From Absidia repens (taxonomy: Eukaryota; Mucoromycota; Mucoromycetes; Mucorales; Cunninghamellaceae), in NCBI GenBank assembly GCA_002105175.1, contig MCGE01000043.1:186001-250000 (forward strand): 64,000 nt of DNA, read 5' to 3'. Made by a program: the position numbers and the translations under genes. Within the stretch, counting starts at the first letter, position 1. Every line of letters begins with the position of its first letter. Positions 1 through 64,000 of the stretch are shown piece by piece. The notes beneath the pieces were generated by a model, which was given only the letters and a program-made list of their open reading frames with translations, did not search any database and was not told the DNA's origin.

Positions 1-329
1 GCGTTTGTTCATGTCACTCAAATCAAGCCCAGTAAATTACAGACCGGATGGATTCATTTCAAGTTATTCATTGTACAGCAAAATAATCTGCTTACACCAC
101 CCACCTTGGTGAGAGAAGGTGACAAAGGGCGATCACATCACTATTTATGCACACTGCATCACAGAAAAGGCATAAATATTTGTTTTTTGTTTTTTTCTGA
201 AAATTGGCGTTCCCACTTTCGTGCCTGAGAGATTAAACTCTAAAATTGTTATTTACTGCCTAAACATCAATGTAACATAGCGGAGTTTTACTCTGTTGCT
301 GTTTGACTGTGATGACTAAATGTTATGAA

Positions 330-443
330 CTTGCTGCTCTGGTCCCTTTCCATCAAAACCCACACTTTAATAAAAAAAAAAAAAAGACTCGGACACCTAA
401 TAAATCGAAATATTTTCAAAAGCTAGTAGCGTTTATTGATAAC

Positions 444-445
<2 letters not shown>
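330..445 (-). repeat. Dispersed repeat R2, copy 1
   Basis: On the minus strand this reads AATAAACGC, then AGCTTTTGAAAAT, ATTTCGATTTATT, an A/T-rich run and AAGTGTGGGTTTTGATGG. The same order of blocks recurs near 8335, 26185, 37845 and 41030. A long (AAT)n microsatellite abuts it. Confidence 0.6.

Positions 446-508
<63 letters not shown>
441..508. repeat. (AAT)n microsatellite
   Basis: About 22 uninterrupted AAT/ATA triplets. The corresponding place in copy B (about 8432-8447) has only about five triplets, so the tract changed length after the duplication. Confidence 0.9.
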
Positions 509-509
<1 letters not shown>

Positions 510-704
510 GGATCGAAACACTATACTACAAGCTAAAACTACACTCTACTAAAGCCAACCCCCCCACTTTTTTTAAAAATAAAACGAGGTTCCCCAGTCC
601 TAGTCACTTTCCATCAAGTGCCAAAAATTGGGACGAGGATTTTTGGGTTTGATTTTGGGATCCTCCTGTCACTTGTCCAATGGATCAGAGAGAGCGTCAA
701 TATC

Positions 705-1923
705 CACGGATGGCTTCACCATACAAACGAGTCACATAGCTGACACCGGTGATCGTGTGGTCGATTTCCATAGAGCTAGGGGTCCACGTCGTCAAAGTCG
801 CTTCAATGAATATTGCCGTCATTACACCCATGACACCCTACGGTCGCTAGCTTTGGACATTGCTCTATCAGTCGAAGGATCCCAGCAGCCGTGAGCTTAG
901 TCACGTTCTCCACATCGACATTTACAATGTTCGGTAAATGCGTGGCAATCGCATCCAACGTCTTGTCCGTCATCATCTTCGATTGGTAAAACTCAAGGTC
1001 AACGAGATGCGGGTGTGATTGAATCAACGCCAGCGCCATTGGCATCGGTCAGGTTCCCTGCATGAACCCAGGTAAAAATGCGTCAAATAAGGCCATATTG
1101 GCTGCTGCGGCTGCTGAAGAGGAGTGATGGGTATGGATGGAGGATCATCGAAGTAATCGTCGGGGAATAAAGTAAGCAAAATACGCCATTCCTGTTGCTG
1201 CCGCTGCTGCTGCTGCTGTTGCTGTTGAACAGTGGGTGTAATGGGAAGGAACGGAGTACAGTTTAAACTAATGTGTATGATACGAAACGAGGTGATATTG
1301 GGCAAGGCCATGACGTTCCGTGCTGCATCTTGCATGGTGTAGACCGCGTTGTAGTTTTCCAACCAACAATAGGAGATGGTGGGTGATGTCAATGCAGTGC
1401 ATTGGCGGAGCGCAGAAAAGAGTTCATAATTCACGCCAGTACAGTGTTTGAATTCGAGGTGGTTGAGTTGACGATACCAATGACGCCTCATTGCTTCTAT
1501 GGACCATTGTGTAATCTCGCCGTTGCGAATATATAGTCGTGTGAGATGTGGGACATACAGTGGTATGTGCTCAAAGTTGTCATCCGTGATGTAACTTGCT
1601 TGGTGCAGGGACAAGTCGTTCAACTGAGGGACGTGTTTGATAAATGCCAAAAGTTGATCGTCATATAACTCGTTTCGAATCGAGACGCTGCGAACAAATT
1701 TCCCAACAGAGTTGCCTCGTAATGATGAAGATGCCTCCAGGTCAGCTGTCATATGAGAGAAGGTAACGTTGTCGGGACTTTCGAGGTGTTCCCAAAGCAA
1801 AGGCGTCGCATACTTGTAGAAGGTTTTGTTGATGAGTGCACACGTATAGAGATCACATGTTTCATCAACATGGTTAAGGATTAATGAGATGACCTCGGAA
1901 GGAAGATGATCAAGGTGGTTCAT
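705..1923 (-). pseudogene. F-box/LRR protein, frameshifted (copy A, gene 1)
   Basis: The frame starting at 1923 gives MNHLDHLPSEVISLILNHVD, a typical N-terminal F-box, followed by AMN1-like leucine-rich repeats such as LTRLYIRNGEITQWSIEAM. It stops at about 1024 after PDRCQWRWR. A second frame (1045-803) continues the expected repeats (MALALIQSHPHL, TDKTLDAIATHLPNIVNVDV). Compared with copy B there is an extra base near 1039 and another near 1054, which together shift the frame. The tail is broken again after GNIH. Intact relatives would act as substrate receptors of SCF ubiquitin ligases. I read this as a decayed gene; assembly error is the alternative. Confidence 0.8.
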
Positions 1924-2119
1924 TAAGGAAAAAAGAAAGAAAAAGGGACATAGTTCATTTTAGGTTCTGAGACGCCCTCAAAATCTAAGCCCAGGGATAT
2001 TGCTCATTTTAGGTTCTGAGCCCAGGGACATTCAAACACCGATACATGATTTTTATATATTTTCCCCCCCAGACACCTTTTTGTCCATTTTGTTTCTTCA
2101 ATTTTTTTTTCTTTAAAGC

Positions 2120-2365
2120 ATCATTGGCGATCTTATTGCGTTGCTGGACTTCTTGCATTAGTATTAGAAAGTGGATTAGGGACATTTTGAAAATGCATTA
2201 CAAACATGCATGGGGAAACGCTTTCATTTTGATTGCAGGATTTCGAACCACCATCAGATGAAGCCCTCACCTTATATATTATAGTATTATGGAAACACGC
2301 CCATTCATTAGTTTACCTTGGTAGTTTAGTTTAGTTATATCTATATCAACGTATCAATAAAACAT
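2120..2365 (+). repeat. Dispersed repeat R1, copy 1
   Basis: Contains the R1 core: a GATTAG box, the hairpin CATTTTGAAAATG (2183-2195), ATGCATGGGGAAACG and CTTTCATTTTG. An AATAAAAC poly(A)-like signal follows about 160 bases further on. The partner copy in block B is at 10030-10285. Confidence 0.7.
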
Positions 2366-2601
2366 GTCGCATGTGCTTGTCTTTTACTTTTTCACAGTAG
2401 ATCCCTTCTTAACAGTTCTCCCCGTTCCATTTAGATTAGTATTAACCATCCCACATTATGTATATTATATATTGATACTTCAATAAAATGCTACCTTATT
2501 TTTAATCAAAAACGCTTCGTCTCTCTTTATTTTATTAGCTTGTGCTCTACCAGCCTCTGTGTAGATGGTTATATAGTATATACATCAATATTTTCTTGAT
2601 G

Positions 2602-3072
2602 TCTACAAAAATAATATGAAACGGTGGAGGCTGTTCATGTTGAGGATTGCTACAGGAATGGTAGTTATATTACATATTAAAAGCAACGAAGCGTCGTCGG
2701 TAAAACTAGGATTTTCTCACCGTTCATTGCAGCATTGGAACTACTGTATTATTTACTTTGTGATCACTACATGCCTTTAATATGTTCATCCACTAGATCC
2801 TCTTTTGTGATGACGGTAGTAAAATGGAAGAAAGATAACAAGTTGAACATTATTAGGGATGCAATGCTTCCACTTTCATGTATCCGTATGCACGTAACAT
2901 TGATGGGGAAATGATATGTCGTCTTTCTTGCTTGGAGCTTTTTCTTTACATTGGTCTCCATTCGAGTGAAAAGAATGGGACTCATGTTGAAAGGATGTCT
3001 TATTTCTTTTTATTTTTTTTATTTTTGTATGCTTCATACCGCGTACATATTGGTGCCTGAATTTTTCTATTA
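2602..3072. other. Segment present only in duplication copy A
   Basis: In block B the sequence jumps from ATACATCAAAGC directly to CTTGGTACCTG (about 10515). Here the two sides are separated by about 470 bases. No long coding frame is convincing and no terminal repeats are seen. A deletion in B through short CTT microhomology is the simplest reading. Confidence 0.55.
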
Positions 3073-3517
3073 ACCTTTGGTACCTGTATTTTTCCATTTT
3101 TAGATTCAGGCAATGGGATATTTTAAAAGTCGTTCATCAACATCGGGAAAAGAGAGAGATGACCATACTGGATTTTCCAAGTATGTAAAGTACAATATTC
3201 TCGAAAAATATCTGCAGATGTTATCTTTTTCATTTACAGCCCGATTTTTTTTTTTTTTTTTGTTTACTAGTTAGGAACTAGTTTCTCTTTGCCCATACAG
3301 TTGAAATCTATCTAGAAAAAAAAAATAAGTTTATCACGCCATGAGCGAAAAAGTTCAAGAAATTAATCAAAGACATTCAATGAAAAGTGACAAAGAGGAT
3401 GAATCTATTGACAATGTCTATTTTATTTTTACTTTTATCAAAGTCTAAATCGACTACTGCTGCTCTATGTGACACACACACAAAATGTCCCCGCCCCCTC
3501 CTCTTCTGCTCCTCCCA

Positions 3518-3527
3518 TTATTCATTG

Positions 3528-3622
<95 letters not shown>

Positions 3623-4782
3623 GCCATCATCGCCATCATCGTCATCATCATCATCATAATCAAAGGGGGCCTTCCTGAATAAACAAACCACTTCATATAC
3701 TATATTTTCCTCATCGTCGTAGTCACAGTCAATCACCATGGCGTCTTCGTCCCGCTCTGGGAAATGTTCTTGAAATATCCCGCAACCCAGACACATCACC
3801 AGTTCCAAGTGTTGGCACGTTCTCAGCAAACGACGTAATCCGTCGGGGGTGATGCCAGGATTACTGTTCAGACGGACTTCTACAACGTCCGGTAAATACA
3901 TGGGAATGGCGTCCAACGTCTTGTCGGTGATTTTGGAGTTGCGAAGGTCAAGGTACGTGAGGTGCGGGTGGGATTGAAGAAACGCAATGGCCATGTCATC
4001 GGTCATTTCGAGGCATGCGTCCAAACAGATATGAGTTAACTGAGGCCAACCTCCAGCAGCAGCAGCAGCAGCAGTCACCAGGGGGTATAATCCGAAGTCC
4101 AATCCTGGATACGTAACGTCGTCAGGTTCGTCAAGGCCAAGACATGGCGGGCGACGCTGGGGTCAATATGAGGATCGTTCATTTTTTCCAAGAAGCGGAA
4201 GATGGCCAAGTGTTGCAATGCGGTGCAGGGAACGAGGGCCGAGAACAGGTCTGCATCCAACTTGTTATAGCATTCTAATTCGAGATGCGTCAGGTGCGGA
4301 TGCCAATGGCGAACCATGGCTTCCATGGACCGTTGTGTGATTTGGCTACGGCGCAGATAAAGATGGGTCAGATGCGGGATATACTGCGGGACCTGTTCAA
4401 AACTTCGATCGGTGATGTAATGCCCATCTTGAAGAATCAGGTCCGTCAGGAACGGCACATGTTGGATCAAGGCCAATAGGTCATCGTCCGAAAACTTGGC
4501 AAAGCATCTGCTATCCTTGGCGGTCATATATCTCTCGTTGATGACGATGCTGCGCACAAAAGTACCCAGCAAAGCAAGCTGCCCGTGTTGTTGTTTTAGA
4601 GCCGCTGTAATGCTGGTAAATGTTGGTACATTGCCAATATCGAGATGCCGCCAGAGCAAATGCGTGGCTTCCTTGTAGAAGACGTGATTGACAAGCGTAC
4701 AGGCGTAAAGATCCTTCTTTTTGTTCAGTTGGCTAAGAATCAATGAAATGAGCTCACAAGGAAGACGTCTATCAATGGTCAT
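3518..4782 (-). pseudogene. F-box/LRR protein with one-base frameshift (copy A, gene 2)
   Basis: The chosen start at 4782 (MTIDRRLPCELISLILSQL) matches the intact paralogue starting at 12202. The first frame holds the F-box and early leucine-rich repeats and stops after SDYTPW at about 4075. The second frame (from about 4102) holds the remaining repeats (WPQLTHICLDACLEMTDDMA, TDKTLDAIPMYLPDVVEVRL) and an acidic tail. The intact copy reads CACCAGGGAGGTATAAT where this one reads CACCAGGGGGTATAAT, so one base is missing near 4081. The C-terminus carries a poly-Asp tract of over 30 residues from a GAT microsatellite. Either a recent pseudogene or one sequencing error in an otherwise good gene. 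Confidence 0.8.
3528..3657. repeat. (ATC)n microsatellite inside an F-box gene 3' end
   Basis: More than 35 TCA/ATC triplets with a few GCC and GTC interruptions. On the minus strand this is (GAT)n and encodes an aspartate run at the C-terminus of the F-box gene ending at 3518. The copy B gene has only five consecutive Asp there. Confidence 0.9.
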
Positions 4783-5047
4783 AAAGGGAAATATAAAAAG
4801 AGTTCGAGAAAGAAAAAAAAAAAAAAAAAAGGCTAAATGATAATTTATACAATGTCGGCGTTTCCTCATCAATTAAATATTTATAGTTTTTTAAAAATGT
4901 TGCATTTCTGAGCCTCATCAAGGTACCACACACACACATACGTTTCCTTTTTCTTAACTGTAATGTTTCTTTTGCCGCAGCTGACTGGTGCAACAGAGAA
5001 TAATGCGACAATACTCATTTGCGGTACAAATATATTATCCGAAGAAT

Positions 5048-5070
5048 ACAGTATTTCCGGAATTACTTGT
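5048..5070. repeat. Terminal-inverted-repeat-like motif (copy A)
   Basis: ACAGTATTTCCGGAATTACT followed by TGT. Block B has the same motif at 12466 and also an inverted copy at 13405-13428. The inverted partner is absent from block A. Confidence 0.4.
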
Positions 5071-5335
5071 AGAGTTGTCGGAGTATCCTAATGTTTAATG
5101 TAAAGCATAAAGACAATAAAGACAATGTAAAAAAGTAATATATAGAAAAAAGTATAGTTTATTGGATGTTAGTTTATAGAGAAAAATGGAACAGGGGAAA
5201 CTAAAGATGAAGGATATGATTAAAAAAAAAAAAAGAGAATGAATTGAGAAACTGATGTGCGGGGGGGGGAGGGATAAAATAGAGTAACCAAAATGAGGGC
5301 CGTGGGGTCAATCAAACAAATGTCAATCAGTAATG

Positions 5336-6912
5336 CAATCAATTAGAAGCATCAGCAGTATGAGTTGTAGCAGTAGATAGTTGTTCATTAGGTAAAGTGT
5401 CATTCGTTGTGAGCTTTGAGAGTGGATTCAATCGTAGTGTCGCCTTTACGTTTTTACAGCGGGTTGTTTCTTGCTGGTTTCTTTGATTCGAGGTGTCAAG
5501 ATTTGGGCCATTTTGCTGAAGCATCGAGAGAGTGAGATAGGCTTTGAATCTACAACAGGTTTTTGCAGAAAAAAAAGAGGAAAGTACATAATCCCTTAAT
5601 CCTGAATTTTTTTTTTTTTTTTTTGTTTACCTTTGGCTGATATAGGTTCTGTACTAACAGTTGTTATTTGAGTAATATATTTAGCTATGCTAAAATGGTT
5701 GTATTCACAATTTTTTTTTTTTTTAATTATGGCATCAATGATATCAGCAGGATCCACAAAATCCACACCAAGCTGTTGTCGCTGCAGCATGACAGTCAGC
5801 TTGTCTTGTTCCACCAGGCTTTCCTATGATGTCAGTCAAAAGAATTTTTGTCAGTAATTTCATTTCGTTTTAAATGACAAATTTTCATTTCAACTTTACC
5901 TCGAGAGTCAATAGCAATTCCATCACACGAAAGAAATAATACCGGTCATCCCATAGTCGTGGTACAATAGCAGATCGTACTTCGACAAAGCACCATTGGT
6001 CATCAGTCAAGCGTCTTGTTGAAAGTAAGGTCAGCTTGTTTCCAATGGAATGTACAGTAAATAGTTGACGTTGTCCAAAAGTTGTCCATGAGGCTTGGTG
6101 GTATTGATGCATTTCATGCTTTAAACAACGACTTGTACATTCCATTAATTTCAGTGTATCTTCTTCTGCATGATCATTGTCAGCTTCACTAGATTTTGGT
6201 AAAAAAAAAAAAAAAGAAAAAGAAAAAAGAATCAATCAGTATCGTTGGTAGATCTATCGGAAATCTTCGATTATTGCCCAGAACGCTCGATCGAAAGCCT
6301 TTCAATGTAGTCTTTACAGCTGAATCCAATACCACCCATGAGTTTTCGTTGATTTCCAGGTAGATAAAAGTGTTGAGAGTTTGTAGGACGGAGAGATCTT
6401 TTCACACCTATAGATAAAAAAAAAAAAAAAAAAAAAAAAAAGACAAGTTAAACTATTCGTGAGCCACGGAACGCATCAACATCACACAACACCACTTACC
6501 AAATAAATGAGACCAATCCTGCTGTAGCAACTAAAGTGATTTGAAGATCGGGATGGCATATTCCGCGAAGGTCGTACGTTCGTTGGGGAGGATACCGTAG
6601 GTTGGATTGATACAAATGGCATGGTAATTGCAAAGAGAAGATATCGTAGAAGGGGCCAGCTCATGACGTTCATCACCATGATCACCATGGGTGTTGTCAC
6701 CGTGACCAAAAAGCGTCCAGTAAATCGTGCAATGTTCCCTGTAAAATTGAGTCCAGAGCTTTGTATGTCTTTGGCTTGTTCTTGATACTACTAAGGGGCC
6801 GCTGATCCTCCATATACTGCCATATTCTTGACTTGGGGGCGGCGATCCACCACCTTGTCACCTAAGCGAGGATCCATCATCGTCACAAAATAGATCGCCA
6901 ATTTCGCTAGCA
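5336..6912 (-). pseudogene. Eroded multi-exon gene, unidentified family
   Basis: Several exon-like frames follow one another on the minus strand with good splice signals. They encode segments such as VDRRPQVKNMAVYGGSAAP (near 6850), HCTIYWTLFGHGD (6700), DWSHLFG then GTAAGT (6500), VKRSLRPTNSQHFYLPGNQR (6390), TVHSIGNKLTLLSTRRLTDD (6040), EQDKLTVMLQRQQLGVDFVD (5800) and FKAYLTLSMLQQNGPNLD (5540), ending at ADASN then stop. At least one in-frame TAG and one frame change interrupt the chain. The 5' part is cut off at about 6912 by a Tc1 relic. I do not recognise the family. Its last exon is also present in block B, where a solo LTR splits it. Confidence 0.5.
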
Positions 6913-7703
6913 ACGTGCCCTCTGAGGACTGCCTCCATCCTTTCAGGCATGGAATCGATGAGACCGTTAAATTATTCAGGTGTTATAGAGTCCCAACACC
7001 CTAACAACTACCGCCTTGTTCGAATGGTTCGACGCTCGTATATGGTGACGAATAATTGTGCATTTTGACCTTTCACTTGTTATCAAAGATGCTCGATCGG
7101 CTTTAAACCAAAGGGGGCAACATCGCCGGTCATTCCATTTTCACAATGTTCTTGTTTTTTCACGCCAATGTTTGGGAGCTAGGCTTCTGTGAATGGGGAG
7201 GACACCATCCTCCATCAAAACCATGTCATTGTCATCGGGCCAAAAAACGTGCCAAGGATATCTTTGTAAATCTGATCTACAAACTCCTTCGCTGTAATAC
7301 TGCATTTTTTCCCATCTGGTGTCTTTCGCTTGAATACGCCCAAGTCTCTTTAGCTGTCGAGCGTCGCGTTCTGTAAGCTTCTTTCGGCGCCCCTGAAACC
7401 TTTCCGGCGTTCGTGGCTTCCTGTTTCCTTAACATGGAAATCGTAGTGAAATGAATTTAAATCTCCGTCGCGATTTTAGTGGCATTCCACCAAGTTGATG
7501 ATATACGAGCACTTCAGCCTTTTGAGTAGTTGATAAATTCATAGTTAACGAAAAAGAATAACAGTTCGCACGAGTCTTGGGGGGGGGGAGGGCGCACAGG
7601 TGTCTTTTTACTGGGGGCAGTTTCAGATCTCGGGAGGCGGGATTTCAAAAAGCGTGCGTTTTTTTTTTTTTTTTTTTGGTAGGTTACTGTCCTGTACAAT
7701 ACA
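6913..7703 (-). mobile_element. Truncated Tc1/mariner-like transposon relic
   Basis: Read on the minus strand, the block at 7120-6915 encodes a degraded transposase C-terminus (GLKPIEHLW near 7105, then a segment matching IDSMPERM of the element at 13429). The right end (7641-7703) has the terminal sequence GATTTCAAAAAGCGTGCGTT, a T run and GGTAGGTTACTG, nearly the same as at 14801-14836. The left end stops within the transposase, so its 3' end and terminal repeat are missing. Stops and frame changes are frequent, so it is inactive. Confidence 0.75.
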
Positions 7704-7710
7704 GTCTTCT

Positions 7711-7832
7711 CCACCGCAAATGGCCAGCCTCACCACTTTGACGCTGTTCCCATCCGTCCCTCCATCATCATCCAAGCCATCAATGCCGCCCTCGAAACCA
7801 GTCCCATGCTCCCCATCTCATCTCTGGATTCC
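7711..7832 (+). pseudogene. Orphan coding fragment beside the Tc1 relic
   Basis: One frame reads ANGQPHHFDAVPIRPSIIIQ followed by AINAALETSPMLPISSLDSI and a stop. Third codon positions are mostly C, as in genuine exons of this window. Nothing upstream continues it because the Tc1 relic begins at once. I do not recognise the protein. It is probably the 3' end of a gene broken by transposon activity. Confidence 0.4.
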
Positions 7833-7856
7833 ATATGACTCACTAGCAGGTAGTTC

Positions 7857-7860
<4 letters not shown>

Positions 7861-7919
<59 letters not shown>
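7861..7919. repeat. Poly(A) tract, about 59 bases
   Basis: Uninterrupted A run directly after the orphan coding fragment. It could be a retroposition tail or simple slippage; no target-site duplication was found. Confidence 0.9.
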
Positions 7920-7920
<1 letters not shown>

Positions 7921-8334
7921 GAATCCCTCCTTCTGTCCGTCCCCTACATAGATTTTAGTTTTCTCCAAATTCTTTTTTACCCCACGAACTCCCTCTCACC
8001 ATTTAGCCATCCTTTTCCTTTTAAGTTATTCCACCCATCATAGCAATCCCATCCATCATATATATACATATAGACTTTCTTCTTTAACCACGGCCACCGC
8101 TCTTTTGACGTGATAACCGGTCTTTATTTTAATTTTAATAAACGACATACTACAAAAAAAAAAAAAAAAGGCAAAAAGGTCTGGTTTTTTTTTTACTGAA
8201 AAATTGGCGTTCCCTCGTTCATGACTGAGAGATAAAACTCTAAAATTTTTATTTACTGCCTAAACAACAATGTAACATAGCAGAGTTTTACTCTGTTGCT
8301 GTTTGATTGTGATGGCTAAATGTTATGAAGTTGC

Positions 8335-8430
8335 TACTCTTGTCCTTTTCCATCAAAACCCACACTTTAATAAAAAAAACTCTTGACATCTAATAAATTG
8401 AAATATTTCCAAAAGCTAGAAGCGTTTATT
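8335..8430 (-). repeat. Dispersed repeat R2, copy 2
   Basis: Same block order as copy 1: minus strand AATAAACGC, AGCTTTTGGAAATATTTC, ATTTATTAG, and the AAGTGTGGGTTTTGATGG box. It is the duplicate of the element at 330-445. Confidence 0.6.
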
Positions 8431-8628
8431 GATAATAATAATAATAAAGGATCAAAACACTACACTACAAGCTAAAACTACACTCTACTAAAGCCAACAC
8501 CCCCCACCCTTAAAAGAAAAAAGAGTTTCCCCAGTCCTAGTCACTTTCCATCAAGTGCCAAAAATTGGGACGAGGATTTTGGGTTTGATTTTTGGATCCT
8601 CCTGTCACTTGTCCAATGGATCAGAGCG

Positions 8629-9825
8629 TCAATATCCACAGAAGGCTTCCCCATACAAACGAACCACATAGATATCACCGTTGTTCTTGCGGCGGATTTC
8701 CATAGAGCTACGGTCCACGTCGTCAAAGTCGCTTGGATAAATATCGCCGTTATTACACCCTACGGTCGCTAGCTTTGGACATTGCTGTATCAGTCGACGG
8801 ATCCCGGCAGCCGTGATCTTAGTCACGTTCTCCACATCGACATTTACAATGTTCGGTAAATGCGTGGCAATTGCATCCAACGTCTTGTCGGTCATCATGT
8901 CGGAGTGGTAAAACCCCAAGGTCAACGAGGTGTGTGGGTGTGATTGAATCAACGCCAGCGCCATGGCATCGGTCAGATCCCTGCATGCACCCCAGGAAAA
9001 AATGCGTCAAGTAAGGCCATATTGGCTGCGGCTGCTGAAGAGGAGTGATGGGTGTGGATGGAGGATCATCGAAGTAATCTTCGGGGAATATAAAGTAGGC
9101 AAAATACGCCATTCCTGCTGCTGCTGCAGCTGTTAAGCAGTGGGTGTGATGGGAAGGAACGGAGTCCAATTTGAAAAAGGGTCCATGATACAAAATGAGG
9201 TGATATTAGGCAAGGCCATGACGTTCCGTGCTGCATCTTGCATGGTGTCGACGGCGTTGTAGTTTTCCAACCGACAATAGGAGATGGTGAGTGATGTCAA
9301 TGCGGTGCATTGGCGAAGCGCCGAAAAGAGCTCATAATTCAATCCCTTACAGAATTCGAATTCGAGGTGGTTGAGTTGACGATACCAATGACGCCTCATT
9401 GCTTCTATGGACCATTGTGTGATACTGCTGTTGCCAATAGAAGGTCAAGTGAGATGCGGGTCATACAGTGGTACGTGCTCAAAGCTGTCATCCGTGATGT
9501 AATCTGCTGCTTTCAGGGACAAGTCGTTCTGACGTGTTTGATAAATGCCAAAAGTTCATCGTCATATAACTCGTTTCCAATCGAGGCGCTGCGAACAAAT
9601 TCCCCCAATAGAGTTGCCTCGTAATGATGAAGTTGCCTCCAGGCCAGCTATCATATAATAGAGGGTACTGTCGCTGGGAATTTCGAGGCGTTCCCAAAGC
9701 AAAGGCGTCGCATACTTGTTGAAGGTTTTGTTGATGAGTGCACACGTTGAAAGATCGTATGTTTTATCAACATGGTTAAGAATTAATGAGATGAGCTCGG
9801 AAGGAAGATGATCAAGGTGGCTCAT
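8629..9825 (-). pseudogene. F-box/LRR protein with several frameshifts (copy B, gene 1)
   Basis: The start at 9825 (MSHLDHLPSELISLILNHVD) is homologous to the gene starting at 1923. The coding content moves between frames: the F-box frame ends near 9562, a second frame covers 9399-9133 (CTALTSLTISYCRLENYNAV), a third covers the LTHFFLG segment near 9020, and another covers 8964-8629, ending GDIYVVRLYGEAFCGY. Its breaks differ from those of copy A gene 1. For example, it reads CTGGGGTGCATGCAGGG where a codon-preserving GCATGC context is expected. The two copies therefore decayed separately. Confidence 0.8.
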
Positions 9826-10029
9826 GAAGGAAAAAGAAAGAAAAAGGGACATTGTTCTTTTTAGGTTCTGAGACGCCCTCAAAATCCAAGCCCAGGGATA
9901 TTGTTCATTTTAGGTTCTGAGAAGCCCTTAAAATCTGAGCTCAGGGACATTCAAACACCGATACACATGATTTTTATATTTTCCGTCAGACACCTTTTTG
10001 TCCATTTTGTTTCTTCAATTTTTTTTTCT

Positions 10030-10285
10030 TTAAAGCATCATTGGTAAACTCATTGCGTTGCTGGACATCTTGGATTAGTATTAGAAAGCGGATTAGGGGC
10101 ATTTTGAAAATGCAATACAAACATGCATGGGGAAACACTTTCATTTTGATTGCAGGATTTCGAACCACCATCAGATGAAGCCTTCACCTTATAGATTATA
10201 GTATTATGGAAACACGCCCATTCATTAGCTTACCTTGGTAGTTTAGTTTTGTTATAGCTGTATCAACGTATCAATAAAACATGCT
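10030..10285 (+). repeat. Dispersed repeat R1, copy 2
   Basis: Core hairpin GCATTTTGAAAATGC at 10099-10113, then ATACAAACATGCATGGGGAA and CTTTCATTTTG, with AATAAAAC near 10275. It is the block B partner of the element at 2120. Confidence 0.75.
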
Positions 10286-10957
10286 GCATGTGTTTCTCTT
10301 TTACTTTTTTACAGTGGATCCCTTCTTAACAGTTCTCCCCGTTCCATTTAGATTAGTATTGACCATCCCAAATTATGTATATATTGATGCTTCAATAAAA
10401 TATTACCTTATTTTCAATCAAAAACGCTTCGTCCCTCTTTATTTTATTTTATTAGCTTGTGCTCTACCAGCCTCTGTGTAGATGGATATATAGCATATAC
10501 ATCAAAGCTTTTTTCTTGGTACCTGTATTTTTCCATTTTTAGATTCAAGCAATGGGATATTTTAAAAGTCGTTCATCGACATCGGGAAAAAAGAGAGATG
10601 ATCATACTGAATTTTTCCAAGTATGTAAAGTACAATATTCTCGAAAAATATCTGCAGATGTTATCTTTTTCATTTACAGCCCGATTTTTTTTTTTTTTTT
10701 GTTTACTAGTTAGGAACTAGGTTCTCTTTGCCCATACAGTTGAAAAAAAAAAAAAAAAAAAAAAATTAGTTCATCACGCCATGAGCGAAGAAGTTCAAGA
10801 AATTAATCAAAGACATTCAATGAAAAGTGACAAAGAGGATGAATCAATTGGCAATGTTTATTTTATTTTTACTTTATCAAAGTCTAAATCGACTACTGCC
10901 GCTCTATGTGAGACACACACAAAATGTCCCCGCCCCTTCCTCTTCTGCTCCTCCCAA

Positions 10958-12202
10958 TTATTCATTGTCATCATCATCATCATAATCAAAGGGGGCCTTC
11001 CTGAATAAATAAATTACTTCTCTTACTATATTTTCCCCATCGTCGTCGTCACGGTCAATCTCCATAGCGTCTTCGTCCAGGTCTGAGTCATAAAATCCCC
11101 CGCAACCCGCACTGGCGTCGTAACGGTCAATCTCCATAGCGTCTTCGTCCCGCTCTGGGAAATGGTCTTGAAATATCCCGCAACTCGGGCACCACACCAG
11201 TTCCAAGTGTTGGCACGTTCTCAGCAAACGACGTAATCCGTCGGGGGTGATTCCAGGAGTACGGCTCAGACGGACTTCTACAACGGCCGGTAAATACATG
11301 GGAATGGCGTCCAACGTCTTGTCGGTGATTTTGGAGTTGCGAAGTTCAAGGTACGTGAGGTGCGGGTGGGATTGAATAAACGCAATGGCCATGTCATCGG
11401 TCGTTTCGAGGCATGCGTCCAAACAGATATGAGTCAACTGAGGCCAAACTGCAGCAGCAGTCGCACCAGACGCCGTAGCCACCAGGGAGGTATAATCCGA
11501 AGTGCAATCCTGGATACGTAACGTAGTCAGGTTCGTCAAGGCCAAGACATGGCGGGCGACGCTGGGGGCAATATGGGGATCGTTCATGGCATCCAAGTGA
11601 CAGCGTGTGATGGCCAAGTGTTGCAATGCGGTGCATGGAACGAGGGCCGAGAACAGGTCTGCATCCAAATTGTGACAGTATTCTAATTCGAGACGCGTCA
11701 GGTGCGGGTGCCAATGGCGAACCATGGCTTCCATGGACCGTTGTGTGATCCTGCTTTTGCCCAGATAAAGATGGGTCAGGTGCGGAATATACTGCGGGAC
11801 GTGTTCAAAACTTCGATCGGTGATGTGAAACCCTTCTTCAAGAATTAGGTCCGTCAGGAACGGCACATGTTGGATCAAGGCCAATAGGTCATCGTCCGAA
11901 AACTCGGCAATGCAGTTGCTATCCTCGTCGGTCACATACGTCTCGATGATGGCGATGCTGCGCACAAAAGTACCCAGCAAAGCAAGCTGCCCGTGTTGTT
12001 GTTGTTGTTGTTGTGTCAGAGCCGCTGTAATGCTGGTAAATGTTGGTACATTGCCAATATCGAGATGCCGCCAGAGCAAAGGCGTGGCTTCCTTGTAGAA
12101 GACGTGATTGACAAGCGTACAGGCGTAAAGATCCTTCTTTTTGTTCAGTTGGCTAAGAATCAATGAAATGAGCTCACAAGGAAGACGTCTATTAATGGTC
12201 AT
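10958..12202 (-). CDS. F-box/LRR protein (AMN1-like repeats), intact
   Basis: A single-exon 414-residue protein. Residues 1-45 form an F-box (MTINRRLPCELISLILSQL then KDLYACTLVNHVFYKEATPL), which would bind Skp1 and place the protein in an SCF ubiquitin ligase as substrate receptor. The rest is leucine-rich repeats of the AMN1/F-box-LRR type (LTDLILEEGFHITDRSFEHV, LTHLYLGKSRITQRSMEAM, WPQLTHICLDACLETTDDMA, TDKTLDAIPMYLPAVVEVRL). The tail is acidic with short Asp runs and a duplicated DEDAMEID segment. The substrate is unknown. It is the only unbroken gene of the four minus-strand F-box genes in blocks A and B. Confidence 0.85.
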   Translation of the reverse strand: MTINRRLPCELISLILSQLNKKKDLYACTLVNHVFYKEATPLLWRHLDIGNVPTFTSITAALTQQQQQQHGQLALLGTFVRSIAIIETYVTDEDSNCIAEFSDDDLLALIQHVPFLTDLILEEGFHITDRSFEHVPQYIPHLTHLYLGKSRITQRSMEAMVRHWHPHLTRLELEYCHNLDADLFSALVPCTALQHLAITRCHLDAMNDPHIAPSVARHVLALTNLTTLRIQDCTSDYTSLVATASGATAAAVWPQLTHICLDACLETTDDMAIAFIQSHPHLTYLELRNSKITDKTLDAIPMYLPAVVEVRLSRTPGITPDGLRRLLRTCQHLELVWCPSCGIFQDHFPERDEDAMEIDRYDASAGCGGFYDSDLDEDAMEIDRDDDDGENIVREVIYLFRKAPFDYDDDDDNE

Positions 12203-12465
12203 AAAGGAAAATATAAAAAGAGTTCGAGAAAGAAAAAAAAAAAAAAAAGGCTAAATGATAATTTAGACAATGTCGGCGTTTCCTCATCAATTAAATATTT
12301 ATAGTTTTTTAAAAATGTTGCATTTCTGAGCCACATCAAGGTACCACACACACACATACGTTTCCTCTTCCTTAACTGTAATGTTTCTTTTGCCGCAGCT
12401 GACTGGTGCAACAGAGAATAATGCGACAATACTCATTTGCGGTACAAATATATTATCCGAAGAAT

Positions 12466-13428
12466 ACAGTGTTTCCGGAATTACTTGTAGAGTTGTCGGA
12501 GTATCCTAATGTTTAATGTAAAGCATAAATACAATAAAGACAATGTAAAAAAGTAATATATAGAAAAAAATATAGTTTATTGGATGTTAGTATATAGAGA
12601 AAAAAGGAACAGGGGAAACTAAAGATGAAGGATATGATTAAAAAAAAAAAAAAGAGAGAATAAATTGAGAAACTGATGTGCGGGGGGGGGATAAAATAGA
12701 GTAACCAAAATGAGGGCCGTGGAGTCAATCAAACAAATGTCAATCAGTAATGCAATCAATTAGAAGCATCAGCAGTATGAGTTGTAGCAGAGGGAGTAGC
12801 AGTAGAAGAGTTGTTCTTTAGGTAAAGTGTCATTCGTTGTGAGCTTTGGGAGTGGATTCAATCGTAGTGTCGCCCTTACGTTTTTACAGCGGGTTGTTTC
12901 TTGCTGGTTTCTTTGATTCGAGCTGTCAAGATTTGGGCCATTTTGCTGAAGCGTTGAGAGAGCGAGATAGGTGTTGTAACCAAATAAAATCAGATATACT
13001 AAAAACCTGTTTATTGCATAATAAAAGATAAAACATGAAATAAGAATACAATAAGTAAAGAGAGCGAGGAGACAAAAAGTACTTACCGTTATATTGACAA
13101 CGGTTTAGAGTATCAGTAAAAGAATAATATAAGGTAGGGAAAAAGGGGAAAGAGAGATAAAAACATAAATGTCAAAATATAAATAAAGTCTAAATTCTGA
13201 AATGGGAGTCGGAGTAAAACGAGAGAAATGAAAAGAGGATCGCTATCACAACAATAGGCTTTGAATCTACAACAGGTTTTTACAGAAAAAAAAAAAGAGG
13301 TAAGTACATAATCCCTTCATCCTGAATTGTTTTTTGTTTACCTTTGGCTTATATAGGTTCTGTACTAACAGTCGTTTGTTTGAATAATATATGTAGCTAT
13401 GCTAACAAAGTAATTCCGGAAACAGTGT
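12466..13428. repeat. Inverted repeat pair (possible transposon ends)
   Basis: The left motif at 12466-12488 (ACAGTGTTTCCGGAATTACT then TGT) is repeated inverted at 13405-13428 (ACAAAGTAATTCCGGAAACA then GTGT), with only about two differences. No transposase frame lies between them. Block A has the left copy only. The right copy directly precedes the Tc1-like element. Confidence 0.4.
12972..13253. mobile_element. Solo LTR with 5-bp target-site duplication
   Basis: A 282-base insertion with ends TGTTGTAACC and ATCACAACA (inverted TGTTGT/ACAACA, the TG...CA form usual for LTRs). It is flanked on both sides by ATAGG (12967-12971 and 13254-13258). Block A shows the empty site with one ATAGG (GAGATAGGCTTTGAATC near 5540). 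It contains AATAAA-like signals and no coding frame. The insertion splits the last exon of the eroded gene copy in block B. It is interpreted as a solo LTR left by recombination between two LTRs of a retrotransposon; a short MITE is less likely because of the 5-bp duplication. Confidence 0.8.
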
Positions 13429-14852
13429 ACAGTACTGTACGTACAGTAACCTTGCATGGAAAACGCCCGCTTTTTTTAATGCCGACTTGAATGATCCAAA
13501 ACCAGTCTAATAAAAAAGCCACCTGTACGTCTCCAGGACAACACTAATTATTCTTCTTTTTAAAAACTATGACTTTAATACCTACCCAAAAGCTCCACGT
13601 AGTTGCGTACACCATCTAATTTAAATAACACAGAAATTGGATGAAAGCTAGACGTTCATCGCACCACGATTTCTCGGACAATAACGAGGTTCAAACAAAC
13701 AAGCAGCTACGAACGAAAAAAAAGCTCTGGAGGTCCCCCAAAAAAAAGCTTACACCACGAAACGCTCGGTACCTGAAGAAGCTTGTGCACGAAAACCGAC
13801 GAGGAAACTTTAGTGACTTCAAGAAGCTAATGGTGGTCTATGTCCATGAGTCAACAGTACGTAGGTGTCTGCGCTCCATGGGCATATTCTGCATAGTGGC
13901 AAGGAAAAAAACCCCCTTCCTAAACGACAAGCATATTGCGGCAAGGTTGAAGTTTGCCAAAGAAGCACAAGGACTGGACGAAAGAACAATGGAGGAAGGT
14001 GCTGTGGACAGACGAAGCAAGCTTCGAAAGAGGTAAAGCATACCGTCGTCCTCACTGCTATAGACCTGTCGCGGAAAAGTAACAGGATTGCCTGCCTTAT
14101 TCTCCTACATTTAGAAGTAACAGGATCTCGGTGATGGTTTGGGGACGGCATCATGTATGGAAAAAAGACTCCATTGGGGAGTTTTCAAGCGAAAGACAGC
14201 AGATGGAAAAAAAAAAAATGTCGGATTACTGCCAAGGCGTACGTTGATCCGATCGACGAAGGTCATCGCCCCTGGAACGTTTTTGGACCGAAAACAACGA
14301 CATGGTTTTGATGGAAAGATGGAGCACCCATTTATTGAAGCCTTGCTCCTAGATGTTGGGCTTGAAAACAAGGGGGGGATTGTGAAAATTGGGTTTGGCC
14401 GGCGATGTCTCCAGATTTGAATCCGATTGGAAAACCTTTAATAACAAGATGAAAATCAAAGTGCACAAGCAATCATCACCATACATGAGCATTGAACAAG
14501 ATGAAAATGCCATAATGAATTAATTGTTGGAACTCAATTACTCCAGAAAAGTTCAATGGTCTCATCGATTCCATGCCTGAAAGGATGAAGGCTGTCATCA
14601 ATGCAAAGGGAATGAGTACCCGTTGGTAGGCGTCCTTTTTTTTTTTTTATCTCAATATTTTTATTTTTTACATCAATAAAAAGCTCATGAGCATACCTTT
14701 TTGTACATTAAAATAGTTTTTATTACTCTTTTTTATATCTCCAGCAATCAATGATTAAACATATATAAATCAATAAAAAAAATACAAAAAATCATCGGAA
14801 TTTCAAAAAGTGTGCGTTTTTTTTGGTAGGTTACTGGCCTGTGCAATACAGG
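13429..14852 (+). mobile_element. Tc1/mariner-like transposon, degraded
   Basis: Imperfect terminal inverted repeats: left ACAGTAACC..AAAACGCCCGCTTTTTTTAA (from about 13442); right, in reverse, CCAGTAACCTACC then AAAACGCACACTTTTTG (14801-14836). The transposase starts near 13641: a helix-turn-helix region with LTPRNARYLKKLVHENRRGN, ESTVRRCLRSMGI and ARLKFAKEAQG. Then WTDE-type sequence near 14000, an ISVMVWG segment near 14125, a degraded D-P-I region, and IDSMPERM-like sequence near 14560. Several stops and frame changes make it inactive. It sits at the end of duplication block B. Confidence 0.8.
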
Positions 14853-14978
14853 TCGGGGACGGTTTACTGTGCCTATGTGTCATACTGACCATCACATAAT
14901 AAAGCATATAAGATAGGAATGATTCTAACTGTGAACGTTACACAGATCCTCCTGCATCTATCTGGCGATTATCTAGAT

Positions 14979-15014
<36 letters not shown>

Positions 15015-15297
15015 GAATATGAAAATAATACTGTTCTACAAGTGCTTACATTGGCATTCTCTCCCATCAACTAACGATTCAGTGTTATGAGAGAGAGAGT
15101 ATGTGTGTGTGTCAAGTGTATAGTATTTTTATTAACAATGCAAAAACAAAAACAAAACAAAAACCAAAGATTAAAAAAAAAAATAATAGTCTAGTCTCTT
15201 GTCTTTTTTTCTTTCTAGTATGGGAAATCAAAAGTGCAAGGAGTGGAGTTAGAGCGTAATGGGGTATTATATATATAAAAAAAAGCAAAGAAACAAA
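14853..15297. other. Intergenic stretch, no gene seen
   Basis: A poly(A) run near 14985, short GA and GT repeats near 15090, and AT-rich sequence. It forms the 3' flank of the kelch gene. Confidence 0.6.
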
Positions 15298-17780
<2,483 letters not shown>

Positions 17781-20093
17781 AAAGAGAAGAAAGAAAGAAG
17801 AAAAGAAAAAAAAAAAGGAACTAGAAATATCTTACAGGTTTTTTGTATACCTTGTATACATATTGCTGTGCAACGCTTAAGTTAGATCTCTTGTGTAACT
17901 GGGTATCACTAAACCATGCCAATAACAGGGGACGAGGGGATGCAAAGCCCAGAAAAATTACTTGGTACAATAAAAAGAACACTCGCCTAATAAATCCCCG
18001 ATCCGGCTTGTTTTTTTTTTAGTTCAACCACACACAAAAAAAAAAAAGAGTCCTTAAAAGCTTAGGTTTTCCACTGGATTACTCTTTTAAAAAGGTAAAA
18101 GTTGCGAAAAAAAAGTAAAGCAGTAAAGCGAAGCCTAGAAAGTCAATGAAAAAAAAGGGGAGAAGTATTTTCGCTGATCGTCTTCCCCCTTTTTTTTTCT
18201 CTAACACTTTAACACTGCATATTTAAAAGTACGATACTATGCATAATAACTGTATAGGTGATAACGACAAGCTATCGTACTGGCCTGTACTATAGTCCAA
18301 ATAAAAAATATTTGATATCAATAGCATACCCATTTAATGGTAACTCTCATGACACTGAAAGAATTTTTTTTTTGTTTCGGTATAACATTACTTCTGCCCG
18401 ACTAGATTTTTTTGAGTTCAGCGATGTGGGTCGCCTTTTTTTTTTCTGATAATGAAAAACAAATAAAGTTTAGTAGCATTCTTGTCTGGCGTTATTGTAC
18501 CTCTAGTGGCTGGTGGTAATTCTTCTACTTCTTTTTTTTTTTTGGCGCACATTTTTGATGTTTGGTGTGGTAACCGCGCTTTGATCGTCCTGTTTTCCTA
18601 GTTACGAAATACTGTGTTTTGGAGACGGAATACAAAAGGTTGACCTATTTTATGCGATCTCTTTGTCTAAACGTTTTAATTATCCTTGTGGAAATGCAGT
18701 AGCTGACAGAAATATATACAATAATGACACAAAAAAGCATCAGGTGCTTTTGTTATTTGGGTTGAGACATCTAACTTGTCAGAAAATACCATAATAATTA
18801 GTACCTGAACTATTCAAACATTTCACGAAAATTCTATTGTGCTCAATGGTTTTCGTCTTGTAGATCACATTCAAAGGCCGACTCACATGATTTTTCTATT
18901 TTTATTTTCTCCTTGGCACCTTTTTCTTTCTTTTAAAAAACATTTCAACAACATTGGTAATCTCATTGTAGGGCTGGACATGCTGGACTTGGTATTAGCT
19001 TGTGAATTAGGGGCATTTTAAAAAATGCAATACAAAGATGCTTGGGGAAACCCTGTCATTTTGAAATTAGGATGTAGGATTCCGTTATTCGATTCGTTTT
19101 TATAGATGCTTGTTACGAAACCGTCATTAATTTAGCTTAGCATTAGCTTGTCATTGTTTTATATCTACATTTGAATAAAAAACATGCCTTGTGCCTTTTA
19201 CCATTAGACTTGTTCTCTGTCTCTTATTACATATCAACACTTGCTCTCTTCTTTACATTATCCCAGTTTATGCGTATGTCGTGTTGCAATGAAATATATA
19301 TGTTTTTTCTTGTATTAATAATCATTGACTCCCTTTGTTGATAATTTTGTTTTCCGCTCAATACAGTCTTTGGATAGATCAGTAAATAGTATACTTGGCC
19401 AGTTTTTCCTGTGACCTTCACACTGTGCTCATGACCGCTCTCAGTCAGGCCATTTCCCCTTCATTCAACCGCAGGCCTCATCCAATTTCAACAGGCACAG
19501 TGAAGAATTTTCTGTTGGGAGCAAATAAACAAAGCCCCATACTTGGCTCTTATATAAATTTCCTGTCCTTTCTACCTATCAACCATTTCATATAGACAAT
19601 AGTAAACACCATATTAATGAAGGTCATACTTAGTTTAGCTCCAGATTCATTGAGCAGGTTTATCTGAGATTCAATTCTTTTTTGCACTGCAAGTCAACTC
19701 TTTTAATATATAAAGTACCTTCTTTTTTAAAAGAATAACAGTCATTGTTAGCCAGAATGAATGACGCTTCAAGTAGTGCAACTCAACTTTTGACATCAAG
19801 TGATTAAGTCAAATTCTACCAATGGAAGCGGTCTCAAAGGGCTGGGAAGTACTAAATCCGAGGAAAATCGTGTTTCAATCCATTGGTAAAAGTTTTCTCC
19901 TGTGTATTTTCGATGTATTGACAATTCGATCGATCAAGCCTAAAAAAAAAAAAAAGGTACAGTAAGATGATCTACAGTGCATACACACAAACAAACCCAC
20001 GCCCAGTGATATCAGGCTCAGGGGCAAGCGGGGTGTGGTCCTGTAGCAGTTTTTCACTAGAATACATTATTTGTAGAATGATTCGTTTTTTTG
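17781..20093. other. Gene-poor stretch
   Basis: AT-rich with many homopolymer runs. It holds the R1 copy at 18945-19190. Short frames near 19395-19595 have no recognisable product and no splice context. I see no RNA gene that I can support. Confidence 0.5.
18945..19190 (+). repeat. Dispersed repeat R1, copy 3
   Basis: Core hairpin GCATTTTAAAAAATGC at 19013-19028, then ATACAAAGATGCTTGGGGAA, with ATATCTACATTTGAATAAAA about 150 bases downstream. Confidence 0.7.
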
Positions 20094-20138
20094 ATGCACG
20101 TACCTCAAATGTTGCGTCTCCAACAAAAAGGGAGACGC

Positions 20139-20468
20139 ATGAAAAGGCCTCGATCTTCTTTTTTTTATTTTTATTTTTTATGTAAAGTGGCAAGTCAACG
20201 ACAAAACGTAAAACTAAAGTCATCTCCTTTTCCTCTTGGTTCTTCTTCTATGTCTTGGTCTGTTTATGGGTTAAATACATGCCTTCACTTTCAAACATCT
20301 GTCAATCAAGTGCAGGAATTCAACTACTATACGCCTACGAATGGAGGTCCGATGACAGGATATGCATACTATGCAGTAGGAACACAGTGTAATAAATATT
20401 TCACTGGTAACTTTCGTTCGGTCAACTGTGATCACAATGTAGGCATGAGCTGTAATAATATCCCCTAG
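20139..20468 (+). CDS. Small cysteine-containing protein, possibly secreted
   Basis: The C-terminal part is convincing: SWSVYGLNTCLHFQTSVNQV, TGYAYYAVGTQCNKYFTGNF and CDHNVGMSCNNIP then stop. It has four cysteines and many Tyr, Asn and Gly, as in small secreted fungal proteins. The 5' end is unsure. The start chosen at 20139 (MKRPRSSFFYFYFLCKVAS) gives a weak signal-like hydrophobic stretch. An alternative is an upstream exon joined at AAG|TCATCTCC near 20220. No family is recognised. Confidence 0.35.
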   Translation: MKRPRSSFFYFYFLCKVASQRQNVKLKSSPFPLGSSSMSWSVYGLNTCLHFQTSVNQVQEFNYYTPTNGGPMTGYAYYAVGTQCNKYFTGNFRSVNCDHNVGMSCNNIP

Positions 20469-22835
20469 AGACTCGTATCTCGCTGATTTTAAACGTTCAT
20501 GTGCAACGAACGATGGAAGAATAACCTCCTCTTTCATTACTGGCTTATAAAAAAACAGGTGCCATCTTTTTTTTTTTTTTTTTTTTGTCATTATTGAATA
20601 CAGAGACAAGTGAAGACCTGATAGCACACAACTAATCGTTATTAATTCTTAAAATTTACAGCATTGAAGAGTCCTTAATTTTTCCTGACTGATCTGTTTC
20701 CATTCTCTTTTCGGTGATAATATATTGGGTACCTGAATTTTTTTGATGCCCGCTTAAAATTTTTTTTTTTAAGGTCTGGGAACTGAGACGCCGTCCCTCG
20801 AGATTATTTATTTGCAAATGTTGTGTATCGATGTAGTTCTTACGTTTTTTTTTTTTTTTTTCCCTTTTTCCCTTTTTCCCTTTTTTCCTTCTTTTTCTTT
20901 TCTGCTATCGACGCACGGCATGGTTTTCTTTACACGATTTCATTGACACACAAAAAATAACACAATAGCTAGCAAATGTACATATCCTCTCGCAGAAAAA
21001 AAAAAAAGTGCTATTGGGTGTCATAAATACAGTTGTTGAAACGTGGGTTTGATGAAATGAGGCAACCTCGCCACCTTACTAGGCGGTTCTTTAGGGGTGG
21101 GTGTTGTCGCTGGCTTTTATCTTGGACTTTTTTTTTCTATTATTTATTTGTTGCACCGTATACAAAATAAAACGAAACTAACGGGATAGATATATGCCAG
21201 ACTTAGTGGAAGTTATGATAGCGACACGGCTTAGGTTGATTGATAATGAATGACGTAATAGGAATGAAAGCCACGATTCATATTAAATTGCCTAAGATCT
21301 GCTCTCTATCACGATTCAAAGGTGGAAGGGGAATGAGTGGTAACACAAAAAGGCTCTCAAAGAGGGCAGTTTCAGTATTGGATAATTGATATGATTGGTC
21401 AAGCAGAAAAAGACCTGCATATTTTGCATCACACGAGCTAAAGGCACCAACCAAAATTACAACGCTATAAAAAAGATATTTGACAGGACACTCAAAACAG
21501 AAACGATACCAGCATTGCTCATAATCTGATGTGTCAGAGAATGTGCTTAATTAAGAAAAGGGCATATTTTATTGAAGCATGCTGGTGCATACTAAACTGG
21601 AGACTTGAGGTTCATTGTAACATGGGGATCTATTGGAGGAAGCATGAGATGAGAATCATGGGAGATCTAAGCACGCGATGGTAAACAAGGCATCACTTGT
21701 GCAAGACATGAGGAAGACATCTGGAACATTTTCTATTAAATTGTGTAAAAAAAGACATATTTTATTGAGATGTAGATAGAAACTATGGACAAATTAAAAT
21801 TAAACTAGGCTAATGAAGTCAACTAATAGTGGTTGTAGATCCTAGATCCTAAATAAAAGGATTTCCCCATGCATCTTGTCATCCCTGAGCTGAAAACCCT
21901 TCTAAACTAGTCCCGACACTAATCTAAGTCCAACATAGCCCCATAGAAGTTGAATGATGAAGAAAAAAATGGAAGGAAGAAGAAAGAGAAAGAAAAGAAA
22001 GAGAGAGGACAAAAAACAAAGTGAAGGAAAAAAATGATGATCAACCCACGTGGGCGGAATATGAATTGATTTTTGGGGCTGGCGTTTTTTGAACGCCGCT
22101 ACGTTCGCCTCAAGACCAGCTTGCCTAAGCCTTGGATCCACGCCATCAAAAAGTGGATCCCCGCCTTGGCATAAACATAAAATGCATAAAATGAAAAATA
22201 TTATTTTTAAGCAATTGGGTTAAAATAAAGTGGACCAACCGTCAAAAGAAGTACAACTCGCCGAAACAATTTCTTAGTATTACCATGACAATTGCAACCC
22301 TTCCATCAAAAAAAAAAAAAAAAAGGCACATCAGTTTCTTTAACATCACCTACTTATACCCCATACATGGTCATAATCAAAGAGAAGACATCGTTTTGAT
22401 TTATTGTATGAAGATAATAATATAAAAGGAGATAGTGATAATTGAGTCTGTGTAGAGGCAAACGGGATAAGTAGACACCTTTAACTCCATAGGTGGAAGA
22501 GAAAAGGGGGGGGGGACGCTGCTGCTGGAATATACTGGAATATATAGTGTTCCGACGATTTTGATAAAACTATAAATTCAGGAATCAAAGTTAATGAAGG
22601 CGCAGTACGCAAAGAAATAAAAAAAGAAATAAAAATACACCTCATTGCTGAGTAAGCTAATAATCGTTGCAACAATCCCCTTCCCTAATTAATGTAAGGG
22701 GTCCGTGATGATCTATTGATGCTCCTTAATGAATTTGTGTTACAGCAAACGCCATGTTCCTTTCCCGATCGCCAATGTACGTGTCCCAAGGATAAGTTCT
22801 TTTTCTTTCTTCCTTTCATTCCTTCTCACGGCATC
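20469..22835. other. Gene-poor stretch with repeats
   Basis: Holds an R2-like GTGGGTTTGATGAAATGAGG segment near 21045 and an R1 copy at 21755-21945. Just before that copy, at about 21560-21670, lies a unit (CATATTTTATTGAAGC ... GAGGAAGCATGA) that recurs near 25365. Long C/T-rich or A-rich runs fill the rest. No gene is supported. Confidence 0.5.
21755..21945 (-). repeat. Dispersed repeat R1 (subtype II), copy 4
   Basis: On the minus strand: TCAGCTCAGGGATGACAAGA, TGCATGGGGAAATCC, GGATCTAGGATC. The AATAAAATATG-type signal (plus-strand CATATTTTATT) is at the end. Subtype II replaces the GCATTTT hairpin by TTCAGCTCAGGGATGACAAG. Confidence 0.65.
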
Positions 22836-25136
22836 ATGACGATAGATACTCCATTGAAACAGTTGAATAAAAGTATGTCGGCGCGGCCACTTGTGTAGTA
22901 CTGTAAAACAAATAGATAATATATCTTTATAGAAAACAAACGGGGATTACTGATATGATGATTTCGCCTATTCTATCGATAGACTCATCACCTAAAGATA
23001 TCCACCGACTGCATCAACGGCGGCAAAAACCATTTGAAATTGTTTTAGTAGACATTCAAGAGGCGGCCAAAAATAAAACAATTCACTGCGTCAAATTGCC
23101 TTTGAAAGAACATAATGAAGAATTGAAATTTGTAGCGTTGTCTTATCGGTGGGGTGAATTACAAGAAAAGATGGTAGATACTGACGTGGGCTACAATGCA
23201 TCTATCACTTCTTTTGCTTTGGATGATTTTTTTCAGCTCTGCCTCATGATGACGATGGAAAAAGAGGTCAAGTCCATCAAGTATGTATGGGTGGATGCGA
23301 TTTGTGTGGATCAACACCCCGCCAAGCGAAAAAACACCATTTATCACATGAGCGACATCTACGAACGTGCCACTTATATTTTGGCCGTCCCTGATCTTCA
23401 TTCCGCCTACTTGAAGAATACAATGACCAAATTTGACGACATCATCAAGGGGTCAGGCCGTTACGGCGAAGACCTGTATCACCTGATCCACGGCAACACC
23501 GACCAGCTCAAGGCCCTAGAAGAAACATTCCTGGACGACATCTGCGTGCCAAAGAACCCTGCCTTGAGGAAATTGTTGTTTGAATACACTGATTATTTTG
23601 CCAACGGCTTTATGAATGACACAGAACATTGTGCGTTTTATAATGATCTAGAAACTTTGAACCATATTTACGAAACAAGTAAAATCTCTTTTGCGTCAGC
23701 AGGTGGACTTGGCAGTGGTGGTTTTTTGACTTCGTCTCCTGCATTAGCAGCAGGTAGTGGTCGTCGCGGTCGTATGATGACAACAACCAATGGCAACCAT
23801 GGCTCGTTGAAAGATTTGCACCATTGCAGAGAAGAAACCAACTGTCCTTTGATTGCCTTTGGAACGCACGATAACGAAGCGAATTGCCACAATACGCGTA
23901 GACGTGGGCGGCATCAAACATACGACCGTGAATGCCAACAAACGATCATTGAAAGGAACCGTTGTATCCGGCAAACCATGGAACTTTTGACGGATCTCAT
24001 TAAGGATTGGTCGTCTCGCGTTTGGGTGATCAGTGAATACAGCATTGCTAAAAAGAAAAACAATCTCAAATATTGGTTCACGCAAATCAAATGGCCTCTT
24101 TGGACAAAGGAGAAGGGAGACAAAGACATGACGCATTTTACTTTTTTTAGATTTACTTTTGACAACCTTCCCTTTTCGAACGAATCCGAATCCACCTTCC
24201 ACTTATCGGGCAACTCGTCCCTCCCTGTTTACCCAACATTTCATTCGACGATGACCCGTCAGCTCAATCAACAATCCTTTCTGGAGATGATACTGTTATC
24301 CAAGGCCAGTAGACATGGTAACCCGTCTGAAGAAAGAAACCCTCCCCTCCTTCCCCCGCTCAACCGTTAACTTTTTTTTTTTTTTTTTTCTTTTAGAGGA
24401 TCGCTTCTATGCCATTCTTCCGCAAACAAAATATAAACATGTGTTTTACAACAAAAACTATGTCGATCAATGGAAAATCAGTCATCTTTTATCCGTGAAA
24501 CTGAAATTGTACGAGATCATGAACATCAAAGACAAATTGACACTTCTTTTTTGGTCCAGCGATATTCCAAGAGACAACCAACTGACCTATCCCACCTTTG
24601 CCACCACAACGCTACCCCCTTTGAACTTTGATCCTGATCTCCTGACCCGTGATCCGGTGCGCTATCCGTGCAATTTTGATTTGACCGATGCATCGAACGT
24701 CATGCTTCTATATGATCAACCCCACCCTAGTAATAATGACAACGACGATGACAATGACGATATTGCGTATCTTTCAGTGAAACCATTATCCTATTACGTG
24801 AATGATAAATTCGATAGCCGAGGTCCTACGGGCATCTCACTGCAGCAAGAAGAAGCACTCTTAAAACGCCTTGACATCGATGATCCTGAATCTCCACAAG
24901 GCGCTTCGCGTTGTCGTCTCGACTATGTATGTATTCCTGCCTTGGACATCTACACTCGGTCGAATCAACAATACCCGGGGGTCTTTTGTTGGATATGTTT
25001 AATCGGGTCGTTTCGAACAAATAAGTGGGTCCTCCATAGAAAGACAAGATTACTACTGGCAGAAACGGTGGCAGGGCTTTTCCGTTATGTTAGCAACAAG
25101 GATGATTACACATGTGTCATTTTTAATATCTATTAA
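22836..25136 (+). CDS. HET-domain protein 1
   Basis: HET domain (PF06985 type): FVALSYRWGE, YVWVDAICVDQ and MSDIYERATYILAV are its hallmark blocks. HET proteins trigger incompatibility or regulated cell death in fungi. The preferred model has three exons, 22836-22872, 22983-24317 and 24397-25136, about 703 residues. The first exon (MTIDTPLKQLNK, 37 nt, donor GTATGT) is chosen because the two other HET genes also have 37-nt phase-1 first exons. A simpler model starts at ATG 22955. The last exon is a conserved region shared with the other two genes (EDRFYAILP, SVKLKLYEIMNIKDKLTLLF). Between the HET core and DWSSRVWVISEY there is an extra Gly/His/Cys-rich insertion of roughly 110 residues. Confidence 0.85.
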
Positions 25137-25664
25137 ATTCATATGTCTCCCGTCATGTAGTGCGCCCTATCAATGAAAAAAAAGGAAATAAACACCAATA
25201 CACTACGTAACTGTCCTATCCTGTGACACAGCAGAAGAAGAGGGAGGTGGGGAGGGGATTGAGAGCAGGTCTTTGATATGGTACTTAACAAAAAGAACTA
25301 CAATAGCAACATTGTTTTATTATCCTGTGACTCAGAGAACGTTCAATAAAAATAAAAAAAGGCATATTTTATTGGTGAATACGAAACTGGCGGCGTAGGG
25401 TTTGATTGTAACAAGAAGACTCTATTTGAGGAAGCATGAAAGGAAACTATTGGATGGGTAATACTAATTTAAAAAGTACAATTTTAAAAACGGGATCTAA
25501 TATACTGTACAAAAACTTGAGCAACGATGAAAGACATTAACTTTTATTAAATACATCACAACTGTCGCCACTCATCTAAAGGGAACAATTGTAAAAAAAA
25601 AAAAAAAAAGAATCTTTCGTACATGACATGAGAGAAACGAATGGGACATTTTTCTTTAAAGCAA

Positions 25665-25865
25665 GTAAAAAAGAGACATGTTTTATTCAGATATCGATAC
25701 AAACTATGGACAAATTAAAACTAATAAAGTCAACCAATGGTGGTCCTAAATCCTAGATCCAAAATGACAGAGGTTCCCCATGCATCTTGTCATCCTTGAG
25801 CTGAATCCCCTTCTAAACTAGTCCTGACACTAATTCTAAGATCACCACAACCTCAATGAGGTTCC
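25665..25865 (-). repeat. Dispersed repeat R1 (subtype II), copy 5
   Basis: On the minus strand: TTCAGCTCAAGGATGACAAG, ATGCATGGGGAACCTC and GGATCTAGGATTTAGGACC, with an AATAAAACATG signal at the end. Closest to copies 4 and 10. Confidence 0.65.
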
Positions 25866-26184
25866 AATGGTCAGACAAAAAAAAAAAAAAAAAAAAAAAA
25901 AAGGAAGGAAAAAATGAAAAAAAATCAGGGAAGGAAGAGAGAATGTAAAGCGTGTGGGCGGGATATGAAATATTAATTTTTTGGTATCTCTATGGGGATC
26001 GGTGGCTCGTCCTTTGGACAACCATCAGCACCATGCATACAACGTGGTAGTTCTATTCTAATCATACCGCTGAACTCATCATGGGGGAAGTCCAGTATAT
26101 GTTACCTAGTCATTTTCACTGCGGAATATGCAAACGGTCCAAAAAAAAAGGGGGTATATTTTACCCAATAACGATGCTCTGAGC

Positions 26185-26320
26185 ACAACGATTGGGCCCC
26201 GCCTCAATAATACGACATAACGAAGAGATCTCTAATTTCATCCCATCAAAACCCCCACACTTCACTAAAATCTCCCTCACTGACTCCCAATAAAATCGAT
26301 AGATTTTCCAAAAGCTTCAG
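26185..26320 (-). repeat. Dispersed repeat R2, copy 3
   Basis: On the minus strand: AAGCTTTTGGAAAATC, ATCGATTTTATTGGGAGTC, GTGTGGGGGTTTTGATGGGA and a GGGGCCCAATCGTTGTGCTC block. The same order is seen in the copies of the F-box array. Confidence 0.55.
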
Positions 26321-26413
26321 TGGCAGCATGCCAGAAACAATTTATTTATTATTCCTATTTTTTTTTTTTTTTTTTTTCAAAAAAAAGCACACATGTATAC
26401 ATTATATTTCTAT

Positions 26414-26884
26414 TTATTTAGTTGGAAAGCCCCAATTGCAAACACCATTGTTCTTAGCAGGTTCAAGTTTACAGTTCATTTTCGTGCCAAGATAGTTGTT
26501 TCCAAATTTGTCACCATCCATATCACCCTCCAGATTGTAGTCCAATTGACACCAGTAGGCTTTATTGTGATACCATACCATGGCTTGATGTGGGTTGGGA
26601 TATTTTCCAATGATTTGAAAGGCCCATGTAGAAAGATCAAAACATCCTTCTTCATTGGCACCTACGTGTTTTGTTACATGCGTTTTTTGGTAATTCAGTT
26701 TATCAGCAGCACCATCCACAATGAACGACCATGTGTTGCCACCGATGGTCGTAAAGTCTGCATAGCGAACACTTAATTGCCAGTAGTCTTCATCATTACC
26801 AACCCATCGTTTATGCGGAGCGGCACCAACAAGCGTGCAAAAGAGAAAGACATAGGCCACAATAGCTTTTTCATAAAATTTCAT
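26414..26884 (-). CDS. Small secreted protein, unknown function
   Basis: A single exon of 156 residues. The N-terminus is a good signal peptide (MKFYEKAIVAYVFLFCTLVG, ending AAP) followed by HKR, a possible Kex2-type site. The mature part is rich in aromatic residues and Asp, Asn and Gly (GNDEDYWQLSVRYADF, DGDKFGNNYLGTKMNC) and has four cysteines, compatible with two disulphides. No family is recognised. A secreted cell-wall or interaction protein is plausible. A stop is reached cleanly at 26414, and A-rich sequence lies upstream. Confidence 0.65.
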   Translation of the reverse strand: MKFYEKAIVAYVFLFCTLVGAAPHKRWVGNDEDYWQLSVRYADFTTIGGNTWSFIVDGAADKLNYQKTHVTKHVGANEEGCFDLSTWAFQIIGKYPNPHQAMVWYHNKAYWCQLDYNLEGDMDGDKFGNNYLGTKMNCKLEPAKNNGVCNWGFPTK

Positions 26885-28122
26885 GTTTTTAAAAGAAGTA
26901 GACGAGATTGTTTTGTTTTTGTTTTTGTTTTTTTTTTTTCAAAAAAGAGAAATCAAAAGAAGTATAAAAAAAAAAAACAAATATAGTTTTTATAGTTGAA
27001 CTTGAGGGGAGGGGGGTGGGTAGTTCAGAGTTGGAACTTCTAGACAAATGGTGTAACAGAAAGATGTGGACGAATGGAGGGTTTTTATTGAAAATAAGTA
27101 CGTACCAAGCCTTTTATATGAAATACTTCCCAAGCCTTTTGATACTACCCCATCTGACTTTTCCTTCTTTTTCCCCACCTTATGACAGTACCCTTGTGTT
27201 GTGGGGGAGGGAAGATTTTCGGTGTGAACTATAGCACACAATGGATTATAATCATGGTTAGCTTACGCGCACCAAGTCAGTGATGTACATAATAAAAAAA
27301 AACGAAGTTGTGTCTTTTCTTTTTCTATTTCTGCTGTCAGAGTAACCCTCCCCCCCTTTTTTTTTCTTTCTCTTGGACATTTTTAAAGTTTTTTACAACC
27401 GACACTGGATTTTTTTTTTTTTTTTTGCTGTTGTTGAATATAGAGACAAGCCGAAAACCTAGTATTCGGTATTTTTTCTTAACAATGTCCAGGAACGAAA
27501 TGCGGAGTTGCCATTTTTGATCACACTGGTCCAATTCTGACCTCCGTATGGCGCATACTGTATTCCAGTGGACCTTGGCTGTTTGAATGGAAGCAGAATG
27601 GAACAAAAGAATATAAAAATTGTACGACACTATACTATGATTCATCCCGTCCCCTTCTCTCCGGCACATCAAGTAAACTGGTTGATGTTAGCTTGATGGA
27701 TAAAGAAACCTTCCTCTCTCCCTCTTTCTAGAGAAAAAAAAAAGCTCTCATAAATTTCAAAAAGTCATCATCGACCCTTGAGAGCAAAAACTTGACTTTT
27801 TTTTTTCGTTATTCGTTCAAACATGAATTCTGTTATCCTACCAGCATTGTGATCTTAAAAAAAATATCCATTGGATGAATGCGTAAAAACATAAACAGTG
27901 CCACATGGATGAGAAGACGACGGCATTCAAACCCCGCCATCGGTGGTGCAGGAATGCAGGTTCATTCATTCACCTTTTTTTGTGGGCGGGTGGTCTATAT
28001 TCCAATATCACTCGTCCTCGAGAATGCCCTTTCTTTTTTTACGAAAGAATGTTTCCCCCCTGTGTCTCTAATTTTTTTTTTTTTTTACTCTTTTTTCTTT
28101 TTACCACTTGCCCAGAACAACG
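26885..28122. other. Intergenic stretch, no gene supported
   Basis: AT-rich with T and A runs. Short frames near 27308-27672 rest on homopolymers. The right end is the T-rich 5' flank of the GMC oxidase gene. Confidence 0.5.
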
Positions 28123-30967
28123 ATGGGATTAAAAATCGACAAGAAACAAAAACAAGTCCTGCAAGCGATCATCGATACGTTGGTAGCACCCTTGGACGAC
28201 GACGAGGCATTGGCGCTGGTCCAATGTCATCACCGGCCACGACCCCTTCACATGGAAAAACGCGACGACAATACTGATGAGGAGGAGGAGGGTGACATGG
28301 TGGATTATTCAGCCATGGCGGCATTGGCAGGGTCGGATGTGGGCGACGTGATGACACGGACGTTGCAATTTTTAGACCATGGCGTACCGGTGGTGGTGCG
28401 CGATGCGGTGGTGGCGAAACTGTACAGTCTGCATCATGCCGGTTGGTTCTTTCAACGCAAAGCATCGGCGTTTGTGCATTACTCGCGCGCGCAACGTGAA
28501 ATGACCTTGCAACGATGGAAGAAAGACGCCAGGTTGGTGTTCCGCATGCTTTCCATGGCAATTGTGTCGTCGGTGGTGGGCCATTCGCCGACGCTTCGCC
28601 ACATCATGGGGATGCCAATGCACGAACAGCAGGAGGAAGACACCAAGTGTCGTTCGGCGGCGGCCTTGGCGGCTCCAAACACAAAAAAGTCCACCGAGGA
28701 CGAGAACAACAAGCCTTATACAAGAGTCACCGAGCCGTATCGTATGCTCACCTTGTATGAAGCCCAGGTGCTTCAGGCCATTACTTTTGATGTGATTGTC
28801 GTCGGGAGTGGTGCTGGTGCAGGTAAAAATAGAAAATGAAAAAAAAAATATATTCCAAGATACTCTTCTTTTTTTTTTTTTTCTAAAAAAAAAAGTTTTG
28901 ACGTTTTTCTTTTGTTTTGTTGGGTGGATGAAGGAGTGGTGGCGGCACAAGTGGCATCTGTAGGTGAATCGGTGTTGATCATTGAAAAAGGCAAATATTA
29001 TTCGCCCGACGAACTCGATCCAACAAGTGAATTGGATACAATGACAAAAATGTACGATGGGCATGGGATTCAGTATAATAAAACAGGCACCGTCGGTATC
29101 ATAGCAGGAAGCACCTTGGGTGGAGGTATATATATATATTTTTTTTTTGAAGCGACGGTGGGGCAATGCGCGGGGTTTTAATACCGGCCATTTTTTTTAT
29201 TTTTATTTTTTTCAGGAACATCCGTCGGTCATTCTGTTGCTCTCGATGTAAGTCCAACTCTTTTTTTTTTTTTTTTAATAGATATATATATATGTGCTAA
29301 CTACCAACTATATATATTTTTTTTTTCAAAAGCCTCCACAATCCATGTTGGATGAATGGGCCGAGACTTCTGGCGATTTATTTGACCCAGCGCTCGTAAG
29401 TTCACACACCTCCCAACAGTGAACACATCCACATCACTCACCACTTTTTTTTTAATTCATGGAACTTAGTTTAAACGTGATCTTGCCACTGTCAAAGCTC
29501 GCATCGGCGTTACGAATAAAGGAATCAAGCACAGCAAACCAAACAAAATCCTCAAAGATGGATGCGCGTAAGTCATTGTGCCCCGCAAAAAAAAAGAATG
29601 CTCCGTGCGGTGTACTCAATCCGCTCCCCCCTTCCTTTTTTATACAGAAAACTCGGTGTATCAACTACAGATTGCCCCAATAGCACCCGTGACTTTTTCC
29701 CACCACGCAAATCTCACCGGTACAGTCTCAACAAGCCACATCACCAGCAGCAGCAGCAGCAACAACATGCATCGTCAGGAACCCCCAACACATGGCTACG
29801 CGACGCTGAGGCATACGGTGCACGGATCATGGATCAAACCGAAGTCACCAAAGTCCTCATCAAAGATGGGAAAGCGGTTGGTGTGGAGTGTGTGTACAAG
29901 GGCAGCAAAACCAAATTTTCGTACACCAGTAAAATCGTCGTGGTGGCGGCGGGCAGTATGCATACACCGACCCTATTAAAAAAAAGCGGATTGAAAAATA
30001 AACATATCGGTCGACATCTCAAAGTGCATCCTACCACATATGTCCAAGGCTACTATTACTCTCAGGACGGCTCCGCCCCTTTGCAGCAGCAACAACATGA
30101 TGGGAGTGGTATGATTAGTGCCTTGAGTCATATCCCCACCGATCTCAATAGTCACTTGTCGTCGTCGTCGTCCAGTCAGTTGTTAGTCGCTGGCGGCGCT
30201 GGCGGCGCTAATGCCACTGCCATGGCCACGGCCACTACAACAACAACTACAACACATGCAGGAGGCGGTACTCGGATCCATGTGGCCCCTTTACCACCCG
30301 CTGTGTCAGCCATGGTGTTTCCATGGCGAGGTAGCTTGGCACTCAAACAAAGTCTGGCCAAGGCCAAGTATGCGATGCCCTTGGCGATCTCGACCACGGA
30401 TATGGATGGCTACGATGACATGACCGCCGCCACCAAGGACATGGCAATGTGGCGATTGACCCGACAGGACGAGGCGGCCTTGATCCATGGGGTGATCCGT
30501 GCCTGTCGGATTTTGGCCGTCACCGGCGCCAAAGAAATCGTCTCGTCCCAAATGGATGTCGAGCCGTTTGTATTTGATGAACAGACAAAAGGTAATGGCG
30601 GCGGCTTGGAGGCTGTCAAGGATCCAGCGTTCAATGCCTGGTTGGATCAGATAAGACTCGTTGGTGTGCCTGATGGCGTTTATTCAATGCATCAAATGGG
30701 ATCTTGGTAACTTTTTAAAATGATTGATTTATGTAGACTGAAGGGAAATACTGATGGAATTTTTTTTTTTTTAGTCGTATGGCCCAACATCCACAAAAGG
30801 GCGTGACCAAAGTCACGGGCGAGACTTGGGAAATCAATCATCTGTATGTGGCCGATACGTCGTTGTTCATGACGGCATCAGGGGTGGATCCTCTGTTGAC
30901 GGTCGAAACCTTAGCGTATGGTGTGGCACGTCATATTATCTCACGGCTCGGGAAGCCATCATGGTAG
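28123..30967 (+). CDS. GMC oxidoreductase, long-chain-alcohol-oxidase-like
   Basis: Seven exons (28123-28822, 28934-29125, 29216-29247, 29333-29395, 29470-29567, 29648-30706, 30775-30967) give about 778 residues in one frame. The FAD-binding motif is FDVIVVGSGAGAG|VVAAQVA, interrupted by the first intron, followed by VLIIEKGKYY. Next come the substrate/FAD region GTVGIIAGSTLGGGTSVGHS and the C-terminal block MHQMGSCRMAQHP, GETWEINHLYVADTSLFM and TASGVDPLLT. These match fungal and plant fatty alcohol oxidases (EC 1.1.3.20), which oxidise long-chain alcohols to aldehydes with release of H2O2. The long N-terminal extension of about 220 residues is also usual for that family. The usual GVNP is GVDP here. 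Poly-Gln and Ser/Thr inserts are present. Confidence 0.85.
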
Positions 30968-31109
30968 TAGTAATAGTTCGTTTGAAATTTAATAAAGGTG
31001 GTTTTTTGAACAGCGGATATTCAATTTAGCATGCAACGAGAATGGGGGAGTTTTTTTTTTTTTTTTCTGCTTTCCGTTTCTCAACATTAATAAACAGCAA
31101 ACTTTTTCC

Positions 31110-32994
31110 ATGGCTCACCTTAAAAAACGTGCACGAGCGGATAGCCTCCAAGCTGACGATACAACATGGCAAAAACCATTAACGATGATCGAAAATTTAC
31201 AAGGATCCACGGCCAAGTTGACCAGCACGTTGAATAATGTAAATAGGAAGCAACTTGATTTACCATCACCACGACTATCATTTTTAACCTGCCTTTTCCT
31301 TTCTATAATAGCTCTCGCTTTCTGTGGATTTGCTGGACAATGTGACACCCTCTCTGCGACGGTTTTCAGCCATGGCACAAATGGAACGCGTAAGGATCAT
31401 GATGAACACTAATCATGGTTATATATATTTTTTTTTTCTCAACACACCTATAAATATATTTTTTATATAGAAATACGAAATGGTGACGAGTCAAGATATA
31501 GAACAGGCGCAAGCCGCCGTGACGAAGGAAACTATGCCTGAAATTGAACTGTTATTGAATGAAGCACAAAACCTGATTGATCAGTTGGGTGTCTTGACTC
31601 TGGAAACGGAACGCAAAGTAAAAATTTCTTTTCTCAACACACACACAGAGAGAACCAAACTAACTCACTCTTTTTTCAATAGGTCCATCAACAAGACAAA
31701 TCCCTAGCAAGCATACACCCATCACCATCGCCATCCCTACAAAAAGACGAAGACAAGCAACAAAAACTGGTCCATGTGGAGAACAGGATGCAATGGTGTC
31801 AATCAAGGCAACAAGCCCTAGCAAAGGAATCCAATGATTTGAACATGACTTTATCGGCCTTAGTAAGTCCCACTTATCCCCTCATAGATCGATGACACTG
31901 GAGGGTGACTCATCTCGTTTATTTTTAGGACCAGGAATTGGAGCAATTAGATAAGGATTTAGCGTCTTCACAACAACAACTACAACAAAAGGCCGCCCAC
32001 GATGCCGCCGTTGCCGATCAAAGACAGCAGCAGCAAGTGTTTGACGATGATGATGACGATGAGACACATTTGGCCGAGGAAGAGGCAAGGCTGATCAATG
32101 AACTGGAGATGATTCGAACGCAACACCAGGAACAATTACAACGCCAACGACTCAAGCAACAACAACAGCAGCAGGAACAACAAAGGGCGGAGGACATGAA
32201 GAGGAGGGAGATGGAACAACAGGATGCTTCAACAACAATGACACAAGGTAAAAAAAACTTTAGTAGAGGCGTTCATCCACGCGGGCACACTTTCGTTGAT
32301 TCAAATGGGGCTATATTTTTTATCATAGATACTTGTGAAGAGCAATTGGCGATTATGCAAGAAATCATGGATTATTTACGTACAGAGACTGGTAAGTTCC
32401 CAAAAAACCTTCCTCCCATTGTTTTTTTTTTCTAAATTTGGCTCATTTGCTCCCCTCTTCCTTTTTTTTTTTTTTTTTTTTTAAAAAAAACAAACAAACT
32501 TCTAGATGTGCCTCCTATGGATCTGGATGAATTACAGACGTATTTGGCAAAACTTGAAAAAGAGAAAACAAGGGTAAAAAAAAAACAACAACAACCAAAC
32601 TCCCCCCACACACACATAAACTAATGAATATTTTGCAATCTTTTTGTAGATTCCATCGCCAGCGGATCTGGAATCCAAGGTTGCCAATAACCGAGCCCTT
32701 TTGAAAATCTACTGCAAGAATGTCCTGCCGAATAAAAACATGGGGTTTGTGGCACAACGATTGATCGATTTATTATTTACAAACCAAGGATACAAGGCAT
32801 ATACACAACAAGCGCTTTTGGAGGTATAAACAGGGGTACACAGGGGATCAGCAGTGATTGACCGTTCATGTATTAACTGATACTCATTTTTTTTTTTTTT
32901 TTTGATACATTTATACTAGGTGTTTGACTCGCCGCGCCAAAAGGAACTAGTGAAACAATTCGTGGAAAGATATGACATAACTTCTGAAGTGTAG
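31110..32994 (+). CDS. Coiled-coil protein, possible DASH Spc19-like subunit
   Basis: Nine exons (31110-31238, 31312-31389, 31471-31617, 31683-31862, 31929-32247, 32329-32391, 32506-32573, 32650-32823, 32920-32994) keep one frame of about 410 residues. The N-terminal part has LSLSVDLLDNVTPSLRRFSA, RKYEMVTSQDIEQAQAAV and EIELLLNEAQNLIDQLG. This pattern resembles Spc19 of the DASH/Dam1 complex, which couples kinetochores to microtubules; the likeness is from memory of the family, not a search. The middle is a Gln/Glu-rich coiled coil. The C-terminus (NKNMGFVAQRLIDLLFTNQG, DSPRQKELVKQFVERYDI) is an added helical region not expected in a short Spc19. Another coiled-coil cytoskeletal protein is possible. 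Confidence 0.6.
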
Positions 32995-33369
32995 TTTTTT
33001 TTTTCTACTTTTATATATTGTTTTCTGATCAATAAACTATTATTTATTATTATTTATTTATATCAATGTTTGTGTGTATGTGTGTGTTGTGAGTCAGTGT
33101 GTGTGACATGGAGACAAGGGGTATCTATCTGTTGTGTTGTGGTTTGGAAAATATGTAGGTATTATGACTGGAATGCTTCCTTTTAAGACTCCACTTTTGA
33201 GCAGGGATATGATGAACATGATGATGGGATCATTCCACGCATGAATAGACCACGTGGCTAGATAAGAAAAGGACTAGTGTCACTTGATGGAAGTATTTCA
33301 CAAAAAGATTCCCTGGGGGGGGCGTCAACTAAAACATCTTTTCTTTCTTTCATTTTTTTTCTTCTTCTC
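32995..33369. other. Intergenic stretch, no gene seen
   Basis: Has AATAAA near 33030 that could serve as the 3' end of the upstream gene, a GT-rich run near 33070, and a short AT-rich promoter region for the next gene. Confidence 0.5.
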
Positions 33370-34147
33370 ATGCATCCTGCTGCTATTGTTGGTATTATTG
33401 TCGGCGGCATTGTTTGTATCTGGGGTGGCTATGAAGCAGGGTCACATATCTTAGATTGGATCTCTTGCCGTCGAGAACAACGCCACTATGAAAAATTTGT
33501 ACGAGATTATCATGAAAAACAAGCATTTCTTCACCAAGAAGCATCCGATGATGACGATGAAAGTGATGATGATAAACCCTTAGCACAGTCCTCCTCCAGC
33601 CATTACCTTGTTTCTTCCTCGGCATCAATGATTCGTCAACGCAATAAGGTAAGTGCGGAGTTTTGACACACACACAAACAAATACAGCCGATTTGCCCCA
33701 ATGCTATTTTTTGAATATTATTTTTAGAACCACAATGACGAACAAGACCTGCTTCAGCATCGTGGAAATAGTTTGATGGGATTTATTTCTTCCCATGATG
33801 ATGATGATGACGATGACAGGGAAAATGAAAAATTGAATGCTTCGGTGCAGCAACAACAGCAACAGCAACAGCAGCAACAGCAGCAACAGCAACAACTGCA
33901 GCAGCAGCCAATCCCGCCATACTCCTCGTCTCCCAATAGCATTCATGTAGGTCCCTCACGTGACCGCACCCCGTCCGATACTTCCACCGCCACCACCACT
34001 ACGACCAGTTGGGAACATACCCATTTGACAGACAATGATGATGACGATGACCAAGTGCCATCTTCTTTGGATGGCTCGTCCTTTGGTGTCCTTAGCATCC
34101 CATCCAGTGAAGAAGGGGATGAGAACGATCGACGAAGGATGTTGTAG
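33370..34147 (+). CDS. Small membrane protein with acidic and poly-Q tail
   Basis: Two exons (33370-33648, 33728-34147) give about 232 residues. The start gives MHPAAIVGIIVGGIVCIWGG, an N-terminal glycine-rich transmembrane helix, followed by a basic region (CRREQRHYEKFVRDYHEK). The remainder is low complexity: DDDDESDDD, a Ser-rich stretch, DDDDDDDREN, a Gln run and a Ser/Thr-rich end. The intron has GTAAGT and TAG borders. Codon choice and clean splice junctions support a gene. It has no recognised family and is likely a membrane-anchored disordered protein. Confidence 0.65.
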
Positions 34148-36374
34148 TAGTAGTAGTAATAGTTAGCAATAGTAGTGGCAGACCATAGTTCTGCTCGTGT
34201 AACATGACTCTCTCTCTCTCCATAACAATAATAAAAAAAAAACATTTGCATTTTTTTTTTTGGCCCCTAACTCATTTTGTGCACCGTCGTCCCCTCCCCC
34301 ACACACAAAAAACAAAGAATATCTCACTGAGATATTGTTCTCTCCTGACCCCCCCCAAGTCCATCCAATGGTCAAAGTTCAGTGCTAGTATAGATTTCAT
34401 TTCAGGGAGGGGGTTGGGTAAAAGACACAGGTTATTGCATCTCACACACAGAGAGAGTAAAAAAAAAATACCATCGTTGAGCAAAGTAGGGGGTCGGGGA
34501 TCGGTGGATGTGTCAAGCGTGGGGCAAAGAAACTAACCCCATTCATGAGCTGTGTGGGAAACAAAAAAGGAAAGGACGAGAAGGGGGGGGCAACAAAAAA
34601 GGACGGATGTCAACTAATTGGCGTGAAATCTCAAATCGTTTCATGGCATTACCCCTGAATCTGAAAAAAAAGGGTTGACGCAATCAAGTACGACATATGT
34701 ATATGCACAATATATATAGAAAAAAACACACCCTATTGTTTTCGATAGTAATGGATGGATTGTGTCGCAGTAAGCATTATTTTTGCGGTGGCACCAGTCA
34801 AAAACGTACAGTACCCACACTGTACCATACAAACAAAATGAAATGCCGGAGAAAAAAAAATGGCTGGGCTTGGATTGGTGAGAGTTTTCCCCTATGACAA
34901 CTGCGGAAAACGGCTCGCAGTGGTTTCCTAATTTTTTTAGCCGGGGGGTTTTTTTTAGTTCGGGATGCATAAATCATGGCATCCTATGTCGTGGTAAATA
35001 TGACCTGTCATCTCAAAGTAAAGGTATAAAATACACACACAGAGAGAGAGACTGGTTGGTATCCTATATACAATCTCATAAAAAAAAGGGGGAATCTACG
35101 TCCGCAGGGTTCAGTGGTTAAGTAGAAAGAATTTATTTTATTGAAGCATACGCAAACGTAAACTGAGGTTGCGGGTCAACGCTAATCTTAATAGGCAAAG
35201 GGTGAATAAATGCAAACAAAAGATAGACACTGTAGAAGACAAACTAACCGAAAGAGAGAGAGAGACTAATGATAAAGACTACGGGGCATATTTTATTTAG
35301 AGGTAGACATAAAACATTGACAGCTAACACTAACTAAACTATTAAAATTTCCATGACTTTCATCTCTAAGATGACAACTAATCTAATGGTGACACCTCTT
35401 AAGGCATCACAAATGTTAATGGTGTTGATTGGCATTGAGAGGTGCTGGCAAAGCGTTGGCGGGTGAAGAGAAGTTTATAGAAATAATCCAACCTATAAAT
35501 ATAGTTTCAAGACGTGTGGATGGAGTTCATTACACTTGCTTACCAATCGGAAAGAAAGAAAGAGCAAAACCCCCCATCAACAACAACAAAGAAAATGATG
35601 ACATGAATATCGAATACATTACAATGTAGAAGACTTACAACTGGAAAGCCATCAGTAAAAGAAGTAACCCGGGCAGTACAAAAAATAATGGATGGGAATA
35701 AAACCTACTGTATTTTACAGTTCAAAATAGTCATGCTACTGGCAAATATAAAACAATCATAGTGTATTGTTTACACAAAAGTAAAATGCCTTTTTATCAG
35801 CAACCCCTGAGATGAGAATTTTTCGAGTCTCCCGGCGGCATTTAAATTGTACGCCACACAATGATCAACCATGACTGGATGGCTCTGTCTGCAAGTGCGC
35901 TATGCCACATCTTGACTATTCTCAGGTACGATCTTGATTGACAAGCATGCTGCCCTTCTGATCAACTGTGTGGAGGTATACGGAAGGTTCAAAGGAACCG
36001 ATGCACACTATGAACGCAGGTTTGCCATCAACATCTGCAAGCTCATCCTACCCAAATAAACCCTGGAAAGTATGACTGGATTTTGGTGACGACTGTTGAC
36101 GATGACACTACTCGCAAACTGAAAAAATTGATACACACACACTGGTCTCAAATCATCTCATTACAGCATGTATCCGTCCGGATGGCATTGGTCATGATGA
36201 CCGAAATACTATCGTGAATGTTGGTCGTCCAAGTACCAAAATCTTCCAGCCTTCTGAGAACACAAAGATTTACGTAAACAAGCATTCAATAGAACTGGCA
36301 AAGCAATTGGCAGACAATGAAGATGTCACCTGTATCAATCAATATCACAGTTTGTCACACCTCTTCAATGTCGC
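34148..36374. other. Gene-poor stretch with degraded repeats
   Basis: Near 35135-35370 there are two units with reversed poly(A)-like signals (TTTATTTTATTGAAGC and CATATTTTATTTAG) like those near 21560 and 25365. From about 35870 to 36370 several short frames (LIDKHAALLINCVEVYGRF; NVGRPSTKIFQPSENTKIYV) suggest an old coding relic broken by stops, family unknown. Confidence 0.45.
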
Positions 36375-36530
36375 AAGTAATGAGATCCTTATTGCATGTG
36401 ACACCAATGAACTGGCGCTTGAGGTGCAACCTCGCTGGGCTTGGATCTTAGCGCTTTGCGGAACCTAAAAGAACATTCCCATCATTTCTCTCTCTCTTTG
36501 TCTTTTGCTCTCTTTTTTTCTGTCTCTCTC
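36375..36530 (+). promoter_or_regulatory. Conserved upstream block of the F-box array, copy 1
   Basis: Starts GCAAGTAATGAGATCCTTAT and runs through GAGGTGCAACCTCGCTGGGC to a CT-rich tract (CTCTCTCTTTGTC) ending at the ATG. The same block lies before the other three array genes. GAGGTGCAACCTC is a short inverted repeat and could be an operator. No TATA box can be assigned confidently. Confidence 0.55.
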
Positions 36531-37502
36531 ATGAACCATCTTCATCATCTTCCATGTGAACTCATCTCGTCGATTCTTAGTCATGTCGATAAACATGACC
36601 TTTTCACGTGCGCACTTGTCGACACGTCGTTTTACAAGACCACGCTTCCTTTGCTGTGGCAAAAACTCGAGATTGTCGGCCAAGCTAACTTACATACCAT
36701 GACACGTCTTCTAGAAGCCTCCGCATCTTCCTCGTCAGCCACCGTTCTGGGTGAACGTGTTCGCAGCGTCATGATCAGGGGCGGAGTCTCCGATGACGAC
36801 CTTCTAGCCTTCATCAAACATGTCCCTCTGATCACCGACCTGTCATTGAACTATGCACGCCACCTATCGGAAGACAGTTTTGTGCACTTGCCAGGACGTG
36901 TGCCACATCTCACCCACCTTTATATCTGGGGCGCTGTCATGACCCAACGATCCATGGAAGCGATCGCGCACTGCCCATTGCAACAGCTCACCTTGGTATT
37001 TTGCGAGGAGCTTGACTCCACCATGTTTGCTTCACTGACCCGATGCAGCTCGACATTGACATTGCTCCATATCAGACAATGTTCCTTGCATGGGCTGGAA
37101 CTCCCGGACACGGCCCAACAGGCCGTCGCGAACCTCATGCGCTTGCATCATCTGACTTCTTTTCAGATCAACAGCCACGAAACCAAGTATATCCCCTTCA
37201 CCACCGCACTCGTTGTTGATCTATCATCCATGGCGCCGCGGCCGCCTGAGTTGACATTACTTTACTTGGATGGATGCCGTGACGTGACCGACGCCATGGC
37301 CACAGCGTTGCTTCAAGCCCAACCCAAGCTCACCCATGTGGGTCTTTGCTTCTCTTCACAAATCACCGACAACACCTTGGATGCCATTGCCACGTATTTA
37401 CCGGAGGTCGTCGTGGTAGAAGTCAAGGGGAATGACGCCATCACCCGCGACGGCATACATCGGTTGATGAAAACGTGTCGCAAGCTGGAGGTTGTACACT
37501 GA
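36531..37502 (+). CDS. F-box/LRR protein, array gene 1 (truncated C-terminus)
   Basis: A single-exon protein of 323 residues starting MNHLHHLPCELISSILSHVD, which is the F-box. Leucine-rich repeats follow (LITDLSLNYARHLSEDSF, LTHLYIWGAVMTQRSMEAI, LQQLTLVFCEELDSTMF, ELTLLYLDGCRDVTDAMA). The frame stops after KLEVVH. The other three array genes continue for about 60 residues (CEIYPHHFPEL and an acidic tail). The sequence after the stop still resembles that tail out of frame, so the end was lost by a small mutation. The role should be SCF substrate recognition if still functional. Confidence 0.75.
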   Translation: MNHLHHLPCELISSILSHVDKHDLFTCALVDTSFYKTTLPLLWQKLEIVGQANLHTMTRLLEASASSSSATVLGERVRSVMIRGGVSDDDLLAFIKHVPLITDLSLNYARHLSEDSFVHLPGRVPHLTHLYIWGAVMTQRSMEAIAHCPLQQLTLVFCEELDSTMFASLTRCSSTLTLLHIRQCSLHGLELPDTAQQAVANLMRLHHLTSFQINSHETKYIPFTTALVVDLSSMAPRPPELTLLYLDGCRDVTDAMATALLQAQPKLTHVGLCFSSQITDNTLDAIATYLPEVVVVEVKGNDAITRDGIHRLMKTCRKLEVVH

Positions 37503-37844
37503 CTGCCACTCCCTCAAGTTTTATCCAGAAGAAGATTTTTCCCTCATTGGGACGACCTCCCAAAATAAAATAGGGCTGCATCTACGATGAACCTCCATTT
37601 TCTGATGTGGTCATTGATAGGCGGGGTATTTGGATTCTGATATTTGATTCTGATGCTGATTATGATACTGATACTGATTATGATACTGACACTGATGGCC
37701 GACTTTGATGCTAATAATGAACAATGATATGGTATTTGAGGCCGGTATTGTCATAGCGGACATTTACCTTTTAGTATAGCGTTACAGTAGCTGTAGTTAG
37801 AGTTTATTCTTAAACATACTATCCTTGTTTTTTTTTTTTTCTTT

Positions 37845-38035
37845 ATCAATAAACGCTCTGGCGCTCCGCTGGAGCTTTTGGAAATCTTTCGATTTATTGG
37901 GTGTCACAGTTTTTTTTTTTTTTTTATTAAAGTGTGGGTTTGATGGGATAGGATTAAAGTCTCTGCCATTTCGCACTTTGGTGGGCAGCCCCCTTGGGGC
38001 CCAACCGTCGTTGCTCAGCGCGTCGTCAATGGGGG
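37845..38035 (+). repeat. Dispersed repeat R2, copy 4
   Basis: AATAAACGCTCTGGCGCTCC, GAGCTTTTGGAAATCTTTCG, ATTTATTGGGTGTC, a T run, AAGTGTGGGTTTGATGGG, and GCCATTTCGCACTTTGGTGG with GGCAGCCCCCTTGGGGCCCA and GTTGCTCAGCGCGTCGTC. This is one of the two longest copies. Confidence 0.7.
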
Positions 38036-38329
38036 GTTTTTTTTGTGTGCTGAAATAATAGCTTACTTGAAATGCGTCGGAGAGATTAGAGTTTGATTAT
38101 GTAGTGGCTGCAATTGCCTTTCCACTGGAAGATAAAACGAATTATGCTCTATGGTAATCATGGCGATGGCCCGTTTATTTAATTTTTATTTGCAGTTCCC
38201 TGATTTTTTGACGTAAAAAAAAAAAAAAAGCTGGATGATTCAGGCTCCGCATTTTGCTTTCTATTTTTTCTTGGCCCCCTTTTTTCCCCTATCTTTTTCT
38301 TTCTTTTTTATTTTTTCCTTCATGAAAGT

Positions 38330-38540
38330 CTGAATGATATGATGGCAAGGCTCATTGGGGAACTGGTGATCTAGGATTAGTGTTAGAACTTGAATTAGGG
38401 GCGTTTTAAAAAACGCAAAACAAACATCATGGGGAAACGCTTTCATTTTGGATGAAGGATTTGGGGAACGACAGTAGATTAGCACTCATTAATTTAGTAA
38501 TATTGTCATCGTTTGTATCTACGTCCGAATAAATATGTTC
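38330..38540 (+). repeat. Dispersed repeat R1, copy 6
   Basis: Core hairpin GCGTTTTAAAAAACGC at 38401-38416. Both stem arms differ from the GCATTTT/AAAATGC form by matching changes. It is followed by CATCATGGGGAAACGC, CTTTCATTTTGGATG and GTTTGTATCTACGTCCGAAT ending in AATAAATATG. Confidence 0.75.
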
Positions 38541-38824
38541 TTTTTATTATATTATAATTAGTTTCTCTGTTGTATGTTTACATGATGAGCTTCATCGAAT
38601 GGGTATTACATATGCATAAAAAAAAGTGTGTCTATATATATACATGAAAAAGGAACGGATTAGGTATTATGGAGACTTCTTCACCAAGTCTATAAGTTTC
38701 TGTGTAGAAAAGAAAACAGGGATGTGTTTGTGTGAAAAAACAGCTACTACAGTGTATTTTATTGTGGTGGGGTATATTGAAGAGCAAAATCAAGAATAGT
38801 ATTAATTATGTAGCTACTGGGTGG

Positions 38825-38945
38825 CAGGGGTTTCTGAAGTGTGGGTTTTGACGGGATGGGATGGAAGACTCTGTGATTTAGCACTATGGGTGGGCAGCAA
38901 TTGAGAAAAAAAGGGAGGACGGCTCCTATGGTGAGCAGGGCGTCA
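38825..38945 (+). repeat. Dispersed repeat R2, partial copy
   Basis: AAGTGTGGGTTTTGACGGGA, GACTCTGTGATTTAGCACTA and GTGGGCAGC, then TGGTGAGCAGGGCGTCAG. It corresponds to the second half of the full R2 copies. An equivalent lies at 42030. Confidence 0.5.
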
Positions 38946-39464
38946 GCGGTACGTCAGAAAAAAAAAGTTGCAAGGCCAAAAGAGCGAAATTAAAGTTACT
39001 ATAGCTGAGATTTCTTACGACCCATTTTTTTTATAATATATACTAATAAAAATATATACCTCATCATCTCCTTCTATTATTGCTGTATTTGATTGGTTAT
39101 TCTTATTATCTATTTGATTTTTTGATAAAATGGTTTAAGAGACGAGGGGTATTGTTGCGTTGGAAATAGCTCTTCTTGGATTCTAAAAAATATCTGACTC
39201 AAGATTGACATGAACAATGTGTGCTGAAAGAGTTGGTTATTTTATGCTATTCAGCGACATATTCAAAGGTTGGTTTGGTTGTTGAGCAGAATAAAACAAA
39301 AAAAAAAAAAAGGAAAGAAAAAGAGGGCGATGAGACGTAGAAAATTAAGAATAGAAAAATCCTGCGGTTCGGTTTTTGGATTACCTGGTAGAAAAAATAA
39401 TATCGACATCCCCTACCTAAAGCTATCCTTCGCTTAACCAATAGAGTCATGACGTCTCTGTGCC

Positions 39465-39700
39465 AAAGAAGAAAAAATCAGGTTACCAAAAAACTTTTAA
39501 ATTGAATCGCATAAAAAAAGTCAAAGGTTCAATGGCGCAGCAATGAGATCCTTATTGCAAGTGACACCAATGAAATGGCGCTCAGATGCAACCTCGCTGG
39601 GCTTGGACCTTAGCGCTTCACAGAACCTAAAAGCACATTCCCATCATTTCTCTCTCTCTCTCTCTCTCTTCGTCTTTTGCTCCCTTTTTCTGTCTCTCTC
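39465..39700 (+). promoter_or_regulatory. Conserved upstream block of the F-box array, copy 2
   Basis: Same order as before the other array genes: CCAAAGAAGAAAAAATCAGG, the AATGAGATCCTTATTGCAAG segment, GCAACCTCGCTGGGCTTGG, ACATTCCCATCATTTCTC and a CT run up to the ATG at 39701. Confidence 0.55.
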
Positions 39701-40840
39701 ATGAACCATCTTAATCATCTTCCGTATGAACTCATCTCGTCGATTCTTAGTTATGTCGATAAACAGGATCTTTTCACGTGCTCTCTTGTCGACAAGTCAT
39801 TTTACAAGGCCACACTTCTTTTGCTGTGGCAAGAACTCGAGATTGACACCCAAGATACGTTACATACCATGACACGTATTCTTGAAGCATCCGCATCCTC
39901 CTGCTCCTCCTCAGCCACCGTTCTGGGTGAACTTGTTCGCAGCGTCACGATCAAGGCCAAATTATCCGATGACGACCTTTTAGCCTTCATCAAACATGTC
40001 CCTCTGATCACCGACCTGTCATTGAACTATGCAACCTACATATCGGATGACAGTTTTGTGCAAGTGGCAGGTCTTGTGCCGCATCTCACCCACCTTTATA
40101 TCTGGGGCGCTGTCATTACACAACGATCCATGGAAGCGATTGGGCACTGCCCATTGCAACAGCTCACATTGGTATTTTGCGAGGATCTTGAGTCCAACAT
40201 GTTTGCTTCACTGACCCGGTGCAGCTCGACATTGACATTGCTCAATATCAGACAATGTTCCTTGCATGGGCTGGAAACCCCCGACACGGCCCAACAGGCC
40301 GTCGCGAACGTCATGGCTTTGCATCATCTGACTTCTTTACAGATCTACTGCCACACATACGATTATTCCCCGTTCATCACCGCACTCTTTGTTGATTTAC
40401 CATCCAGGGCACCGTGGCCTGAGTTGACATCCCTTTACTTGGGTACATGCCATAACGTGACCGACTCCATGGCCATAGCGTTGCTTCAAGCCCAGCCCAA
40501 GCTCACCCATGTGGGTCTTGTTGAATCGCAAATCACCGACAAAACCTTGGATGCCATTGCCACGTATTTACCAGAGGTCGTCGAGATAAATGTAAAGTGG
40601 AATGACGGCATCACCCCCGACGGCATACATCGGTTGGTGAAAACGTGCCGCAAGCTGGAGGCTGTAGGTTGCGACAGTTGCGAGATCTATCCGCACCATT
40701 TTCCCGAATTGGACTACTTCAAAATGTACATCGATGATGAACCTCCATTTCACGTGCGCTACTTGATGGGCGAGGCATTTGTTGCTGATATTGATACTGA
40801 TACTGATACTGATACTGATTATGATAGTTGCAGATGCTGA
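39701..40840 (+). CDS. F-box/LRR protein, array gene 2
   Basis: A single exon of 379 residues. The start MNHLNHLPYELISSILSYVD is preferred over an upstream non-ATG extension. F-box at residues about 3-45, then leucine-rich repeats with the array signatures LITDLSLNYATYISDDSF, LTHLYIWGAVITQRSMEAI, ELTSLYLGTCHNVTDSMA and ITDKTLDAIATYLPEVVEI. The C-terminus has CEIYPHHFPELDYFKMYIDD and ends in a DTDTDTDTDTDYD run encoded by GATACT repeats. It is a probable SCF substrate receptor of unknown target. The spacer after it is nearly the same as the one before it, as expected of tandem duplication. Confidence 0.85.
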   Translation: MNHLNHLPYELISSILSYVDKQDLFTCSLVDKSFYKATLLLLWQELEIDTQDTLHTMTRILEASASSCSSSATVLGELVRSVTIKAKLSDDDLLAFIKHVPLITDLSLNYATYISDDSFVQVAGLVPHLTHLYIWGAVITQRSMEAIGHCPLQQLTLVFCEDLESNMFASLTRCSSTLTLLNIRQCSLHGLETPDTAQQAVANVMALHHLTSLQIYCHTYDYSPFITALFVDLPSRAPWPELTSLYLGTCHNVTDSMAIALLQAQPKLTHVGLVESQITDKTLDAIATYLPEVVEINVKWNDGITPDGIHRLVKTCRKLEAVGCDSCEIYPHHFPELDYFKMYIDDEPPFHVRYLMGEAFVADIDTDTDTDTDYDSCRC

Positions 40841-40963
40841 CTTTGAAGCTAAGAATGAACAATGATATGATATTTCATGCCGGTATTATCATGGCGGATA
40901 TTTACCTTTTAGTATAGCGTATAGTAACTGTAGTTAGAGTTTATTCTTAAACATACTATCCTT

Positions 40964-41028
<65 letters not shown>
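40964..41028. repeat. Poly(T) tract, about 65 bases
   Basis: The equivalent position after array gene 1 (about 37828) has only 12 Ts, so the run expanded after duplication. Confidence 0.9.
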
Positions 41029-41029
<1 letters not shown>

Positions 41030-41220
41030 CTCAATAAACGCCCTGGCGCTCCGCTGGAGCTTTTGGAAATTTTTCGATTTATTGGATGTCACAGTTTTTT
41101 TTTTTTTTTATTAAAGTGTGAGTTTGATGGGATAGGATGAAAGTCTCTGCCATTTCGCACTTTGGTGGGCAGCCCCTTGAGGCCCAACCGTCGTTGCTCA
41201 GCGCGTCGTCAATGGGCTTT
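41030..41220 (+). repeat. Dispersed repeat R2, copy 5
   Basis: Near-identical to the copy at 37845, as part of the duplicated array spacer: AATAAACGCCCTGGCGCTCC, GAGCTTTTGGAAATTTTTCG, GCCATTTCGCACTTTGGTGG. Confidence 0.7.
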
Positions 41221-41514
41221 TTTTTTTGTGTGCTGAAAGAATAGCTTACTTGAAATGCGTCGGAGAGATTAGAGTTTGATTATGTAGTGGCTGCAATTGC
41301 CTTTCCACTGGAAGATAAAACGAATTATGCTCTATGGTAATTATGGCGATGGCCCGTTCATTTAATTTTTTATTTGCAGTTCCCTGATTTTTTGACATAA
41401 AAAAAAAAAAAAAAAAAGCTGGATGATTCAGGCTCCGCATTTTGCTTTCTATTTTTTTTTTTGGCCCCCCTTTTTTTTTCCCTCTCTTTTTCTTTCTTTT
41501 TTATTTTTTTTTTT

Positions 41515-41745
41515 CTTCATGATAGTCTGAATGATATGATGGCAAGGCTCATTGGGGAACTGGTGATCTAAGATTAGTGTTAGAACTTGAATTAGGGGCG
41601 TTTAAAGAAACGCAAAACAAACATCATGGGGAAACGCTTTCATTTTGGATGAAGGATTTGGGGAACGACAGTAGATTAGCATCATTATTTTAGTAATAGT
41701 TTGTCATCGTTTGTATCTACGTCTGAATAAATATGTTCTTTTTAT
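41515..41745 (+). repeat. Dispersed repeat R1, copy 7
   Basis: Core hairpin GCGTTTAAAGAAACGC at 41598-41613. It differs from copy 6 only in the loop-proximal bases while the outer six pairs are kept. Followed by CATCATGGGGAAACGC and an AATAAATATG signal. Confidence 0.75.
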
Positions 41746-42029
41746 TATAATTAGTTTCTCTGTTGTACGTTTACATGACGAGCTTCATTGAATGTGTATT
41801 ACATATGCATAGAAAAAAAAAGTGTGTCTATATATATACATGAAAAAGGAACGGATTAGGTATTATGAAGACTTCTTCACCAAGTCTATAAGTTTGTGTG
41901 TAGAAAAGAAAACAGGGATGTGTTTGTGTCAAAAAACAGCTATTACAGTGTATTTTATTGTGGTGGGGTATATTGAAGAGCAAAGTTAAGAATAGTATTA
42001 ATTATGTAGCTATTGGGTGGCAGGGGGGT

Positions 42030-42150
42030 TTCTGAAGTGTGGGGTTTGACGGGATGGGATGGAAGACTCTGTGATTTAGCACTATGGGCAAGCAGCGATT
42101 GTGAAAAAAAGGGAGGACGGCTCCTATGGTGAGCAGGACGTCAGCGGTAC
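42030..42150 (+). repeat. Dispersed repeat R2, partial copy
   Basis: Duplicate of the partial copy at 38825 inside the second array spacer. Confidence 0.5.
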
Positions 42151-42674
42151 GTCAGAAAAAAAAAGTTGCAAGGCCAAAAGAGCGAAATTAAAGTTACTAT
42201 AGCTGAGATTTCTTACGACCCATTTTTTTTATAATATATACTAATAAAAATATATACCTCATCATCTCCTTCTATTATTGCTGTATTTGATTTGGTTATT
42301 CTTATTATCTATTTGATTTGTTGATAAAGGAATTTAAGAGACGAGAGGCAATGCTGCGTTGGAAATAGCTCTTCTTGGATTTTAAAATAATATCTGACTC
42401 AAGAGTGACATAAACAATGTGTGCTGAAAGAATTGGTTATGTTATGCTATCCAGCGACATATTCAAAGGTTGGTTTTTGGTCGTTGAGCAGAATAAAACA
42501 AAAAAAAAAAAAAAAAAGGAAAGAAAAATAGGGTGATGAGAGTTAGAAAATTAAAAATAGAAAAATACTGCGGTTCGGTGTTTGGATTATCTGGTAGAAA
42601 AGTAATATCGACATCCCCTACCTAAAGCTGTCCTTCACCGTATCAATACGCGTGACTAGAGTCATCATGTCTCT

Positions 42675-42859
42675 GTGCCAAAGAAGAAAACATCAGGTAC
42701 CAAAAAACTTTGAATTGAATTGCATAAAAAAGTCGGAGGTTCAATGTAGCAAGTAATGAGATCCTTATTGCAAGTGACACCAATGAACTGGCGCTTGAGG
42801 TGCAACCTCGCTGGGCTTGGTTCTTGGCGCTTCGCAGAACCTAAAAGAACATTCCCATA

Positions 42860-42903
<44 letters not shown>

Positions 42904-42929
42904 TTTGCTCTCTTTTTTCTGTCTCTCTC
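42675..42929 (+). promoter_or_regulatory. Conserved upstream block of the F-box array, copy 3
   Basis: CCAAAGAAGAAAACATCAGG, GCAAGTAATGAGATCCTTAT, CTTGAGGTGCAACCTCGCTG, then a long (CT)n tract at about 42863-42898 and CTTTTGCTCTCTTTTTTCTG before the ATG at 42930. The CT tract is longer than in the sister copies. Confidence 0.55.
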
Positions 42930-44075
42930 ATGAACCATCTTAATCATCTTCCATATGAACTCATCTCGTCGATTCTTAGTCATGTCGATAAACAGGATCT
43001 TTTCACGTGCGCACTTATCGACAAGTCGTTTTACAAGACCACGCTTCCTTTGCTGTGGCAAGTACTCGAGATTGACACTCAAGATACCTTACATACCATG
43101 ACACGAATTCTAGAAGCATCCACATCCTCCTCGTCGGCCACCGTTCTAGGTGAACTTGTTCGCAGTGTCATGCTCAGGGGCGAATTATCCGATGACGATC
43201 TTCTAGCCTTCATCAAACATGTCCCTTTGATAACCGACCTGTCATTGAAGTATTCACGCCACATATCGGATGACAGTTTTGTGCACTTGCCAGGTCTTGT
43301 GCCGCATCTCACCCACCTTTATATCTGGGGCGCTGACATTACACAGCGATCCATGGAAGCGATTGCGCACTTCCCATTGCAACAGCTCACATTGATATGC
43401 TGCCATAAATTTGACTACAACATGTTTGCTTCACTGACCCAATGCAGCTCGACATTGACATCGCTCAATATCAGAGAATGTTCCTTGCATGGGCTGGAAA
43501 CCCCCGACACGGCCCAACAGGCCGTCGCGAACCTCATGGCCTTGCATCACCTGACATCTTTTCAGATCTACAGCACCAGACACATTTATTCCCCATTCAT
43601 CACCGCACTCATTGTTGATGTACCATCCATGGCGCCATGGCCTGAGTTGACATTGCTTTACTTGTATCCATGCTATGACGTGACCGACTCCATGGCCATA
43701 GCGTTGCTTCAAGCGCAGCCCAAGCTCACCCATGTGGGTCTTGTTGATTCGCAAATCACCAACAAAACCTTGGATGCCATTGCCACGTATTTACCAGAGG
43801 TCGTCGAGATAAATGTAAAGTGGAGTGACAGCATCTACCCCGACGGCCTACGTCGGTTGTTGAAAACATGTCGCAAGCTGGAGTCTATAGGTTGCGACAT
43901 TTGCGAGATCTATCCGCACCATTTTCCCGAATTGGCCTACTTCAAAATGTACAACGATCATGAACCTCCATTTCACGTGCGCTACTTAATCGACGAGGCA
44001 TTTGTTGCTGACATTGATACTGATACTGGTACTATTGCTGATACTGAGTATTGTAATTGCAGATACTGGCCTTGA
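42930..44075 (+). CDS. F-box/LRR protein, array gene 3
   Basis: A single exon of 381 residues, starting MNHLNHLPYELISSILSHVD. The repeats follow the array pattern (LITDLSLKYSRHISDDSF, LTHLYIWGADITQRSMEAI, ITNKTLDAIATYLPEVVEI). Compared with its neighbours the residues that differ lie mostly in predicted repeat surfaces (for example LTLICCHKFDYNMF against LTLVFCEDLESNMF). That would suit diversified substrate binding, though this is inference. The C-terminus is CEIYPHHFPELAYFKMYNDH and an Asp/Thr-rich end. Confidence 0.85.
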   Translation: MNHLNHLPYELISSILSHVDKQDLFTCALIDKSFYKTTLPLLWQVLEIDTQDTLHTMTRILEASTSSSSATVLGELVRSVMLRGELSDDDLLAFIKHVPLITDLSLKYSRHISDDSFVHLPGLVPHLTHLYIWGADITQRSMEAIAHFPLQQLTLICCHKFDYNMFASLTQCSSTLTSLNIRECSLHGLETPDTAQQAVANLMALHHLTSFQIYSTRHIYSPFITALIVDVPSMAPWPELTLLYLYPCYDVTDSMAIALLQAQPKLTHVGLVDSQITNKTLDAIATYLPEVVEINVKWSDSIYPDGLRRLLKTCRKLESIGCDICEIYPHHFPELAYFKMYNDHEPPFHVRYLIDEAFVADIDTDTGTIADTEYCNCRYWP

Positions 44076-45474
44076 TGCTAAGAATGAACAATGATATGAT
44101 ATTTCAGGCCGGTATTGTCATGGCGGATATTTACCTTTTAGTATAGCGTTACAGTAACTGTAGTTAGAGTTTATTCTTGAACATACTATCATTGTTTTTT
44201 TTTTTTTTATCAATAAAAATATATACCTCATCATCTCCTTTTATTGCTGTATTTGATTTGTTGATAAAAGGATTTAAGAGACAAGGGGTAATGTAGCGTT
44301 GGAAATATCTCTTCTGGGATTTTAAAAAATATCTGACTCAAGAGTGATATGAACAATGTGTGCTGAAAGAATTGGTTATGTTATGCTATTCAGCGACATA
44401 TCCAAAGGTTGGTTTGGTTTTTGAGTAGAATAAAACAAATAAAAATAAAAATAAAATAAAAAATAAAAAAAACCAAGACTGTAGGCAAATCAATCGATCA
44501 AAAAATGGTCTATTTTATTGAACCGTTCACGTCAATATGAACGGGGGTTGGTTTACATCAATCTAAAGGGCTGGCAAGGTGTCTGGTGTGAAAACTAGAG
44601 CTATTGCAAACGTATGACGAAACTGAGAGTGAGAGAGCGAGAAACAATATATATTTTATTGCACAGTATTAAAGACAAACTGTCATCAGATTTTTAAAGC
44701 CCAGCTGGTGGATTACTAGTGCTAAAACGGTGTTGCTTTTTGCCGCCTTTCTCTACCCAATCCCACCCCTCTATTTCTCTTTTCCACCAATCAATTCTTC
44801 CAATTTTCCATTTTTCAAGTTAGCTCTGAGCAAGTAATTAGATATTACTTCTGCACCCCACTGAGGCACAATCTGCTCAGAACGATTTATTTGTAAATCA
44901 TGGAAAATATCATTTTTCGCTGAAAATGAGCTGAGGCCCAATATAACCCTCCTTGGGATGAAATGCAGAGGACTCAATAAACTAAATACTCTATAATTTT
45001 TTTCACACAAGCACATGCCCGTTCTTTTTCTACGCCAAAATATATACAGTATACATTCCTATCTACGAAAGATGGTTCACAACGTATTTTCAATGTTTCT
45101 ATATTGATTCCAGGTCGATTTGAGTAAAAATTTGAAATGGGCATCATTTTTCGCTGAAGATGAATTGTTGTTTCACAAATATTACTTTCCCCACCATTGC
45201 TACTCTACATAACCCATCTAGGTATGAAATACAGAGAGGCTAACAAACTAAATATTCTGTAGTGCATTTTTTCTTACATAAACAAATGGCTATTTTTTTT
45301 TCTACGTTCAAATATATACATGAGGTGGTGACAAAGTCATCTTAATATCCCGCACATTTTCTTTCCATGCACTCAAACACACCAATTTATTTCTATGTCC
45401 ATGTATACCCCATTCGTCAAAACAAACAATTTAAACTTATAACAAAGAAACTAACGATAAAAAAGAGACAAGTG

Positions 45475-45690
45475 TATTTTATTTGGATGAAGTTACAAAC
45501 TATGACAAACTAACACTATACCAAATTATTGGTGGTTCAGTGATAACTATGGCGAAGCTAATCTAAAGAGTGGATCTAAATCTTGAATCCAAAATGAAAA
45601 GGTTTTCCCATGCATGTTTGTATTGCATTTTTCAAAATGCCCCGGATTCAACTTCTAATTCTAATCCAAGATCTCAGCACATTGAAGCTT
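45475..45690 (-). repeat. Dispersed repeat R1, copy 8
   Basis: Core hairpin GCATTTTTCAAAATGC at 45625-45640, ATACAAACATGCATGGGAAA on the minus strand, and an AATAAAATACA signal at the end. Confidence 0.7.
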
Positions 45691-45894
45691 TAATGGAGAA
45701 AGGAAATAAAAAAAAAGAAAAAAAAGAAAAATGCGCAAAAAGACAAAAATAAATAAATAAAAAATTAAGCGTAAGCGGAGTGTAAATGGTACCATCGTCC
45801 ACCTTTTTTCTTACTTGCATATAGTCGTCTGATTGCCTCTTTTTTTACACCATTCAAAAGCCAAAAAAAAAAAAAACCAAGTCCTGACTGAGCG

Positions 45895-45965
45895 CTGAGC
45901 AGCGGCGGATGGGCCCCAAGGGGCTGCCCACCATAGTGCGAAATGGCGAAGTCGTCCCACTGCTT
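45895..45965 (-). repeat. Dispersed repeat R2, partial copy
   Basis: On the minus strand: CGCCATTTCGCACTATGGTG, GGCAGCCCCTTGGGGCCCAT and GCTGCTCAGCGCTCAGTC. The middle block of full R2 copies only. Confidence 0.5.
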
Positions 45966-46149
45966 TTTTTTTTTAACCATACAAAAAAAAAAAAAAAAAA
46001 AAAAAAAAAGGAAAGAAGAAAAAGAGGGCGATGAGAGGTAGGAAATTAAAAATAGAAAAATCCTGCGGTTCGGTGTTTGGATTATCTGGTAGAAAAAATA
46101 ATATCGACATCTCCTACCTCAAGCTATCCTTCGCTTCATCAATAGAGTC

Positions 46150-46396
46150 ATGACGTCTCTGTGCCAAAGAAGAAAACATCAGGTTACCAAAAAACTTTAA
46201 ATTGAATCGCATAAAAAAGTCGGAGGTTCAATGTCGCAAGTAATGAGATCCTTATTGCAAGTGACACCAATGAACTGGCGCTCGAGGTGCAACCTCGCTG
46301 GGCTTGGATCTTAGCGCTTCACAGAACCTAAAAGAACATTCCCATCATTTCTCTCTCTCTCTCTCTCTTTGTCTTTTGCTCTCTTTTCTCTCTCTC
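46150..46396 (+). promoter_or_regulatory. Conserved upstream block of the F-box array, copy 4
   Basis: Same block order as the other three, with the perfect inverted repeat CGAGGTGCAACCTCG and a CT-rich tract up to the ATG at 46397. It is the best-preserved example of the palindrome. Confidence 0.55.
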
Positions 46397-47545
46397 ATGA
46401 ACCATCTTAATCATCTTCCATCTGAACTCATCTCGTCAATTCTTAGTTATGTCGATAAACAGGATCTTTTCACGTGCGCACTTGTCGACAAGTCGTTTTA
46501 CAAGACCACACTTCCTTTACTGTGGCAAGAACTCGAGATTGGCAAGAGCCACGATGACTTACATACCATGATACGAATTCTAGAAGCATCCACATCCTCC
46601 TCCTTACCCACCGTTCTGGGTGAACTTGTTCGCAGTGTCACGATCAAGGCCAGATTATCCGATGACGACCTTCTAGCCTTCATCAAACATGTCCCTCTGA
46701 TAACCTACCTGTCATTGAACTATGCAAACCATATATCGGATGACAGTTTTGTGCAAGTGCCAGGTCTTGTGCCGCATCTCACCCACCTTAAAATCTACTA
46801 CGCTGACATTACTCAGCGATCCATGGAAGCGATGAGTCACTGCCCATTGCAACAGCTCACATTAGTAGAATGCAATGAACTTGACTACAACATGTTTGCT
46901 CCACTGACCCGGTGCAGCTCGACATTGACATCGCTCAATATCACAAATTGTTCCTTGCATGGGCTGGAAAGCCGCGACCCGGCCCAACAGGCCGTCCCGA
47001 ACCTCATGCGCTTGCATCATCTGACTTCTTTAAAGATCTACTGCAACAGACGCGATTATTACCCATTCATCAACGCACTCTTTGCTGATTTACCATCCAT
47101 GGTACCGTGGCCTGAGTTGACATCCCTTTACTTGGGTGCATTTACCGTGATGGACACCGTGGCCATCGCGTTGCTTCAAGCCCAGCCCAAGCTCACCCGT
47201 GTGGGTCTTGTTGATTCGCAAATCACCGACAAAACGTTGGATGCCATTGCCACGTATTTACCAGAGGTCGTCGAGCTGGAATTCATGGGGAGTAAGGGCA
47301 TCACCCCCGACGGCCTACGTCGGTTGTTGAAAACGTGTCGCAAGCTGGAGTCTGTAGGGTGCAACAATTGCGAGATCTATCCGTCCGATTTTCCCGAATT
47401 GGACGACACCAAAATGTACACCGATGATGATTTGGATGAACCTCCAGTGTACGTGTTGTACTTGATGGGCGAGGCATTTGTTGGTGATATTGGTCCTGTT
47501 CCTGATATTGATTATGAGAGTGGCTGGCGCCGACGTAGATGCTAA
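46397..47545 (+). CDS. F-box/LRR protein, array gene 4
   Basis: A single exon of 382 residues. The start at 46397 (MNHLNHLPSELISSILSYVD) matches the three sister genes; the open frame upstream lacks an ATG. F-box at the N-terminus, then leucine-rich repeats (LITYLSLNYANHISDDSF, LTHLKIYYADITQRSMEAM, ITDKTLDAIATYLPEVVEL). The C-terminus is CEIYPSDFPELDDTKMYTDD and ends in YESGWRRRRC, more basic than its sisters. A probable SCF substrate receptor. It shares a break in the repeat after the Tyr-rich KIYC segment with array genes 2 and 3, so the fold is probably the same. Confidence 0.85.
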   Translation: MNHLNHLPSELISSILSYVDKQDLFTCALVDKSFYKTTLPLLWQELEIGKSHDDLHTMIRILEASTSSSLPTVLGELVRSVTIKARLSDDDLLAFIKHVPLITYLSLNYANHISDDSFVQVPGLVPHLTHLKIYYADITQRSMEAMSHCPLQQLTLVECNELDYNMFAPLTRCSSTLTSLNITNCSLHGLESRDPAQQAVPNLMRLHHLTSLKIYCNRRDYYPFINALFADLPSMVPWPELTSLYLGAFTVMDTVAIALLQAQPKLTRVGLVDSQITDKTLDAIATYLPEVVELEFMGSKGITPDGLRRLLKTCRKLESVGCNNCEIYPSDFPELDDTKMYTDDDLDEPPVYVLYLMGEAFVGDIGPVPDIDYESGWRRRRC

Positions 47546-49089
47546 TAATGAAACAATGATATGGTAATTCAGGCCGGTATGGTCATGGCGGATATTTACC
47601 TTTTAGTATAGCATGACAGTAACTGTCGTTAGAGTTTATTCCTGAACATACTATTCTTGTTCTTTTTTTTTTTTTTATCAATAAAAATATATATACCTCA
47701 TCCTCTTCTTTTATTGCTGTATTTGATTTGGTTATTCCTATTGTCTATTTGATTTGTTGATAAAAAGGATTTAAGAGACGAGCGGTAAGGTTGCGTTGGA
47801 TATAGCTCTTCTAGGATTTTTTTTAAAAAAAAAATATCTGACTCAAGAATGGCATGAACAATGTGCGTCAGGTACGGTCCAAATTCGATTGTCTGTCAAC
47901 GTATACTCGGTGTCGTTCCTTTTCATCCATGACCAGCAAACATCATCTACAGGCCACACACAATATGGACCCCTCTGCGACTTTGACTGCCCACAAACGA
48001 TTGAAACCCAAGCAAAACTGGCATCTCGACTCTTTCAAACATGGAACAGGGGCAAGGCTTCGGTGATGGATATCTCACGTTTGGAGAAACGGATGAAAAA
48101 AAAAAAAGAAAAGAGTCAGCCAAAACGGAACGGAACAACAATTCTTTGTCTCTCTCTGAAAGCACCAAGCAAGCAGATATATCAACATTATTATTGGCAA
48201 CAAAGAATTGAACAATCATACTTTTGCGAATTGGCCCGGATGACATCTCATTCTTTACAGTTCGCAAATGATACGCTTTCAAAACTCACCAGTGTTTACT
48301 TCAAGAAGATTTTAGTTATACAGTATACAGTAGTGATAGTAATCACTCGTTATACACACCCAAAATAATGATTTTCCATCAATACATACAAAAGACGTGA
48401 CCCTCCCCCCATTTGTTTCATATGATTTCCCCCTTGGTATTATTTATTGAAACATCGATCGTCATATCAAAGACAGGGCCTTGTTTTTTCGGGATTGCTC
48501 AAAGTCAGAAACTTCTGAAAAAATAAAGATACAGAAAAATTCCCCAAGTTGCAGCTAGATGTTCTAGGATAGAGTGGATGAGTGTAGTATAGTGTTCGAT
48601 TTCTCCACCCATTCCGGTTTTGATTCAAATTTGGAGGCATTGGCCCACCAGAACGGTTGATTGAATCAAAGCCAAATCTGATTTTGGAACCCCGTTTTGG
48701 TTTTGATTAGTTTTGAAGTTTGCTTTTTGACAAAAAATCAAAACTCACAAAACTGGGTCTTTTTGAGAGGCCTACCAGTTTGACTCCTCGTCATGCATTG
48801 TCTTTCTTCATTTGTTTGGTGAACTATTTTCTATTTGGTTGGTAGATGGAAATGATGTTTTGTTTTGTTTTATTTTGTTTAACTGCCAAGGGATGACCAT
48901 TCATTTCTTCATCGTTCCTGAATTTTTTTTTTAGCCGGGCCGATATTTGTTAAAAGTCCGCATGCATGAATCATCACAAAAGTATATCATAACAATTTTA
49001 TTTATTTCTTTAATCACACTAAAAAGAAAAAAAAAATGACAGTAAAGAGGGGGCGGGGGGGGGGAGAAATTTCAATATCATATCAAAAA
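47546..49089. other. Gene-poor stretch with a possible coding relic
   Basis: From about 47860 to 48270 the sequence has exon-like composition and fragments such as CLSTYTRCRSFSSM and FGDGYLTFGETDE, but in different frames with stops. It looks like an old gene remnant; its family is unknown. The rest is AT-rich. Confidence 0.35.
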
Positions 49090-51211
49090 TCAGTATCGTC
49101 TTTTGAAAATAATTTCCAGATTCTTTGCCGTCATGATGCCCACCGTGCCAGTAATGACATTTTCCTTATGAATCGAGTTTTCAGGCAGACGCCACTCGTA
49201 TTTACGTACTACACACACACAAAAAAAAAGAAAGAAAGGACGTGAGTACCATCAATGTTCGCCCCCATAAAAGAGACGAATACATCAACTTACATAAACA
49301 AGAAAGCATTACACGTTGTTCTTCCAAACTGAATTGCATCCCAATACACATCCGCTGGCCATTAAAGAAAGGCGACCATGCCATGGCTCCACCATCTCTG
49401 CTTGCAGCTTTTTGATCGGCCTCACCGCCAGGGGCAAAACGGGATGGATCATAGGTTTCGGGATTGGTCCAGACACGTGGGTTATGATGCATATCGTAGA
49501 TACTACACATGATCGGAGTGCCTTTGGGAAGCGCCACCCCCATCAAATTGGTATCGCAGGTCAATCGGCGTGGCATACCACCCGTCGAAGGCCCATTGAA
49601 CCGTAACGTTTCCTTGATGATTCGATTGAGGTATTCCAATTGCTTGAGATCGCTGGAGGTAGGTAACACATCATGGGGGGCATCGCCAAGGACGCGGAGG
49701 GCTTCTTCACGTGCTTTTTCTTGAAGGGCAGGGTCCCGTGCAAGCGCATGGATGGCAAACGATAATGCATTGGCCGTCGTATCATGTCCAGCTACCCACC
49801 CACAAATAAAATAATAATAATAATAACAAAAAAAAGGGGGTTATTCAATGGGTGAATCCATATTTTTTTTTTTTTAATGATGATAACGGGGCAATGAACT
49901 TACCCAAGAAAAACACATTCAAGTTACTTTTGATTTCTTCATCGGTCAAAACATTGCCACCTTCAGAGAATTCGCTTTCCAACATCAAGCTGAGAAGATC
50001 CTTTTCATCGGCCGCCTCGTCTTGCTGCTGCAGTTGCTGTTGTAAGCGTTGACGTTTCTTTTCAATCACGCCGGATAACATGTCATGGAATTGTGCCACA
50101 AGGTGATGTCGATGACGACGTTTAGGGCACATCCAACGAAAGTGCTTGTCCAACCATGGCATTAAGAAGAACACAGGATCGGTAATGCCGTCTTTGATGC
50201 CATTATACGTTTGGACCCATTCATTGTTGTTATGAAGAATGGAATCAAAATCAAACCTATCCCGAAAAAAAAGATGAATGGATCAATTGGGGGAGGGGGA
50301 GGAATGGTATTCGAGAGATTGAACCTTACCCAAAGCCAGCGTGTCCGATCACGTCTTTTTTTTTTCAAATATATATATAACAATTGAGGTGGGTTAGTTA
50401 TAGGTGATGACTGAGAAGTGGGGGTCGGGGGGATTACATTGACTTACCTAAGGTATATCTTTCCATTAACAAGGTGATATTAACGGGCGCTTCATTTGCA
50501 TCATCAAGTACGCTGAACACTTTGTGTGCCAGAGTACCAAATGTTTTCAATGGTTTGCTTTTATGAAAAGCAGGATTCACCAACTAAAATATAAAATAGT
50601 ATCATAAGCCATCATCATATCAATTTCTTTGTAGCTGGTTCTTTTTTATTACTTTTCTGTGTTTTTTCCATTCATCCTTTTTACTAGCAAAAAGAATGTT
50701 TTTCGGTCCAACGAAATCATGAAACAATGTATCCTTCTCAAGAGAAATGTCCGATTTTGCATAGATATCTAGCAAAAAAAAAAAAAAAAGATCATCATAG
50801 CGAGAATCCATCAGTCAGTCATGGTCATTTTTTTTTACAAGAGGGGAATTTACCAGTTTTCAAAAAGAATTGTTTGGCAGCTTCAGGGGTGGCAATATAT
50901 ACAGTCCAACCAAGACGATCGGGTTTCATGTACATGGGTGAGCGATCCAATAAGGGCATGACCAATTTTCTTGAAATAGCCCCGAACGGTTGTTTTTGTA
51001 CCATGGCCATGATGATAAACCTCAAATAATTTACATGAGGAATATGGCGAACGTTGCGCGGTGGGTGAATGAATTTGCCAATGGTCTGAGAATACAACAC
51101 GATCAAGGAAAGTGTCACCCACACAGCCGTCTTTGATGTTCGCGCATGCATGATAGGCATTTCCTTGATCTTTTCAATAAAAGGTTGAAGCGTGTCCATA
51201 GTCAAATACAT
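49090..51211 (-). CDS. Cytochrome P450 monooxygenase
   Basis: Seven exons, 51211-50854, 50768-50653, 50583-50448, 50354-50330, 50256-49904, 49791-49294 and 49208-49090, keep one frame of about 534 residues (borders may be off by a base). The N-terminus has a membrane anchor (AVWVTLSLIVLYSQTIG) and a PPRN hinge. Family marks are the I-helix AGHDTTANALSFAIHALARD, the K-helix ExxR (KETLR), a PERF-like DPSRFAPGG, and the heme-binding loop FFNGQRMCIG with the ligand Cys. It is a microsomal fungal P450 that would use NADPH-P450 reductase for electrons. The substrate cannot be told. A 25-nt exon (50354-50330) is needed to bring in DVIGHAGFG. Confidence 0.9.
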
Positions 51212-52085
51212 TGATGAGATAATATTGCAAAATAAAAATAATAATTACAAAGTGAAGTGGATTGGCAAATCAGTCACTTATATATAGGTAAGAGTATGTG
51301 GGGGGGGGAAGAAGGATTAGATCATATGACAACATTTGCGGGAAAACCATTGAAAGCAAAACTAAATTTAAGAGTGGACAAGCATTGACCATGTGAACTC
51401 TATTTTAGCATTGAAGTCATTAGAGATGGCTCAATGGATATTAGCGATATTAGCATTGTGATTGTACAACTCATAATTTAATAGTAAAAAAGGAAAAACC
51501 AATTCTCGGCAGTTCCTTCATAACGAATAAACCATTCAAGCGAAAAAAATATGCATAAGGATGTATTATTTGCACAGGAATTTTTTTTTAGACTATATTA
51601 TAACAAGATGGGTACCTAGGACGTGTGTGAACAAGTTGATCTCTCGCCTGATTTTCAATGTCCGAACTCCACAGCTCCAACCTGAAATTTTGACATGGAT
51701 GATCTCCCTTCTAATCTGCGTAGTTTCTTCCATGAAGACATTGTTTTTTTTTTTTTTTTTTTATAAATGAGATGAGCCTTCTCTCAGTAGATGTAGTCCC
51801 CCCACCGAAATTCCCCGGTGTTTTCTTGTCAATGCAAGCCATTTGGAGCCACCCTAAGAAACGGTAAAAAAATGAAGTCGTCGGGTTTTCATTCTCGGAT
51901 CAATTATCAACCGCCGGAGGCGGCAGGAGGCGATCAACAATGTGAGGATGGAAAAACTTGTATCAAGATTTCGTTATTGTCAAAAGACCCCTTTCCCCTT
52001 TATACACCGCTAGTCCCCGAAAAAAATAAGATTTTTGTATGAGAGTGCTTTTATCTTTCTTTCCCGACTATGTCGGGAGCGGATC

Positions 52086-52126
<41 letters not shown>

Positions 52127-53639
52127 GTCTTAAAAAAAATGGACAGTAGATTATAGCGAATGTTGACCAGAAAAAAAAAAACAGAAAAACAAAAGATAGA
52201 TGTGGGTGTTAACAATAGCAATGTCAACCGTTTGGTTCCAGATTATCAGTAGAGTATCCTAATGAAACCGAACCTCCCCGAACGAAAGATCCTCCATCAA
52301 GCATACCAGTTATAAAAAAAGAAATCAGGGCAGAAAGCATATGCACGCCCTAAATGGCGATCCAATTCATGCAAATCACCAAAAATAAATAGTCAACGGA
52401 ATCAAGTTCATCCTGCGAAAATGATACTAAACAAAGTCGTCACATACACCACGGGTTTGTCCGCTCACCAAACTGCAAAACGGTGAATGTGTCTATTTCT
52501 CTTTTCTACACGTATAATAGCGTATCGTCATCAGATGAGAGCGTTGACCTAAGATGTGCCTGGCAACCTTCCTTTTATATTCTTTTTTTTAAGAAAAAAA
52601 CAGCGCATATATTCCCATTTTGACAAAAGATAAATTCAAACCCACTGCATATGGCAATACAATAATGATAAAAAAAGGGGACAACATATATTTTATACGA
52701 ATGTAGATAAATAAACTATGAGCTAAGATAAATAATGCAGGATGGCACTATTCTCTAAGAAGAAGGCAAATTTAAAATGAATCTTTTTTTGCTTTTTTTT
52801 GAGCACCTATTTCTCATACACTAGGTCTTTTGATGTGTTGGAAACACCATGGTTTACCGTACTGTGGGAAATATGCCAAAACCAAGGGTATTATCATAAG
52901 GAAATTTTCCAAGTCAAAAGCGTAAGTTTATAATAATGGATGGAATATATGAAACTGACAATGCTTTTTTTTTTTTCTAACTCCTAGGTAGGTGGAATCC
53001 AATGTCCTCTACATCACCGCAATGTCACCTCTAGGACACACCACTTGGCACTGAACAAATTTTCAAATATCTTAGGAAACCTAGCACCACTGGCGGCAAC
53101 ATTTACTGTAAAGCACTTACCCGATACAATACAGCTAAAATCGATCAAAGCAATGAACATTATGACAACCATTGGCGTGAATAGTTCGGGGTATCAACGA
53201 AACTCAGATTCATGGACGCTTATCTGACATTAAAATCTCATGTGTGATTAATGGTGACAATACTACTACTGGTGTCCTGAATAAAGTTCATGACCAATTG
53301 TTAGATGTAAGTCCTAGTTTAGAAAATCATCCTCAATAAACTTTTTTCTTTTCTTTATTTTATTTGACTTTTAACCATTTTGCTGAGCTCTCTAAATTGA
53401 TAAATAAAGATCTATACAGTGGTTGCATTGGTCATAGAGCACAAGCTAAAAAAAAAAAATAGAGACAAAGCGTTTTTGATTAAAAAAATAAGACAACATT
53501 TTATTGAAGTATTCAACATAAACATAATGTGGATGGTCAATTCTAATCTAAAGGGGACGAGGAAAACTGTAAAAAGTAGAAGAGCAATACATGCGACATG
53601 TTTTACTGTTACTCTGATATCACTATAAGGAAAATAAAC

Positions 53640-53850
53640 TACCAATATAAGCTAATAAAGGGGGAGGGGTTCCATAACAAGTCACCTTAAAGATGAAGAA
53701 CTAAATCGAACGGCATCATGGAATCCTAATTCCAAAATGAAAGGGTTTCCGCATGTATGTTTGTATTGCATTTTTCAAAATGCCCCTAATTCACAACCTA
53801 ATACTAATCTAAGAAGTCCTGCACCGCAATGACATCACCAATGATGTTAA
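53640..53850 (-). repeat. Dispersed repeat R1, copy 9
   Basis: Core hairpin GCATTTTTCAAAATGC at 53768-53783. On the minus strand GAATTAGGGGC and ATACAAACATACATGCGGAA, then CTTTCATTTTGGAATTAGGA. Type I. Confidence 0.7.
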
Positions 53851-54028
53851 AATGTTGAAAAAAAAAGAAAAGGGGTGCGACGGGGAGAAAAATAGCAATA
53901 AAAATAGAAAATCATGTGAGTCGGCATTTAAATGTTTCCAGGACTTAGGATTTGAGAATTTCCAGGATTGTCAACGGCCACCCTTAAACTTCGAAATTAT
54001 CATAAAGCTCTTGTTGGGTATTCCCATT

Positions 54029-54029
<1 letters not shown>

Positions 54030-54092
<63 letters not shown>
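54030..54092. repeat. Poly(A) tract, about 60 bases
   Basis: Uninterrupted A run 100 bases before the F-box relic. Confidence 0.9.
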
Positions 54093-54094
<2 letters not shown>

Positions 54095-54193
54095 AACTTG
54101 TAAGTGTTTGTCAGTAATCTGAGAGTTAAAAGAACAAGGACTGTTTTGCTCCCTTTCTGTTTTTTTTTTTGGCTTTTAGTCTTTCTTCTTTCT

Positions 54194-54450
54194 CATGATC
54201 CATTTTGATCCTCTTCTGAGCTTTTTTCGTTGATTTTTTAGTCATGTCGACAAAAATCGAACATTTCCTCGTGCACTCCACCTCTCCCTTCTCAACAAGT
54301 CAGTCTACATGGCGTCTATAGCCATTGCCCTGGTAACTTCCTCCCTCTCCCCTACCGGCTATCACCAGCATGACCGTGAATGACAGGATCTATCCTGACC
54401 AGCTACCCAACTTGGACATCAAGTTTATGGAGATCAGATTACAATGACGA
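54194..54450 (+). pseudogene. Relic of an F-box/LRR gene
   Basis: Starts ATGATCCATTTTGATCCTCT and continues GATTTTTTAGTCATGTCGAC, which aligns base by base with the start of the F-box array genes (ATGAACCATCTTAATCATCT, GATTCTTAGTCATGTCGATA). After about 150 bases it jumps to GGATCTATCCTGACCAGCTA, CCCAACTTGGACATCAAG, which resembles the CEIYPHHFPELDYFK end. So the 5' and 3' ends remain and the repeats in the middle are deleted. Frames are broken. Confidence 0.55.
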
Positions 54451-55038
54451 GTATTCTATTACAGTGTGGTTATGTTGCGTGGTTGAGGCTTCTTTTTTTT
54501 AGGTTCTGACGATGATATATACAATCATAGGATCACCTCCAGTTCATGGAGCGAATACAGATAATGATTGGGACGAGGGCAGGATCTTGGCAATCATAAA
54601 CTGTAGATTGTAATTTTATATTTATACTTGAACTTTTTATAAATGATATAATATCAATAAAAAATAATATCCACACACTCTCTCTCTATTTTTTTTCCGG
54701 TTCCTGAATATTTCTTTTTCAGGAAACGGGTCCCTGAAACTTTTTCATATCCCGCATAAAAGGTAGGGATCTTCATCCATCAGGTTACCATGCAAAACGC
54801 AGAAAAGAGGAAGGATAATAAAAAAAAAAAATATGTTCTCCAGTAAAAACAACGTTTATGTCCATTGAGAATGTAAGAGAAAAAAAAAAAGGTTTGGTGG
54901 CGTCTTTCGGTGTCACGTACCCACATCCTTCCCGCCATTTCAAATGTCGTACCTAATCCATCCCTCCCATTCGTCAAACATCACCATCCACACTCACCTT
55001 TTCCACTCACTTTTTATTTATTTATATATATATATATT

Positions 55039-57895
55039 ATGACAAAAGACGACAAACAACCGCCTCCTTTGAAAGGCAAGTCAAAAACCTTCCGTCGCTC
55101 CTTGAAGGAGTAGATAGGGGACAACAACGCTTATACGTTTTTTTTAAATATATATGTATCTAGTTCTGCTGGTCGGGGATAAAAACGTTGGTAAGTGTTT
55201 CTCTTGAAGAACAGTAAATGCGTTTACCAACAAGTCAAAAAGATATATGTATATACTTATTGCACGGTGACTTTGTGTGTGTAGGCAAAACGAAACTGGT
55301 GACGCGATTCACAAGGGATGTCTATGACTCGACTTGCGAATGCTCTACACATGGCGCTCAGGTGGATACGCATCACGTTCAAGTCAACGACACATTGGTT
55401 TCCTTGGAACTATGGGATATTGGTAAGTTGTTTCCCTTACCTACGTAATAGCACCCACTTGTATCAAACAATGCCCTCTCTTTTTTTTAGGCGGCGGAGA
55501 AAAATCTCATGCTCTGATTTCATCGTAAGCGTTCATCTATTTCCTATTCTACGTTGAAGAAAAAAAAAAAAAAAAAACTCAATGCTACTTTGGTTTTTGT
55601 TGTCATGACCCCCCCAAAAAAAGGTTATGTCATGAACAAACGGTTGTTGTGTTGTTGGTTTATGACGTTTCCAATCATGCTAGCTTTGAACATATCACCA
55701 ATTGGTACCAAACGACACAACAGACAGGCGCCGTGAAACGATTTTATCTTGTGGGAAATAAGAGTGATGTGTCATCGAATGAACGTGCAGTGACTACCGA
55801 GGAGGCCAACCGGTTTGCTTCTGACCGTGGTCTCTTCTTTATTGAAACGTCTACAAAGAGTGGTAGTAATGTTACTGAAGCATTTCAACATATTGCTGAA
55901 GGTAAGTAAAACAAGATAGGGCAAGGTATAGTAACTGATATATATATATATGTATGTCTTTGAACTAGAAAACATTGTCACGCAAGGTACATCCCAACCC
56001 CGCTCCCCAAATCATCCTCACCGTTTCCATACTGACTCCCGCTTCTTTTTTTTTTTTAATTAAGAACCACCGGAAACGCCATTCAAGGTGGTATTAATCG
56101 ACATCCAACGGGCGGCCAAGCAACGGGAACTGCATTGTGTGGAAACCCCGTTGGCCTCGTCCAGTCAGCTAACACCGTTTGTGGCGTTATCGTACCGGTG
56201 GGGGGAGCTACCGGAAATGCTGGTGGATACGAGCCAAGACTACATGGCATCGGTGATGTCGTTCCATTTGACCGACCTGTTTGATCTGTGTGCGTTGATG
56301 GCCCAGGAACCGGATCTCAAGACCATCCCGTATCTGTGGCTGGATGCCATTTGTGTCGATCAAGTCAATCCCGTCCGACGCAAAGCCACCATTTATCAGA
56401 TGACCGCCATTTATGAACAAGCCGCGTACATCGTTGCCGTCCCCGATCTGCATCGTGAGTACCTGGCCACGTCGCTGGTCAATAGCAGCCGCATCATCAG
56501 CTTGATTGCCACGTATCGGCATATGATTTATTGTCTGATCATTCAGAAGGAAGGTATGGCCGCCACGGAGCTTGATCAGCAATGGATGGACTCGATTGGT
56601 ATACCGAAGGGGAATCTTGAACGGCGACAATGGTTCATGGATACCTGCTTCTCCAAGAAGATCCGTTGCAGGCCTACAGCTACAGACATGGGTGATGAAT
56701 CCGTGGACGCATGGTGGGTTCGGCAAGTTGAGGAAGACGATTGGAAACAACAGATCTCACAACGGGGCAGCGACATTTCACAGGCCATGACGTTTTTGAC
56801 ACAGCTCATTGTGGACTGGTCGTCACGCGTCTGGGTCATCAGCGAATATCAGCTGGCGAAAAAAAAGCCGTCGGGGAAAATGAAGTACTGGTTTATGCTG
56901 CTTGGGTATTCTTATTTTTTGGGCGAGCCCTTTTTTGAATTCCATTTTGATGCCACCACGCGTGATGCCAATGTGGGCGAGAACAAGGGCACCTATGCTT
57001 TCCAAGTGGATCAGTCTGTGCGGCTGTTTCACAACGCTATGGTGCGACAGTTGAAAGAACAATCCTTTTTGGAAATGATCTTAGGATCCAAGGCAAGCAA
57101 AAATGGTAAAGTTTTAAGAAGAAGGGGTTGCCGACAGTACAGTTCAGTACATGCATTTAACTTTTTTTTTTTGTTTTCTCTCTAGAGGATCGATTTTATT
57201 CGATTTTGCCATTATCTGAATATCGCCACCAGCTTATCTCCGCCACCGATCAAAAAAAGAAATCGATTGATCAGTGGCATATCACCACCATTGTCACCGT
57301 CAAAGTAAAACTGTTTGAATTCATGAAGGCCTTGGATCAATTGACCCTCTTGTTTTTATCATTTCAGCAATACACGCTGATTTTACCGTCGTTTGCTACA
57401 GCCGATGTTGCCTGGGCACGATTAACGGAGTTTCAACAATATGACCATACGAACTTTGACTTTAGCAAGCCTGATCAAATCGTAGCCCTTTCTCAGCGAC
57501 AACTCAATAACGGCAGCAATGGCGACAAAGCGGATGTCCTTTCTCTTCAGCCCAAAATGTATTATAGGCTTCATTACAATGACGAAAGTATTCAGCTTAT
57601 TACAGGTGTTGCACCAGAGGATAAGCAACAGCAGCAATTATGGCACCGGTTGGGACTCGATACGGTTCATGATCGTAGCTGGGACATGGTGTGCATTCCT
57701 AATGATTATGGCCCTGCCGCCATCAATGATCCTGCTTTGGAAGACATGACGAAATTGTTATTGCTTGGGAATGCAGAAAAGAACAAATGGATTTTGTATA
57801 CAACATACAGTGTGAACTATTGGTGGCAGTACAATCCCTCGGCATGGAAAACATATGACAACCAAAGTACTGGCACTGTGTTTGCTATTTATTGA
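55039..57895 (+). CDS. Rab/Ras-like small GTPase fused to a HET domain
   Basis: Eight exons (55039-55075, 55164-55190, 55285-55422, 55491-55524, 55624-55901, 55969-55986, 56065-57105, 57186-57895) stay in phase over about 760 residues. GTPase, residues about 10-172: G1 VGDKNVGKT, G3 LELWDIGGGEK, G4 GNKSD, G5 ETSTKSG, with VLLVYDVSNHASFEHITNWY between. The Gln-61 position of Ras is Gly. HET domain from about residue 184: VALSYRWGE, YLWLDAICVDQ, MTAIYEQAAYIVAV, then DWSSRVWVISEY and the conserved last exon. Intron 1 is GC-AG (AAAG|GCAAGT); it alone restores LKVLLVGD. An 18-nt exon is optional because it is divisible by three. The HET exon has no ATG of its own before the domain, and an in-frame TAA precedes it. 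An alternative is two genes, with a downstream start at MYVFELENIVTQ near 55952 and a GTPase ending AEGK. Confidence 0.75.
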
Positions 57896-58713
57896 AATGA
57901 AAATGAATCCTGAAATTGCGCCTATTTTTTATATGATTGTTCATTTGCAAATCAAATAAATAAAAAATATCGCATTTTAAATATCATTTTCATCCCCTCC
58001 CCCCTCAAGTGGGACATGCTATATGTTTAAAAATCCTCCTACATCACGCAATGCAGTCCAGGACTCTGAATCCATCAAATTATTCATTATCCAAAACGTT
58101 TAAAGCCCGCACATGAGAGTTTTTATATTTTTCCCCATTTTTCTATTTTTCTTCTCTTTTATTATTTTTATTTTTTCAAGACATCATCTTCATCATTGGA
58201 ATCTCACTGAGGTTGTGGTGATCTTAGATTAGTGTTAGGTCTAGTTGAGAAGGGGTTTCAGCTCAGGGATGACAAGATGTTTAGGGAAACCCTTTCATTT
58301 TGGATCTAGGATCTTGAACTACCATTGGAGGACTTATTAGTTTAGTTTAGTAGTAGTAGTCGTTTATCCATAATTTGTATTCTATCTGAATAAAATATGT
58401 CTCTCAATGAAAAAAAGTCTCATTCCTCTATTTCAAGTCTCGTTTAACTAGATCGCTTTTGTACATGATTTCAATAACAAAGATGCTTTTTTTTTTGTAC
58501 ATACAGCTGACCTCCCCATTTCGACCATGTACCCTCTTTTTTTTTAACATCCTACCGTAGATCCTCAGTGTCCCTTTTAGTTTTAGTGTTGTCTGTTCAG
58601 TCGACCTGTAATTTTAATAACATATTCATTTCTTTTTTATTACATATCCCTATTTTACGTTGTATCTATTTTATATAAGGTGTTGTTGATTGTTCCCCCC
58701 ACCTTCCTCATAT
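57896..58713. other. Spacer between two convergent HET genes
   Basis: Contains AATAAATAAAAA just after the first gene and an R1 copy at 58190-58400. No coding frame is supported. Confidence 0.6.
58190..58400 (+). repeat. Dispersed repeat R1 (subtype II), copy 10
   Basis: GATTAGTGTTAGG, TTTCAGCTCAGGGATGACAA, TTAGGGAAACCC, TTTCATTTTGGATCTAGGAT and, near the end, TCTGAATAAAATATG. Lies between two HET genes, as copies 4 and 5 lie on either side of the other one. Confidence 0.65.
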
Positions 58714-60702
58714 CTAATAAATATCAAACCCATGACTATAATCCTCATGACAATAATGAAGTGTATAGTTTTCCTCGCACATCAGTGCTTCTGTACCAAA
58801 ATGCTCTTCCAACATCCATTTGTTATTCACCAAACTACCCACTAAAAAGATATAGTTCACGATGCCAGCCACCGACCCATCCACGGCACGAAACTGGCAT
58901 GGTGTGGGGGTATGGCTGATATGTGTAGGGATACAAACAATATCAGGCACATCATCCGTGTCGAGGAGCCCTAAACGACGTGCGGCGGATCTGTTGTTTT
59001 GCTGAAGATTGATTTGACACAACTCATCCACAAAGTCATTTTTCAATCGATAAAAGGTGATAGGTTTGAGCGTGAGTTTATATAACCACGACGACGACGA
59101 CGACGAGGAGAAAGAGGTTCCATGGTTTTCTTTTGTATTTTTCGGTTGCACCTTCGTCAAGTTCAAGACGTGGTCATGGATCAAATCAAAATTCCCGCCC
59201 TCCTGCTGGATCGGAAACGTAGGATACTCATCGACATTTTCAGGCCAATAAATATTCGTGGTGGCAAAGGTTGGTAGCACTTTGGTGTGTTTGATGGAAT
59301 GTTGACCCCCAGATAAAAAAAGCAGCGTCAATTTATCCTCGACCGTCATCCATTCAAATAATTTGAGCTTGACAGAAAACGTGTTATGGATTTGCCAACT
59401 GTCCACCACATCTTTGGTCGTCAGTTTGTGTTTGTATTTGGATAAAGGTAACACCGCATAAAATCGATCCTCTACACTTCAGCAAAAAATAAAATACATT
59501 ATTATTGCTTTCCTCCTCCTTCCCATACACCACCGCGTCATCACCATGACTTACCATTTTTGCATGCCTTGGAATCCAACATCATTTCCAAAAATGTAGG
59601 CTGATCCAGCTGCCGCACCATGAGTTGATGGAACTGGTTGTAGATCGCATCGCAGGCAACAATCGATTCATGGAACGCCGGGTGACTGTTGGTGATAAAC
59701 GCATCGTCCAGCAGCGTGGACAAAAACGAGCGTGTGGGGTCGCGAAAATCAAATTCAAAGAAACCAACACCACCGGGACTGGACAACCATGCTGGCGACG
59801 ACGGCGACAGTTGAAGAAACCAATATTTCAACTTGTGTTTTGTATGTTTGGCAATATGACATTCACTGATCACCCACACACGCGACGACCAATCCCTGAC
59901 AAGATCCGACAAGAAATCCATCGACGTTTGGATGGTTTGTGTTCGTTGGGCAATCCTGGCTTCCATACTACTACTAGAGGCGGGTGAGTCATTGTTCGTC
60001 GGGTTGGCATGGGCCTTTAACCATGCATGGTCGAGCTCCGCCAACCGATCTGTATTGCCATGGATCAGATGAAATAAATAATCACTGATAGGACGAGTGG
60101 CCTCGACGATTTCCCAGTTTTTCGAGGTGGTCATGGCCAAGTGTCGTAAATGCAAGTCCGGGACGGCCAGCACATAACGCGCACCGGCGTAAATGTCGCT
60201 CATGCGATAAATCGTGGCCTTGCGGTGTGTCGGGTTGGTTTGATCCACACAGATCGCATCCACCCACACATAGTCGATGGCATGAAGATCGGGTTCCTGA
60301 CGGATCATAGAACACAGGCGATAAAAGTCGTCCAAATCAAACGACGTGATCGTCGCCAAATACCCAAGGTCTGTATCGATAATCGTTTCGGATAGTTCGC
60401 CCCATCGATATGATAACGCCACGTAGTCTATAGGCTGATTCTCTGATGGTTTGCTGAGCCGTCTTTCGATGCACTGGATGATATTATCGTTGGCAGCTTT
60501 TTCCAAGTCGACAAGCACAATATCAAACGGCGTGTAGTCCTCGTCGTCTACGTCGGTGTTGTCAGTGTCAGTATTGGCATTGGAGGATAGATCTATAATC
60601 AACTTGGATTGTCAATCTTGGTTTTTTTCTTTTTTCCCCTCTTTAAAGATCGCTTGTTTACTTGCCTTGGCCGAGATGATCATAGTCATCTTCGCTTGTC
60701 AT
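58714..60702 (-). CDS. HET-domain protein 3
   Basis: Three exons, 60702-60666, 60592-59555 and 59471-58714, give about 610 residues. Exon 1 (MTSEDDYDHLGQ) is 37 nt and ends in phase 1 at CAAG|GCAAGT, a GC-AG intron; without it the HET exon has no ATG. HET motifs: YVALSYRWGE, YVWVDAICVDQ, RKATIYRMSDIYAGARYVLA. After the domain come DWSSRVWVISECHIAK and LEMMLDSKACKNG, then the last exon EDRFYAVLPLSKYKHKL with KLFEWMTVEDKLTLLFLS. The second splice site has the same position and phase as in the other two HET genes. It likely acts in incompatibility or cell-death signalling, and is convergent with the GTPase-HET gene. Confidence 0.85.
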
Positions 60703-61497
60703 AACGGATGAGAAACGAGAATTTTTTTTTAAAAAAAAGTAAAGCTGTGAAAGTTGTTTGAGGTGACAGCATCGTCTTCTATGTTAAGGTGATGTGACGT
60801 TTGACGGCGGCGATGATTGTGACACCATAGTACTGCATTTGGTTCGTCTTGTGTCATGTAAACTTTTTTTTTCTGTACTTTTCCTTACGACAATATTAGG
60901 GCTTTCCAGATGCAAGTACCTTTACCAGTATGCAGTAATGTTCAACTCTCTAATGCTCTTCCTATTGAATGACTGGTCCTGCCAATTTTTTTTTTTCGGG
61001 TGTATATATTTTTTGGTACCTGAATCTTTCTATTTTTAGACTCCCGATCAAATGAAAAACGCGTTTTGACATTATACCAGAAAAAGTCCGTTGCAGTAGT
61101 AAAAAAAAAAAAAAAAAAAAAAGGCACGAACCTCCCATTTTATTAAAAAAACAAAGCAAAAATAAACTCCTGTATCTTATGTGCATTCGTCATGTTTTAA
61201 TCCTTTTTAGAAAAGAAATAGTGTATTAGCACAATGACAGTAAGATGAGCTTTCCAAAAAAAAAAAATATAGTCCAAAAATTGGCCACTATCAATCAATT
61301 AGTTGACCATTATGCATGGTATTTAATATTACTACAGTTTATTCTTGACAGCCGCGCCTGCTATTGTGAACCCGGGGGTGGCAGGCACCGTCTTGGATTT
61401 TGACTTGGCGGCGTTTCAATATTTTTTTTGTTCACTTCCCAGCCCTTCTCCTGATTCTTTTTCTGTTTGTTTGTGCGTTTTTTTTTTTTTTGTGGTG
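60703..61497. other. Intergenic stretch, no gene supported
   Basis: AT-rich. Carries a GGTACCTGAATCTTTCTATT motif near 61015 that recurs in other spacers (3050-3100, 10515, 20730), and an A run near 61100. It contains the upstream regions of two divergent genes. Confidence 0.5.
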
Positions 61498-63428
61498 ATG
61501 AAAAAATTCTTCATCCTTTTACTATGTCTTTCGGCCATAGCAACTACCCTTAATGCTCAACTTGGAGACGACCCATTCTCAACATCAACGACACCACCAT
61601 CGGAATGGGCTGAAACTGGCACCATGATTCAAACTGGACGCACAGGCGTCACAGCGATGCATGCCGTTTTGCTAAAGTAAGTTGCCTTCTCTCCTTTTAT
61701 TTTTCTTCTTCTTCCTCTTCTCACTTATATCTTGTTATTTTCTAGCGAAAACAATATTCTGATTATTGACAAAGGTAAAAAACGAGATCCGTCATAAACC
61801 TGACTGTTTTATTGATCCTCAAACATCAACTTATTGTTGGTTTTTTAGCGGAATGGAACGAAGCCCAGTTGGATTCGGGGATCAGTGCTTACTCTTGTGA
61901 ATACCATATTGACACCAATACGTACCGTACCTTGGCTTTACAATCCAATACATTCTGTTCGGCGGGTGGGTTTCTTGGCAATGGTACTATGATCAGTACA
62001 GGCGGTGCTGAAGGTGTAGGGTAAAAACTTGGAACACCTCAAGAAAAATGAACTTGCCTTACTAAACACACGCCCATTTTTAACATTTTGTAGACGATGG
62101 GGACTCAAAGCCAAAAAGGGCCACCAAGCCGTTCGCCACTTTGACGTATGTAACGACCGAACATGTGAATGGCATGAGTACAGCGCCAACCGTATGACCA
62201 ACGATCGATGGTACCCGACTGTAGAACAACTCCCACTGGCGACTTGTTTATCATTGGTGGCAGTATCAAAGGCACAAAAGTCAATAATGAACTCGTCAAT
62301 GTCCCCTCGTATGAATTCTGGCCTCCTCGACCGGAGCGTGGTCAAGTGCATTTACCATTCTTGGAAGCGCCCACCATGCCCTACAACCTGTAAGTTCGTC
62401 GTCATTCCTTTTATTAGAAATTTTTGATCGGTGAACTCAATTTCTCTACGATGATTTAGATACCCTTTTGTGTTTCTTTACCCAATGGTCACCTCTTCAT
62501 CTTTGCCAACACCAAATCCATGATTTTCGACTATGAAGCCAACAAAGTGATTCAACAACTACCGGATTTACCAGGCGTGCCTCGCTCGTACCCGTTGACG
62601 GGGGGTGCTGTCATGTTACCTTTGGATCCTGCCAACAACTATGCGGTGGAAATTCTGATCTGTGGTGGTTCGGAACGGATGCATGCCAATAGTCCTGCCG
62701 ATGCCACCTGTGGCCGCATTAATCTAGACGACACAAAACCGACATGGGAAATGGATACATTTGTGTCACCACGCCTGATGCCCGATGGGGTCATTTTAGC
62801 CGATGGATCCATTGGATGGGTCAATGGTTGCCAACGTGGCTGGGCTGGCTACTCACACCGAAATCATGATCCTACCTTCAACCCGCTCATTTATCATCCC
62901 AACCAACCCTTTGGCGATCGGTGGCAAAGTGGACTGGCCAACACGACAATTGCAAGGATGTATCATTCAGTGGCACTGACCTTACCTGATGGTCGGATTT
63001 GGATTGCTGGATCCAACAACAATGATCCTCCTGATGTCGATGCGTTGTATCCCACTGAATTCCGTGTCGAATATTTCTCACCACCATATTTGTTCAAAGG
63101 ACCGCGACCGCGTGTGGCCCATGTGCCGTCCCAATGGATCTACGGTGCTTCGTATGACTTTTTGGTCCATCTTCCCTCTCCCAATACAGATCAGCGCCCG
63201 TTGAAGGTTGGTTTATTGCGTCCTGGTTTCAGTACACATTCGCTTCACATGTCGCAACGGTATCTGGTGTTACGCCATACCTTGTCCTCGGATGGCCAAA
63301 CCCTCATTGTCCATGCCCCTCCCAAACCGTCCTTGTTTCCACCAGGAAAAGGGTATCTCTTTGTCGTCCATGATGGTGTGCCGTCCGTAGGTGTTGAGAT
63401 TGATATCCAACCCTCCTCCTCCTCTTAG
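61498..63428 (+). CDS. Glyoxal-oxidase-like copper radical oxidase, two apparent frameshifts
   Basis: Signal peptide MKKFFILLLCLSAIATTLNA. Exons about 61498-61676, 61746-61774, 61849-62020, 62094-62389 and 62460-63428. Family marks: TGRTGVTAMHAVLL, CSAGGFLGNGTMISTGG (thioether Cys region), DVCNDRTCEWHEY, NDRWYPTVEQLP (Tyr region), FIIGGS, ARMYHSVALTLPDGRIWIAG (copper-ligand Tyr and His), GFSTHSLHMSQRYL and a C-terminal DUF1929-like domain. Such AA5 enzymes oxidise aldehydes such as glyoxal to acids and make extracellular H2O2. The frame changes at about 62233 (QLP to TGDLF; a base missing in CTCCCACTGG) and again near 62472 (YPFV to SLPNGHLFIF). Either a recent pseudogene or base-call errors. 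Confidence 0.8.
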
Positions 63429-63821
63429 TATAGTATTAGTGTAGTATAGTTTATATCGGCAATGATTTGTGAAATAAAAAAAAACTAGATCCTTTTTTTT
63501 TTTTTTTTTTTTTTGAAATTTGTTTATATGTCTTTTGACTTCTGCTTAATATAAGCGCGTGTTCTTTGATAGAACCTGCCAAATGTTGAGGAAAAAAAAA
63601 AGACGTCTTCTTCTAGTACAACAACGCATTTTCCCTTGATTAGCATCCTATTGTCTGGGCAACGTAGGTGCCATTCAGTACTTGCCGTCGGGAGTTCAAT
63701 TGTTTTTTTTTTCTTTTGAAAAATTCCTCGGCGCGCTCGATTGTTTTTCATTATTCTTTTTTTTTTTTTTTTTTTTACACCCACACCCACATACATCGTC
63801 ACCATTCCTCTCAGTCAAACT
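63429..63821. other. Intergenic stretch
   Basis: AATAAA at about 63473 is a likely 3' end for the oxidase. T runs follow up to the next gene. No gene is seen. Confidence 0.5.
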
Positions 63822-64000
63822 ATGCCATCTAGACCCAGTTTATCAAGTGGAATTTATTCAAGTAAGTGACACTATTAAGGAAACAACCAGTATCCTCATT
63901 CTCACTGTTTTTTTTTTTTTTTTTTTGTTTCTTCTTCTTTACAGAACGACCCTATTCAAATGAAAAACCTCATGATCAAAATAAACGAGCATCATCACTA
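63822..64000 (+). CDS. 5' end of a gene running off the window
   Basis: ATG at 63822 begins MPSRPSLSSGIYS, with donor GTAAGT after 63861. After a T-rich intron ending TTTACAG, a second exon from 63945 continues RPYSNEKPHDQNKRASSL in the same phase to the end of the window. A Ser-rich, basic N-terminus with no recognisable domain yet. The clean splice pair supports a real gene. Confidence 0.5.

Follow-up and report, generated by a model that had tools for sequence, protein, structure and literature searches.

A locus of the soil mould Absidia repens raises the question of whether a small GTPase and a HET domain that adjoin each other on the forward strand are encoded by one gene or by two. It is located in the 64,000-nucleotide stretch analysed here, referred to as the window, which lies within contig C38 (339,068 bases) of the 47.4-Mb genome. 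Eight exons on the forward strand (55039-57895) join to a frame of 760 aa without an internal stop. Exon 1 (MTKDDKQPPPLK; 55039-55075) has 37 nt, ends in phase 1 and encodes the start MTKDD. Exon 2 (55164-55190) is a micro-exon of 27 nt that carries the first half of the P-loop (VLLVGDKNV), exon 3 (55285-55422) extends from GKT through switch I up to WDI, exon 4 (55491-55524; 34 nt) encodes GGEKSHALIS, and exon 5 (55624-55901) contains the NKSD and ETSTK motifs and helix alpha-5. The 18-nt exon 6 (55969-55986; ENIVTQ) completes alpha-5 and links the GTPase to exon 7 (56065-57105), which encodes the HET domain (SYRWGE ... WLDAICVDQ ... SSRVWVISEY). Exon 8 (57186-57895) encodes the C-terminal part that members of the Absidia HET family share and ends in ...VFAIY. 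All introns are GT-AG except intron 1 (55076-55163), which is GC-AG. Its donor, gcaagt, is shared among 26 resolved HET paralogues with the neighbouring gene P0049 alone, as called by an exon-calling script that favoured GT over GC donors where both were possible.

Pfam Ras matched residues 12-172 of the spliced protein (E 2.7e-37, 128.3 bits against a cut-off of 21.6) and Pfam HET matched residues 216-303 (E 5.2e-12, 46.8 bits against a gathering score of 22.5). This confirms the observation of the earlier note that GTPase motifs are followed, through two splice junctions, by a HET domain in a single frame. The fusion is further backed by five intron positions conserved with Rab11 and, at the 55039 start, by a promoter element and a first exon that resemble those of HET genes. 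Of the HET domain, described in the note as full, Pfam aligns no more than profile positions 1-85 of 146; what follows can be recognised from columns that are conserved in an alignment of 40 relatives. The invariant columns SYRWGE, W-x-D-A and R-x-W-V-I-x-E, counted from the public model P0001 in row 1 of the alignment, are all present in the fusion. The last of them recalls the W-x-x-x-E motif of TIR domains, and no Pfam TIR was found in any of the 40 HET relatives at E 0.001. The HET profile matched no chain among the PDB sequences at E 10. In the Pfam scan, only GTPase-type models and HET scored above the cut-offs, and a combination of NACHT/NB-ARC with repeats was not found.

The best relative of the GTPase in its own genome, self excluded, is a Rab11 of the Ypt31/32 type (L039, C1:621500-625000), and the best PDB match is Rab11A. 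The exon lengths are 37/27/138/34/278 nt in the fusion GTPase and 37/27/135/34/275 nt in Rab11, with the 27-nt micro-exon at the equal place, and the exon-end phases of both are 1, 1, 1, 2 and 1. Five intron positions coincide, the fourth being off by one alignment column beside a gap, and two Rab11-like genes (L040 and L042) are contiguous over the first two of them. Because the introns are retained, the Rab11-type exons are not a retrocopy. Intron 5 (55902-55968), which contains the start codon of the public model at 55950, corresponds in position and phase to Rab11 intron 5 and is thus an old Rab11 intron. The residue is kept at 75 of 174 aligned codons (43% identity), and the nucleotide identities at the three codon positions are 0.60, 0.63 and 0.44, respectively. 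Neutral simulations to equal divergence (n = 400) produced a mean of 5.9 stops, and a single run was free of them. The absence of a stop or frameshift over 174 codons and the strongest divergence at third positions indicate that the cassette has been under protein-level selection, and the G domain maintained as a protein, over much of its history.

The proposal of a Rab-like switch ahead of HET is less well supported than the fusion itself, and the claim that all GTP-binding motifs are present holds in part. The P-loop Lys-Thr (GDKNVGKT), the switch-I Thr, NKSD and ETSTK are kept, so that G1, G4 and G5 are shared with Rab11. In contrast, the G3 motif WDTAGQE of Rab11 has become WDIGGGE with loss of the catalytic Gln, which is accordingly missing from exon 4; the P-loop has changed from GDSGTGKT to GDKNVGKT, with K and N at the positions equal to Ras G12 and G13; and the Rab signature YYRGA is replaced by CHEQT. 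GTP hydrolysis and the binding of Rab effectors require these changed residues. Moreover, Rab11 ends in GGCC, whereas the fusion runs into HET without prenyl cysteines. As the note had claimed, the GTPase has no prenylation motif: if intron 5 were retained it would stop at AEGK and if intron 6 were retained at SRFFFFFN, and neither end contains a cysteine. Judged by these ends, the GTPase could not end well alone. The same fusion gene might still encode a true switch in which the HET effector is activated or shut down by GTP loading, as the retained G1, switch-I Thr, NKSD and ETSTK would allow. However, the changes at the catalytic Gln, the G12/G13-equivalent positions and YYRGA make a normal GTP/GDP cycle doubtful, and the missing prenylation motif implies that a membrane cycle of the usual kind would not occur. 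We regard a true switch as rather unlikely.

The beginning of the gene was compared with those of the Absidia HET family. Among 106 HET proteins, 76 (three of them from outgroup genera) start with MT as the fusion does, and 77 of the 106 were located in the loci fetched. The first exon and first intron could be resolved in 26 of these, all from A. repens; the others located comprise 47 unresolved ones (37 from A. cylindrospora, 9 from A. repens and 1 other), three that are intronless there, and P0001. In all 26 resolved paralogues exon 1 ends in phase 1, and in 21 of them it is 37 nt long. The fusion shares with the family (PF06985; e.g. P0009 and P0049) the HET body, the C-terminal part, the length and phase of the first exon and a promoter element. 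It differs in that exon 1 of the 26 resolved paralogues is separated from the HET body by a single intron, whereas five additional G-domain exons lie there in the fusion. On a matrix built from HET first exons, the 5′ half of the fusion exon 1 scored 16.1 (3.5 to 19.2 for paralogues left out one at a time) and the 3′ half −9.7 (0.4 to 22.7 for paralogues). Because this 3′ half is unlike those of the paralogues, the score of the whole exon is low (6.4), below all 21 paralogues (10.5-38.0) and also below Rab11 exon 1 (13.0).

The promoter-like element TTCAAATGTCGTACC (54939-54953, forward strand) starts 100 nt before the ATG at 55039. Its family consensus is cTCAAACGCCACAca, and 13 of the 26 paralogues carry it with a score above the 95th percentile of 3720 control windows (12 at −74 to −104 and one at −139). 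At −100 of the fusion gene it scored 12.3 (null P 0.011), a P value that is if anything too high because the control windows included HET loci; P was 0.49 for Rab11 and 0.87 for the public start at 55950. The element was picked after inspection of shared upstream words, and in this position it is the sole promoter evidence used. Two other words, TCAGGTAC and AAACGCCA, each present in 9 of 26 HET genes, do not occur within the 600 nt that precede 55039. The word TCAGGTAC is a second shared promoter word of the family, located at −260 to −330 in those nine genes (upstream regions, e.g. L010-L038). An unmasked search for upstream motifs returned poly-T and poly-A only. A shared promoter sought by alignment of whole upstream regions was not retained: P0035 (z 6.1) and P0042 (z 3.5) stood out of 27 regions, and Rab11 (z 2.2) did not. 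On the evidence of the exon and the element, 55039 looks like the start of a HET gene, with the reservations given by the 3′ half of the exon. An initial view that exon 1 is simply a HET exon, which would have proven an insertion in HET intron 1, was dropped since Rab11 exon 1 is also 37 nt long and in phase 1 and scores higher (13.0 against 6.4). Exon 1 could descend from either HET or Rab11.

The public annotation contradicts the fusion. The NCBI model P0001 (BCR42DRAFT_473986) is 100% identical across the HET part, has 595 aa, contains HET only and starts at ATG 55950 (MYVFELENIVTQE...). The claim that the HET exon has no start codon before its domain is true of exon 56065-57105, whose frame is closed directly upstream by an in-frame stop (56061-56063), and fails for the model, which uses the ATG one exon earlier. 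P0001 would fit two neighbouring genes, a HET gene beginning at 55950 and, just upstream, a Rab11-like gene or gene remnant of its own that the annotation lacks, and the first coding exon of the model (55950-55986) likewise has 37 nt, phase 1 and the CAAG end of many HET exons. Against such a pair, a mere 48 nt separate GTPase exon 5 from the ATG, which lies within the Rab11-conserved intron; the HET promoter element is missing there; on the matrix of HET first exons the 55950 exon has a score of −21.5, and the model starts with MY instead of the usual MT; and a stand-alone GTPase would lack a lipid anchor. Two genes are, in our judgement, improbable. We give equally little credence to an mRNA joining exon 1 to exon 7 as the main product, with the Rab11 cassette rarely included or a decaying insert in intron 1: this skip leaves an open frame of 595 aa that resembles a normal family member (MTKDDKQPPPLKEPPETPFKVVLID), the intron 4 acceptor (CCCCAAAAAAAG) in front of exon 5 is weak (−4.3, with all 31 reference acceptors higher and the lowest at −0.7) and the catalytic and Rab-specific residues are gone, but the cassette has stayed free of stops and frameshifts at 43% identity, with third positions diverging most.

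The single gene that we favour has no counterpart in the set searched. At least 150 Pfam HET matches exceed the cut-off in the A. repens genome (150 of 171 candidates scored), and at least 117, the fusion gene included, cover the N-terminal HET part among the 232 matches listed. Ras-type exons stand beside a HET gene at this locus only, the next nearest pair being about 27 kb apart (C14), among the matches listed (150 of 171 and 150 of 178 candidates scored). A tblastn search for GTPase relics at other HET loci, in 85 fetched stretches, some of them overlapping and one (L009) being the locus itself, and in the window gave no other match better than E 0.52. Among the best 120 of 583 proteins of 97-310 aa, none matches the GTPase better than about 42%, so no model of this GTPase is known in this length range. 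Among proteins of 418-1330 aa (120 of 167 listed, plus 3 of 3), Ras and HET occur together in the precomputed Pfam column of none; these columns depend on annotation, which missed the fusion gene itself, and models of 311-417 aa fall between the two ranges covered. Within the searched genome, loci and listed proteins, the fusion was found neither in a second species nor as a paralogue, and no open-access literature naming a HET domain with a Rab GTPase, or both Pfam accessions, was found. The novelty that the note suspected is thus upheld for the genome, proteins and open-access literature searched, with the qualification that the fusion is known here from the genomic sequence of one gene in one species. 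For comparison, 52 HET proteins were reported for Lichtheimia and none for the other Mucorales sequenced by 2014, according to a section of PMC4133162.

The window contains three HET genes. The HET paralogue P0049 (BCR42DRAFT_456788; 58714-60702, reverse strand, exons 60702-60666, 60592-59555 and 59471-58714) lies tail to tail with the fusion and has no GTPase. The first exons of another family gene, P0037 (BCR42DRAFT_496633), are at 22836-24370 on the forward strand, with a 37-nt first exon and without a GTPase. Six F-box-like ORFs, two with LRR-type matches, are found at 1027-1959 and 10961-12250 on the reverse strand and at 36423-37499, 39614-40837, 42861-44072 and 46274-47542 on the forward strand. 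A run of 64 A (54030-54093), possibly an insertion scar, precedes the fusion gene by about 950 nt, and an ORF similar to glyoxal oxidase/galactose oxidase (62460-63425, forward strand) adjoins the HET pair.

Exon 1 of the HET family unexpectedly resembles exon 1 of Rab11 in length, phase and sequence, in a comparison conceived after the data had been seen. The mean nucleotide identity of the 21 paralogues to Rab11 exon 1 is 16.2/33, against 9.8 when the codons are shuffled (as high in 1 of 2000 shuffles), and 128 control windows average 9.0/33 with a maximum of 16. The closest is P0049 (23/33), and the fusion gene has 18/33. The family consensus peptide MTKDDPVEHLFQ scores 28 against MSRDDEYDYLFK of Rab11, a value reached by none of 5000 permutations; 8316 control ATG windows average −11.7 and do not exceed 23 if one HET-type start among them, with a score of 25, is set aside. 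Individual peptide scores are 29 for P0009 and 27 for P0049, two of the deepest family branches, with a median of 10 for 73 family starts. A Rab11-HET fusion may have founded the whole Absidia HET family, the other members having lost Rab11 exons 2-6 and kept the 37-nt phase-1 exon 1. The peptide likeness, far beyond chance, highest in P0009 and P0049 and absent from seven outgroup-side HETs (−13 to 5), speaks for this, as does the HET tree of 97 rows, in which the fusion is sister to the remaining 89 members of the family (SH-aLRT 73.8), and that of 35 chosen rows, in which it is sister to the other family members (98/96). However, the branch of the fusion is long, an AU test on the 35 chosen rows does not reject trees that join it to P0049 or to P0009 (p 0.132 for either), its own exon 1 scores just 13, and the HET promoter element is missing from Rab11. 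We offer the founder as a tentative idea, and with no greater confidence the idea that the present gene is its living form. Alternatively, the Rab11 cassette could have entered intron 1 of a HET gene, the exon-1 likeness being due to chance or having aided recombination; the HET-type promoter element fits this origin a little better.

Returning to the function, it is probable that 55039-57895 is one gene for a 760-aa protein in which a Rab11-derived G domain regulates or targets an Absidia-type HET effector in cis. It would be built from a HET gene anatomy (promoter element, HET-like first exon, body and tail) and from Rab11 exons 2-6, which form a symmetric phase-1 cassette between the first exon and the HET body. 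Since exon 1 ends in phase 1 and so does the cassette, an mRNA that lacks the cassette is also in frame, and with the exon 1-to-7 skip open, one gene may make both forms. We infer transcription across the GTPase-HET junction, a death output and a role of the G domain as bait. The G domain probably mimics Rab11 as a bait or scaffold that is soluble and for the most part bound to GTP; an attack on, or a mismatch in, the Rab11 trafficking machinery would then be sensed and HET activity released. From the sequence, a bait or fixed regulator appears likelier than a cycling switch because the catalytic Gln, the Rab-specific surface and the lipid anchor are lost and the GTP-binding motifs are kept. 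Such a bait would correspond to the integrated-decoy concept known from plants. It is also modelled, by analogy, on PLP-1/SEC-9 (as outlined in PMC12881547).

HET proteins are among the commonest suspected fungal cell-death effectors, and their control outside the NLR type is poorly known. Parts of PMC10197012 and PMC4986451 describe HET as sufficient for the induction of cell death and as possibly related to TIR, and its molecular and structural characterisation is called for in PMC10197012. The HET row of a table in PMC12881547 gives ND twice, yet the accompanying text mentions hydrolase activity. As a section of PMC4986451 reports no NLR hits in Mucorales, a GTPase within the HET protein would reveal a further means of equipping this effector with a nucleotide-binding or bait module. 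A Rab11-type GTPase in front could be a new way to control a HET death protein, and the fusion is a candidate for the origin of a family that numbers some hundred genes or more.

Among known systems, the HET-NACHT-WD40 receptors of Podospora anserina (HET-E, HET-D and HET-R), as they are outlined in the sources, likewise combine a HET effector and a nucleotide-binding domain in one chain. They carry HET at the N-terminus, followed by a central NACHT and WD40 repeats, whereas the fusion has a Rab11-type GTPase at the N-terminus and neither NACHT nor repeats. In fungal cell death, passages of PMC12881547 propose the traffic protein SEC-9 as guardee of PLP-1 in Neurospora. The likeness to the fusion is by analogy only, in that a cell-death protein is proposed to watch a component of membrane traffic; there, guard and guardee are separate proteins and the effector is a patatin instead of a HET domain.
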